Source: Lampris incognitus
Lineage: Eukaryota; Chordata; Actinopteri; Lampriformes; Lampridae
DNA length: 64,000 nucleotides
Direction of reading: 5' to 3'
Assembly (NCBI RefSeq): GCF_029633865.1
Contig: NC_079219.1
Coordinates: forward strand, 50,357,008-50,421,007
This document shows, piece by piece, positions 1-64,000 of this stretch (within the stretch, counting starts at the first letter, position 1; each line of letters starts with the position of its first letter). A program made the position numbers and the translations under genes. The notes beneath the pieces were generated by a model. The model ran no database searches. It saw nothing but the letters and a program-made list of their open reading frames with translations, and was not told the origin of the DNA.

Positions 1-281
1 CAAATTTAACTTCTCCTTTTTAAAATCATACACAACATTTACATGTTCATTTTAGGCATTTGGCTGATTTCTGCAGAGAAATTAATTTAAATAGTGATGA
101 CTAGGGCAGAAACAAGGAGGTTGCACCACCAAACCTACATGTATGTCCAAACATCACTTGTATAAAACCTACACTGGAAAACACTGCCCTTTTGTCTAGG
201 CTTAGGAGCCCTTGATCTAATGTCGCTTTATTCACTGGTAGAAGACTTGGCTGTCAAACTGAGCGAAGGCATGCGTCTGAC

Positions 282-403
282 CTGCGTCTCCACCACGGGA
301 GCAGTCTTGGGACCCAGCGGGTTATTGATGGCAATAGTGTAGCTCAACACACGGCTGGTATTCCCACTGCTGCTGTCCTGCCGCCACTCACCCACCGACA
401 AGT
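282..403 (-). CDS. gramd1a: gramd1a coding exon 12: ASTER domain, last exon in the window
   Basis: 122 nt, acceptor CTCACAG, donor CAG|GTCAGA, leaves phase 0. Encodes DLSVGEWRQDSSSGNTSRVL, then SYTIAINNPLGPKTAPVVET. A (GA)n microsatellite lies only about 8 bases upstream of this acceptor in the intron. Confidence 0.95.
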
Positions 404-412
404 CTGTGAGAG

Positions 413-503
<91 letters not shown>

Positions 504-3500
504 AACAAAGAAAGAAGGCAGAGACAAAGAAAACAGACAAATGGAAAGGGAATAAATGACACAAAGACCAAGAGACAAGGTTCAAGAGAGACAGACAGAG
601 AGCAAAAAGAAAAAGTAAAGCTCAAGATAGAAACCAAAAGGAAAAGTGAAAAAGGGGTGAGACGAGTGCGAGAGAGTGTGAGAGAAAGATAGGGCCACCC
701 CACACTCCTTCATAAAAAAAGAATGAAAGAAATGCCCCAATTAGAGTTCCACAAAAAACCCCAAGCTGGCAGAGGCTCCAATTGGGGAGGCAACCGTCCA
801 AGTGACCTCCCCAGCTTCGCCTCCATCGCTACAAAACGAAAAAGAAGTTGGCAGTTTGTTGTCACTTATGCTTTAGGACAGTGTTTCTCAACCGGGGGTC
901 CGCGGGCCCCTAGTGGTCCGTGGTGTAATTGCAAGGGGTCCGTGAAAATAAAATATCTTTAAAAAAAAGATCCTATGACATTTATAGAAATAGGATTATT
1001 TTACTCAAATGTGACTGAGACCTTTATCTACCTAAACTATAAAGGGTAACAGGACTTTTTTCTCTAATTACATCTGTTTCACAAGTGTAATTTATTGTAT
1101 TTTAATAAGAGATCTCGCTCCCGTTTGCATTGTTAAAAGTTACTGCATAAAAATTCTGTTGTTACATATATCTGAAAGTTACTGAATACATATTCTGTTT
1201 TGTTACATATATCTGAAAGTTACTGGATAAGAATTCTGTTCTGTTATATCTAAGTTACAACTGAAAGCTCTTATTTTTGCCCCAAAGAGTGAATAAATGC
1301 TATAATGCAATTTAAAATGCAGTTTCTACTGTTTCTATCAAATTGCAACCCCCCTCCCCCAAGATCAGGTGGAGGGGCCCTCAGGGTGGATCAAAAATAC
1401 GCAGGGGGTCCAGGACCCCAAAAAGGTTGAGAACCACTGCTTTAGGACACATTACTCTGAAAGTCTGCGAAAAAGGAATTGAGGCATTCCGGAGGGAAGT
1501 TAACACGCTGTAAACAGAGTAGCGGGCTCATTAAAGGCCCAGTACGGTGACCTACAGACGGGAGGGGGGTGGGCGCACACACAGCGCCTGACATACTGAT
1601 AATCACTGCTTCTTCCTTTATTAGCGGGACTGGCTGCCGTGACAGCACGCCTGAGAGCAGCAAAGTGTGAAACATGGAACTAAAAAGGAGCTGACATGAT
1701 TGGTGGGTTCAGGAGGGAAAAAAGTCAGAGAATCTGGCCATCTCTCTCATCACTGCTTGCACAACACAGAAATAAACATGAAACCTAATGTCTGCTGTAC
1801 ATTGGACAAAATACAACACAATAAGATCGTAGAGGAATCAAACTAGCAGCTGATATGACATGCTTTTCCTCCAATTCATTCAAAAGTAAGTGACAAGAAA
1901 TTCAAGGAACTTATAACAGAGTGCCACTGATGTGCAAAGGCGAGGGTATGTGACAATCTGTCTGTGTGTGTGTGTGCGTGCGTGTGTGTATAATACATTT
2001 GTGTGTGTTAAGTACCAGTGAAGTGGCGCTGGGAGAAGAGGTGCTGGATGAATTGTGTGTCAGCAGAGAAGAGCAGGTCGTACAGCTTGTCCACGCTCAT
2101 GCGCAACGCCTTGTTGATATGCAGCCGCCCACTCAAGTCAGCACAGAACGACTCCACCTCGCCTAACAGACCGCCACGAAATCAAGGCGGGGGGGGGGGG
2201 GGGGGAGAGAGAGAGAGAAAAAAGATCGGTTATCACTGAAAAACCGATACCGTGTGAAGGGATGTTGACACACTGAAAAACTGATATCGTGTGAAAGGAT
2301 GCTGACATTGTGAGTTTTGAGGGTAACTTCTTTGTAACTGTGTGATTACTGAGAATGTAATCATTCAGGAAGTTCCACCATACTGCTCACAGGTGATCTT
2401 CTGGGGTATACAGATCACTTGTTTAACAGATAAAATTGGGAACAACAGCTCTATTCATCATGTTTGTCGTCTTACCTGATAGCTGCAGTTAAACATGTGA
2501 CAGGACAAAATTACAACGACTATCAGAATTTAACAATGTTCAAACTTCAGTCAACCTTGAGCTCACACATCCAAAGGAGCGAGTCTCAACAAAACTGTCC
2601 TGAGCCACCTGTGTGTCATACACTGAGTACCACATCCTCAATAGATACCATGTTTCCGCAGTAGTGCTTTCTGGGTAATTTTAATTTCCATACCTGCCCC
2701 ACAGTAGTGGTCTAGGTCACAGTGAAATGACAGATACTGAAGGTCAGCGCAGGTCACAGAGGAAATGATGGATACTTTGCAATCACATAATCATTCAATT
2801 TCATACTATATTATCTCATCTCATCTCATCTCATCTTCACCCACTTCTCCGTGGTCGGGTCGCGGTGGCAGCAAGCTAAGTAGGACACTCCAGATGTCCC
2901 TCTCCCCAGCAATGCCCTCCAGCTCCTCCTGGGGGATCCCAAGGCATTCTCAGGCCAGATTGGACATGTAGTCCCTCCAGTGAGTTCTGGGTCTACCCCA
3001 GGGTCTCCTCCCAGTTGGCCGTGCCCGGTAAACCTCCAAAGGAAGGCGCCCAGGGGGCATCCTGATCAGATGCCCAAACCATCTCAACTGGCTCCTTTTG
3101 ATGCGAAGGAGCAGCGGCTCTACTCCAAGCTCCCTCTGGATGTCCGAGCTCTTCACCATATCTCTAAGGCTGAGCCCAGACACCCTACAGAGGAAACTCA
3201 TTTCAGCCGCTTGTATTCGTGATCTCACGCTTTCGGTCACTACCCAAAGCTCATGACCATAGGTGAGGGTTGGAATGAAGATTGGCTGGTAAATTGAGAG
3301 CTTTGCCTTCCGGCTCAACTTATACAATATTAATATTAATCACTTTTAAAAAGACAAAAGAAGGGGGAAATCCAAGGGATTTCACAGCAATGCTTGACGC
3401 TGGAAGCAGGACGGGTGGAGGATCGTACAGAAACGTGTCCTCCACAGGAGTCTTGCTTGGTCAGATCAGGATGGGACGTATACGGGGATTAGCCAAGATA

Positions 3501-5859
3501 AATGCTTTTATGTCAGGGTTTAGTGGTTAATTTGCTCTCAGATTACTCAGCTCTGAGGAAATTAAACTCAAAATGGAAATATCCTGAAAATCTTGCTGTG
3601 CGGTATTTTGTACAGACTCTTTATCTTCCTTTTGTTAATTAGATACTAGACATTAGACACTTTCTTAGGTCCTGTGCACAGAAATGAAGTTTGATAACCA
3701 GGAGTAAAGAGTATCTTACTTGCCCACAGTGCCATGGCTAGTGTCATGGAGAAAACTGTTAAGTATTTTAATGTTACAATTCACTGCAGTTTTGAGTGAG
3801 AAAACTAACAGACAGTGGTACTGATCCCACCAACACTTCATATTCTTGCACAGTTTCTGTTTTTGAGGAAACATCTAGTCACCCTATTTAGTAATCTGAT
3901 GAACTTTAGTTAAATGACACTCACTCTCTTCCTGTGTGTCTGAGGAGTTGCTGGGGTCTGTTGGTAATTCATCATCATTTGTGATGTCCAGCGAGGACAA
4001 GTTTCCCAGACTGGTGGCCGGAGGAGGCAGCATATGACTGGTTGGCTCTGATAGGCTGTCCCCACCCTCTTCAAAATTCTTAAACAGCAAGAGGGAACAA
4101 AGATGCACAAAAGAATGGTTACTTAGGTTGTTAAGGACATCCCGCTCACCACCATGTGACTTATGGGGTGAGGGCCTGAGACAAACTGATCGCCTGTTGA
4201 CTTGCCCCGAGAAGACGTGCTACTGCAGCCATGCCAGCTGACATGAAATCAATTTCCAGTCAACAGACAACTTCTTTCATTCAATATGGAATGGCTTGCA
4301 GTAGATTTGCCCATATCCAACTTAAAGGTTAGGATGATTTATTTTGAAGTCAGGAATGTTGTTGAGCATACGTCGACAAAAACATCACTGATCGCTTCAG
4401 TGTTGAGAAACTTACAACCATGCTGAATCTCCTCTCTGGGCTCCAATGAGTTTAAACCTTCAAAGGACATAACATACCTCCTTTTTGAGGGCAAAATAAT
4501 CACAGCACAGTCAAAACAAATCTTCATCCATTATATTTCTATTTAGAACACTTTGCAACTGGGAAGAGGACAGTAAACTTCAAATAGGTAGGCCAGATTT
4601 CATTATTCATTAATTATTCATTAAGTGGCATTTCTCTCTCAGCTCTCTCTTGATGTGTGTGCACGCACATGCGTGGTAAGGTTTCTGTGCATACCCTAAG
4701 ATTAAATCCTGTAGGTGCCCCTGAAGGCTTAAACAACTGACCAACGACCATTGGATTGACCATTGGATTGTGTTGGAGCCCAGAAAGAAGATCCAGCAAA
4801 GTGTTACATTTCTCAACACTTAAGAGATCAGTAAAGTTTTTGTCCATGCGATATCAAATGATGCACACACAAAAAAGGCAAACTAACCCTTCAAGACTAC
4901 ACAACAAAAACTATACAAGCTGTTAGAGCAAAAATAGCTTGACATAGAGGCAGCTAGAAGAACTAAATATATCTTACTTTATATGACGTGTTTGTGTGTG
5001 TGAGTTTTGCAGTTTTATATATGTTTGTGTAGACAGACAGGCAATGGAACACTCACAAAGGAGACAGCAGCAGAAATTGGAGCAGAGGCATTGATTTGTG
5101 TGTTGAAGGGCAATGAACTTTGGGAGCTGGGAAGGCTAGGTTCCAGAGGGTCGGAGCTGGATCTGCGGCCTGACAAGGAAGGGACCTCTATGGGAGGACA
5201 GGAGATAGAGGACAGAGGAGAAGAGCCCCCGAGGCTGGTGGCTGAGGGATGGCTAGCCGGGCTGCAGGGCACTTGGGCGGGAGGGGAGCTGCCCACAGAG
5301 GGAATGGATGCCGAGCTCAGATCCAACAGATCTGTGACTGAGACCGACTCATCTCCTGGCCTGAGAGGGAGAAAGATTGCAAGGGAGGAAGAATTAGAGA
5401 GAGATTGTTATGAAAGAATTTACAGCATATTTAATTGTTTAGACAGGTAGCATTTAATTTAACTGCCAACAGTATTTAAAGAGGTATATATTCTATCCAG
5501 ACTAAAAACAACAGTAATCTAATGCAAGTCTGCCATTTGGCATGCTTTACTCTCTCTCTCCATCTTACACACACACACAGACACAATCCATAAAGACTGA
5601 TTTAACCTTATAAACAACAATCTGGCATATATTACACACAGCAAAATGAAGACATATGTCATGGGTGTTCAGTAAGTCTGCTTGCAGGTATACAGTCACA
5701 TCAACACTTACACAAATGTCATGTCCTTTGACATATCTACTTCAATATGGACATCTTTACTCTGATGCATGACTAGTGTGTCAAACTCACTACACAAACA
5801 TTAAAGGTGAATTTTACACTCATGACATGTACTTTTATCCAATATATATTCACATACTT

Positions 5860-5926
<67 letters not shown>

Positions 5927-8900
5927 TTCCATATATTAAGGAGACAGCTGTGGTCTATGGTACAACTATTACACTTGGGCGGTATCCATATTTTCACACC
6001 GTCATACCGACCTTACACTACACCACAGTATGGGGTATACCGTATTAATAATAAGGTATATAAATAAGGTCATAAAAAGCGTTTGCGTTCTGTGAACACG
6101 TGTTACTGCACGGTGGCAGCACTGCGCTAAAACACTTACTTTACCTTACCAACCAAAAGTTAATTTATTGTGGATATAATAACAAAGAAAAACAGTCAAA
6201 GTCAAGATGACCTTAAGAAGTGGGTGTCAAACACGGAAACTTTCGTTCTGGAGCTTTTATTATTCAACACAGTGGCAACGGTCAAAATAAAGTGTGTACC
6301 CCTAAACATCGTAGCAATGGCAACAGTAAATTACAAATGAAAAGCCGAATTCTAACATATATCACAATAGGTCTAATTGTTTTTCATAAATATTTATATT
6401 TTAACATTGAAACATTCTTTTTTTAAAAACAAAAATATTGCGTGTGTAGGCCTGAACAGAACAGTCAAAACGTAAGCACAAAATTAGAAAAATGTAACGC
6501 AACACTCACATACAGTGCATTCTAGCTGCTTTTTGCTAGAATGTCCAGCATGTCCACCTTGTGGGGTTTAAGCAGTGAGCGCCGGGGAGTGACGACACTG
6601 CCTGCCGTACTAAATACGTGCTCCGATGGTGTGCTTGTGGCACAAATGCAGAGATAATTCAGTGCCACTCTGGCCATCAGGGGGTAACTTGAGGTATTGG
6701 CTCTCCACCAAATTAACCGCTCCTCCTCTCCGTCGACCACTGGCCCCTGTAGATAAGCAGAGAGCTCTGCCGCGGCTCGCTCCTCAATGGAAGCGGCGGA
6801 TGTTGTTGAAGCCCTTTTCCCCTCCAGAAGACTTTCCAAACTTATGTTCTTTTTTGGTTGTGGCTCCAGTTCCTCCTCCTCTTCCTCCCTGATGGTCACC
6901 GCCAGACTAGGTGCCTGTCGGCCAAGGTTGATCATTTGTTTTTCAACTTTCCCTTTTGTCTCAGCCAAAGCTTCATCGTGATCTCCGCGGTAGCAAGGAT
7001 CTAGAAGAGTGGCAATGTACATCGATTCTTTGAGGTCATTTTCATATTTGGCCTTCAACTTGGTCAGAATTCCGGTTTTCAGTGCAGCTGTCAGTTCGGT
7101 GTCTTCCTGTGACTCCACCAATACATCGTTTTCGAGGTGTTGAAGCATCGGCAGAAGCGAGGACAGTCAGGACACTGTAACATATTCTCCACCTGATAGA
7201 TAATCAGTGAAGGCACTGACAGGCTGGAGGGCACTGTTGATGGACTCGAGCACATGTACGTCTTGCCAGGTAAGTGACGGCTGAGCCCGTCGATCATCCG
7301 CAAGGACCTGTCGTATGGCCTGTGCTTGCTCCAAGATGTGCCCGATCATCTTCTGCTTTGAACCCCAGTGGGTGGCGCAATCCTGAATAAGAATACGTGA
7401 AATCAATATTCAATATATGCTCTAATATTCTACACATCTAAATCACACAATCAAAGTGGAGAAAATAATAATAAAAAATATATAGGCTACAGAGTGATCC
7501 AACTTAAATCTAACCATTTATTATTTGCGACAGCCTGACTCCATCTGAGGAAATAGGCTACTCAGTCATGCTGTGCATGCTCTAAATGAGCCATTCCTGA
7601 AGCTATATTAGTGACATGTTTGTTAATCTGTTATTAATGACTGATAGATCAACACCATGGAGCTGTCTTTTCAGCGCCAGAGCTGTCTCAACAACGGCAC
7701 TAAAATGCTCATTCATGAACGTAGGCAACTATATATCAACCAAGATATTTACCGTGACAAGGGCATGCTCCGGGAGACCAATTTCGGCTTGAGCTTTCCT
7801 GAGGTCCCGTTTCTTCTGCCAGCTATGAGCGAAACTGCCGATAACTGCATGGCAGACTCCCAGTGCTCGATCCGTTCGCTGTCGTTCGTCCCGGAGGCTA
7901 TTGGACACGGCGATGTTCAAATTATGACCGAAACAATTTAGTCATGGCCATTTCAGATTACTGGTGATGGCAGTGTGGATATTCGCAGCATAATCTGTTG
8001 TAATGCATGAGAGCATTTGGGTGTCAAGTTGCCAGTCTTCCAAAGCATCATGGAGCGCATCGGCGGTGTGGTTCTCCAGCAGGAAAGCTGTCTGAAGACA
8101 CTGCGACTCCATCTTCCAGTCAGGGGGTAATTATGTGTACAGTCAATGACATAAATGAGGTCATGTTGATACTTGACCATGAGTCAGTTGTTAGCACATA
8201 GTATACCGCCCCCTGGATCAACGTTTTCACTTCTATTCGTACATGACTACATCTCTGGGATGACTGTCCGTGAAAAATATTTCCTGCCTGGAAGTTCGTA
8301 CTGCTTATCCAGTGTATTGACCAGGTTAATGAACAACTTCTTTTCCACTGTGTGGAACGACACCATTTCTTTTGCCAAGTAGCATGTCACTGCATCCATG
8401 CAATCTCTCCATCGTGCACTGTTTTTTTTAATATTTTGTGGACCTTCAAAAAGCACCCACAATCGTTTGTTGCATTGTCACAGCAGGAATAGATGAAGAT
8501 GGTGTGGGTGGCGCAGGCCTACTCCTACTCAACTCCGCTGATTTGGCTGGGTGGTGATTGCGTAAGTGAGATGGGAGATTTGAGGTGTTCCCCTCCTTTG
8601 CGGTGACTTATTTCTGACGAAGTCAATATGTAGCTATGTCGACATATTTTGGCTCCCCCCTTGTCATCTGGCTCAAAACCAAAATACTACCATACAGGAG
8701 CCTTCACATTTTTTTAGCAACCAAATTGCTACAGCTCTCCATCTTGTTGCTTCAATTCTGTCTCTCAAAAGTTGTGAACAACACCTCACGTGAGGCACAG
8801 CGCGGGAATCTAAGTGCGCGTATGCGAGAGTCATTCTGTTTCCCGACTAGATTTGTCAGTTACCCTCGACTTTTTTTCCCCTCCCAAAAAAAAAAGCAGT

Positions 8901-11900
8901 TCATAGTCTTACGAATTTATCATAGTTCATCCGTTGATTTTCTACCAATTGAACATTTGAAACCAGATAAACCAGTATTATGTGAATAAATGGCAGACTT
9001 TGCTAAATTAATGAAGCATTTGGTAGGGGGCGGGAACACCGGTAGGCTACTCTATTACACGTTTCGCTGATCCAACTATCGCAGAGATGCGCAAGTGGAA
9101 TGAGCATGCTCGCTTAAATGAAAAATTGGGCGTGGCGGTATGGGAAAATCATACTGCCGTGTCAATTTAATACCCCGGTATACGGTATTTTCGGTATACC
9201 GCCCAAGCCTAACAAATATCTGGTGTGATTTCGTATCCCATCAAAAGTCACAAGTATAACATGGACAACATTTGGCTATTTGTATGGGTGCGTGTACCCA
9301 CTTACAGTAGGCCGTTCACGTGCTCGGCATTGGGTGAGACGTAGTCATCGTCTTCACTAGTGAGGCCCAGCTCAGTGCCGTAACACTGGTGGACGATGTT
9401 CCATAGCTCCCTGGGGGAAAGAGGCTCCGGGACAAGCACGAAACATTTGTTTACTACTGAATTCACAAAAATGTTCAAAAATGCAAAGTTCTTATAACAT
9501 CTGTGTCAGCATGCGCACATGAATGTTACCAATGATACTTTACTTGGGATTTATTCACTTGACGAATCAGCAAATCACCCCCCCCGCCTCTTCATATGGT
9601 TTGCTACTCTGAAATGTACGCTATTGTCCCTGTCACGAGGCAACAGGATCAGGAGCAAGGGGGAAGGAGAGGAGGTGGTACCTTGTCCATCAGCGCATTC
9701 TGCCACAAACGGAAAATCATCATGTAGCTGCGATCCCTCGCTCCAAAAGACGTGAAAAAGTGCTGAGATGGCAAATACCGTCAGGAGGAAGGAAGGAAGG
9801 AAGGGAGATGGCAGACAAGAAGAAAGGAAAAGAAAATGTGTCAGTTAATTTGACAGATGCTTGTCCTCTCTCTTTGTCGCAGTATCCAAGATCAAGAGGA
9901 CTCAGCTCATTTCATAATGTTTCGCAAGCAAAACAGACCCAACTTCCAAAGTTACACACTCACAACACAGCTTAACAGATTAAAAAAAAAAAGATTCCCA
10001 AAGGCATCAACAGTCTTCATCTGCCCTGTAAATATCCCAACAAAGATATAATTTTCTATGAAATCACCCCCTTTTCGCTGTGATGTCAGATAAACTTTCA
10101 ACTTAGAAAATATGATACGACACCCTCCCAATACACAACATGGAGGGGCAGAGAGCTGATTCGCCGCCAGTAACTGACCTTGTCATGGTCAGTGCTGATC
10201 TGGATGGCATTGGGGATGAGCTTGGCAGTCTTCTCCTTGGTCAGCGAAGTAACGTCTTTCAGTAGGATGGTGATCTGGAACAGATTCAACGAGTGCAGGC
10301 TTGTGTGCGTCCTTATCTCAACAGTAGAAAGTGCTCAGGCATATCTAAACTGCCCAGCAATTGAGTGCACCAAGACAAATACATATACTATGGCTGATGG
10401 CGAGATGTCTATCGGGCCTGATTACACGCACACGGGCTTGAGTGTGGTTTGAGTGTGCGTGTGTGTTTGTGTGCACAACTCACAGTGGTCTCCCAGCGGA
10501 AAATGTTGCTGTAGAAGCAGAGCCAGTTCTCTGACAGGTAGAGACGGCCTTGGAGCAAGATATCTTTCTGCAGCGCACATGAGTAGTCTGGGGGAAGCAA
10601 CACAGGGTAGCTGAGACAGCGACGCACATAAAGCCCCGCGCTGTATGTGCGTGAAACAAACCTTAAAACTTCATCAAAGACGGATGGCTGGTCTAACTAA
10701 AGTAAACGTTATGATTCAAACATTTATAAAGCTGCTAATTCCACTGTAAACAAAGAAATGCGATTAGATCAAACTTCCTACGAACTTCCACGATCAGGCC
10801 GGACCACAAGTCTCACAGGATTGAGACTGAGAGCAAACTAAATCCTTTTTTTAGGATTTCATGTGTACTTGTGAAAACATTGGTTAAGAAAAATGGTTAA
10901 TGATAGAATAACAAGTAAGAAGTATTGATGATTAACTTGGGACGCGTATTTCCCTTCTTTGGAAATGAGCTGATAATGATCGCGGTAGACATCCAGCAAT
11001 GGAGCTTAGCCAAGATGTACACCCGTCAATGTACATTAACACTGCACGAGGATATAAAAAAGGCATGAGCCACGAGTTTGTCTGACTCCATGTAAGTAGG
11101 ACACGTAGTAAAAATTCTGGGAAATGAACTTTCCCATCACAAGACCACTTCCCTAAACTTCAGGCTACTGATGCACCAGTTCCTTAAAAATCTAAACATT
11201 GGAAAACACTTTTCCTTCCAAAAAGGTCATGTAACAATTCTTAGAATTAAATAACTCAAAAGAACTGCTGTGTTGTTAACCAATGAGCAGCATTTTCACC
11301 TCACGTGTTTGCTGAAGAACAAAAGTGCAATGATCACAGCCGTGTCACCCACCGACAATGAGGCGTTCTGTATCAGGCAGCTTCTTGAAGAGTTTACGAA
11401 AGTCCTCGTTCCGCTGTTTGTATGTAGGACTGAGAACCTGAAAGGGGATAGGAAAAGTGAGGAAGACCCTTAATGCAAGCTGCTGAGTTGCCCGGGGCAA
11501 AGCCTTTAGCCTTTTATGCTAGGCTGGGAAATTTGGTTAGCCTAAATGAATGAAAGGAAGGAGAATTCAATGGGGCTTAACTTTGAAACTAAAAAGGAAA
11601 ATCCTGTGCAAAGGCTGATTTTCAGTCTTGGTTAAGGGGGGAAAAAAACAGCAGGGTGGTTAGAAAAAAGAGCCCAGCTTTTCAGCACCAATTGTTCCCA
11701 TGTCATTGTCAAGTGGTTTCACACTCTTGTGTAGGAATGGTCTACCATCAGCAAAATAAAGAGCCCTGGAGTGGAAACGCCTGATGAAGAGTTCTTAAAT
11801 GTATACTTACACTGTACCAGCTCTGCATTTTCTGCAAGAAAAAGAACAGCATTTTCAGTGATGAACAGTCCCCAATGCTTTCTAGCACAAAACATGGCTT

Positions 11901-14900
11901 TGAACAACTAAGTAATTCACTCATAATTGTTACTTCTGAAACAAACACTTTCTTCAGGTATGGGAACTCAACAAAAACTTGGTTTTGTATAGCGCCTTTC
12001 AAGGAACCCAAGGATGCTTTACACTAGATAGGAACACCAAAAGGAGAAGAAAAAAAAAAGATTACAACAAAGATCAAAAGACTACAGACCACAGGCCTTA
12101 GTAAAAAGGTAGGTTTTCAATAGTCTTTTAAAATTGTCCGAAGAGGCAGCGTTGTGGATCTCTGCTGGAACAGTTACAGCAGTTAGCATATAGGCTACTG
12201 CTGGGGACTGCCAATTTGAATATATTCACACGTGACCCTGACAGACCACTCAACAGGCTAGGCCCATTTTGTTTGACTTGGGTCCTGTTCTGAGCGGGCA
12301 TTTAAATATGTTCTGAGTGATCTGATCATGAGTGGACAGGTCTAAATATGGGTCTGAATGCATGCAATGTGTCTTCAAGACGTCTTGAGATCTGATCACT
12401 CAGGATGAATCCAGAGGTGGCCCAGGAAGCAGACAGACAGACTGACAGACAGATATTTTATTGATCCCGAGGGAAATTAAAGCATCATTACAGCTCGCAT
12501 AATCCAAAGGCACACAATATCACAAATACACACAAAAGCAAGAATATAAAGCAAAAACTAGAGGAGTGCACTCAGTACAGTGCAGATTTCCACTGGGCAT
12601 ACGTATCTCCACTTCTCTGTCCACGCACAGAAAACCAGTGTTTTTCCTGCCATTATAAAAATGTTGCACAGCGCCCAAGTTGACTGAACGGAAAATATGG
12701 GGGGGGGGATTTTATATGTAGCAGTCAAGCTAAAAAAAAAATCTACCTAATAAATCAAGCAAAGATAAAAAAAATCTGCCTAATCAAAACATTTTGCCTG
12801 TCAGTCTGTGGATGCAGCTTCCTTGGCAGACCCTCGCACGAAAGCGACCAAGTCTAATATGAAATGACAGAGATGAGGCTGTCAAAATTTCAAAGCCCTT
12901 ATTAAAAAAGACATCAAATGTGTTTAACGGTCATGATATAAAATGAACTAGAAGAACCCCGCTACAATGTAGCGGTTTGGTTATCCACCCGTCTAAATCT
13001 CCCTCCTCTTCATCCTGCCAGCTAACCGCCTTCCCCCTGCCCCTAACCCCCCCCCCCACTCCAACTCCCTCCCCCCAAATGCTCAGAATCATCTGAAATG
13101 CCGAGAAAAGTGGTTTTTAGCCATTTTTAGAAAATGCATATTTTGCATAATTATGCATAATTATTATAATTATTTTTATTTTCTGCTATTTTTCTGGTCC
13201 TCTCTGGAACAATACCTACCACCTCCAAAAAAAATTAGGATCATAAGTGCATTTTTGCAAAAATGCATATATTTTGCATAATGCCAAAACATTTCTAAGT
13301 CCCAGAAAAAAAATGTTATATAGGTGAAAAAATCAAAGATGCTCAGAATCATCTGAAATGCCGAGAAAAGTGTTTTTTTAGTCATTTTTAGAAAAATTCT
13401 TATTTTGCATATTTATGCATAATTATGCATAATTTTAATTTTCTGGGATTTTTCCCTTACTCTCTGAGACAATACCTACCACCTCCAAAAAGAATTAGGA
13501 TCATAAAGTGCTTTAGTTTTCGGTCCCGCTATCTACACTAATTAACACACACACTAAAACCCCACACACACATTAAGAAAATATATGAGTAGATTAAAAT
13601 GGGCCTGAATTTGCCATGAAGGGGGTTAGGAACATGGAAATTTCTTGTTGAAGCATTGTTTATGCCTCCAGAACATTCTAAAATGACCAAATTAATTCCG
13701 CATATTTTTTGCATATTCCACATATTTTATGCATATTCCGCATATTATGCATTTTTAATTATCTGATATTTTTATAGGTGCCCCTGATCATCCCCAATAA
13801 CCTCCAAAAAGAATCAAGGCCCCAAGTGCTTTAGTTTGGCCGTTAATAGACTCTCACACAGACACACACCACACACCACACACACATTGTGAAAATACAG
13901 GAGTAGATGAAGGCAAATGACTGCTCTGCTAAGTGACTTTCATTCATTCTAAAGCAAGATAACAATGTCAAGATAACACATCTCAGCCATGGGAAGTGTT
14001 TCATTATAGCTACTGAAATGCTTTCCAGCTGTGACTGTGATTAATCCTACTCATGAAATTGTATTTTTATAGCGGAGTTTTAACATTGGAAACTATGGCA
14101 ATTCTGCGTGACGGCGAGGTGAATAAAGCGAATTATTTTTGGTTCATCCGGTGTTCTCCTCCAGTTCGCCTGTGCTGAGATCAGCAGTGAATGATTTGCT
14201 GGCTTGCAAAATACGATTGACTTCTTGTTTACTTTCAAGACTCATACCCAAATACATAATGTGTTGGTTTTGACGCGGTCGCTGCCCACTCTGACACAAC
14301 CGTAGATGTGAGTTGCACATGCGCACGGTTGATTCAGAGCAGGCAACGATGGAAAGCAGTGTTGGTTGAGTCAGCTAGAGAGTGAATGAAGACAGGGAGT
14401 GGCGATAGTGAGAACAAACGTTTTCCGAAGGTTTTTAATCACCACAATCACATGTAGTCCCTCCAGTGAGTTTTGGGTCTACCCCGGGGTCTCCTCCTAG
14501 TTGGACGTGCCCAGAAAACCTCCAAAGGAAGGCACCCAGGGGGCATCCTAGTCAGATGCCCGAACCACCTCGACTGGCTCCTTTCGATGTGAAGGAGCAG
14601 CGGCTCGACTCCAAGCTCCCTCCGGATGTCCAAGCTCCTCACCCTATCTCTAAGGCTGAGCCCAGACACCCTACGGAGGAAACTCATTTCAGCCACTTGT
14701 ATCTTCGATCTCACCTTTTCGGTCACTGCCCAAAGCTCATGACCATAGGTGAGGGTTAGAACGAAGATTGACTGGTAAATTGAGAGCTTTGCCTTCTGGC
14801 CTCTTCACCACACAGTCAGGTACAACATCGGCATTACTACTGATATTGCACCAATCCGCCTGTCAATCTCCCACTCCATCCTACCCTCACTCGTGAACAA

Positions 14901-17828
14901 GACCCCGAGATACTTGAACTCCTTCACTTGAGGCAACAACTCATCCCAACCCGGACGGGGCAATCCACCATTTTCTGGTAGAGAACCATGACCTCAGACT
15001 TGAAGGTGCTGACTCTCATCCCGGCCATTTCACACTCAGCTGAAAACCACCCCAGTGCACGCTGGAGGTCGCATTTTGATGAAGCCAACAAAACCACATC
15101 ATCTGCGAAGAGCAGAGATGCAATTCTGAGGTTTCCAAAACAGACACACTCCTCACCTTGGCTGTGCCTTTAGATCCTGTCAATGAAAATCACAAACAGA
15201 ATCGGAGACAACGGACAACCTTGGCGGAGTCCGACACCCACCAAAAACAAGTTTGACTTTGTGCCGAGAATGTGGACACAACTCTCACTTTGGTTACTGT
15301 CACTGGTGTACTAAATTGGATGCTTCCATTTACAGGTGTTCTCAAAATATTAACATATGGCTACATTACCATAGACCATCTATATAGAATATAACTTAAC
15401 ACATAATATTTAGAATGATCTATTTACTGTTATTTAACCCCCTAATAAACACATAAAACATAATTACAATAAATATACATGTACAACAAACTATCAAACC
15501 CCCCACTCTCCTATCCTATTACTTGGTCCCTCTTGGAATGTTTGCTGGTATGCGTACGCCTGGGGGACTCTTCTGGCTGAACACCCTGGCGCAAACACAG
15601 GACAGGTAAGTGTTTATGCAAACAACTTAAACAGTGTTCACTAAACTTAAGTACCAGCACACACTTCACACCACAATATTATAGCACATAGATGTTACTA
15701 CTCAAAAACAGAACTTAATTTCAACCATTGTTCGTCAACTGTTAACAAACATATGCACAACAGTATTGTCAGAGTCTAATCTAACTCCATTCTCTTTCAG
15801 GCAGGGCTGAGTACCTACCACAGCACCTACCAGAAGACAATAATCAATCATGGTTTAAAATATTCAATAAATATTCAATGAATCTACTACTATTTTCAGC
15901 TGCTCCCATTAGGGGTCGCCACAGCGGATCATCCGTTTCTATTTCTTCCTATCCTCTGCGTCTTCCTCTGTCACACCAGCCACCTGCATGTCCTCCCTCA
16001 CCACATCCATAAACCTTCTCTTTTCCTCTTCCCTGGCAGCTCCATATTCAGCATCCTTCTCCCAATATACCCAGCATCTCTCCGCCACACATGTCCAAAT
16101 GCTCTATATCAATCTTGCTTCTCTTGCATTGTCTCCAAACCCTCCAACCTGAGCTGTCCCTCTAATATACTCATTCCTAATCCTGTCCTTCTTCATCACT
16201 CCCAATGAAAATCTTAGCATCTTCAACTCTGCCACCTCCACCTCCAACTCCTGTCTTTTTGTCAGCACCACTGTCTCCAAACCATATAACATAGCTGGTC
16301 TCACAACCATCTTGTAAACCTTCCCTTTAACTCTTGCTGGTACCCTTCTGTCGCAAATCACTCCTGACACTCTTCTCCACTAGGGCTGCACAATATATCG
16401 AAACTCTACCTTCATCGCGATATCAACATGCGCGAGATACGTATCGCAAAGGACTGCTTTAACTGCGATAAATGGTTTATGCACGTGCCATGACTTCACA
16501 CTGCATACTACTAGGGTTTTGTGTTGACTTTGGTACCCCCTTCTGGAAAAAAGGGCGGTAGTGTCACTTGGCCGTTTTCGCCTCGGTAACAACAAAATAG
16601 AATGTAAAAAATAAAATTCTAACATTAGTTACTCACTCTGCAAAACTGGTAAGACATCCGTTTTAAATGGAGACTGTTAGGTAATCATTTATAGTATAAA
16701 CTCCTAGTAGCTGCTATATCTAAATAGGCCTAGATGTTCTGTTAAAGTGATGAAGAAACCATATTGCCATGCAACCAAGTTGGTGCTATTTGTTCATTGT
16801 CAATATAGCGGCTGTAGCCTGGGGCATTTTTTTTTCTTCTTCAATAAAACCATGTTGCTGGAATGGAAATAATGCATTTCTTTTTTTTTATTCAGTGTGC
16901 ATAGGCTGTTCATTGTCTGGGGTCTATGTTAGCAGCAAACTTAAAGCAGCAAGACATTAAAACTGTATTACTTCAATATTTATGTACCGCGAATCATATC
17001 ATCATTGCAACATTCAACAGCGTTATCGCATATCACGTTTTCCTAATATCGTGCAGCCCTATTCTCCACCCACTCCACCCTGCCTGCACTCTCTTATTCA
17101 CCTCTCTTCTGAACTCCCAATTACTTTGGACAGTTGACCCCAAGTATTTAAACTCATACGCCTTCGTCACCACTACTCCTTGCATCCTCACCATTCTACT
17201 GTCCTCCCTCTCATTCACGTATATGTATTCCGTCTTGCTCCTACTGACTTTCATTAGTCTTCTCTCCAGTGCATACCTCCACCTCTCCAGGCTCTCTTCA
17301 ACTGCACCCTACTCTCACTCCAAATCACAATGTCATCCGCAAATATCATTCAACAAGTAGAGTCATTAAGTATTTTATACAAAATGTGCAATTAATACAA
17401 AAACCCAGCTGTGCAATATTTACAAGGCCAAAGCCACCAGTCACTAGAAACAAAGTGCCCTTTGTTATAAGAGCATCTGCTATATTTCTATACCACATTT
17501 ATACCACACACATACATGTCAATGTACAGTATGTCCACAGCGAGGAAAAAGAGAAGTGTTCAGAGAGCAATAATCTGCAAGGAAATTAAATGGGACAAAC
17601 AAGGGAGGGGATGGCCAGAATCTCAAATCTAAATAACTGCATTGCATTATGAGTCAAGTTTACTGCCTTAATAATAATACCAGCAATAATAGTAATAATA
17701 ATGGGCCATCCATCCATTATCCAAACCACTTATCCTGCTCTCAGTGTCGATGCTGGAGCCTATCCCAGCAGTCATTGGGCGGCAGGCGCGGAGACACCCT
17801 GGACAGGCCGCCAGGCCATCACAGGGTC

Positions 17829-17920
<92 letters not shown>

Positions 17921-20900
17921 GACAATTTAGTACGACTGATTCACCTGACCTACATGTCTTTGGACTGTGGGAGGAAACCGGAGCACCCGGAGGAAACCTA
18001 CACAGACATGCGGAGAACATGAAAACTCCACACAGAGAACGACCCTGGACAACCCCCAAGGTTGGACTACCCCGGGGCTCGAACCCAGGACCTTCTTGCT
18101 GTGAGGCGACCGTGCTAACCACTGCGCCATCCTGCCGCCGTAATAATAATGGGCAGGACAAAATTGCTTTTGTAAATTTAGTTGGGCCAAGACAAGAAAG
18201 AAGAGTTTTTTTTTAATGTGTCACAGACAGAATGGGAGTAATCTTGCGACCTTGTCCTGGATATTTGAACATTTCAAAAAGTCCCATATATCAACAGTGC
18301 GGCAAACATTTTCAGTGCATTAGAAAGACAAGAATAGAATGGATGATGTTATCTATTGCCAGTGTTCGGTATATTACGTACTAAATAGAAGCTATATGAA
18401 CGTTACTTGCATACTGAGCGGCAACCCAAGATCCTATCACAAGTGACCCTTCTCGAGACGCCTTTGAGTTGAGACGTTTTGTGATGTCAGGTGTGAACAG
18501 CAATCAGTCTCACCTAGATCTAGACACAATATGGATATATTGGATACAAAACACCAGGTCTGAACAGGCCCTTGACAGCTCTTACGCTATTTTCAAGTGA
18601 CACTGTAAAGGATTCACTTTTCTGTACAACTGTTGAGCAAATGCCACTGAGCAGGATTAAAGAACCAAATAAAACATTTTTTGCTGATACACATCTACGA
18701 ATTCTCCAAGAGTATGTTCTAAATTTACTACCTGAAAAGCATGCACTACCTATGTACTGCTCTTGGGTCAGCACAAAAACTAATGAGTCTACTGGTCTTT
18801 ATCTATGTCTGTTAGATCAGGAGTAGATGAAGATAGAATAAGATTATCAGCATTTTACAGTCTGCAGACATACAGCAGCAATGTACCAGTTAGAATGGCT
18901 AACATAGCAGGCCAATAGAAAATGTAAAAGAGATTTCAAGATTTAGTCCCAAAAATGTGGTGTTGACTGAATGACCGCTAAATGACTGCTGCCACACACT
19001 CAATCTGTGAGTGTGAGTGTATGGTGTATGTGTCTGTGTGTCTGTGTCCTGGTACCTTGGCATTGCGGCTGAAGTGGCGGGTGGCGAGGGGGTAGGCAGA
19101 GGTGAGGGAGGAGGCAGAGGGTATGGAGGGAAGGGGGCTATCAGAGCCCCCCCCTCCTCCACCTCCTCCACACCCTCCTCCTCCACTGCTTTTCTCCCCT
19201 CCTCCCTCACTCTCACTGGTCCTACTGCCCCCCAAGACCCTGCGCCGCAGGGAAGGAGAGCTGCCAGGGGTGCTGCGTGGAGAATTACTGGCCGTACTGA
19301 AGACAGACAGGAGAAGAGGAGAGAAGAGGTTAGAAGAATAGACACCATTTCATTTCTGAGGTTTCCTCTTTACCCCCTTAAAACCCCTGGCCTTTGCAGA
19401 GAGGCTGCATGTTACAGATTTTATATTCAAGCCATGCAAGGTAACAACTTAGACTCCCTTTGACAGGCAAGAACAAGGTCAAAGGCTCAACTGAGCTTGT
19501 TTCAGCTCGCGCAGCAATCTATGGAGATAAAGTTAGGCTATTTACAGCCATTCACTGAGGGGCCATAAGCCGGTCTCAATAAAGAACTGTGGAGCACACA
19601 GGAGTGAGTGACGACAGCACCAGCAGTGTACGCTGAAACATAACCGTAAGGCTGAGGAGATATTGCGATGAGATAATTCAGAGGATTTCTTCTAAAGCAT
19701 CTCAGTGAAGGTTGCGGGGCAAAAAGCTGAAGACATTAAAGTGAAACTTGTGTTCACTCAGGTTTTTCTATTGAGCTTTAAGCCTTCATGTGTAGCGACA
19801 GACAAAGTTATACTGTTATCCACACCCTGAAGAAAGCAAGAAAGACATGAATGCTTGTGTAACACTGGTGGAATTAAAAAAAAAAGCCCAAAAAAACCAA
19901 AACAACAACTTGGCCATGCTTGGGCGGGGGGGGGGGGGGGGTGATGAGAAAAATAACTGAATCCTGTTAAAATCAACATGTTTCATCCGTGAATGGGCTT
20001 TACTGCAGCCAAAATACGTGCGTCTCATGTTACGGTCATAGGCCCAAGACAATGACGATATTTATGCCACAACACAGTCGCCATGGTTACACTTTCCTTC
20101 CTGTGAAAGTAAAGCACAAAGCATTTTCAGTCTTTAAGTCAACTTACAAATCTTTTAAACAGAGAAAACACACACACTGACTTCATTCTCAAGTCAGCTC
20201 AGAATATCATAAATCACATGACACTGTCCAGGAGCGCTCCAAAAATACTAAGACTAAGTAGGGACTGAGACGGCCTTAGCTTATGATATTGTCCAAACTG
20301 ATGATACGCTGATGACACGGCTAGAGCAGGTCATTTACTCCTTCTGTATGAGTAAGTAGGTGTTTGATAATTTCCTAAAATAATCCAAGACAATAAATCT
20401 GAAACTAACTGTATCACTGTAGCTCCCTCCTTGTGGTTCAGATGAATGCACACATACATTGACCCAAGACTATCCATTTTAGCCCCACTTTTAAGATACA
20501 TACTAATTTTCCTCGGGACATCTTCTTGCCTTCACTCTATTAACATGTCATCTTTTGGTATTGCCTGCCCTTCCTCCTCTCGCATTTCCCCTTCCAATCC
20601 AACTGGAGTGTCAGTGCTGCCAGGGTAGCCTACAGCTCCTACCCTGCAGAACATTCTGCCGTTGTCCTGGCGACCGGAGGTAAGGGGCTGGAGTATCAGC
20701 AATAAAAACCAGCATCTCTATGGTAACGCCACTGACTGTTGGAGCAACCCGCTCAGCTCCAAGATGGACATTGAAAAAGAGTGGCTAAACTGTATGCAGC
20801 ATGCTCTGATACCGCTGCCAGAGTTGTGGTTGAGGAGTGCATCTTTGATATTGTATCATTTACACAATTGGTACACCACTGGTTCTCAGGGACCACCAGT

Positions 20901-23900
20901 ACTGCAGGTTTTCTATTGTGCCAGGTTGTTAATACATTTACCTGTTGAGACAGTTATTCCAGCTTATTCAAATCAGGGAGGGTTTTTTTTTATATGTATA
21001 TTTTTTTGGCATTTTCCACCTTTATTTGATAGTGATAGTAGAGAGAGACAGGAAAGGCAGGGGAGAGAGAGGGGATGACATGCAGAAAAGAGCCCGGGCC
21101 GGATCCAAACCCAGGCCACTGCGGTAAGGACTCAGCCTTATGCGTTACATGCTCTACCAGGTGAGCTACCAGGTGAGCCACCAGGGCACCCCTCAGGGAG
21201 GTTTTTTACCTGGAACAACTGGTGAACGTAATGAAGTACCTGCCAGAATAGAAAACCAGCAGGACTGGTGGGAACTGAGGTTCTAACTGAGAACCACTGG
21301 TCTATTACAGCTTTACTATTTTAAGAGCTATAGTAAGTGGTATAATGCCCTCTCAAACAAGGGCACTGGAGACTTAATGTGCTTGGTCTGAGTGCATTCT
21401 AGATGAGCAAGACCAGGACCGTCGCCTAATCGAGCACGTGCTCGTAAGAATCTGTCAGTGTTTACAGACCAACACTAAGGCCTTGTTCAGACTGCAGGCA
21501 AATCAGATTTGTTTCTCAAATCAGATCTTTAAGACAGACTGTCCGCACTGTTATTTGCAAGGGATCAAATCAGATTTGTGTGTCTAAACATCACCAATCT
21601 AGCTGCATGGGTTGCTGTGGTAATGACGTAGGTGTGAGTAACTACATTCGCTGGTGACGCGGTTCACCAACGTGGAAGCACGAGAAACGGAAATCCATCA
21701 TCTCACCTTCCAAACAATCACACAGTCAAGTCATGGTGCAAAACTCCTCCGTCGCACCAGACAAACTCAGTGACGGAGGAGGCTGGTATACATTGCGATG
21801 TTCTGTGCTGCAGTCGTGGCGGGCACTTTGGACTTGTCATTGTGTGTCACATTGCAAGTGACGCAAAAGACAGTTTGAAATCCGATTTGGGTGGCCAGAG
21901 CATCCGGACTGAGACACATCTGTAGAAATCAAACCACCAATCAAACCGGAATTTCAAACCACCTACAAATGTGCTTTAGAGCCGATTTGCAAAATTTGCA
22001 TTTCATTTGTTTTTGTTTTTTGCTGTCCAGACTTTCTAAACTCAATCTGGATGCAATCTGGATATGCCAAAAAGTGGATTTGGGCTGGCACTCTGAACAA
22101 AGCTGAAGGCTACATTCAGACTGCAGGCAAAAGTGGCCAAAATCTGATTTTTTTTTTTTGGCCTACATGTTACAGAAGTCTATGGCTGCACAATACTGGA
22201 AAAACTCACGTTTTTCCCCCTCTGTGATATGTATTGTGATATGAAAAAATACATGAATTTTCACCAGATGACTTGAATAGCTCCATTTGTTAAGAATTCA
22301 TCATTTTAGAATGACGGATGATTTTGTGGGGGAGTTGTTGAGAAACTGAAAAAAGAACAGTGCCTTTTTTCGCCAATTTGTACGGGAGAAGATGGAGCCA
22401 GACAGGCGACGGCCGAGAACAGTGACGCGCAGATCGGCTATGACGTCATCCGAATCCGCATATACGCATTATCCATGCGCCGCCCACCCGAACGAATTGT
22501 TTTCTCCGATTTAAAGACCCGCAGCCGATCACTCATTACCATCATTTCTCAGTAGGGTACATGAAGCATGACGATACGGTAAAATATTAAACCATGTTTA
22601 AGGGACCAGTTTTGTGGCCATCATATACATATATCATATACATCCAGCACTTTGCAGCTGTTGCATATGAAATACCCAGCACTTAACTGGTCCCACACGG
22701 AAATGTTCGGCCCTTCCTTTTTCTTTGTTTTTAATGCTCCTTTTTTCATTTTGTCTCAGTTCTTTTCTTTTTCTTTTTTTTGCCTCCACTGTTGCTTAAG
22801 GCAAATGGACGCCACAATTGGCGCAATGGGAGTCTAGTCTGCTCATTTTTGCCTGACGAAAAATTAAGCTTAAAATATGTTCACATTTTAGAGACTGTAA
22901 TTTTCTTCATTAATTATGTATTATTTCACCCACCCACAACCCATCCGCTTTTATGACTCGGCTCGCCTGACCCGCGATCCACTAGCTGAGAAGCAGACGA
23001 GCATGTCGATGGGTCCGAGAACTGAATCGGGAGGAAATTATTGTCGCGAATTCGGGCGGGGGGGGGGGCAGCCCGGCCGGACCGTCACAGCCGGGGCGCG
23101 AACTCAGATATCCCGCACCGCGGGCGACAACGTCGACCAGTCGACTAAAGGGTCCGCTTATTCGTGTACGTTACGTTATGTTATATCAGACAGACGTCTC
23201 TTGTAGATTAGTCATAGAACATGAGAACGGTGCGAGTTGTTCATTTGTATCAAGCAGCAACAAATTGCAGCATGAGGTGTCTTGAGTTCATTTGCATTAC
23301 GCGGAGCGTCCTGCGACGTGACTACTGCGTATGCGCACATCACGATGACGATACTGGAACAATACATCATGCAGCCCTACAGAGAGCAGATCTTTTTCTA
23401 AGCAGTGTGAACACACAAATCTGGCCCAAATCTGATCTTTTCCAATCAGATTCGGGCCATGTGGTCCTAAATCCAATACAGGTCTGGTTTTTTTGTTGCA
23501 ACGCGACCTGTTTGAACAGTCATATCGGAATTCATGCGACTTTCGCAGCACTCTAGATCAACATCCATCACAATCACGCGCTGGCAGGAATACGTGATTA
23601 CAAAAATGGAAGACAGCTGCGACGGAGGTAGTCAATGGCGGGACAGCGAGGTGTTAGACGTCCGAAGTATTTGGGGTGACACTTCCGTACAAGCAAAACT
23701 TGAGGGGTCGTACTGCAACCGGTCTGTGTTTGAAAGCATATCGAAACAAATGGCTGAACGGGACACAGAAGACCGCGGCTGCAGCGCCAGAGAAAAGTTA
23801 AGGGCCTTAAAAGCCAAGTAAAAAGAAGCCAAAGACTCAAACCAATGAAGCGGTCATAGTCGGGTCGCCTGCCCGTTTCACAGTGAGTTGGACCGTGTTT

Positions 23901-26900
23901 TGGGTGAGAAGCCCCGCTGTCAGACGTTACGGCTCTTTCATGGCATTGGCGATGCAGGCGAAGAGGAGCCGTACAACGGCCTGCTGCATGTGACGTCTTG
24001 GTAATCATTATTTTTGACCATGCGGGCCAGTTCAGGACCGTGACCAGTTCACACTGGAAGTCTGATATGGGCCACATTTAAAACATAATGTGAACAGCCA
24101 AACAAAAAAAAATCGGATCTGAGCAATAAATCCAAATTGAGCGCCAAGGCTTAAAGTCTGAACATAGCCCAAATCCTCCAGCAACCGCAATGGAGAGGCT
24201 GAGGCAAGATTACCATAACCTTTCATGCACTTTTGTTTACCTGATACAGCCTTGCCCCCCCCGCCCCCATTCACCCCGTCGTCCCCAACAGATGGTACTA
24301 ACTCGGTACACGATCGGTAAACGTCACGGGGGATGTCCCGGGTGAACTCATTGAGGAAAACACAAGGAACGAACAAGTCGACACTGTGAACCATGGACAG
24401 CATAATGCGGCGAGAAAATAAATATGTAACGGCATATCACTGCTAAAACCTGTAAGCGTAAATGAGATCCACGTGCACGGATGTAGAGGAACCCGCGCGG
24501 AACTCAAACAGCCACGCATGCATGTTTTTTTTGGGGGGGGGGGTCCTCGCTTTTCTCCCCAATTGCATTTGGCCAATTACATCCCGGTCGCTGCTCCACC
24601 CCCTCTGCCGAGCCGGGGAGGGCTGCAGACTACCACATGCTTCCTCTGACAGTACATGGGAGTCGCCAGCCACTTCTTTTCACCTGACAGTGAGGAGTAT
24701 CGCCTGAGGGACGTAGCGCTCGGGAGGATCACACTATTCCCCGCAGTTCCCCCTCCCCCCGAACAGGCTCCCCGACCGACCCACCCACCAGAGGAGGCAC
24801 TAGTGCAGCGACCAGGACACATACCCACATCCGGCTTCCCACCCGCAGACAGGGCCAATTGTGACTGTAGGGACACCCAACCAAGCTGGAGGTAACACGG
24901 GGATTCGAACCAGTGATCCCAGTGTTGGTAGGCAAAGTAATAGACCACTACGCTACCCAGACGCTTCGCATATTTATTTTGCGAGCGCTTTCACAGCACT
25001 CGCGCACAGAATATCTCTGCCCACGTGAGCAATATTGTAGTGTGCAAGGAGAAAACAATGTTTTAAGCGCGTGCAGAACCCAAAGGAGCACGTGACTGTT
25101 ATCCCCGCGCGCACAACTACTATCATTGCTCTTGCTCGCAGAACTCACCTGCTCACTCGCAGGTGTTTTTCCTTTTGGGCAGAAAGTGAGTGGACCCAGT
25201 CACCACTTTATCCCTAAATGTAATTGGTTACAGTCCTCATGTCTTATGATTGCCCATTGTCTTTGTATTGGCTACAGGATCTAAGTTTAAAAAAAAACAA
25301 TTATCAGTGTTTTATCAAATTAATATCAACGATGGAAGAAACAAAAGACAGAACTCAAATACATTCAAGTGCATTGCTCTGTGTAAGATGTTTCATATAT
25401 TCAGGTCAATCTCATTTAAATAGACACAAATCACAACAGAAGTTATTTCAGGGCACTTTTTATACAGACCTGGTCTATGTGGTTTGTCCAAGTGGTGTTG
25501 CCGTACCCAGCTGTCCAAACTGGCGGACCCACTCGCGCATGCGCAACTCATATCGTGTAGTGAAAGGGCACGGTGTTTCTTCATCCTTTCTTGTTTACTT
25601 GCACCTATACACAGACACCGGCCAATCATAAGACGAGGACTGTAACCAGTTATATTTAGGGATACAATGGCGACTGGGTCCGCCCACTTAAGGCCTTTAC
25701 ACACCAGGGGCCGGTTTTTTATTTTCGTGCAATTCGCACGTCAATAAATTTTTTCGAACTGTTGTTTTTGTCATGAGTGCTTTCACACAGAAAGGGAATA
25801 TTACGCAGCAAAAAAAGCAACACAGATTTTTTATTTGGAACAAGGTCGATTTTTCTGAATACACTGCGAATAAAGGCATCAACCAATCATGTTGTACGGA
25901 ATGGACATCACGTCACAAGTCCTGATGACAATGGCAGACCTGTTGATCACCCTGTATGACAAGTGACACAAAAATTATAAATACAATGAACTCAAGGACA
26001 ATGTGTGGAGGAGCATCGCCGAACAACTAGACTATCAGGATAGTGATTAGCTTTTGTAGTTTACTTTTGGATGTAGGTAGCAAGGCAACGGTGTCAGCAG
26101 GTTTGGCAGTTGTCCAGGGTGTCTCCCCTGCCTGCCGCCCAGTGACTGCTGGGATAGGCTCCAGCATCCCGTGACCCTGATCAGGATAAGCGGCTTGGAT
26201 AATTAATGGACGGTTAGATGATATTTGCTTTTTATATATCCGTTTTTGTTTTTGCTCTTACTTGTTTGATCTTACTGTTGTTTTGCCTTGTCTGGTTTTA
26301 TATATTTTCTGTGAAGCACTTTATGGCATTGTTTTAGAAAAGTGCAATATTATTGTTATTATTAACTCTGTGTAGCTTTTTACCAGGGCACTGCATACGG
26401 AATGTCCAAAGTAACACAAGACCCTGGAGCAACTGTTGCCAGTATGAATAGTTTTGGTGCCAAGTATTCGCAGGCGAGTGTTTCGCATTTCAGTGTTTCC
26501 GTGTGGTTTATTCGTCGTGTCCCCGGTGTGTAAAGGCCTTTGCAGCAGAAGAAGAAAACCCACTCGCGAGCGAACCGGTGAAAGTCATGATAGCGGCTGT
26601 GCGCCCGGGGATACCAGTCACGTGCTCCCTCGCATTCTGAGCGCGCTCAACGCATGGTTTTCTCCGAGCGGGCTACTGCTCGCGCGGCCGGAGAGGCACT
26701 GCGCGCGAGCGCTGTGAAAGCGCTGGCAAACATAATAAGGGTGCGTGGCTGTCTTGAGTTGCGCGCGCGGCTCCTCTACATCCGCGCAAGTGGATCTCAG
26801 TTGCGCTCGTGGATGTTGGCAGCGATATGCTGTCATCGAACCAACGCATTTTAACTAACAAAGCGCACAGTTGGGTGCCCACCCGTACGGACACGCAATT

Positions 26901-29211
26901 GTCAGTTGAGACCGAATGGAATAATAACATCACGCCTTCCGACAGGCACCGCGCAACCACGCAAATTCCCCGTTTGCCTCCAGATGCTCATTGGGTCCTA
27001 AACAAATAAGCCGGCGCTCTGTGTGATACAGATTGGTCCCCTGCAGGCGAACATATCATGCACGTCCCACCCATATTGCCAGGGGGACGTGCAGACGGCG
27101 ACCTTTTTGGCCATGCAAAATGCGCCCATAAATTGGGCTTCACACAGTAAACAAAAGAAGAACAGCGGATGGTGGTGAATATCGCCCCATCGGTAACTCT
27201 GCGATCACAACCAATTATAACACTTACTCGAACATGTCATGAGGCGGTTTCGATTCAGCAGATATCCAGACACGTTGTTCCCTACTGTATCAATATGGCA
27301 CCGGCGCTGCGTGCGGCGAGCAGAACAAACAGACGCCACGGACTAATCCTTCCTTCTGACTCGCTTTGCATTGGGGTTGCCGGATAGCGTCGCGGACGTC
27401 ATTTCGAAACCGATTTTTTTCTTCCCCTTCATAGGTCGTTCACTTCTGCGGCGAGGTACCGGACCTGCCGCTCACATTCCGTCTCTATACGCCCGGTACA
27501 GGGGCTGACGCTGCTGCGCCTATCAGTAATCCCCATTGAGCCGAAACCGAGCGGAGCAGCGAAGAGACGAGGAGGAGGAAGGAGGGAGGGAGGGAGGGAG
27601 GGAGGGAGGGAGGGAGGGAGGGAGGGAGGTGACTCTATAGAAGTGAGGGGCCAGGCTCTACTTAGTTGAACTGGGGGACACCGATGTGATAAGGCAAGGA
27701 ATAAGATAAACCAAGGCAAGCTACAACGCAGTGTTTGAAACCTTTATCATCCGGTTTCACATAGTTTAAACAGGCGATACTGACGCAAGGAAATTAAGTG
27801 GGTAAATTAAAATGTGCAGACAGTCATATAGTCGATTAAATACAATGTTAATATGAGGACCCTGGTTAAATCCATATGGTGTCATGTACGAATGAAAAAA
27901 CATGTAAGGCCATGGCTTTGTAGCACTGCAATTACAGCAGTACAGAGACCATGGCTGCCTGTAGTGAATCCACCTGGCTGTGGCCCAAACCCACCCAATC
28001 CCTTAACCCTCAATCTCTGACCATCCCTCTGGATTACAGACCACATCATAATCCACACAGACCTTGGCTAGGGCCCACATCTCCTGCATTCTGCCTCTCC
28101 CTCTCTGTAATCTCCTTTTCGGAGGGTCACCAATGGCCTGTGGTAATCTCCGAGTTCATGGGCCAAGTGGGCATGGTAAAGAGGGCAAGAAAGTGTGAAC
28201 ACAGACTAAAAATGACAACCAAAACAACATGAAGGCTGCAAGCATCTGGAATGAGGTGAGAACATACTTCCTTGCCACCCTCTTTCCACTGAAAAAACAG
28301 TTTTGAGCGGAAGTCCACTACAGCAGGTCAATGCCTTTGGGGTAATTACTACGAGAGCGGTGTTTTAGGCATACGCTCAGCATGTTTTCAGCATCTGCAA
28401 TGCAAAGTCTCTGGGGTGACGATTTTCTGCTACGAGTAACTCCATACAAATCCATGATGCAAACGGAAAATAGCTGCCAAGAAACAATGGCGCTGGAATG
28501 GAGACAATTGATTGGCACATTTTGAGCATGGCAGCAGATCATAAATTATCAATTTAGGCATCCAAGCTAAATAACAGAGGAATGTGAGCAACTGGGGGTT
28601 TAGCTGATCCAAGAAAGGGGTCACGGTGCTGTACTGACATTGAGTAGGAGCCAGGGCATGAGTGGTCACGATTATCATCAAGCATTATCAGCCAATCCCT
28701 CTCGCCTAAGGTTCAAAAAGTCAGCGTGCTGTTAAGTTTTACTGTTAGTCAAATAAGCTTGAACATGCAAAGAATTTGACTTGTTGGAATGCTCTTTTTT
28801 TTTTTTTAAACTAAAGGCATGACAAAATTCTGAAGAAGTTTGCTAAAAATATCTAAAATATTGAAAAACAGGGTATCTAAGAATCTTTTCATATAGGAAT
28901 ACCTAGAGGACAAAGTAGTAAAGGGATTAGGAAATAAGTATCTTTTTACGAAGCATTCACCGATAAGAGATAATATATATATCTATCCATTTTCCAAACC
29001 ACTTATCCTGCTCTCAGGGTCGCGGGGATGCTGGAGCCTATCCCAGCAGTCACTGGGGGAAGGCGGGGAGACACCCTGGACAGGCCGCCACACTATCGCA
29101 CAGGGCCGACATAAAACACACACACACCCACACACATTAATACCTAGGGTATTAATGTGTTGGTACGGCCGATTCACCTGACCTACATGTCTTTGGACTG
29201 TGGGAGGAAAC

Positions 29212-29253
<42 letters not shown>

Positions 29254-32200
29254 CCTTAGGTGTGTGTGTTGGCCCTGTGATGGCCTGGCGGCCTGTCCAG
29301 GCTGTGTACCCCCACCTGCTGCCCAATGACTGCTGGGATAGGCTCCAGCATCCCCACGACCCTGAAAGCAGGATAAGCGGTTTGGATAATGGATGGATGG
29401 ATGAAACAGCCTTAGAAGATTGTATAAAATGTGGTTTTAAATACTGCATGCATATACAGTTTATAAATATAGTTTTGGTTAAACAGCGATATACTTCCAA
29501 TACAGCCTGTCGTTACTTCATAAAGGAGAAGAAGTGGCAGTGTCAATGGCATGATACTGCTAGTGGTAGCATTTGGAATTTAATGTATATGTGCTGTTCC
29601 AGAATATCTGTGTAGCAGTTCAACTGTTATAGGGGCTATCACTGACGCGTTTACCTGGTGGTTTTTGATGGTCTGGCATCGCTTCCAGGAAGGAATAAAA
29701 ATTAAACTATGTGGTGGTCAGCGTAAGAGGAGCTAGCCATCATCTAAAACCGTCTCTTGGAACTGTAGTCATAATGGGCTCACGGTGGACATCTTTTAAC
29801 TGATGGTCGCATGTCGAGCAGCAGCATCGGGAAGCCAGCTGCTTTACTTTCCATCTGTATGCTGACTCACCATCATCTTGTAGCTCCTTGTCGTGTTATC
29901 AAAACAAATTTGTTCAGTTCAGCTCAGTCACTTTATTGTCCCATATGGAAAACTTGACTTGCTGCCAGGGGCACAAGATAAAGCAACACAAGTAAAAGCC
30001 AATTAATACATCCTGCATCATATGCTACATATCGTAGTGGAACTCAACATGTGATGCTTGTTCACATAAAACTAAGCAAGGCGAAGTCTCTGTAGAGGGA
30101 ACTCCCTTTGCAGTGGTACTGCATGAAAACCACCTGCTCTGTGTGGTGCCAAAGTAACCGTGAGACCTAATTATCTCAGAAAACATCAAGTTTCGAATGC
30201 CAATAAACAGGATGCTATGAGCTTCAATTGACATCAGCAGCTCCCACAGCTTCAGCATAAAGGTGAAAGGACCAAGCACGGTAGTTAGCATACTAGTCAC
30301 CCAGCAGCTGACCTGCTGTAGAGGCAGTTGGAACTGATACACTCGATGCTGCAGATAGTAAAGGTTTGCAGTATCAACCCGGTACATCTGTCCTGATCAA
30401 GCCTCAACAAAAAACAATGCACAAGTATGCAGACATACTCTAGGAAAGTGCCTAACAACATATTCCTCGAGTCAGCATCATGCTGACTGACCCTGGAGTT
30501 GGTGTCACATCTTTCATTGCTGAATTGCAGCCACCCACACATCGCACTGTCGGGATGACCACTGCTGTGTTTACTGGGCAAATAAATTGTTCAGCATTTC
30601 TCAACTGAGAAAACAGATGATTGTAGAATAATGAACTTTGGCCAGAGTCTTATAGTGCTGTCACAGTCATCAAACTCTCAATTGCCCCTCACGGGCAATT
30701 TCCATCACGATGTAGATGGTTATCATCTGTATGTATAATACAAAAGCGGATCCATTTAGATTCCTTAGAAGCATACAGTTAGCCAGTTTCTGCCCCAGCA
30801 GTATTTCTCTCTAATAGTAGGCCAGCAGCAAGGCATATGACAGTGTATTAAATTCCAACATGACTTTTGTTTCATGTTGATAAAACAGCTTAGTATGCTT
30901 TTCTTCTACACACCTACCCACTCTGAAAATTCACCTTAGAAATAGAACAAAATTAAATCATGTTGTCACATCACAGGACCCGTCCTCTCCATTAAATCTA
31001 TCTAAGGGGCAGTTAAAAGATTTAACATGAAAATAGAAAACAATAAACAGGGGACGGACTTGAATTTTAAGATCTTGTGATCTAACACCAGGTAACATTA
31101 GTCTTTTTAGTTTCATTTTAAATACCAGTTCTGGTTTATTCGTCCTGTATTTTGAGTTATTTCTTTTTGATGAGCATGACCCAAACATTCAGCACAACCT
31201 AAATACAGGTAGTCCCCAGGTTACAAACGCCCGACTTACCAGTGCCCGTACTTACGAACCACCTCCGTAAAGCCTGTTATTTTAAAAGAAATCCAGTTAC
31301 ACACAATGGTTCGTACTAACGAATGGACAGACTACTTTGTGCGACGCTCAAAACACTGCGTGTTTCAGGTGGTCCGTCGGAGAGAGAACAACGCCATGCC
31401 GTCGTCGCCATTTTAAGTCAGATCACGTATACGCTGTTGTGTGCGTTGTGTTTTCACTTAAATTTTTCATGTGTTTACCCTCGTAATGATGGCTTCAACG
31501 TGTAAATCTGATGCGAGTGATGGGGATGCGTCAGAGAAAAGGAAAACGATCACGACTGAAACGAAAGTGGAAATAATGAGGCATCCAGAGAGGTGAAACA
31601 CTCTTATCATTTTTTTTTTTTTTTTACTTACCTGGTGAGGCTGGAGCCCCGAGCGGGCTCTCGTTTCTGGCGTCAAACGCCGGTCACAACCCGCTCCGGG
31701 GGCAGTGGCAGGTGGGGAATTTGAAATGTAAGAAATGTTTCCTTAATGTTTTTTTTATACATATACACACATTCTCTCTCTCCATTATAAATACCGTACT
31801 GTATGTAGTTACATTTATTATTATTACTGCATTATTACATTTATGATGTTTTAGGTAAATATATATATATATTATATGATAAAATATCGATACACTCAAG
31901 TATCGCGATATTATCTTTTGTGATACTGAATCGATTCTCAAAACCACTATATCGATTTTTAATTGTTTACATGTAAAGGTTCGTGACAAACATGTTGTGT
32001 TGTGTGTAAGCCCACGACCGCTAGATGGCAGTGTTGTAATCGATCTTCAGCCATTTGACTCGTCCACTGAATCGTAACCCCTGTATCATGATATGTATCG
32101 TATCGCCAGATTCTCGACAATACACAGCCCTATAAGACAAAACAGTTGACTAATTGACGCTAGATGTGAACTGTACATAACTGTTCCGACTTGCATACAA

Positions 32201-34932
32201 ATTCAACTTACGAACAGAATCAAAACGGAACTCTTTGGCAATCCGGGGACTTCCTGTCCTCTCAGACAAACACATTGCTGACGGACAGCCCACTGCTAAA
32301 AGGGGACCTCACAGCAGAATCAGCTACTGGCTGCAGCACACAGGGGCCATAATGCACTACTGTTTATAAGGGTGGATGGGTGATAAGAACATAATAACCA
32401 TATTATAATGTTGCGACATTTCCTAATTCACTAGTGTCGTCATCATAACATCCGGTTCTTTTCACATGGGCTGTTTTTTTTCTTTTTTAATAGGTCTTTG
32501 CTAGAAATATGAGCAAGGTTAATTAGGTGTGTTAAAATTTTTATATGTTCAGAGGCTGAGACAAAAAATCTTTAAATTCTCAATGCGTTAACATGGGCAC
32601 TGCCACTAGAGATTACAAAAAAACAAGATTGCTGGAATACCTCCTGTTGCACTGGTCTAAGTCAGTTTTAGTTAGGAGTTTCATCTCAACCTATTCTAGA
32701 TAAATAAGCTTGTATCTTTTTGTATAACACATCTTCAATTGTCGCATCACCCACAGCCCGGTCAGCTCTGTCTTTATAGAGGTGGCATGCTAAACAAATC
32801 TCACTCCCCTTCTGGTAGAAATGTGATGTTTCCAAATGTGAGAACAGGGGAAATTAATCAATAAAAACAGGAAGAAAAAAAATCGGATGTTTTCAACAAC
32901 TAGACTACCACAAATAATTACACTGGATAAAAGTATTAATCATGGATGGGCCATTGGAAATATACGGGTGAGTTTTGTGAAAGTAATAAATGCAAATACA
33001 AATGTAAATGGCTCTAGAGGAAACTATGAAACACAGTTTTGCATTCAATGTAAGCTATACTATAATATACTGTGGTATCCACAATCTACCTATGCAAGCA
33101 AATCATTACAAAATTTTAACCATTATTGGATCACCACTCCTGGACAACTGATCTATATTGAGGTTAGTAGTATTTCAATTAGATATATTGTGGAACATGA
33201 AATCTCATATGTGGAGTGACTCAATAATAAATTGGCCCAATTTCTTTAAAAGCCCAAGTTCTCATTATCGCCTCTCAAACCATGAAAAATATCCTGCTTC
33301 ACGGTTTAAAAGTAAAGTGTCGAACTAACATCATACGAGGGGCAGCGAAATCCTAACCAAGGTCAAGACAACCAAAACAATATAACTGGGTCAATAAACC
33401 GGTGGTTAAATGAAGAGGACAAGGCCACAGCTGTTCATGTGGAGCAAGGAGTGAACCACCCTCTACTTGCCCTCTTAGCCCTTTGATGGGTCCATAACAC
33501 ACATTGCAGCACCACCAGGGCCATCCTCTTATTGGACCGGTATGACATAATCAGACAGAGAACCCACTCCCATTGGCCAAAAGTGATGTCATGCTCCACA
33601 GGCAGGATGAGTGGTGCATAAACCCCGCCTCTAGCTCACTGTGACTGGCCCAGCGCCGTTTGTCTCCATGCTGTATCAGCACTGTGTTTATTCGATAACT
33701 GATGTTTACATTTTATTGTCCTGCTGATAGAAATGTGCTATTTAGTATAACAATTTTTTCTTTTAATTTTTATTAAATATTCCTTTGTAGTTAAGTAGTT
33801 AGCATGTTGACATGTAAACAACAACATGAAACATGCTTACGCTGATATTATATTATCTGAACATCAGCCAGTATGTCGTCTGATGTCACACTTTGGCACA
33901 AATCAACTAGGGTTAATCAGGATTTCAACAGCATAATCTGTCCTCTATGGTGTTAGCCATTAGCTAATTAACTCCACCATGCTCCAAAATAGCCGGCCTA
34001 GAGAGGCATTTAAACAAAAATTGAACAAGTATAAATACATTTCTGCCAAACGTTGCTTTTTCCACCCACACTCACATAATGACGGGCCATTTAATTCATT
34101 CTCTCTCAAAAATCTAATCTGTTCTCAGGAGGTATGCAAATTAGCTGAGGTTTTGTAGAGTCATAAACCAGCATACTGCCTAAGAGAGTAGAAAATGTGC
34201 CACTGATGTTGTGAACACCCTGTTCTGAGACACTCAGCCCTCAGAAGTGCTGTGGCTGTAAGATAAGGTGGCACATCCCTGACGGGAGGACCTTCAACAG
34301 CAACAGCATGACTGAGTCTGAGGTGCTTGATGACAAGTAAAACTATTGTTAATCTAGCCCTCAATTTTTCTACTCACAGTGCCATGGTGTTGGGATGAAA
34401 TGTGGTTGGCTATATTCCTATATTAATATGTTACTAAGGGCCAACATCAGAGCACTAACCTGCAAGCATCCCAGTCAGAGTCTCTGCTGAGCAGGCTCCT
34501 GAGGGACCAGCGGGATCGCCGGACAGGAGACGAGCTACGTGACCAGGATCGAGATGGAGGCAGGAGGAGGTCTTGGGAGGGGCTTTCCTGAACAGGCTCT
34601 TCTCCCTCCGTATGAATGGCCAGGGAGGGGGAAGGCAAGGGGCTCTTCTGTCGAGCGGTCTTTTTCACTCCAGCCTCCTCCACTACAATCTGTGGCATTT
34701 CTTCCCATTGGCATTTAGGAGAGCTGCCTCGCTCTTCTTCACTCTTCTTTTTGGCTCGGCTCCTGCTGCGGTGGGGTCGATGGTGGCGGTGGGACCGGGT
34801 GGGTCTGGGGCTAGGGGAGCAGGACCAGGACTCAGTGTCTGAGGACGGTGGTAGGATAGTCAACGTTGGGATGGGAATAGGCTGAGCCAGGGTGCTACCC
34901 TCCGGACCCGCTGACGAGGACATGCTCATCAT
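282..34932 (-). CDS. gramd1a: gramd1a (GRAM domain-containing 1A, Aster-A), 5' two-thirds of the coding sequence, 12 exons
   Basis: Exons in transcript order: 34932-34460, 19296-19056, 11831-11811, 11437-11353, 10587-10484, 10274-10179, 9762-9682, 9424-9306, 5360-5057, 4078-3925, 2162-2016, 403-282. All have AG/GT borders and compatible phases, giving 649 codons. About residues 254-370 are the GRAM domain (RNEDFRKLF, DYSCALQKDILLQGRLYLSE, FFTSFGARDRSYMM). From about residue 562 the VASt/ASTER domain begins (DLSGRLHINKALRMSVDKLY). Known role of the family: ER membrane proteins at ER-plasma membrane contacts, where GRAM senses plasma-membrane cholesterol and phosphatidylserine and ASTER carries sterol to the ER. 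The 1A paralogue is favoured over 1B by KMQSWYS, WETT, EKTAKLIPNAIQI, LSPRELW, NPLGPK and VVETQ, and by the neighbouring scn1b. The rest of ASTER and the C-terminal membrane anchor lie beyond the left edge. An exon between 4079 and 5056 could be missing from this model. Confidence 0.9.
411..494. repeat. (GA)n microsatellite
   Basis: About 80 bases of nearly pure GA in a gramd1a intron, directly upstream of the exon 12 acceptor. The purine-rich tract continues in imperfect form to about 690. Confidence 0.95.
879..1439. mobile_element. hAT-type MITE with perfect 8-bp target duplication
   Basis: Ends are CAGTGTTTCTCAACC and its imperfect inverse GGTTGAGAACCACTG. The flanks are CTTTAGGA at 871-878 and again at 1440-1447. 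The 561-bp interior has no transposase. CAGTG-type termini plus an 8-bp duplication are typical of hAT (Charlie-like) non-autonomous elements. Confidence 0.9.
2016..2162 (-). CDS. gramd1a: gramd1a coding exon 11: start of the VASt/ASTER domain
   Basis: 147 nt, acceptor GTTAG, donor CTG|GTACTT, phase 1 in and out. Encodes EVESFCADLSGRLHINKALR, then MSVDKLYDLLFSADTQF, the first strands and helix of the sterol-binding ASTER domain. Confidence 0.93.
2816..3325 (-). mobile_element. Rex3-like (RTE clade) LINE, 3'-terminal fragment
   Basis: Minus-strand reading gives the end of the LINE ORF (HELWVVTESVRSRIQAAEMS, LRWFGHLIRMPPGRLPLEV, GRPRTHWRDYMSNL) followed by a short 3' UTR and a (GAGAT)n tail at 2816-2840. 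It is a 5'-truncated copy, starting abruptly near 3325. A second, longer copy lies at 14449-15275. Confidence 0.85.
3925..4078 (-). CDS. gramd1a: gramd1a coding exon 10: linker with DELPTDPSNSSDT motif
   Basis: 154 nt, acceptor TGTTTAAG, donor A|GTGAGT, leaves phase 1. The end (NDDELPTDPSNSSDTQEE) matches the acidic segment just before the VASt domain of GRAMD1 proteins. Confidence 0.88.
5057..5360 (-). CDS. gramd1a: gramd1a coding exon 9: Ser/Pro-rich inter-domain linker
   Basis: 304 nt between CTCTCAG and TTT|GTGAGT, phase 2 in and phase 0 out. Encodes a low-complexity Ser/Pro linker of about 100 residues between GRAM and VASt (including SPASHPSATSLGGSSPLSS). It is poorly conserved in sequence; the call rests on phase continuity, splice sites and position. 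Confidence 0.8.
5862..5922. repeat. (CA)n microsatellite
   Basis: About 60 bases of pure CA in a gramd1a intron, 48 bases left of the hAT element. Confidence 0.95.
5970..9211 (-). mobile_element. 3.2-kb hAT transposon carrying a decayed BED-finger transposase
   Basis: The ends TACACTTGGGCGGTAT (5970) and ATACCGCCCAAGCCTA (ending 9211) are imperfect inverted repeats. Flanks are ACAACTAT (5962-5969) and ACAAATAT (9212-9219), an 8-bp duplication with one change. The transposase relic lies on the minus strand inside. GGTATACC-type short palindromes recur near both ends. The element sits in the gramd1a intron between coding exons 8 and 9. Confidence 0.9.
6522..8640 (-). pseudogene. hAT transposase pseudogene (ZBED-like)
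   Basis: The longest open piece (7148-6522, 208 residues) ends in the hAT dimerisation region: WWRANTSSYPLMARVALNYL, then TPSEHVFSTAGSVVTPRRS and DMLDILAKSS. Further upstream, fragments continue in shifted frames: QDCATHWGSKQKMIGHILEQ at 7400-7300, NIAVSNSLRDERQRTDRALG at about 7920-7860, and a BED-finger-like HLRNHHPAKSAE near 8560. Several frameshifts and stops interrupt it, so it is not expected to be functional. Confidence 0.85.
9306..9424 (-). CDS. gramd1a: gramd1a coding exon 8: post-GRAM helix and acidic segment
   Basis: 119 nt, acceptor CCGGAG, donor ACT|GTAAGT, leaves phase 2. Encodes PLSPRELWNIVHQCYGTELG, then LTSEDDDYVSP. The acceptor lacks a strong pyrimidine tract, but its position matches the K|PL junction known in the family. 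Confidence 0.92.
9682..9762 (-). CDS. gramd1a: gramd1a coding exon 7: GRAM domain end
   Basis: 81 nt between TCTCAG and AAG|GTACCA, phase 0 to 0. Encodes HFFTSFGARDRSYMMIFRLW, then QNALMDK. Confidence 0.96.
10179..10274 (-). CDS. gramd1a: gramd1a coding exon 6: GRAM domain
   Basis: 96 nt between TTCCAG and AAG|GTCAGT, phase 0 to 0. Encodes ITILLKDVTSLTKEKTAKLI, then PNAIQISTDHDK. Confidence 0.96.
10484..10587 (-). CDS. gramd1a: gramd1a coding exon 5: GRAM domain core
   Basis: 104 nt between CCCCCAG and ACT|GTGAGT; leaves phase 0. Encodes DYSCALQKDILLQGRLYLSE, then NWLCFYSNIFRWETT. Near-invariant in the family. Confidence 0.97.
11353..11437 (-). CDS. gramd1a: gramd1a coding exon 4: start of the GRAM domain
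   Basis: 85 nt between CCTTTCAG and G|GTGGGT; leaves phase 1. Encodes VLSPTYKQRNEDFRKLFKKL followed by PDTERLIV, the strongly conserved entry to the GRAM domain. Confidence 0.95.
11811..11831 (-). CDS. gramd1a: gramd1a 21-nt microexon (KMQSWYS)
   Basis: Acceptor TGCAG, then AAA ATG CAG AGC TGG TAC AGT, then donor GTAAGT. The exon is 21 nt and symmetric in phase 0, so skipping it would remove exactly seven residues. The peptide matches the KMQSWYS that precedes LSPTYKQRNEDF in GRAMD1A. Confidence 0.9.
11965..12110. repeat. teleost interspersed repeat fragment (TATAGCGCCTTTCAAG type)
   Basis: The text TTTTGTATAGCGCCTTTCAA with downstream GGATGCTTTACA is a familiar fish interspersed repeat; related text occurs at 45735-45790 and 47650-47830. 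Family not resolved. Confidence 0.4.
12430..12500. repeat. LINE 3'-end-like fragment with (AGAC)n
   Basis: An (AGAC)n run is followed by TATTTTATTGATCCCGAGGG and AAATTAAAG, a motif common at the ends of fish retroelements. Too short to classify. Confidence 0.4.
13080..13870. repeat. AT-rich long tandem repeat, 260-bp period
   Basis: CTCAGAATCATCTGAAATGC occurs at 13082 and 13342, and ACCTACCACCTCCAAAA at about 13214 and 13474, both with 260-base spacing. A more diverged third unit carries CCTCCAAAAAGAATCA near 13801. Each unit holds ATTTTGCATAATTATGCATA-like palindromic AT text. No coding frame. Confidence 0.8.
14449..15275 (-). mobile_element. Rex3-like (RTE clade) LINE, longer 3' fragment
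   Basis: The 92-residue open piece (14726-14448) reads VRSKIQVAEMSFLRRVSGLS, then GVEPLLLHIERSQSRWFGHL and RGRPKTHWRDYM. Upstream text up to about 15275 continues the reverse transcriptase C-terminus in broken frames (FKYLGVLF region near 14910; VGLRQGCPLS-like region near 15220). It has stop codons and frameshifts and is dead. Confidence 0.85.
15900..17350 (-). mobile_element. LINE 3' region (clade unresolved), split by a MITE
   Basis: Two minus-strand pieces of one retrotransposon ORF flank the MITE at 16381-17061. The upstream piece ends NKRVQAGWSGWR (17254-17070); the downstream piece begins SGVICDRRVPARVKGKVYKM and continues RPAMLYGLETV and LKMLRFSLGV (16370-16104). The 3' UTR and a short (TAG)n tail run to about 15895. 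The pieces are collinear with each other once the MITE is ignored. Confidence 0.8.
16381..17061. mobile_element. 681-bp hAT-type MITE with perfect 8-bp target duplication
   Basis: Ends TAGGGCTGCACAATAT and ATATCGTGCAGCCCTA are inverted repeats. TTCTCCAC occurs at 16373-16380 and 17062-17069. The interior holds GATAT/ATATC-rich text and no transposase. It interrupts the LINE at 15900-17350. Confidence 0.92.
17706..18140 (-). mobile_element. composite tRNA-derived SINE-like repeat with internal (CA)n
   Basis: Read on the minus strand, it begins with a tRNA-like head (A box TGGCGCAGTGG, B box GGTTCGAGCCC), continues through ACATGTAGGTCAGGTGAATC, then a (TG)n tract (17829-17918), then GGCCTGTCCAGGGTGTCTCC, and ends TTTGGATAATGGATGGATGG. 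Partial relatives lie at 26108-26218, 28979-29213, 29262-29405 and 58645-58775. Confidence 0.8.
17829..17918. repeat. (CA)n microsatellite inside the SINE-like repeat
   Basis: Ninety bases of pure CA located inside the composite repeat, at the position where another copy (29217-29249) has (AT)n. Confidence 0.95.
19056..19296 (-). CDS. gramd1a: gramd1a coding exon 2: Ser/Gly-rich linker
   Basis: Acceptor TCTTCAG, donor AAG|GTACCAG, 241 nt, enters with one base and leaves in phase 0. It encodes STASNSPRSTPGSSPSLRRR, then a glycine run, then LATRHFSRNAK. The RSTP.SSPSLR motif resembles the N-terminal segment of mammalian GRAMD1 proteins, which supports the assignment. The Gly-rich run comes from a GGA/GGT-rich stretch and is likely length-variable. 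Confidence 0.85.
20876..21300. mobile_element. MITE with about 90-bp inverted ends, hosting a SINE
   Basis: CCACTGGTTCTCAGGGACCA at 20876 and its imperfect inverse ending at 21300 (TGAGAACCACTGG) define the ends; the similarity runs about 90 bases inward (TGCAGGTTTTCTATTGTGCC against the inverse of GGCAGGTA.TTC text). The centre is occupied by the SINE at 20983-21191. Confidence 0.7.
20983..21191 (-). mobile_element. tRNA-derived SINE with target duplication TCAGGGAGG
   Basis: Minus-strand head GGTGGCTCACCTGGTAGCTC (with an internal small duplication), B box GGTTTGGATCC, a body with CTGCATGTCATCCCCTCTCT, and an A/T-rich end CAAATAAAGGTGGAAAATGC. TCAGGGAGG flanks both sides (about 20974-20982 and 21192-21200). 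Confidence 0.8.
21478..22107. mobile_element. DNA-transposon-derived repeat, copy 1 (GTTCAGACTGCAGGCAAA ends)
   Basis: Starts AAGGCCTTGTTCAGACTGCA and is rich in subterminal AATCCGATTT/AAATCAGATT motifs in both orientations. The right part carries GATTTGGGCTGGCACTCTGA. No coding frame. Similar ends begin again at 22108. Confidence 0.55.
22191..23379. mobile_element. hAT-like non-autonomous element nested in the above
   Basis: Ends TATGGCTGCACAATACTGG and (inverse) TAGGGCTGCATGATGTATTG. Flanks CAGAAGTC and CAGAGAGC are a weak 8-bp duplication (5 of 8). The interior has no transposase, but contains the small TGTCGCG...CGTTACG element at 23042-23175. Confidence 0.6.
23042..23175. mobile_element. 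short tRNA-like element, TGTAGCG...CGTTACA family, copy A
   Basis: TGTCGCGAATTCGGG at the left, CGTTACG at the right, and between them GGGGCGCGAACTC, CCCGCACCGCGGGCGACAAC and CGACCAGTCGACTAAAGGGT. Read on the minus strand the core gives an A-box-like TAGTCGACTGG and a B-box-like GAGTTCGCGCCCC. Related copies: 44640-44783 and 57192-57348. Confidence 0.6.
23580..23830 (+). pseudogene. Myb/SANT-like DNA-binding domain relic of a Harbinger-type element
   Basis: The frame gives QWRDSEVLDVRSIWGDTSVQ, then AKLEGSYCNRSVFESISKQM, then REKLRALKAK and a stop. The W...E...IWGD..VQ...L.G...N..VF..I...M pattern matches Myb/SANT-like domain 4 proteins found in teleost Harbinger transposons and host genes derived from them. 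No further conserved sequence follows, and no start in good context is seen. Read as a relic. Confidence 0.6.
24526..24965 (-). mobile_element. tRNA-derived SINE
   Basis: The minus-strand head is clear: TGGGTAGCGTAGTGGTC (A box) and GGTTCGAATCCC (B box) 45 bases on, then TTGGTTGGGTGTCCCTACAG and a body of about 350 bases, ending in a C/A-rich tail at 24526-24545. It is inserted in the left arm of the large inverted-repeat element. Confidence 0.8.
25183..25690. mobile_element. MITE with about 70-bp terminal inverted repeats
   Basis: AGTGAGTGGACCCAGTCACC at 25186 and the inverse of GGCGACTGGGTCCGCCCACT at 25670 start long arms; AAT.TAA.TGGTTACAGTCCTC and CTTATGATTG also pair. The interior (25255-25617) has no conserved frame. 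Confidence 0.8.
25693..26535. mobile_element. Harbinger-like MITE with MADF-like relic
   Basis: Ends AGGCCTTTACACACCAGGGG and CCCCGGTGTGTAAAGGCCT are near-perfect inverted repeats, flanked by TTA and TTG. At 25925-26045 the frame reads MADLLITLYDK, a stop, then ELKDNVWRSIAEQLDYQD, which resembles an MADF domain. A partial composite SINE (26108-26218) is nested inside. Confidence 0.65.
27575..27628. repeat. (GGGA)n microsatellite
   Basis: Pure GGGA/GGAG run of about 50 bases within a CpG-richer stretch of the long gramd1a intron. Confidence 0.95.
28979..29405. repeat. inverted pair of SINE-like fragments flanking (AT)n
   Basis: 28979-29213 is the composite SINE in one orientation, 29217-29249 is (AT)n, and 29262-29405 is part of the same repeat in the opposite orientation (GGCCTGGCGGCCTGTCCAGG ... 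GGATAATGGATGGATGGATG). The pair could fold into a hairpin of more than 100 bases per arm. Confidence 0.75.
31206..32256 (+). mobile_element. pogo/Tigger-like DNA transposon relic
   Basis: Ends CAGGTAGTCCCCAGGTTACA and (inverse) CAGGAAGTCCCCGGATTGCC. A TA precedes the left end. At 31484-31596 the frame reads ASEKRKTITTETKVEIMRHP, like the N-terminal HTH start of Tigger/CENP-B-type transposases, then breaks. The interior also holds a GC-rich insert (31610-31720) and a fragment of a hAT MITE ending CAGCCCTA at 32132. Confidence 0.7.
31610..31720 (-). other. GC-rich structured insert ending in a poly-A tract
   Basis: On the minus strand, about 90 GC-rich bases with hairpins (GGCGTTTGACGCC; GAGCCCGCTCGGGGCTC) run into CACCAGGTAAGTAAAAA with about 17 A. 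On the plus strand this reads ACTTACCTGGT after a T-run. It looks like a retroposed small RNA or SINE fragment; the source was not recognised. Confidence 0.4.
32257..34459. other. intronic DNA, no feature recognised
   Basis: Part of the 15-kb gramd1a intron 1. AT-rich in the first half. One open frame at 32887-33219 has no family resemblance and is read as chance. Confidence 0.5.
34460..34932 (-). CDS. gramd1a: gramd1a first coding exon: Arg/Ser/Pro-rich N-terminus
   Basis: ATG at 34932; donor CAG|GTTAGT leaves phase 2, which joins exon 2 in frame. A likely acceptor, CTTCAG, lies just upstream, so the exon may begin at 34963 with a short 5' UTR. The 157-codon segment is low in conserved structure, with RS/SP-rich stretches (RSHRHHRPHRSRSRAKKK, SRSWSRSSSPVRRSRWS), suggesting a disordered, phosphorylatable tail. 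Other in-frame ATGs follow at once (MMSM), so the exact start is uncertain. Confidence 0.65.
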
Positions 34933-37065
34933 GGCAGTAAACTCACCTAGTCTAATTTTCTTTCTGAAGTGGTTTAAGAGCCTTGACGAAGGCTTGTTGC
35001 ATCTCTAGAGGTGAAGCTAACCATGAATAAGCTGAAGCGTTACAGTGCAAGTTACTCTGAGGACATGTATAGGAAAATACAATGCCTCTTCTGTCTTTTA
35101 GAAAATGAGATGAAGCCTTTTTTATCTTATAAACAACCTGTAACAAAGACAAATCTTTCTTTTGTTTCCATAAATTCAAACTGCTTAAGGTCAATTCTCC
35201 AGAGCAGTATGATGGGTGAACAGAACAATACACAACAACATTGTCGACTTTCTTCCAATGTCAATGATGAGGCATGGTGGGATATGGGAAGCTGGAAGGT
35301 GCCCCGCACTGAATTTGAAAAGCACGCCTTCTCAAATCATCTTCTTGAGGCAATCCTTTTCAGTTGTCTAGTATGGAGGGGCCTGGGCCGGCTAAGACCA
35401 GTTGCCCTGTCATCCGGCTTAAGTGGCAAGTTTTTGTGCCTCACCTCTTCCTCTTCTGCACCTCCGCTGCAGTCTTATGGCTCTTCCTTGTCCTTAGTAT
35501 GCTTCCCGTCCCTCCTCCCCTTAGCAGACTTCACAAGGCTTGCATTTGTATAATCAGTCTCATCTTTGCAAGAGTTGAACTCTCACAGAAACATCTATGG
35601 TTGGTGGTAGCTGGCTGGGGGATGAATAGAAGAGAGACTTTGCATTCAAAGGGCTGGCCTACCTTCAACTTACATTTCCTTAAATGGCATTGAAAAAAAA
35701 ATTGTATATTACACCAATCTAAATTAATGAATGACTGTGAGGCAAAGGCTAGGCTATTTCTGTTGCTTCATTGATACTTCTTTCCAACCAGTTCTGGGAA
35801 CATGAGGTATCATATGACCTATGGTTTGTTGTGAAACATTGTTCCCATTAAGGGGCAAATCAATAGGGCTATGTCTACGATAGGGTAGTTTATGTGCCAA
35901 GATTTATAATGTCTGATTTTACTGTTATATTTCATTTTTATTTTAGCTAGAGTGCATTCAACATTTACTCCCTTCAATTATTAACACAGAAACACTGCAA
36001 ACCCATAACCAGAACATTATAATGGACTGAGACCACTTACTGCAAGTTTGTCAAAACATGGTAACAAATGCTCAGATGAACATCGAGCCCAGTTGTTACG
36101 GAAAAACTCTTAAATGTCACGCCCCAGCACCAAATCCAGACAAAGAATCAGGAAGCAGGTGCACTAAAAGCAATTATTTACAACCAAATCCAAAACCTGC
36201 CCAACCGTCAACCTCTCATTAAAAGGATAAATGCTCTCATCTCACAACTGTCAACAGAGGTAATAGACAACAACAGGGGCACTTGCCTTGGAAATCATAG
36301 TCCACACCTCAAACAACCGTCTATTTACTACGGGAGGACACAAACATAGACATCGACACAGGAAAACTTCCATTATAAACGAGCCTTCAGACGTGATGTA
36401 TGAGTGTTGTGCCACTCTATTGTTTATCTTCAAAGTGGGCACTTCTAAGGCAAAGGCCGAAGCAAGCCTGACAGTATTTGCTGTGATCTGTTTGAACAAG
36501 AACAATCTTGGCATAGTCTTGTTTGCCTTGAGTAATCCATCATAATCTCTGTCCAACCCTCTCGCTCGGCCTGGTGCAGGCCGTCAGGCGCAGGACAGAC
36601 ACAGTCCACGCCAGAATACAAATTGAACCCAGCATTAAGCACAAAACTTCAGATACAAAAGCAATTCGGAGACCCAAATCACAGTTAAAAAGTGGTAGCT
36701 TTTTTTTTTGAGGTTTAGACCAAGTTTCCTTGAATTAAGCTGCCTCGAAGCTCACTTGGTTTTATTTAGACTCCTGTTAAAAATAACTTCCATTTACTTT
36801 ACATCACTAATGTCAACGTGTCTTTGTCATGTGTAGAGTGTGACGTGTGGTTCACTGTGTTATGTCTCTTAGTTCATGTGCTACTGTAATACAGATCAAT
36901 GTCTGACTTGATTGATTGATTACTAGTTTATGTGTGTCTATTTGTGTTACTGTGATACTTGCTCCAACATTGAAAATCAATTTCCTTTCTGAGGACAATA
37001 ACTACAAACGTATCTATCCATGCAGACCAACTGTCTCCGTGCAGATCTGATTGGACGGTTCTTAC

Positions 37066-37900
37066 CGAGTCTCACTGTGTGCAGCAAAAGCTAAAAGAAG
37101 AAAATGGTCACTGACACCTGATGTGACTTTCCGGAGCGTTGTGAAACCCCGACAGGCCCAAGCTGAGCTGTATTGTCAAGAGATGGGCCAGCCAAAATCT
37201 GACTGCCCGTAAAATGAGAGTTAGTCGCACTTTTAACGCCTACCTCCCATTAGACGAATTCCCTCCGTTTCTGTTATCTTGTTCGGCCTCGAAAACGAGC
37301 CGGGCCACGGTGCGGGGCGTGATGTTGAAATCCACTTTTTCACAGGAACACATCAACATCATCAGAAAGACACCTACCGGCTCACGGCTAACCGTTAGCC
37401 CTGCCCGGCTAACGCTAACGGAGTCAGCCCAGATACCCCCCGACTTCTGAGTCTCAAAAACAGGCCACCGTTTCCAGCAGAGGGAGAACCCAGTCTTCCA
37501 TCGCTTGGTTTAAAAGCATCCTTTTATAAAACTTGGTCACCCAACTAAACGTCTGGTTAAGACTCTTTGCAGCGTTGCCACTTCACGCTAGCTGGCCACA
37601 TTTAAAGTCACACGCAGACAAACTTTTGTTCCCAAGTAAAGCGGAACGAGTCGGGCCGGCACATCCAGCGTGGCGAGGGGTGCGGGAAGGAAACGTCAAC
37701 AGCCGAAGACTCGCTTTAAGCGCCTCGTCCCCGCACACTTCAAACTCCTCTCACGCTTTTCTACCGCGCAACGCGCGGTGTTTTCACGACGGTGACTTTA
37801 AATCGTCCTGACAACAGATACATATATACATTTACACAAAGAAAAATACCCCCCCCCACGACTCCCTATATGGTACACCCCGAGAAAGTAACTGTTCAGA
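37066..37900 (-). promoter_or_regulatory. candidate CpG-rich 5' end of gramd1a with a non-coding first exon
   Basis: About 37240-37900 is visibly richer in CpG than its surroundings, and a minus-strand donor (TCG|GTAAGA) lies at 37066. Together with the candidate acceptor at 34963 this would give a non-coding exon 1 and a promoter here. This is inference from composition and one splice site; no TATA box or start site is evident. Confidence 0.3.
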
Positions 37901-39600
37901 CGGCGAGGGTCTCTGGGCGTCCATCCGACATCAGTACGTTTTCCAAACAAAGCCTTCGTACATCTAATCCAGCCTGAATCGTCTATAAAACACGTATTAA
38001 TGTAACGTGTACGCGCTGATTCTATGGTTATAATCGGTCCATATGAAGACTGAACACGGCTGAAGCGTTTAATAACACATTTGGTGCCGGAAATCCATTC
38101 ACTAGGTTCTTATGGAAATGTAATAACAGTCTAAGCACACGTGGCTTTTTGCAGAGATTAAAAAGTGCAAACGACACTGCGCTAACTGTTCAAACACCAG
38201 ACGAGCTGGTCCGGCTAAACCCGCATCGTTCCGTGGCTTTGGTTCTGAGTTAATGTGAAGGGATTTGGTTCCAGACAAATCAATTCATTTGTCCGGTTAA
38301 CTTGCGCTTATGGCGACCTCTTGTGTCCGAGAAGGTTGCATGCGTTACTTTTGTAACTTGTTTTAGTCTTTGCCTCACAGGATAGCTAGCACGACTGGGG
38401 TTCAAACATTCCCTAAACATGGAATTACTTAACACTGTGAGCATATATGCTACAGTAAATGTCATGTCTTAGTTCTCCATGAGAGCAACACACCCAGTCA
38501 AATTCCTGGTATGCCATTTTCTGGTCCTGACTGATTCTAAGGCACACATGGCATATAATTAAATGAGCTGTATGTCTCACCTTTTGCCTCACAAGGCAGC
38601 ATTGCTTCAAATGGCCATACTGTGTTATCTCTGTCTGTCTCTGTCTCTGTCTCTGTCTGCGCTGGGAGACCTGAGATATGATCTGCTCTTCTCCAAGCAC
38701 AGCACCGAGGACAAGTCACCTTGCCTGAGGAATGAAACCAACAGAGGAAATTCTGACAAGAGCCTTTTATCCATAGCAGTGCATGGAAAGAGACATAATT
38801 TAAGCCTATGGGAGTGCATGGATTTAACATGGACTTGTAGATTGGATTGACAGTTGAAATGCATCAGCTTTCAAATCAGCTGGTATTGTAGATCTACTTA
38901 ACAGACAGTTGTACTGTACTTTCAACTTCATTTTGGTACGGATGCTTGCAGCCCACACAAGTACACTGTTTCAGCCTTGTTTATAAATAATTAGGTAATC
39001 ACATTAGTCTTATAAGTATTTTTTCCTAAAGATATTATTTGCTCAAGTTGGACAAGACACCGACTTATCCATCCTCATACTTAAGACAACAAACAACCAG
39101 TAATTTATTCTTGATGACAACTATATATTAAAAGTGAAATGATTGCTCAGTTGGTAAATAAAGTCACTTTGATCATTTAAACAACTCTGACTTTCAGCAG
39201 AAAATTATTTGGCAACAAAATATATAATGTATATGCTGAAACATAGTATATTCACCTTTCACTCTCCAGTCAGCATCGAAATTGGGTCTACGGTCTCTTC
39301 TGTGTCCTTTTAACAGACAATTGGGCATCACAGTGACTTGGACTGTGATTCGCAATGACTTGGCATTTTCAAATTCTCCATAGGCACAAGGTTATGTTTC
39401 TTATTCAAAATCCTCTGACTTCATCTTGCAGTAAACGTTTGGCCAGCTCCACTCCGGTGAAGGATGCACTGTGTTATACAGTTCCAGGGCAGACCAGTCC
39501 ATCTGAGCTGGGGTTGTGTTGCCGAGTGCTTTCCGCCGCTGGAACAGAGACTGGAAACTCGATCTGGGCTAAAAATAAAAATCACCAGCATAAAGAGGAA
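37901..39600. other. intergenic DNA between gramd1a and scn1b, no feature recognised
   Basis: No conserved frame or repeat that I can name, apart from a short (TCTGTC)n run near 38628-38665. Confidence 0.5.
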
Positions 39601-39658
39601 GGAGGTGTGTCACTCACTGTGTGTATGTGTGTTTATGCATGTGCATATGGTGACAAAG

Positions 39659-39911
<253 letters not shown>

Positions 39912-40149
39912 CCCTTTGTCACCGCTGCACTCTCCCAGTCACATGTGTGTGTAGCTGTCAAAGTGAGCAGCCATTGCATTGTTGGTTTGTGATTATCATT
40001 CATGTGCATCAACAAGGTCAGAAGTGACACAGACTCCAAGGAGAGCCGAGCGCTTGCCCGCGTCACGCCAACCGACAACACCGTCGACCCTCAGCACAGC
40101 CAAATAACACACATGCTGTACCATTTCTGGCAGAGACATGGGCCACATC

Positions 40150-40850
40150 AATTCAAAACTTTATTGCAGACTCAGGGTCCATAACGAATAAAGACAAGGT
40201 GGGGAAAAAAAACCAAGAGAAGAAAGACTAAAGCCATAAAAGATAAGAACCACGGGTAAAAGATAAACCCTAGACAATACATAAACACAATAAAATAACA
40301 TACAAGGAACAAATCAGTGTCTTATGAGAAGGCAGCTGTACCAGTGGTCCCACAGCCGGGATTGGTAGCATGTGGCACTGAATCTTTCTATTAGTTAAAC
40401 CCGTGATGATTCAGTCATTGAGCCGGCAAATAAATGCATACATGAGATTTCTTAGAAGAGCTTGAAAGGTACTGACTCCTGCAGCCACAAACATCTCACT
40501 TGCACTACACCATCCAGGTCTTGTTAGCAGTATTCTCATAGCATCATTATAAGCCGCTCGAAGCCTCTGTAAGCTTGCTTTTTTGTAGTCTGACCACAGG
40601 TGTGCAGTATTATATCCTACCCATGTCCTGTTTAAATCTGGTTATTTAAGCATATTCACGGCATCTCCGTCACGAATCGCAGTGTAGCATCTTCAAGCGT
40701 GAAGTGATACATTCAGCCCGGGTTGCTCTCGCACACGGCCTCCAAAAATCTACCAAGTAAACCCCTCATGTTATTCATCACATCCACAGACGGACTGTAG
40801 TCACCCCACGTGTGTCTTCTTGTCACCGTAGCCGGTGCAGAAGAAAAGGC
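40150..40850. repeat. retroelement-like 3' region, unclassified
   Basis: Begins TTCAAAACTTTATTGCAGAC, a motif typical of fish LINE ends, and continues for about 700 bases with text such as AGCCGCTCGAAGCCTCTGTA. No convincing reverse-transcriptase frame survives. Confidence 0.35.
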
Positions 40851-41908
40851 CTTCAGTTAGCCTCGACCAGTGTTGTGTCAGCCTCGACCCGAACGGCCTT
40901 GTTTGACTGAGTGATAGTTGGCACTGACTTACTTTTAAAGCCAAGACCAGAGGTAGAAGGTCTGTTAAAACACACTGTGTGACCAGTTCTACTTAAACTA
41001 ACTGAACCAGCGGAATGGTAACGTGTGAGTGAAAAGTCAAGCATGAAAATTCCCCTTGTGACAAAACACAACATTCATATTTCCACAGCTAACATTCCCA
41101 GAAAAGACACATCGACGGTTTCATCTGATGTGCTCCTATTGCTCCTTTGAGGCCGATTCAGTCGAAAAAACATGTTCCAACAAACTACAGTCTCGAAAGC
41201 CCACAGCTTCAACAAGTGAACCATCAACCTGAAGCCAGAAGCTGCTAATAAGGGGCCAACAAAATTCACAAACCATATTGGATTCCAAACTGAACAAGAA
41301 ATAAACATTGTGTATGCAGGAGAACACCATGTGATCAACTGAATGCAATTTTGGGGGCGCACTTGCGTTGATGTCAGCCAGGTCGTGGAGGACGTTGACC
41401 TGGATAAAGGTCGCATCAGAGTCTACACTGCGAGATAGATGCACACGATAAGCAAATAAACACACATCAGCATTTGCATTTCTTTTGCCGCGTTTCTCTG
41501 TGACTCGTAAAAACAGAGCTTTTTCAAAGGCCGGTTAAACAGATGTTCATTCAAAGTAAGCCATTACTAGGTATAAAGCATGCGCTGTAACAGGCTTTGT
41601 AGGTCATTTGCTATTGAAACACACCACGGCTGACATAAAGTAGGTAACAGACAGCCTGACGTTCAAGGTCTGGGAGTTTTCTCACTGCGCCTGCAACAAT
41701 TACTTTTAAATATATAGCTAAATGGAGGCTTAAGTCAAATGTGACTATTTCGAGCAATGCTAATCAGACTGAAAGCTATTTTAAAAGCTCTACTTTGAGT
41801 CCTGCTCCACATAACCAGCTCTGTAGTCAAACAGGGAAACTGGTTCGGAAGTAACTGTTCAAGAATTTTCAACAAACTATACTGATCTATATTAGGTACT
41901 TCTAATAT

Positions 41909-41941
<33 letters not shown>

Positions 41942-42494
41942 TCGGCTTCCAATATTTAAAGCCCTGAAAACAGTGAAACAAATCAGCAGCAGAACTTTGG
42001 TTTGGAGTCCATGTTCATTATGATGCGGTGGAATGGAATAGTGAACAGGCAGACCAACCTTAATCCAAAAACTCAGGGCTCAGTCTGCAATGTCAGGAGC
42101 ACTTTTCACCTGAAAAGCCCATAAACAAGATACTGAATCCATACCACGTACTCCTCTCAGATATGAAACCACCATGTATGCAGATAATGCAGCTGCATTG
42201 GGGTGGGGCCTGCAACAGTTTCGGGCCTGCACATATGGACCCCTCTTTATCTCACCACTATCGTATCAAAGACCTCGAGCACCGAGTCTATGGTATACAG
42301 TATGTTAAAAAATGTGCAAAGTGGGGCCGCACACAACTATGGATATGTGTACTACTGTGTAGCAAAATTCACACAGAAGAGTTAGCTAGCTGGTGAAGCA
42401 TCAAGACTTCGCGTAGTGAAAAGCCTGGAGAGAGCACCTATGTTGTTAAGAATTGGGTTCTGGGTTCAAACCTCAGGCTGTACCAGGTCCCTTC

Positions 42495-43921
42495 TACAAA
42501 CCCCAATTCCAATGAAGTTGGGGCGTTGTGTAAAACATGAATAAAAACAGAATACCATGATCTGCAAATCCTTTTCGACCTATATTCTATTGAATACACT
42601 ACAAAGACAAGATATTTAATGTTCAAACTGATCAACTTTATTGTTTTTTGCAAGTATTCACTCATTTTGAATTTGATGCCTGCAACACGTTCCAAAGAAG
42701 CTGGGACAGGGGCAACAAAACACTGGGAAAGTTGAGGAATGCTCAAAAAACACCTGTTTGGAACATTCCACAGGTGAACAGGTTAGTTGGAAACAGGTGA
42801 GTGTCATGATTGGGTATAAAAGGAGCATCCCCCCCAAAAGGCTCAGTCGTTCACAAGAAAGGATGGGGCGAGGTTCACCACTTTGTGAACAACTGTGTGA
42901 GCAAATAGTCCAACAGTTTAAGAACAACGTTTCTCAACGTACAACTGCAAGGAATTTAGGGATTTCATCATCTACAGTCCATAATATCATCAAAAGATTC
43001 AGAGAATCCAGAGAAATCTCTGCACGTAAGCGGCAAGGCTGAAAACCAACATTGAATGCCCGTGACCTTTGATCCCTCAGGCAGCACTGCATTAAAAACC
43101 AACATCACTCTGTAAAGGATATTACCACGTGGGCTCAGGAACACTTGGGAAAACCATCGTCAGTTAACACAGTTCATCGCTACATCTACAAGTGCAAGTT
43201 AAAACCCCAACCATGCAAAGCGAAAGCCATATATCAACAACACCCAGAAACGCCGCCGACTTCTCTGGGCCCATGGCATCATGGGTAACTTGCACATCTG
43301 TGAAGGCACCATTAATGCTGAAAGGTACATACAGGTTTTGGAGCAACGTATGCTGCCATCCAAGCGACGTCTTTTTCAGGGACGTCCCTGCTTATTTCAG
43401 CAAGACAATGCCAAGACACATCCTGCACGTGTCACAACAGCGTGGCTTCGTAGTAAGAGAGTGCGGGTACTAGACTGGCCTGCCTGCAGTCCAGACCTGT
43501 CTCCCATTGAAAATGTGTGGCGCATTATGAAGCGCAAAATACGACAACGGAGACCCCGCACTGTTGAGCAACTGAAGTCGTACATCAAGCAAGAATGGGA
43601 AAGAATTCCACCTACAAAGCTTCAACAATTAGTGTCCTCAGTTCCCAAACGCTTATCGAGTGTTGTTAAAAGGAAAGGTGATGTAACACAGTGGTGAACA
43701 TGCCCCTGTCCCAGCTTTTTTGGAACGTGTTGCAGGCATCAAATTCAAAATGAGTGAATATTTGCAAAAAAACAATAAAGTTTATCAGTTTGAACATTAA
43801 ATATCTTGTCTTTGTAGTGTATTCAATTGAATATAGGTGGAAAAGGATTTGCAAATCATTGTATTCTGTTTTTATTCATGTTTTACACAATGTCCCAACT
43901 TCATTGGAATTGGGGTTTGTA
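42495..43921 (+). mobile_element. Tc1/mariner-type transposon with long inverted repeats
   Basis: Both ends read TACAAACCCCAATTCCAATG and its inverse, bounded by TA. The inverted repeats extend about 230 bases (CAACACGTTCCAAA..AGCTGGGACAGG on the left, its inverse on the right). Length 1,427 bp. The transposase frame between them is broken. Confidence 0.92.
42863..43697 (+). pseudogene. Tc1-type transposase pseudogene
   Basis: The start MGRGSPLCEQLCEQIVQQFK leads into the paired helix-turn-helix region (QRTTARNLGISSSTVHNIIK), then stops at 43042. The catalytic part resumes in another frame at 43281: CLFQQDNAKTHPARVTTAWL, VLDWPACSPDLSPIENVWRI, ending KRKGDVTQW. The D of the second catalytic block and the E of SPIENVW are visible. 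Stops and frameshifts between 43042 and 43281 make it inactive. Confidence 0.9.
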
Positions 43922-44639
43922 TGTGGAGTTTGCATGGTCTCCCTGTGTCTGTGTGGGTTTCCTCCAGGTGCTGCAATTTCCTCCCACCATCAAAAAGACA
44001 TGCATGTTAGGGTTAATACTCCTGTCTGTGCCCCTGAGCAAGGCAGTGGAAAGAAGAACTGGAGTTGGTCCCCGGGCGCTGCAGCTGCCCACTGCTCCTA
44101 TACAATAGGATGGGTTCACTGCAGAGAACACATTTCACTGTCACCTACAATGACAAAAATAAAGTGGCTTTCTTCTTCTTTTCTTTCTTTCTTTATTAGT
44201 TATTTGAATAATAATTAACGTACACATGTTTTGTGTTTATAAGGCCTATGCGTAGACATGAATAATCTTGACAATGTGTGAGTGCACCATCACCGCTTAT
44301 GTTCTCATTTGTGTAAAGGTACACTGTCACCGATTATGTTTTCACCTGTTATGGTGCTCCAGGACCAGATTTTGTTAAGTAGGCTAGTCTATCACCATCT
44401 CGGCCTTGCTATTAGGACTCCTCTTCATGCCGGTCTCCTAGTAATCATTTCATTTAGATTCAGCTGTGCAGTGCATTTCACTGTTGCTGGCCGTTTTATA
44501 GCTGCGTGCTTTCACTTCTTTCAGTCGCTACTGACATGAAGTTGTGTCATGTCTGACTGTGATGGGCAGGCCGGGGCCCGCTTTGACCATCTTGAATCTG
44601 GAACACTTCATTTGTCATGTCACTTCATTCACTTGCGTA

Positions 44640-44783
44640 TGTAACGATCACGGATGGATAGACTCGCTAGCCCTTGGCTAACGGGTCGGACCCTTTAGTT
44701 AACGACTGGTCACCCGTGGTGCGGGAGAGCCGGGTTCGCGTCCTGGCTGTGGCGGTTCCCGGGCTGCCCACCGATTCGCTACA
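44640..44783. mobile_element. short tRNA-like element, TGTAGCG...CGTTACA family, copy B (reversed)
   Basis: Starts TGTAACG and ends CGCTACA. The core reads GACCCTTTAGTTAACGACTG, GTGGTGCGGGAGAGCCGG and GGGTTCGCGTCCTGGCTGTG: an A-box-like region, an anticodon-arm-like CCCGTGGTGCGGG and a T-arm with GTTCG. Confidence 0.6.
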
Positions 44784-44979
44784 CGTACATGAAATGAAAC
44801 AAAATGCCATTTCCCCCAGCTCACATCAGTACAATACAAAGACAAAAACACATCCAAAAGCTACAAGGACACACATATCTAAACTAACACACGTATATCC
44901 AAACTAACACATACATCCAAACTGAACAACAAAAAAAAACTGTCCAAGGGAACGAACGCCAGCCAGGATGAATGTCGGA

Positions 44980-45245
44980 ACCGCCGGTCTGCATGGGCTA
45001 GCAGTTAGCTTAGCCCACCCCGCTTCCGCGTCCTGTCAGACCGCCCTCGGTGTTTCCTCCTCAGGCGCAGCTCCGGCAGGGGCCGTGGTCCTTGGGTCCA
45101 TCGGACAAAGCAGACCAAGCTCTCCAAGCCAGACACCCTCGACACACCTCCCCGAGTCCTCATGACGACATCAAAACACCGCAGTCAAGACCAGGTGAGG
45201 CCGGTCTGCATGGGCTAGCAGTTAGCTTAGCCCGCCCCGCTCTCC
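44980..45245. repeat. duplicated 40-bp segment, 219 bp apart
   Basis: CCGGTCTGCATGGGCTAGCA with GTTAGCTTAGCCC.CCCCGC occurs at 44985 and 45204 with one base change. Part of an unclassified GC-rich interspersed repeat. Confidence 0.7.
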
Positions 45246-45419
45246 CAGCCATCAAACGCAGACAAAACTTAGACGCAGACGTGGACGAAGACGCTGCATG
45301 GACGGTACTGAGTGAGGCAGCTGCAAACGCGAATTCGCGCAGCCATCTTTCCACACCGGAAGCGGAAGAAATCAAGGCCCTGTGCTGACTCGTTACGCCA
45401 GTGACTGCTCTGCTATTGG

Positions 45420-47069
45420 TCCTGCTTTCTGACCTACCCGTGGAAGGAAGGTAATGGAGGCCAGGAAAGTATCACATATCATTAAAACATGAATCATTAA
45501 AAAAGATGATGCCGCTGCCTGGTCAAAACCAAGCCAGGCATCAGCGATGATGTAGGCCTGCCAATAGTTCCCTATCTGTTAGTCCAAACCGATTTGTTAA
45601 ACAAAAAACATTTGCATGTTGTTCTTTGTTTATTCTCTCTGCGAAACAATGGGGGAGGTTTGCCATGGGAAAAGGTCAGTAGTTCTGACAAGCTGTGTGC
45701 CAGCCCTCATGAAAACATGGCATACTTCAGGTTCACCTATATAGCACGTTGCAAACACACGGGCAAATCAAAGTGCTTTACATTACAGGCATGAAAATAC
45801 ATTAGATACAGAACAAGATGACAAGATTAAAAAACAAGGCAAATGTTTAGATGGATAGATAGAGAATTAAACAAAAGTAATTAAAGGACGAGCACAACTG
45901 GTAAGATAAAAGGCTAATCAGGTGGAGGCAGTACTTCCACCTAAAACCCACCCTAATTCAGTCCCAAAGTGCATAGTTTAATTGGGGAAAACTCACAGGA
46001 AGTGTTTTTTAAAGTATATGTAAGCACGGAAAAATATGCCTGTCTTTCCTGACATGTACCAAAATAAACTGTGTGTGGACATGATCTTTGACTTTAAATA
46101 AATAAACCGGTAGCCTTGACATAATTCTTAACATTGAGTCATTTTCTTTAACTTTTTTTTTCTCTCGTTGCAACTTTTAAGTGTGCACTAAAACGACTGC
46201 AAACTAACTACAAAAGTGCAAACAAGTTATATTTGGAGATTATTTAATTTTCATAGGGTAAAAAATATCAAGTCGACACCTCATTAAAAGTATACAAGTA
46301 TCACCCTGTACTAGTGTTCCTGCCTTTTGCATAGTATTAAGTATTAAACAAGTCTCAAAGTACAAGTAAAGATGTAGTATACAATTCTTAAATTTACTTT
46401 TTTTGCAAGTGTCACAAAGATGTACACGTATACACTTGCTTATTTTCATTCCGAAAGAGGTATACTGCACTGAAGTAAATTTATTTTTTCTAAGGGAATA
46501 CAAAACAGAAAGCACGTCTCGGGTACTGAATCCACCATGGCATCCCCACAAAGACACTAGTCCCCCTTCATTTGTAGACTCCGTCCTCTGCCGGAGCCTT
46601 CTTGTATGCAAAAATGAATGAGAGCGCGCAAGCACCGTCTTATTGTGTGCAAGATGCAGCGTGCAGTGTGCATTTCCACTACTCGAATGCCATCTTGGCC
46701 ATGGGACACATGGATTCACACACTCTAAATATAGACGTCTTAAATTGAGACCTGGCCACAGCAGAGACTTCAAACTACCCCCCTCAGAAGAACAACAAGG
46801 GCTCAGTTTTTGTCAGGGTTTGCCCGCTTCAAGGCGCACCAGCGTCGTCATTTTCACAACGCCAGTTTCTAAATTTGGAAACCTATAGATTGGGACGGCT
46901 GAGTCCAAGTAGTCTGCATCTGAGTGACAGGGGCAGAGGGGGGAAAAAGGGCCCTCTGTGACGAACATGGAGTTGTTTATGGACTGGGAGGAATTTTAAT
47001 GTTTTAACCAGACAAATCTGGGACAAAACCAAGTTGAGTGTTTTGTTACAGCTCCCCCGACCCAAGGGA
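45420..47069. other. region upstream of scn1b, no gene recognised
   Basis: Contains a short teleost repeat fragment at 45735-45790 and AT-rich text near 46120-46500. The 300 bases before the scn1b ATG would be its 5' UTR or promoter, but no core-promoter motif is evident. Confidence 0.5.
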
Positions 47070-47112
47070 ATGATTCGACGTTTGTTTCTCGCCGTCGTCT
47101 TTAATCTCTGTG
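47070..47112 (+). CDS. scn1b: scn1b exon 1: signal peptide start
   Basis: ATG, then MIRRLFLAVVFNLC, then donor G|GTGAGT in phase 1. The basic-then-hydrophobic N-terminus is a normal signal peptide, and the short phase-1 first coding exon is as in mammalian SCN1B. Confidence 0.88.
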
Positions 47113-48449
47113 GTGAGTACAAGAGTCTTACGGGCTGTCAATCGTTTTGCCCGTGTAGTTTATAAAACAGAGGTCATTTAATGGCTGTTTAAGGAGATCG
47201 GATGGACTTTTAATATGAGGATGTACATCTTGATGTGGGGATGTGCGTCTCTCATAATGATGGAGGTCTTGTTATAATATTCAGCATCTTCTTGAGTGGG
47301 ACTCGTGGGCCTTCAGGCTCTTGAAACCTTACATTGTGTGAAGGTGCATATGCAGAGTAACAGTACAGCGCAGTGTCTTGATGCATGCTCAGTAATCCAG
47401 GTAGGAAAATCAAAGAAGGTTGAATCAGTTCATCTGGATACAATGTTTATTGACAGATACATTTCATCACTCAACTAAGTGACCTATTCAGTCTAAACTG
47501 ACCGCAGGGACCCCCCCCCCTATAAACGATACACCTGCATAACGACCGAAACCAACGACCGGTTTCATATGCAAATGTGGGTGTGACCATTAACTAGAGT
47601 TTCAATGGCCAAGGACTCCACAGTCTACACCCATCTACAGGCCAGTCAAGTCAAGTCAGGTCCATTTTATTTGTATACCCAATATCACAAATTTGCCTCA
47701 AGGGGCTTTACAGCAACACAACATCCTGTCCTTAGACCCTCGCATGGGATAAGGAACAACTCCCTAAAAAAAAAAACCTTTAACGGGGAGAAACAATAGG
47801 AAGAAGCCTCAGGGAGAGCAACAGAGGAGGGATCTCTCTCCCAAGACAGAAAGATGTGCGATGGATGTTGTGTTTTACACAATTTACAGAATACAACACT
47901 AAAAGAAGATAACAGAATTATGATGGAATTACAAAATCTGTGAAGAATATGATGAGCAGGATGCCAAGCGGCGTCCAGACGCCACCGCAACAGCCGGTCA
48001 GTTTCGACCGAAGAAGTCACATAGCTGAGTGATGAAACGTATCTGTCAGTAAACCTTGTGTCCAGGTGAACTGATTCACCTTTCTTTAGGTACAGCACAG
48101 TCTTCTGTAAACTAAAAGGTGGATAAAGCTTAAACTGTAGCAAATAACAGCCATTCAGTCTATATAAACAAGAGGGGGAAAAACAATACTATGAATGTAC
48201 ACCTCATTTTCTTCTGAAGACCTAATTTCATGTAACTGTAATAGTTTGATAACGCCCAACATAATGTCAGTTATCATGTAGACATATCAGCTTATAAAGA
48301 AAAATAAATTGTATTTTAGAAAGGAAGGGAGGGATTATTGTCCACTTCGTCCTTCATATGGCCTACATGGATAAACTGCAAGGATTCCTAGACAGCATGC
48401 ATCCGAAGTAAGGCAAGCCAAGGCAAGGCAAATTCATTTATAAAGCACG

Positions 48450-48513
<64 letters not shown>

Positions 48514-50239
48514 CCCACTGCCCATCCTCCTCCCTGTCCCTGGTTGCCTGTTTTGTCGTTTACATGTAAATCTGAATAATAATATTGCTATTGTGAGGTG
48601 CTGGCTGGGCCTTAAAGCAGCCGGCAGAGAATAACAGCTAATAATTTGTTTGTATGATTGATTTGTTCCTTTTGTTACACACCAGTTTGGGATTTTGTTA
48701 GGGCACGAGGTATACATACTTCCTTCTTTTTCTCCTTCTTCTTCACCCTGTGATGATGATGATGATGATGGTTGCTGTAGTGTCTCAGTGCCATGGGGGC
48801 TGTGCGGAGGTGGACTCCATGACGGAGGCGGTGCTGGGGAAGAGATTCCTGCTCGGCTGCATCTCATGTAAGAGGAGAGAGGAGGTCATCGCTCACACCA
48901 CCGTGGATTGGCACTTCAAACCGGAGGGAGAGGAGGATTTTCGGCATGTAAGTATTCCACTCCTCCCAGATCGTTGGCAAGTGTATGCTGTAGAGGAACG
49001 CTCGCCCCCACCCCCCACCCCCCCACACACACACACATCCTGGGACTCCTGGGTTGCACATATTGATATAAAGAGTCACCATATAGGTCATTAACGTACC
49101 AGATGAATTAAATTACTACATACTGCATATAGTGTGTACTCTCTTCCAGCACACTGTTAGTATGTGAGTACACTGTACAAGTTCTGTTCGAACATACTAC
49201 TTCATCATAGAGGGGTCCTCCCTATAGTCCCCAGGTCCTATAGTCCCCGGGTCCTATGTTCCCCGCTTTGTATGAGACCGGGGAATATCGGACCTTTTTG
49301 TATACAGAGGGCCCTATATTCCCCACTTTTCCCCAAAAGGGTCCTATGTTCCCCGTTTTGTATGTGCAGGGAAACATGGGACCTTTCTTTATAGAAAGGG
49401 TCCTATGTTCCCCTAGGGCCCCCGGGGAACATAGGACCCTATTTATAAAGAAAGGTCTCATGTTCCCCGGTCAGCAGGTTTGACGCTGTTTGGCGCAAAA
49501 AGTGCATTTTCAATAATGCATTATTTAGGGCAGATTATTAAGAAGACAATGAATCATACTATTTCTATTTTTATATCACAAAAACGAATTCACAAAGTCC
49601 AGGTTGGCTAAAGTATGTGGAAACTTTCGACACTAAACCAATTTCAACTTATTAGGCTATAGCCTATATTTGGGCGCATAACCCACCCCGGTAGTTCTCT
49701 GATATTTATGCGTGAAATGTGTCACTTATCAAGGAAAATGCGCCTCGCCGAGTAGGTGAGCTGGCTCGTCTGTGTCTGAATGTAATATAGTAAGCCTGTG
49801 CTCCTTGGGCAATTGTACCCGGGCGTAGCTCAGTCGGTAGAGCTCTCGCCTATGGATCGCAAGGTCGTGAGTTCGATCCCGGGTGCCGCCAACTCAGCGT
49901 ATGAGTAGCACATTGTGCGAGAAGTGCTGGGAGCTGAGGAGAGGTGTTGTGTTCTGTCCTCAGCAGTCCATCTCCCAGAGGTCTAGCGCATTGTACCAGG
50001 GATAGACTCCTGCGTAAGCTGGCTGATATCGACAATAGGCCAATTCTGACCCACTTCTTCTATGTTCGCTAGAAAGCCGTCGTTCCCATCATAACCACAC
50101 CAGCTTATTGGGAAAAGCATCTGACAGATATTAGCTAGAAACCATCTGCTCAGTAAGGCCCTTTAAGCATCATAATTGTAATGATAATAATAATAATAAT
50201 AATAACATAATAATAATAATAATAATAATAATAATAGCC

Positions 50240-50275
<36 letters not shown>

Positions 50276-53200
50276 TATAGCCTTATATTAGAAATGCTAA
50301 AAATTGGATAATTGAAATATTTATAATTATAAAGTGGGCTAATATGGTAATAACAATAAAATAATAACAATATCTGCCTGGTCTCTTAAGATTCTAAGAT
50401 GCTGTATGCTACAGAAATAACGGGACCTAGGCCTACGCTAATGAATACGCCTTTTTGACAAAATATGAATGAAAGGCTAATCAACAACGCTAAAGCTGAA
50501 TCACAAAACACATATTGCTCGAAAAATAATTTATAAATAGCCAAATGCACACATGATTTCGAGTTTGGAAATATTTAAAACTTGTCGTGGATGTGTGGTC
50601 ATCTGCACGCAAGTTTCCTGGCGTTCTAAACCACATGATCAAAGTTCACCAATGTCTAAACCGCCCGCCAACTTGCAACAGTTTGCAACAATCGGTTGTT
50701 ATCGGCGATAACTCGTGGACTCACTGTCATGTGCTTACTAGCCTACAAGAAGACAAACAATGGCGATAGTTATGGATGGTGATCGAGGGGGCAAAGTGTT
50801 GGTACATGAGAACTTCAGATATCAGAAGCACCGCACCAATCAAGACACCATTAGATGGAGGTGCTGGAGGTGGAACTGTAGAGTGCCACTGATCACAAAT
50901 AGATTTGAAGTGGAGGACGTGGATGCTAACATTATTGTGCGCGATGTTGGGGAACACGTGCATCCCCCTGACGGAGAAATGGTGCACCGTGCAGGATTCC
51001 GACAGGGGGTGATTGCAGAAGTTGCGAGGGAGCCAACAGTCCCAATCAGAAGGATCTATAATGCGCAAAGGGTCCTGCAGCGTCGGCAACGTCAAATCCA
51101 GGGTTTTAGCCCCTCTTTGTTGAGTAGCCTAATGGACTAGGACTACTCATTTTGATTTTTTGAAGAAGAAAAAAGCCTTAACGTTAGGCTAGTTAGGCCT
51201 TGGAGATTTTTATTTTAGACCATGCCTTTTCTGGGGGGCTTCTGCCATAGACCAACCCTTTTTCAGCCAAGCTTTTACTAGAAGCATTTTGTTATTAATA
51301 GCCTATTATCAGTGTTACTATTGTTAGTATTATGCCTGTAATTGCTATTTGTTATTAGGCTTCTTTTATAATTAGGCTATTATTATTATTATTATTATCA
51401 TTATTATTATTATTATTAGGCTGTTATTATTATTATTATTGATATTATTACTATTACTATTATTATTATTATTATTAAAGAAGAACATCAAAGGATGTAA
51501 GGTAGCACTTATCAAATGAAAAAAAAGACACAATTCTCTATTTTACCATTTCATTGTTTGGCATCAGTCATTAACTTGGCCGGGTGGTCTTCTTCAGAAA
51601 CCTTAATGACTGATGCCAAACAATAAAATGGTGAAATAGAGGACTGCCTCTGTTATTTTTTTACCATTTGGTGAGTGTTACCTTACATCCTTTGATGTTC
51701 GTCCTTGATTCATGTTTTTGGTTTAGCACCTCCACAAGCCTTTAGTTTTTTGAGAAGCACATATTATTATTATTATTAGGCAATTAGCCTATTGTGTAAG
51801 GTAGGCGGCCCCCGTTGATGGATACTTTGTGCTGGTCCTAAATTCCAAGTCCTGGTCTAAGTTCTCTGCCTGAAAAGTTCATTATTAAAGTCTTTTTGAA
51901 AGAAAGTCTGCCAAGTGATTTAATATGGAAAACGAACTGCAAAGTAACAAGAAAGTGGCTGAAGTGTCCAGTGCTGTGCAAACGGAACTCTGAGTGAAGG
52001 TGGAAATGGCTACTGGTTATACTGGTAGGCGGGCCTACTGCAAGACACACTTGCGTTGATTGCCGACTGTCCATGCTGAGCCGGAGAGCCAACTAACTAG
52101 GCCTACTGCAGTAAATATTGGTAAGAAATAACAATAAAGCAAATTACAGCCTCCTCTATAGGCCGAATTTGGATACGCACTCAAGGTGGCCTGCGATATA
52201 CAACAGCCAACAATGGTAATACGGCCTAATTTAATCAGCGGAGGAATAGATTGTCGTAGCCTACAACTCAGCCATGACCCCAGTTTTTATTATTTTGGAC
52301 CCGTTAAGGAAATAATTTGCAAAAAGGGTTCTAAGTTCCCCGGTTTGTTCCTCGATTGGCAACAGCGGGGAATATAGGACCCTTTATTTGGAAAAAAGGT
52401 CCTATGTTCCCCTGGAAACAGCGGGGAATATAGGACCCTTTTTCCAAAAGAGGGTTCTATGTTCCCCGGTGTCTATTGCAACCGGGATTATAGGACCTTT
52501 TTAGGGGAAAACGGGGAATATGGGACCCTTTTTTTTTCGAAAGGGTCCTATGTTCAGGACCCGGGGAATATAGGACCCGGGGACTATAGGCACGGCCCCG
52601 ATAGAGCCCTGTCACTTTCCTCTCAGCTCTTTGCCAGTTAATGACCCGGTGGGCACAAACTTCTACTGCTGTGGTGACCCACAGATTTTATTTTTATTTT
52701 TTTACGTGAAGATAAACAAGGTTTTCATCACTTTCCACTTGGCATAACGTAACGTAATACTTACCTGTAAACTGTTCCACCATTCTGCAGGTTGGGTTGC
52801 GTAACGCCCTTCACCATCGTTGGTCGTTGTCGTGACGTATCGCAGTGCATTGTGGGAGATATGAATGCCGGCGTAGTGTCCAGTGTATGCCGAAGATACA
52901 CCGAATACGTGGAAATGTCTCCGCGTGTAGTATGACGTCCGGGTATTTCTCGCGTACTATCTGATGCGTACTATGGTGTCGGACATACTCAAAACACCCG
53001 CCTACTATTTTGGGGTTACTTGTATGTGATTGCGGATGCAGCCAACGTCTCCCACCTGGGACAGACAAAGAAACAAACATCCTACCCACCACAATGTGCT
53101 GTTGACTCAGCTATAAAGAGCCGGCCATTTGATTTTTTTATTTCGATATTGTCGCGGGACTGGGTTTAGATGTTCTTATATTAAGTAGTTGGAGGCTGGG

Positions 53201-56200
53201 AATTATGGTGCGACAACACAGTCTCTGGCGTTAATTAGCCGGGCTAGGCTACGGGTTTAGCAACCCACCTTGCACTGCTCCTGCAGTCTGCAGACGATGA
53301 CGGACGCTGGCTAGCCTGGCTGGGATGGTCTCACTCTGCAGACACTCGCACTGTCACTGGCTGCACACTCTGATCTCTCTCTGGGGGCTGGTAATCACTC
53401 TTACTGGTTCTATTATGGTCGTCGCTGGTTAGTCACTGTCTAGCGTCAGCTCAGTCGAGGTGTAGGAGTCAGGAATGTTACGTCTGATCGCTAACACGTT
53501 ATGCTAAGCTAACACTGTGTGACAGTCTGTAAACCACTATAACAACTAACCCACGCTGTGCTGTGCAATGGATAACAATAGGCAGCACGCACGCATTCCT
53601 AAGTCTCTTCTCATTGGCTAACAGGGTCTCGCGTTACTTTAGTCAGACTGTCTGTCTGTCACTATCCGTCAGGGAGCTGTCCCGCAACACTACCCCCCCT
53701 TTAGATTGTTGAGTCCCTTCAACATAAAGATAAAATAACTCTGGGAACTAGAGTCGGAATTACACCCGGGACAAAACACCCGGCACACAACTAGGCCCGG
53801 AACTAAGGGCGTCAAAATAAACTGGTTGGGTGGTCACTATTAAAGTAGGACTCCTGTGACTAGCCTAGTAACCCCCTAAGTCAACTAGTCACGTCCGTCA
53901 AGATCAGTCTCGAACAGAGTCCCGGAGCCAGGCAGGCGGCCGGACTGGTCTGCCCCGTCTAGTGGTGGGGAGGGGCAGGGGCTCAGCAACGTCTGCTTCG
54001 GCTCCCTCTGGGTCAGGGGCGGAAGACTGCCCGCCTGGAACACGGGCTGCGGCCTCTCGGCGTCGAGTAGTGGTCGGCTCCCCTGGAGAACTGCTGGCAG
54101 CCAAGGGCGGAGACAAGGAGGGAGACACCTGGGCGCTCGTGGGGCTTTCATGGGGCTTTCGTGGGGCTTTCGTGGGGCTTTCATGGGGCGGGGTTTCCTC
54201 TGCCTCAACCAACACGCCCAAGCAAACACCTCTCCTTAGGGTCACTTCGCGGGGCGACAAGTTGCATAGTCGCACAGGGACTCTCTTGGCAACGTCGACT
54301 ACTACACTGCCTGAAGAGACTCCTTCTGCAAGGCCAGTGGGCTCCAGGACGGCAGAAATTCCTGGCTTTGGGCCTTCCACTAGACCCCAGACGTCGCGTT
54401 CGCTCTCCGCTGGTAAAGTCGAGGGGCACTCCAGCAGTACTCTGGAAACCGTGTACTCTCCTAGCGACCTGCCTATGACGACAGTGCCGATCGGTTCTCC
54501 ATCAACGTGTACTTGTCCTCCGACCGAAACTGTGACTCTGGCGGCTAGCATAAAGTCCAGACCCAGGAGAAAGGGGTCGCGGATGGGTGCGACGTAGACG
54601 TCCCAGTCCTTGGTCTTACGGCCCAAGCGGATGGTGACTCTATACTTCGGAGTCTCGGTCATTTCTTTCCCCTCCTCCGCGTTCCTCAGGACGGCAGTCC
54701 CCACACTTGGCTGACCAGCTAGCTCCAGCTGATGGAAGGTGTCTTCAGACATGACGGTCGCCTCCGCGCCGGTGTCCACAACGCACTTGAGTTCCAGTTT
54801 GTTGACCGTGATGGGCACTACCAGACTAGGACCATCTCCTGCTGCTCGGTTTATGCGGGGTGCTGGCTGGCTATCGGCCTTTTCCTTGACGTGAGGGCTC
54901 GGTGAGCGGGAGGTGCAGTCTCGTTTGAGGTGGCCCTGGCCTCCACACTGGTAACAGGAGCCTCTAGGGGTGGCGCCCGGACTCGGTGATTGGTAACGCC
55001 GCTGCCCATTAGTGCTGCTCGCCGGCCGCTCTAGAGTTCTGCCCCGTTCCTCCTTCTTCTGTTCGGCTGTGTCGGATGTCAGCTGCGGGGGGGACGGTTT
55101 CCAGGAACGCCGCATTTCCTGCAGCAGCGCCGCTACCTCGGCTTTCAACTCCTTGATGTCAGCATTTAGGTCGGACTGCGTCGCGCCGGTGGCCGTCGAT
55201 GTCGGGTTTGGCGCTCCCCCTTTACGCTCATCATCCCATGACACTCGGCGAATCCGCCCCTTAGCTTCGCTCTCCCTTCCAAGCGTTGCTCGATAGTCGT
55301 ATTCTCGGGCTTCTACCTTCTTGAGGGCGTCTGCCAGGGTCTTAGGTTCGGGGCCCAGGACTTCGTAGGCGATGTTTTGGTTGCGCAGGCCTCGCAGGAA
55401 CGCCTCGGCCGCGAACTCCTCCTGCAGTCCGACGTCGACCCCTGGATAGGCTAGCGTAACCAGCTTCCGTACTTCCTCTCCAAATTCAGACAGGCTAGTC
55501 TCCTTCCCCTGCCGAACCTCGCTCAGTTTACGGCGGGCAGTACTTTCGGGTATTTCTCGTCCGAAACGGCGCCGTAGCTGCTCCACCAGCTTGTCGTAGT
55601 CCTCGCGGATAGGAGTCGGTTGCGCCATAACGAATGACATAGCACCTTCTCGCAGTCGCAGGTAGAGCATGTCCAGGCAGACTTCCTTGCTCCAATTCTG
55701 CTTCCGGGCCATCCTCTCAAACGGGCCAATAAAGGAGTCCCAGTCGCCCTTCCCATCGTAGGTAGCTAGCAGCTTCACTTCACTTTCGTGTCCTACTTCT
55801 CTCCTGTAGCTACTACTCCGGTCCCGACCGTTCCCTACCACTGGACTATTTGTTATGACGGATGGCGGCCCTCCGGTACCACCAGTAGGCGGCGCCGCGT
55901 CACCCCGGCTGGGCGTGCTCAGGAAATGGTGACTCCCTTCCGGAAATGCGTTCCGGGCTCTGGCGCTCCTACCACCCCGCTCCGCTGGAGTACTGGTGAC
56001 AAGGGGTTTGGGATGGTGACTTCTGTTGCGGCCATCCGCTACTGGGCCGACATTCTCCATTCCCGGGGGCAAAGCATATTCACGGGGTCTCACATCCGGT
56101 CCGTCTGGACGGGGGACCAGTGGAGTAGTTAACTCCATGTCCTGCACCTCCAATGTTGTAATGCTATGACTGGCTCCATGGCCACTATCAAAGCCCTCCT

Positions 56201-59200
56201 GATAGCCATTGAATGGCTGCAGGGAACTAGGGAGCGGGTGGAGTCCCGTGCTCAATTGCTGCACAGCGGGAGGTTGGGGATGTGGCACAACTCGCCCGAC
56301 AAGTACCCCTTTAAGCATGCACTTCACCTCCTCCATTGATTGTTCCTGCTTTTCTTGGTTAAGGAGGGACCGCTCAAACATTTGGGCTAGACGACACATC
56401 TGCTTTTCCATTTCGCTTTCCACAGCGCTATCCTCTCCCCCCCCCCCTACAGCACCGTGCTCCACGTGCTCGATCTCCTCAGTAGGTTCCAACATCATCT
56501 AGATCACATGCAACGATGGCCTTGATAAAGTGCTACTGCACGTAATTAGCCGGTTGCTAGTTAGCAAGGACGCTAACGTAAATAGCAATAGCACCGCTAT
56601 TCTGTATGGAGACAGAATGCAATCCAATTTCACCACTTCTGAACACCACTTGTCGCGGGACTGGGTTTAGATGTTCTTATTTAAGTAGTTGGAGGCTGGG
56701 AATTATGGTGCGACAACACAGTCTCTGGCGTTAATTAGCCGGGCTAGGCTACGGGTTTAGCAACCCACCTTGCACTGCTCCTGCAGTCTGCAGACGATGA
56801 CGGACGCTGGCTAGCCTGGCTGGGATGGTCTCACTCTGCAGACACTCGCACTGTCACTGGCTGCACACTCTGATCTCTCTCTGGGGGCTGGTAATCACTC
56901 TTACTGGTTCTATTATGGTCGTCGCTGGTTAGTCACTGTCTAGCGTCAGCTCAGTCGAGGTGTAGGAGTCAGGAATGTTACGTCTGATCGCTAACACGTT
57001 ATGCTAAGCTAACACTGTGTGACAGTCTGTAAACCACTATAACAACTAACCCACGCTGTGCTGTGCAATGGATAACAATAGGCAGCACGCACGCATTCCT
57101 AAGTCTCTTCTCATTGGCTAACAGGGTCTCGCGTTACTTTAGTCAGACTGTCTGTCACTATCCGTCAGGGAGCTGTCCCGCAACACTATATTGTAGCGAA
57201 TTCGAGGTGCAACGCAACCACAGGAACTGCCGCGGCCGGGAAGCGAACCCGTGTCGCCCGCACCGGAGGAGACATCGCGAACCGCTCGACTACAGAGTCA
57301 GACCCGAGTGCCATTGGCCAGTGTGTCTACTTATACATGGACGTTACAATATTTGATCGATTCCCGTTGGGAAATTACGCTCTGCATTTAACCCATCCCA
57401 GCTGTGGAGCTAGGAGCAGTGGGCAGCCGCGGGGCCCGGGGACCAACTCCGGGTCGTCTTGCCATTGCCTCGGTCAAGGGCACAGACAGGAGTACTGACC
57501 CCAACGCGCGTGTCTTTTTGATGGTGGGGGAAACCCGAGCACCCGGAGAAACCCCACCGCAGACACGGGGAGAACGCACAAACTCCACACAGAGGCCGAC
57601 CTCCTAGACAGGGGGATGACCCCCAAGGTTGGACAACCCCGGGGTTCGAACCCAGGACCTTCTTGCGGTGAGGCAACAGCGCTAACCACTGGGCCGCCGT
57701 GTCAGTTTCATCTTTTCAAAAGCATCTTATAAGAACTGCTCTTACAGACTGGCTCCTATGGCTGTTGTGCTTTTTACCCTTTTTAAGCTCATTTAGTCCA
57801 TTTAACTTGAGTCCAAATGAGCTATTGTTGGGTGTGAATGTGTGTAGCTGTGTGAGTTTGACACACATGCCGAACAGACGTCCCCTGAACTCAAACGACC
57901 TCTGTGTTGCGTGAAACAGATCTTCCATTATGACCACCCTGAGGCCAGCATCCTCCATGAAGGCTTCAGCAACCGTATCAGCTGGAAAGGCACGAAGGAC
58001 ACGGATATTCAGATAGGAGCCATTTCTATTCTCAACATCACTTTTAATGACACGGGAACGTACCGCTGCACCTTCCACCGCAGCCTCTTTCTGCCTTTGT
58101 CCAATGAGAACGTCACCGTGGAGAAGGAGGTGGAGCTCAGCGTGGTAGCTGTAGGTAAGGCTGATTATCTCTATAAGAGTCATTTTTTAACACCATTCTG
58201 CATATTTATATATACTTTTAGATACATACACATACACATACACAAGCACTTGTGCACACACAACACATTGACACTCACGCACACACATTCATACACCAAG
58301 ACACACACACAGGCTACACACACATGCACATACATGTTCACACAAAAAAAGCACTATGCGCATGTGTGTGTGAGAGAGTTTGATAGTGTGTGCAAGTGTA
58401 GCTGGGAATTATGAGAATTATGGCCTACACGGCCTCTCACCAGGCAGTGTAGGTAGGCCATGACCCCCTGATGAAAGGCTGTGCATTATGAATTACGGCC
58501 TACACGGCCTCTCACTAGGCAGTGTAGGTAGGCCATGACCCCCTGATGAAAGGCCGTGCATTATGACTTCTGACCTACATGGCCTTAAGAGAGGGTGTGT
58601 AGGCCGTAGTTCTCAGCTACACTCTCTCATACACTATTTGGCTCTGTGATGGCCTGGCGGCCTGTCCAGGGTGTCTCCCCACCTGCCGCCCAGTGACTGC
58701 TGGGATAGGCTCCAGCGACCCCGCGACCCCAAGTAAGGGTAAACGGTTTGGATAATCAATGAACGAATGAATGAATACTTTTACTCAATGTAAAATGTAG
58801 TGTAAAATGTAATGAATGAATACTTTTACTCAATGTAAAATGTAGTGTAAAATGTAATGAATGAATACTTTTACTCCATGTTTTTCTATCAAGATGATTG
58901 GTCCACATCATTCTGTTTTTTTGTTGTTGTTGCTGTGAGCAGCCATAAAACACGCTGGTTTTAAGGGGTTGTGTGTAGTTTCTACCTGAGCGCTGGCCTC
59001 CAGCTGAATAATGAGAACAAATCTGATAGAGAAAAGAAAAACCAATTCAAATGGAAAGGTGGCGGACACACGGCATGTTTGTCAGCATCTGCTGATTTCG
59101 GATGTCGTATCAGACACTGCAATCGCTGTATAGTTCTCTGAAGACCGCGAGAGGTTTTTTTTGGGGGGGGGGGTTACGTAATTTACCTTGTTTCAGTTCC

Positions 59201-59902
59201 CATTCAGTAACCCCTCTTGATATTTACTCGGCATATTATATTTCAAGCAAGCCATAATATTACACACACCGTCGCCTCTTTAACACAGAGAGTGGTTGCA
59301 CATCTTCTCACGTGACATGCCTCTGCCTCTGTAATGCTTTACGATTGGCTCCTCCCTTGCAGCCAACCGGGAGCTGACGGCGATGATCTCAGAGATCATG
59401 ATGTTCGTGCTGATCATAGTTCTCCAGCTGTGGCTGATTGTAGTTCTGGTCTACTGTTACAAGAAGATCTCGCAGGAGCACGAGGCTCGGGATGCTCACA
59501 AGGCCTGGTAAGTCCTGTCATCTACCCTGAAGGGGACTGACATGTACTCTAAAGGGGATACAGGAGATGTGCCCTACAGGTGACGTGTCATATACCCTTA
59601 ACGTGAGGTGCCCTAAAGGGAATATGTCTCATTCCATGAATGCCTGCAAAACAGATCTGGATCAGTCACACTGCCAACTTTCAAGTGTCCACATATCCCA
59701 CCCTCAGTTAAGCAGAAGACATGAGATCATAGAGTATCTAACATGCACAAAGCGTGCCGTTTATATACATTGCCAACACGGCGTTCAACTGCTCGGTTAC
59801 GTGACGGCTTCACCTCATCTTCTCTGAATTATAATGTTCTTTTTCAGTGTTTCCAGCCTCTTAGGGTCAAAAGGCAGCTGTGATGGGGTACAAATAGAGT
59901 AG
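47070..59902 (+). CDS. scn1b: scn1b, voltage-gated sodium channel beta-1 subunit, complete, five exons
   Basis: Exons 47070-47112, 48781-48947, 57920-58154, 59363-59507 and 59848-59902 sum to 645 nt, 214 residues plus stop (human beta-1 has 218). Exon 2 is 167 nt, the length I recall for human SCN1B exon 2. Residues 1 to about 18 are a signal peptide. A V-type Ig domain follows, with the family cysteines in GGC, CISC and YRC (C22, C41, C44, C120). A single transmembrane helix (about 158-181; ISEIMMFVLIIVLQLWLIVV) is followed by YCYKK and a short cytoplasmic tail ending CDGVQIE. The family modulates gating and surface expression of Nav alpha subunits and acts in cell adhesion. GGCAEVDS.TEAV, CISCKRR and ANREL favour beta-1 over beta-3. 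Teleosts can carry two scn1b copies; which one this is cannot be told. Confidence 0.95.
47385..48110. mobile_element. inverted-repeat element with a second teleost repeat inside
   Basis: At 47405-47490 the text GTTGAATCAGTTCATCTGGA ... TTTCATCACTCAACTAAGTG is matched in reverse at 48010-48085 (GAGTGATGAAACGTATCTGT ... AGGTGAACTGATTCACC). Between them, 47640-47860 carries the common fish repeat TTTTATTTGTATACCCAATA ... ATCTCTCTCCCAAGACAGAA. It lies in scn1b intron 1. Confidence 0.6.
48451..48512. repeat. (CA)n microsatellite
   Basis: About 60 bases of pure CA in scn1b intron 1. Confidence 0.95.
48781..48947 (+). CDS. scn1b: scn1b exon 2: first half of the Ig domain
   Basis: Acceptor GCTGTAG, donor CAT|GTAAGT, 167 nt. 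Encodes CHGGCAEVDSMTEAV, GCISCKRREE and VDWHFKPEGEEDF. A (TGA)n run lies in the last 30 bases before the acceptor. Confidence 0.96.
49246..49478. repeat. left terminal array of alternating GGTCCTATGTTCCCC units
   Basis: Eight recognisable units of about 15 bases, forward at about 49246, 49306, 49338, 49399 and 49455, reverse at about 49274, 49368 and 49425, spaced roughly 25-35 bases. Opposed neighbours form short hairpins, for example around CCCCTAGGGCCCCCGGGG. Confidence 0.85.
49818..49893 (+). repeat. tRNA-like sequence (SINE head), not a functional tRNA gene
   Basis: Has an A box (TAGCTCAGTCGG) with a good D-arm and a B box (GAGTTCGATCCC). The acceptor and T-stem do not pair, and the anticodon loop would be 9 bases. 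It is most likely the head of a tRNA-derived SINE. Confidence 0.55.
50760..51140 (+). CDS. FLYWCH-type zinc-finger protein of the mobile element, 126 residues
   Basis: The open frame MAIVMDGDRGGKVLVHENFR leads into YQKHRTNQDTIRWRCWRWNC and ends the finger with GEHVHPP. This gives the FLYWCH pattern: aromatic positions F..Y, W-R-C, C four residues later, and H-x-H (residues about 11-63). A short basic-helical segment follows (FRQGVIAEVAREPTVPIRRI, QRVLQRRQRQ), like the region after FLYWCH in MULE-derived proteins. Its job is unknown; binding the element's terminal repeats is an inference. No introns, no transposase domain. The frame is intact, but expression is unproven. Confidence 0.65.
   Translation: MAIVMDGDRGGKVLVHENFRYQKHRTNQDTIRWRCWRWNCRVPLITNRFEVEDVDANIIVRDVGEHVHPPDGEMVHRAGFRQGVIAEVAREPTVPIRRIYNAQRVLQRRQRQIQGFSPSLLSSLMD
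51480..51705. repeat. long imperfect palindrome
   Basis: GAACATCAAAGGATGTAAGG (51482) pairs with CCTTACATCCTTTGATGTTC (about 51682), and further inside TTGTTTGGCATCAGTCATTA (51556) pairs with TAATGACTGATGCCAAACAA (51604). The whole could fold into a hairpin of about 225 bases. Confidence 0.85.
53150..53689 (-). repeat. 3' LTR
   Basis: 540 bp, TG...CA borders on the element strand. It contains TGTCTGTCTGTC where the other LTR has TGTCTGTC, and TTATATTAAG where the other has TTATTTAAG. Confidence 0.95.
53690..53704 (-). promoter_or_regulatory. polypurine tract next to the 3' LTR
   Basis: On the element strand it reads AAAGGGGGGGTAG immediately before the LTR start TGTTGCGGG, the expected position for plus-strand priming. 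Confidence 0.85.
53904..56498 (-). CDS. gag-protease polyprotein with a pol-like C-terminus, 864 residues, intact
   Basis: The order is: an N-terminal coiled-coil-like region (about 20-70); a Ty3-type gag domain (about 238-405; TYDGKGDWDSFIGPFERMAR, LVEQLRRRFGREIPES, AEAFLRGLRNQNIAYEVLG); one CCHC knuckle near 513 (CYQCGGQGHLKRDC); a retropepsin-like domain with the active-site DTGA near 573 and LLGLDFM downstream. After a segment like those just upstream of RT (REVTLRRGVCLG) comes a Pro-rich short tandem repeat (PHESPTKAPRK) and a tail RRGRPVRPPAWLRD. That tail resembles the end of gypsy pol polyproteins. RT, RNase H and integrase are absent. Start: first ATG (MM) after the 152-base leader. 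The long open frame implies recent or maintained coding capacity. Confidence 0.88.
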   Translation of the reverse strand: MMLEPTEEIEHVEHGAVGGGGEDSAVESEMEKQMCRLAQMFERSLLNQEKQEQSMEEVKCMLKGVLVGRVVPHPQPPAVQQLSTGLHPLPSSLQPFNGYQEGFDSGHGASHSITTLEVQDMELTTPLVPRPDGPDVRPREYALPPGMENVGPVADGRNRSHHPKPLVTSTPAERGGRSARARNAFPEGSHHFLSTPSRGDAAPPTGGTGGPPSVITNSPVVGNGRDRSSSYRREVGHESEVKLLATYDGKGDWDSFIGPFERMARKQNWSKEVCLDMLYLRLREGAMSFVMAQPTPIREDYDKLVEQLRRRFGREIPESTARRKLSEVRQGKETSLSEFGEEVRKLVTLAYPGVDVGLQEEFAAEAFLRGLRNQNIAYEVLGPEPKTLADALKKVEAREYDYRATLGRESEAKGRIRRVSWDDERKGGAPNPTSTATGATQSDLNADIKELKAEVAALLQEMRRSWKPSPPQLTSDTAEQKKEERGRTLERPASSTNGQRRYQSPSPGATPRGSCYQCGGQGHLKRDCTSRSPSPHVKEKADSQPAPRINRAAGDGPSLVVPITVNKLELKCVVDTGAEATVMSEDTFHQLELAGQPSVGTAVLRNAEEGKEMTETPKYRVTIRLGRKTKDWDVYVAPIRDPFLLGLDFMLAARVTVSVGGQVHVDGEPIGTVVIGRSLGEYTVSRVLLECPSTLPAESERDVWGLVEGPKPGISAVLEPTGLAEGVSSGSVVVDVAKRVPVRLCNLSPREVTLRRGVCLGVLVEAEETPPHESPTKAPRKPHESPTSAQVSPSLSPPLAASSSPGEPTTTRRREAAARVPGGQSSAPDPEGAEADVAEPLPLPTTRRGRPVRPPAWLRDSVRD
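56631..56650 (-). promoter_or_regulatory. candidate primer-binding site, tRNA-Leu-like
   Basis: Two bases inside the 5' LTR, the element strand reads TGGTGTTCAGAAGTGG. This matches the complement of a vertebrate tRNA-Leu 3' end (TGGTGTCAGAAGTGG) except for one extra T. Confidence 0.5.
56651..57185 (-). repeat. 5' LTR
   Basis: 535 bp, near-identical to the 3' LTR. It should hold the promoter; no TATA box was identified with confidence. Confidence 0.95.
57192..57348. mobile_element. short tRNA-like element, TGTAGCG...CGTTACA family, copy C
   Basis: Starts TGTAGCGAATTCGAGG, only 6 bases from the LTR end, and stops at CGTTACA. The core has GGGAAGCGAACCCGTGTCGC, CCCGCACCGGAGGAGACATC and CGCTCGACTACAGAGTC, matching copies A and B. 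Confidence 0.65.
57352..57704 (-). mobile_element. tRNA-derived composite SINE
   Basis: The minus-strand head GGCCCAGTGGTTAGCGCTGT and B box GGTTCGAACCCC are followed by CCAACCTTGGGGGTCATCC, GTTTCTCCGGGTGCTCGGG and an end CTGGGATGGGTTAAATGCAG. It is related in its middle to 17706-18140 and in its end to 43922-44215. Confidence 0.8.
57920..58154 (+). CDS. scn1b: scn1b exon 3: second half of the Ig domain
   Basis: Acceptor GAAACAG, donor TAG|GTAAGG, 235 nt, phase 0 in and 1 out. Encodes NRISWKGTKD, ISILNITFNDTGTYRC and NENVTVEKEVELSVV. Sequons NIT and NVT are consistent with the glycosylated ectodomain of the family. Confidence 0.96.
58415..58620. repeat. 75-bp minisatellite, about 2.7 units, in scn1b intron 3
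   Basis: GGCCTACACGGCCTCTCAC starts at 58422 and 58497, and a diverged unit (GACCTACATGGCC) at 58572: exact 75-base period. Each unit holds short inverted repeats (GGCCTACAC against GTGTAGG). Confidence 0.9.
59363..59507 (+). CDS. scn1b: scn1b exon 4: transmembrane helix
   Basis: Acceptor CCTTGCAG, donor CTG|GTAAGT, 145 nt, phase 1 in and 2 out. Encodes ANRELTAMISEIMMFVLIIV, then LQLWLIVVLVYCYKKISQEH. Confidence 0.96.
59848..59902 (+). CDS. scn1b: scn1b exon 5: C-terminal tail and stop
   Basis: Acceptor TTTTTCAG, in frame from phase 2: CVSSLLGSKGSCDGVQIE, then TAG. The last residues resemble the mammalian beta-1 end (CTGVQVAE), which supports the exon. The tail has no tyrosine. An AATAAA at 60422-60427 is a plausible polyadenylation signal. 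Confidence 0.85.
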
Positions 59903-60421
59903 CTCCAGTTCTGGTGAGTCAATGCTCCTGTTACAGATTATTTTTTTGGCTTGCAAAAAAAAAGCCCGTTTGATGAAAATGTAGTCGAAATATAAGGTTA
60001 TACAAATGCATGCTGCTTTGAAAACGGCAATTTGTCAGTAATGGATATATTCATTCGTATCTTTAAGGGAAACAAGAATCTTTCTGAAACTCCACAAATG
60101 CCAAGATATTTCAGCGGGAAACTACGTCCAAGAATTGAGGCGTGAATGCCCCTTGCACGCAAACAGAGGGGCATACGACTCGTATGAAAACTTACGTAGG
60201 AGCCAACAACCTGAATGAGTAGACTGAGAACACCGTTTTTGTAAATGTCCACCAGATGTCTTTGTGTGCTGGTGTCTCATTAGACCAAGCGGCTACTGTG
60301 ATTTTCCGGAGTCGGCTGTAACTGTTCCTGAATAGATGGCTGTGCCTTGCCTGTGGTCCACTGCCTTCTGCCTGCTCTCACCTATTGACTACAGATCTTA
60401 CCGGACCACCACACGGTCTCA

Positions 60422-60427
60422 AATAAA
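60422..60427 (+). terminator. candidate scn1b polyadenylation signal AATAAA
   Basis: Canonical hexamer about 520 bases after the stop codon and upstream of a small MITE. Confidence 0.45.
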
Positions 60428-60542
60428 CCTCTGAATCCTGAAGGGGCCGTCTGGTTGTTTGTTCACAGCTGCTGCGATTGGTCCTCATAACCACATGGTG
60501 ATGCTCCGTCTGGAAAACATGGTTTTTGTAGAATCAAGAGAT

Positions 60543-60733
60543 GTAAAAACCAGGTCCAGAAAGTAAAAGTCCAAACCATGTACTTGCTCCACTCGTGCAC
60601 TACACCAGCAGATTCTAGTCAACACCACTCCTCAACTAGGTGGGGGAAACTAGCTAATGACATCAGCTGGTTTAGTGACATGGTTGGAGCAAATACACGG
60701 GTTGGACATTTACTTTCTGGACCTGGTTTTTAC
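60543..60733. mobile_element. 191-bp MITE with about 35-bp inverted ends
   Basis: GTAAAAACCAGGTCCAGAAA at 60543 and its inverse TTTCTGGACCTGGTTTTTAC ending 60733; the pairing continues through GTCCAAACC. Interior of about 120 bases has no frame. Confidence 0.85.
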
Positions 60734-60907
60734 AGCTCTGTAGAATATACAAACTGTTTGCGTGTGTTTTCTGGATACTGGATCATTTCTGAAATCGCCA
60801 CATCTAATCTCACTGTTAAACTTCACAAAACACAGAAAACACAAGAACCCACACTGAACAGGGAATACCAAACAAGATGTTTGCAACTGCAAACCCCTTT
60901 AACTTCC

Positions 60908-60909
<2 letters not shown>

Positions 60910-60971
<62 letters not shown>
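60910..60971. repeat. (CA)n microsatellite; a second one at 61124-61178
   Basis: Two CA tracts 150 bases apart upstream of kcne1. Confidence 0.95.
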
Positions 60972-60973
<2 letters not shown>

Positions 60974-61126
60974 GCAGAAGGACTGGGACAGCGGGTGAGG
61001 GAAGGGCGTTTGGAGGTGAGCGTGCTGTAATTCAATCTTGTCTGAGAACTGTTGTCGTCTGTCCAGCCTCGCCCCAGTCTGAAAGCAGCCTTGTTCTGCT
61101 ATAGTCCAGCCCCGAAGCATGATATC

Positions 61127-61182
<56 letters not shown>

Positions 61183-61849
61183 ATTGCAGCCATGCACTGC
61201 AAAAGCAAGAACATGGTTAATTCTTTCACCACATATCCACACCGCCATTCCCGCAACCCCCCCCCCCCCCCGAAACGCCACAAGAAATATGTTGCGATTT
61301 CATTGTTCACCCAAAACTGAAACATATTTATCTCCAGGACACTGATCATCACGAATCAAGTGGCCTACAGAGGATGACAATTGCTAAATTTGGATAAAAT
61401 AAGATTACAATTCCCCTCGGTGTTTTTAACTTGTTGGGCGTGCCAGATGGGTGGGGTTTCAATAGGTCATGGATAGCGGTTCCAAATCCAAATCCAATTT
61501 GTTTGTGTTTTAAAGTTTATTTGTTTTGCAAATGGAAAAACATACTTGACCCCGGTGTTAATATGATAAATATCTAAGCTCTAAAAACATGCTTGTAAAC
61601 AATTTCTACGAGAAATTAACCTTGACAAGTGATTAATCCCCAACGGACAGTTGACGCCTCTGGTTGGCGCCTGATCAAGGATCAGCCCACACCAAATGAT
61701 GCTGACGTTTTGACCTTGCCCTGTGGCCTCCATATTTCATTAGATGTGTTGACATGTACAGAAAGTCTTCTCTGGGTATGTGCATGAGTAGGAGGGAGGA
61801 CGCAGGGTGAGGTCAAGACAGAGAAGTGTACATTTTGAGTGAGCTAGTA

Positions 61850-61978
61850 GCTGGGATAATGCAGACCTGCTTGGCAGGTCCTAGTCCTGCGAGAGTTGTA
61901 GGCGCAGAGATCCGACTGGGACTTTTCGTTTTCTATTGATACTCATAGCACCGCAACCTACTTACTGATCTTCGAAAG
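61850..61978 (+). other. kcne1: candidate kcne1 non-coding 5' exon
   Basis: The donor GAAAG|GTAAGC is at 61979, and an acceptor (CTGGCCCCAG) at 62312 lies 34 bases before the kcne1 ATG. KCNE1 genes typically have non-coding 5' exons and one coding exon, so this fits. The 5' boundary is a guess; no TATA box seen. Confidence 0.4.
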
Positions 61979-62346
61979 GTAAGCTTATTTTCTTTCCACT
62001 TTACATTTCTGATTTAAAATAATCCGTCACATCTCAGTCACGGTGGTGAACTTTCACTTTTCCATACAACGTCAACCACCTTTAAACTACACCCTAATTT
62101 CTCTTGGCAACATTTAAAGGTGAGCCAAGACTAGAGGCCGGAGTGAAGGGAGAATAGGTGTTGCTGAGTGAAGACCACGTTTCCAGTGTTTCCACGTCCC
62201 AAGTGTTTAGCGCATGTAAGGTCAGACACAATGTCGAATAACATGTAATCAGTTATCATTCTGAAGTTCTCAAGTTCACATAAATGCTTCTCTCCCTCCT
62301 CACTGGCCCCAGCTACACCTCCCTCAACATCCGACACAGGACGGAG

Positions 62347-62748
62347 ATGTTGCAAATCAACAACACGGCGCTTCAGTCTCTCCTGCTCTCCTTTCTGCAG
62401 CGTTGCCTGAATGGTACGGAGAACGCCACCTTGCAGCAGCAGGCTGTCAGCCACGTCGGCGGGGCGAGGGCACACAGCCAGTCGCAGGGCATCGTGTACA
62501 TTTTGCTAGTAGTTGGCATGTTCAGCTTCTTCACATTTGGCATCATGCTCAGCTACATTCGCTCCAAGAAGCTGGAGAACTCTCATGACCCCTATCACCA
62601 GTACATCGCACGTGACTGGACAAAGGCCATAACCCTCCCCGGGGCCATTCATAAGGCGCTGCAGGGTAAATCTCCAGCTCACGCAGCCAGTGGCAAAGAT
62701 CCTGTTGTCATATGTAACCCTGTGGTAATGGAGACGCTACCAGCCTAA
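62347..62748 (+). CDS. kcne1: kcne1, potassium channel accessory subunit (minK-type), single coding exon
   Basis: 133 residues, close to the 129 of human KCNE1. The start MLQINNT was chosen because it follows the acceptor at 62312 and places N5 and N26 in sequons (NNT, NAT), as in human KCNE1; N22 (NGT) is a third. One transmembrane helix spans about residues 48-71 ([20 protein letters not shown]). The family signature follows: [15 protein letters not shown], with the Asp of the S-x-D-P turn conserved. In the family this subunit pairs with KCNQ1 to slow activation and generate IKs. The C-terminal part (after about 90) is poorly conserved. The triplet in the helix is FTF where mammals have FTL. 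A KCNE paralogue other than 1 is unlikely given [12 protein letters not shown]-like identity and the dnajc28 neighbour. Confidence 0.92.
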
Positions 62749-63174
62749 ATGAAAGCGCTCGTTTTATCGGAAGGCTGACGCAAAATCCTGAAAGCTGTGA
62801 ACATGCGATTAAAGGCAAGATTATGATTAACCATAACTTTTAATGTTACATAGCAACCAAACATTACAGTATTCTGTAATTATACTTCTAAATTATTCAG
62901 GTCTGTAATTTCATAGAAATAACTTGCGTCATAGAGCCATCCCCGACTATAACTAGTGCTTACCACACCTTTAATTACTCTTCCTTTTAAATCAAGAAAG
63001 TACAGTAATGCGGCACGAGAACGTCAGTCAAGTGTATTTACCTTACTGTAACATGATTCAAGTGTTGTTTGGGAAACAGAACTCATTAGCAAACAGTAAG
63101 ATGGGTTTACTATTACAGTGTCATGAATGACAAAAAATTAAAGACTATTTCTTTGACATGATAAAATTGAGTGT

Positions 63175-63200
63175 AATAAATTTCAATATTGGAAAATAAA
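63175..63200 (+). terminator. candidate kcne1 polyadenylation signals
   Basis: Two AATAAA hexamers at 63175-63180 and 63195-63200, about 430-450 bases after the kcne1 stop and before the convergent dnajc28 gene. Confidence 0.45.
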
Positions 63201-63235
63201 TACTGGTTTTAAAAACAGCTCCATCCTGTCAATAC

Positions 63236-63310
63236 CCAAAGTTCATTTGTTTGTTTATTTGTTTATTTATCGGGATCCCCATTAACTGTGCCCTACAGCA
63301 CCGCTAGCCT
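63236..63310. repeat. teleost interspersed repeat fragment abutting dnajc28
   Basis: TTTATTTATCGGGATCCCCATTA-type text is a widespread fish repeat end. On the minus strand its TTTATT copies supply AATAAA hexamers just after the dnajc28 stop, so the repeat may provide the polyadenylation signal. Confidence 0.45.
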
Positions 63311-63327
63311 TACTGGTGTCTGCGTTT

Positions 63328-64000
63328 TCATCTGAGGAAAGTTTGTATCCAGGACATCAGGCCTCGTTTAGTGTTTTTCTGCCTCAACGTTGCATTAGCC
63401 CTCTTCCTCCCCTCCTTCCTCCTCTCTCTCTCCCTTTCCCTCTCTTTGTCTTGATCCTGCCTGTGCTGGCGATCATATTTCTCAGCGCGCTCCATCTCTC
63501 GCGCCAGGCTGAAGTGAACTATTTGCATGTTTAGCATTGGTACAATGAGGTTGAAGTTGTCCACCATCTTGTTGAGTTTCACAAACTCCTCTCCTACAGA
63601 CAGACACAGCTGCTCCCACTGAGCATGCTCTGTGGGTTTCATGGGGTCACCCAGCCTGGCCCTACCGTCCAGCAGCCTGTCACGGATCCGGGTGATGCTC
63701 TCACGGATGTCACGCTGTGTTACAATCCAGGGTGGCTGGTAGCCATTGTCTATGAGGATGCGATTGAGGTTGTGGGTCATTGGATCGGCATACGGATTGT
63801 GCTGAAATTTGCTAAGAGGCTTTCCAGCTCCGCTGAGGTTTCGAAAGTCTCCGCGGGCCATGGACTCCTGGATCAGGTCCTCCACGAGCCTTTCCACAGC
63901 CTGGGTGATCTTGATCTTGTGGCTACGCTGACGCATATCTCTTTCCACGAGTGCCCCTTCAGCAGCTGCTGCCCTCTCATGCTCCCTCTGCCGGTAGTCC
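63328..64000 (-). CDS. dnajc28: dnajc28 (DnaJ heat shock protein family member C28), C-terminal part, 5' end beyond the window
   Basis: One open frame runs from the right edge to TGA at 63328-63330, about 223 codons. It carries the DUF1992 domain: ITQAVERLVEDLIQESMARG, DFRNLSGAGKPLS, HNPYADPMTHNLNRILIDNG, YQPPWI. A charged tail rich in Arg/Glu/Lys (KERERERERRKEGRK) follows. The N-terminal J domain expected for this family would lie beyond the edge. The internal ATG at 63948 is not the start, because the frame continues upstream (EHERAAAAEGALVERD). The biochemical role is not well established. Convergent with kcne1, with about 580 bases between stop codons. Confidence 0.92.
   Translation of the reverse strand, partial: DYRQREHERAAAAEGALVERDMRQRSHKIKITQAVERLVEDLIQESMARGDFRNLSGAGKPLSKFQHNPYADPMTHNLNRILIDNGYQPPWIVTQRDIRESITRIRDRLLDGRARLGDPMKPTEHAQWEQLCLSVGEEFVKLNKMVDNFNLIVPMLNMQIVHFSLAREMERAEKYDRQHRQDQDKERERERERRKEGRKRANATLRQKNTKRGLMSWIQTFLR

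Follow-up and report, generated by a model that had tools for sequence, protein, structure and literature searches.

Within a 64,000-nucleotide window (the whole stretch of DNA analysed, from whose first letter all positions are counted) lies an element with arrays of a short repeat at both ends and a lone open reading frame for a FLYWCH zinc finger between them. Is that frame a gene in its own right, a nested insertion or the remains of a transposase, and what are the arrays for? We regard it as probable that the feature is an internally deleted, non-autonomous copy of a recently mobile MULE family, moved in trans, whose arrays dock the FLYWCH finger.

The element and its family in the genome

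The initial annotation had recognised a real element here, with limits at 49213 and 52600. Comparison of the ends of 21 distinct copies, found by carrying both terminus motifs, places the tips at GGGG on the left and CCCC on the right, so that the best ends in the window are one base off each of those limits (Table 1). The window copy begins with GGGGTCCTCCCTATAGTCCCC and finishes with GGGGACTATAGGCACGGCCCC. The inverted termini that had been reported were recovered by inverted-repeat search as a well-matched pair, and in the same search the terminal arrays were 70-75% complementary between the two ends. The ATAGAG reported on both sides is also present, as what remains of an 8-bp target-site duplication (TSD) that in this copy is imperfect, matching at 6 of 8 positions.

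Table 1. Features of the element (positions in the window)
Feature	Position	Strand	Basis
Whole element, non-autonomous, internally deleted MULE copy	49212..52599	.	Window sequence and ends of 21 distinct copies compared
Left ATAGAG, remnant of 8-bp TSD; its final G is the first G of the element	49207..49212	.	Window sequence and copy comparison
Left terminal inverted repeat (TIR), 44 nt, 89% complementary to right TIR	49212..49255	+	Inverted-repeat search
Left array, 9 units of GGTCCTATGTTCCCC, orientation >><>><><>, mostly 30-bp pitch, A/T-rich spacers	49234..49468	.	Unit scan
126-aa ORF, first 115 codons of transposase exon 1, then 11 codons of what was once 3' noncoding sequence	50760..51140	+	ORF, copy comparison
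FLYWCH zinc finger, aa 7-68, presumed ligands C35, C40, H66, H68	50778..50963	+	PF04500, E=6.5e-9; ligands from sequence
Deletion junction, 2-3 shared bases at the joint	51101..51104	.	Comparison with longer copies
Right array, 10 units of GGTCCTATGTTCCCC, orientation ><><><<><<	52327..52593	.	Unit scan
Right TIR, 44 nt	52556..52599	-	Inverted-repeat search
Right ATAGAG, remnant of 8-bp TSD	52601..52606	.	Window sequence and copy comparison

A perfect 8-bp TSD flanks 17 of the 21 distinct copies having both ends. In 14 of the 21 it is exact directly outside GGGG...CCCC, and L005, L025 and L031 need a one-base shift of the boundary; the window copy (L001), L027, L028 and L040 are without a perfect TSD. 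The perfect TSD of L022 sits in a CT microsatellite and carries little weight.

The genome searched comprises 1.48 Gb in 537 contigs. The whole element has at least 290 matches in it, and non-self matches longer than 3 kb are 92-96% identical. The left terminus pattern occurs at 438 places and the right at 370, where the controls with backward patterns gave 3 and 0. Shared ends, TSDs and many genomic copies bear out the view that this is a mobile element. Complete copies, compared in pairs, differ by 1-3% substitutions in most intervals (up to 6% at a TAA block), which indicates that the family moved recently.

The exon adjoining the element matches sodium channel beta-1, its best structure match being 5xsy_B (5xsy presumably being an eel sodium channel). 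An Rfam scan of the window gave nothing above gathering, and ARAGORN found no tRNA there; six matches to miRNA families, in the arrays, their surroundings and a palindrome at 51474-51709, score far below curated levels.

Longer copies and the origin of the lone FLYWCH frame

The open 126-codon FLYWCH frame of the initial annotation is well founded: the finger scores 36.3 bits in Pfam, above the cut-off. Compared with solved structures, the 126-aa ORF had FLYWCH1 (2rpr) as its sole match (E=0.0041), and a single-sequence AlphaFold2 model, with a mean pLDDT of 35, was unusable. FLYWCH is the sole domain found in the window copy, which has no catalytic domain of its own and thus ranks as a non-autonomous member.

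The suspected connection to a MULE transposase is confirmed by longer relatives, mostly 4.7-5.0 kb, which have the same ends as the window copy and in which a MULE DDE domain follows FLYWCH in one frame. The 399-aa open frame of L055 has FLYWCH at residues 13-74 (E=8.1e-8) and MULE (PF10551) at 199-296 (E=1.7e-14; 54.5 bits against a cut-off of 27.6). With the flanking DNA included, this genomic copy is L064, the sole uncut copy checked end to end: it is 4.83 kb long, shares the ends of the window copy, and has the TSD CATTCTAG on both sides. Joining two predicted exons through a GTAAGT donor and a TTTTTGTAG acceptor, with the sequence left unchanged, gives a predicted protein of 476 aa with D196, D263 and E391, which we take to be the catalytic residues of a MULE transposase, together with C284/H287 and the FLYWCH ligands C35, C40, H66 and H68. 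In L065, the other longer copy retrieved in full, neither the exon-2 acceptor nor the right terminus was detected.

The MULE domain exceeds the Pfam cut-off in many copies. Among the matches listed to the sequence that follows codon 115 in longer copies, 37 show the 399-aa frame, which is free of stops in 34; a stop falls within the first 115 codons in 6 of 21 full-type sequences. A search of the transposase exon against solved structures returned 2rpr (at 0.026) and three chance-level matches, and no transposase. MULE-domain matches of lower score, which resemble other lineages, are present in the genome as well.

About 1.6 kb of L064 (2233 to about 3828, comprising the rest of exon 1, the intron and exon 2) is absent from the window copy, and it is because of this missing segment that we read the window ORF as transposase codons prolonged into former 3' sequence (Table 1). 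In L024 and L025 the ORF continues past codon 115 into about 515 and 930 further bases, respectively. As judged from this comparison of copies, the lone FLYWCH ORF is the N-terminus of a transposase left by internal deletion, and no independent gene.

The initial annotation had named two findings that would speak against it, arrays and ORF failing to occur together in other copies and an ORF belonging to an unrelated nested insertion. Neither is what we found, since the longer copies share the ends and read in one frame from FLYWCH into MULE. That continuity in uncut copies rules out an independent FLYWCH gene as well as a nested insertion.

At up to 3 mismatches, the deletion junction has 189 matches in the genome and the uncut junction 111, with 0 in the controls. 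Contig C30 has 12 exact deletion-junction matches and C18 has 5, several of them just 17-25 kb apart, and part of the 189 are probably segmental duplicates and not separate insertions. We also paired the exact termini listed, namely 100 left and 90 of 100 right (on contigs C1-C3 up to the last listed left terminus). Among these listed matches there were 57 pairs, a few sharing an end: 24 span the deletion junction, 19 of them at 3.25-3.55 kb; 16 span the uncut junction, 11 of them at 4.7-5.0 kb; and 17 span neither among the junction matches listed, which are not all of those in the genome. The 3.4-kb deletion form now outnumbers the uncut form. From the shared ends and these junction counts, we infer that the short copies are mobilised in trans.

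Possible roles of the arrays and of the short frame

One 1.6-kb deletion inside the transposase gene produced the 3.4-kb form, on which transposase from full-length copies could then act in trans. The FLYWCH finger, as the obvious DNA-binding part of that protein, would dock on the numerous GGTCCTATGTTCCCC units of both ends, specificity being achieved by the number of sites where each 15-bp site is weak. Docked fingers may build a multi-subunit synaptic complex that brings the two ends together, and cut-and-paste at the GGGG/CCCC tips would follow once the complex has formed. Galileo offers a precedent, since the repeats in its long TIRs contain several sites to which its THAP finger binds (PMC3688188), and by such analogy the arrays most likely give the FLYWCH part of the transposase multiple places to dock.

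Counting as units all matches to the 15-mer with up to 4 mismatches, we found 9 on the left and 10 on the right, where 8-9 per end had first been noted and 0.2-0.3 per end are expected; in Markov-1 sequences of the same composition (1000 per end), the mean was 0.28 with a maximum of 3 for the left end, and 0.22 with a maximum of 4 for the right. Both orientations are indeed present, but they are mixed and do not strictly alternate; with start-to-start distances in the window copy of 16-40 bp, mostly 25-31, the earlier term "alternating" is just roughly correct. Across 9 copies scanned, unit number ranges from 6 to 12 on the left and from 7 to 11 on the right; these are ends of the Foldback type, in which short repeats in varying number make up long TIRs.

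A different use of such ends would be as DNA or RNA hairpins, in cruciforms or in double-stranded RNA feeding small-RNA silencing, and not as sites for a protein. The segment 49369-49468 forms a near-perfect 100-nt hairpin (-74.8 kcal/mol, z=-12.5, equalled by 0 of 200 shuffles), and several array spacers are A/T-rich palindromes. Adjacent units often point the same way, however, which fits less well with a hairpin role; this is indecisive, as both roles can coexist. We consider it unlikely that the arrays matter as hairpins instead of docking sites.

Nor do we put much faith in the proposal, itself quite unlikely, that the arrays are functionless products of slippage or gap repair and that the outermost 20-40 bp suffice. 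It would account for the differing unit number between copies and for a divergence among copies that is about equal for units and spacers (1.6 versus 2.0% on the left, 2.9 versus 3.1% on the right), a comparison that therefore does not single out the units and in which no unit-specific constraint is visible. On the other hand, all 9 of the 9 scanned copies keep both arrays, these copies having been chosen for the ends or sequence of the element, and repeat-built ends recur, with other units, in Muta1, Tm1 and Galileo. Docking of the transposase finger remains our preferred use of the arrays.

Might the FLYWCH-only protein be a functional product of the short copies, occupying the arrays and repressing the family in trans, or protecting it as VANC does? 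The ORF is stop-free in 107 of 150 scored copies (413 candidates in all), and its zinc ligands are intact in the window copy. It diverges by 1.1-1.3%, where the larger noncoding blocks diverge by 1.8-3.2%; such low divergence is not predicted for a pure passenger, although several noncoding windows are equally low (0.8-1.2%). Set against this are the private changes, 21 replacing, 12 silent and 2 stop, counted in 23 deletion-type sequences that all differ from one another across the ORF and the next 60 bases. These counts lie near the neutral expectation of about 69, 27 and 5%, even though 15 of the 23 sequences came from a protein-score listing, a choice that favours conservation. The corresponding counts for 21 full-type sequences are 39, 9 and 5.

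In addition, an in-frame TGA is present in 40 of the 150 scored rows, 25 of the 40 at two bit scores common to L066 and L067. Read directly in these two and in L030, it defines a subfamily in which W38, inside the finger, has become TGA (with F49S, I85V and R111C); as this subfamily has also spread, an intact finger is not required for spread. A single amino acid, H108R, separates the deletion-type from the full-type consensus over the first 115 codons, and 8 of the 21 full-type sequences have this variant too. The check on ORF conservation proposed at the outset has thus come out divided, with divergence somewhat low on one side, and near-neutral private changes and a spread stop subfamily on the other. 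We find a functional FLYWCH-only protein very unlikely; on the sequence comparisons the 126-aa ORF is most likely a leftover passenger, whose product would perhaps be a weak competitor for array sites. The most doubtful proposal of all is that the deletion made a free-standing array-binding protein, a self-encoded titrating repressor or shield that aided the short form in overtaking the full-length one.

Host, classification and known systems

Jawed vertebrates are marked by RAG1, and an interrupted RAG1 points to a teleost, as does the eel channel (5xsy) matched by the adjoining exon; the single RAG1 locus of the genome is split in two, 863 bp separating the pieces. The chief interest of the family lies in this host, a RAG1-bearing and probably teleost vertebrate, a setting in which genuine MULEs have been questioned. 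A Phantom subclass of MULEs is reportedly that of Marquez and Pritham in 2010. The family here has the MULE DDE domain (PF10551), a TSD of 8 bp (the MULE range being 8-11 bp) and TIRs, and within the 399-aa frame its FLYWCH finger precedes the MULE domain. This order of domains characterises Phantom (PMC3169594), a subclass described as having an N-terminal FLYWCH followed by the MULE domain and TSDs of 8-10 bp (PMC3169594, PMC6446971). By domain order the family would be Phantom-like; we use this label and not Phantom because the assignment is made without a tree. A scan for relatives in viral contigs gave none.

The table of a 2019 survey places Phantom in Platyhelminthes, Crustacea, Arthropoda, Tunicata and an ichnovirus, and lists no vertebrate; the same survey calls chordate MULE evidence limited and judges vertebrate Repbase entries mis-identified (PMC6446971). 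MULEs are rare in animals, with a median of 0, according to a 2021 survey (PMC8277862). MULE-MuDR copies are listed for teleosts in repeat surveys (PMC4746887, PMC6404401), and MULEs "from insects to fish" are mentioned in the report on Muta1 (PMC5225508). The initial annotation had not recognised a described family; this holds insofar as the open-licence literature that we searched yielded no account of a vertebrate MULE whose transposase is complete, but not for the build of the element, which is known from Tm1, Muta1 and Muta5. With 111 uncut-junction matches, a MULE domain, FLYWCH, matching ends and 8-bp TSDs, the family offers a concrete test case for the dispute over vertebrate MULEs. 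As the arrays are combined with an N-terminal finger, a single protein and a single 15-bp site furthermore suffice to test the idea of docking at Foldback ends.

VANDAL21 of Arabidopsis is a MULE; in our L064 the transposase exons are the sole recognised ones among the plus-strand frames of more than 60 codons, and no second gene like that for VANC was recognised among these frames. VANDAL21 resembles the present family in its dense copies of a short motif, to which a protein encoded by the element itself, VANC21, binds, and in the shifting of motif number through tandem repeat formation, but VANC is a separate anti-silencing protein and the motifs have one orientation and lie in noncoding parts (PMC5735166). 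Galileo, of the Drosophila P superfamily, likewise has long repeat-rich TIRs contacted by the finger of its transposase; both that finger and the transposase superfamily are other than ours, so that the likeness is limited to mechanism (PMC3688188).

Closer in build is Tm1 of Meloidogyne, assigned to Phantom, with a 496-aa transposase combining FLYWCH (residues 5-66) and MULE, TIRs of variable numbers of a motif of about 14 bp, and non-autonomous copies; it differs in its mostly 9-bp TSD, its motif sequence, its 7 exons, its nematode host and a FLYWCH without the final histidine, where both histidines are present here (PMC3169594). Muta1 and Muta5 of Aedes aegypti encode MULE transposases (504 aa in two exons and 554 aa in three, respectively), have TSDs of 8-9 bp, carry 9 subterminal repeats, each 12 or 15 bp long, in TIRs of roughly 150 bp, and have left hundreds of derivatives in which repeat number varies; Muta1 is termed a type 2 Foldback element (PMC5225508). 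Their repeats are tandem (with spacers of 3-4 bp in Muta1), whereas ours are of mixed orientation at a pitch of about 30 bp; their host is an insect and ours a vertebrate; and a FLYWCH-only derivative, abundant here, goes unmentioned in the available text of that paper (PMC5225508). Since Tm1 and Muta1/Muta5 share the build with repeat-studded ends, this kind of element was already known, and what sets the present family apart is an array with units in mixed orientation some 30 bp apart, the abundance of its FLYWCH-only derivative, and its host.

Probable host gene and clustered copies

An exon similar to sodium channel beta-1 (best match 5xsy_B, E=1.2e-15) lies upstream of the element across a gap of ~265 bp, and the element probably sits within an intron of this sodium channel beta-1-like gene; a crude motif scan yielded no convincing additional exons. 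In the host genome, copies carrying the deletion junction, the joint left by loss of ~1.6 kb from the transposase gene, are clustered on contigs C30 (132613-1793366) and C18 (1023153-1058453). This clustering, with several copies only 17-25 kb apart, suggests segmental duplication of a locus bearing the element.

Features within and beside the element, in window coordinates
Feature	Position	Strand
Sodium channel beta-1-like exon	48780-48947	+
tRNA-like stretch	49821-49893	
TAA and TTA microsatellites	50184-50280 and 51375-51480	
Near-palindrome	51474-51709	
Nested inverted repeat of near-palindrome	51519-51574/51603-51658	
Nested inverted repeat of near-palindrome	51474-51526/51657-51709	

Internal features of the element

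The microsatellites lie ~1.1 kb apart on either side of the FLYWCH ORF, in inverted relative orientation; the TAA block is where the match breaks in several copies, leaving pieces ~200-217 bp apart. A near-palindrome of 236 bp is covered at 92-100% across 21 aligned copies including the uncut L064 (4.83 kb); it may represent an ancient foldback element nested inside this one, or else a hairpin that yields small RNAs. We also observed a tRNA-like stretch with the words TAGCTCAGTCGG and GAGTTCGATCC, which we take to resemble an A-box and a B-box. It is covered at 89-100% across 21 aligned copies; neither ARAGORN nor Rfam called it, and its fold is unremarkable.

Other MULE-domain matches

Lower-scoring MULE-domain matches occur in long open frames of the host genome (e.g. 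C12:32501510, C16:46494409 and C13:48448315), together with a set in 249-aa frames; these lower-scoring matches apparently represent other MULE lineages or derived genes.
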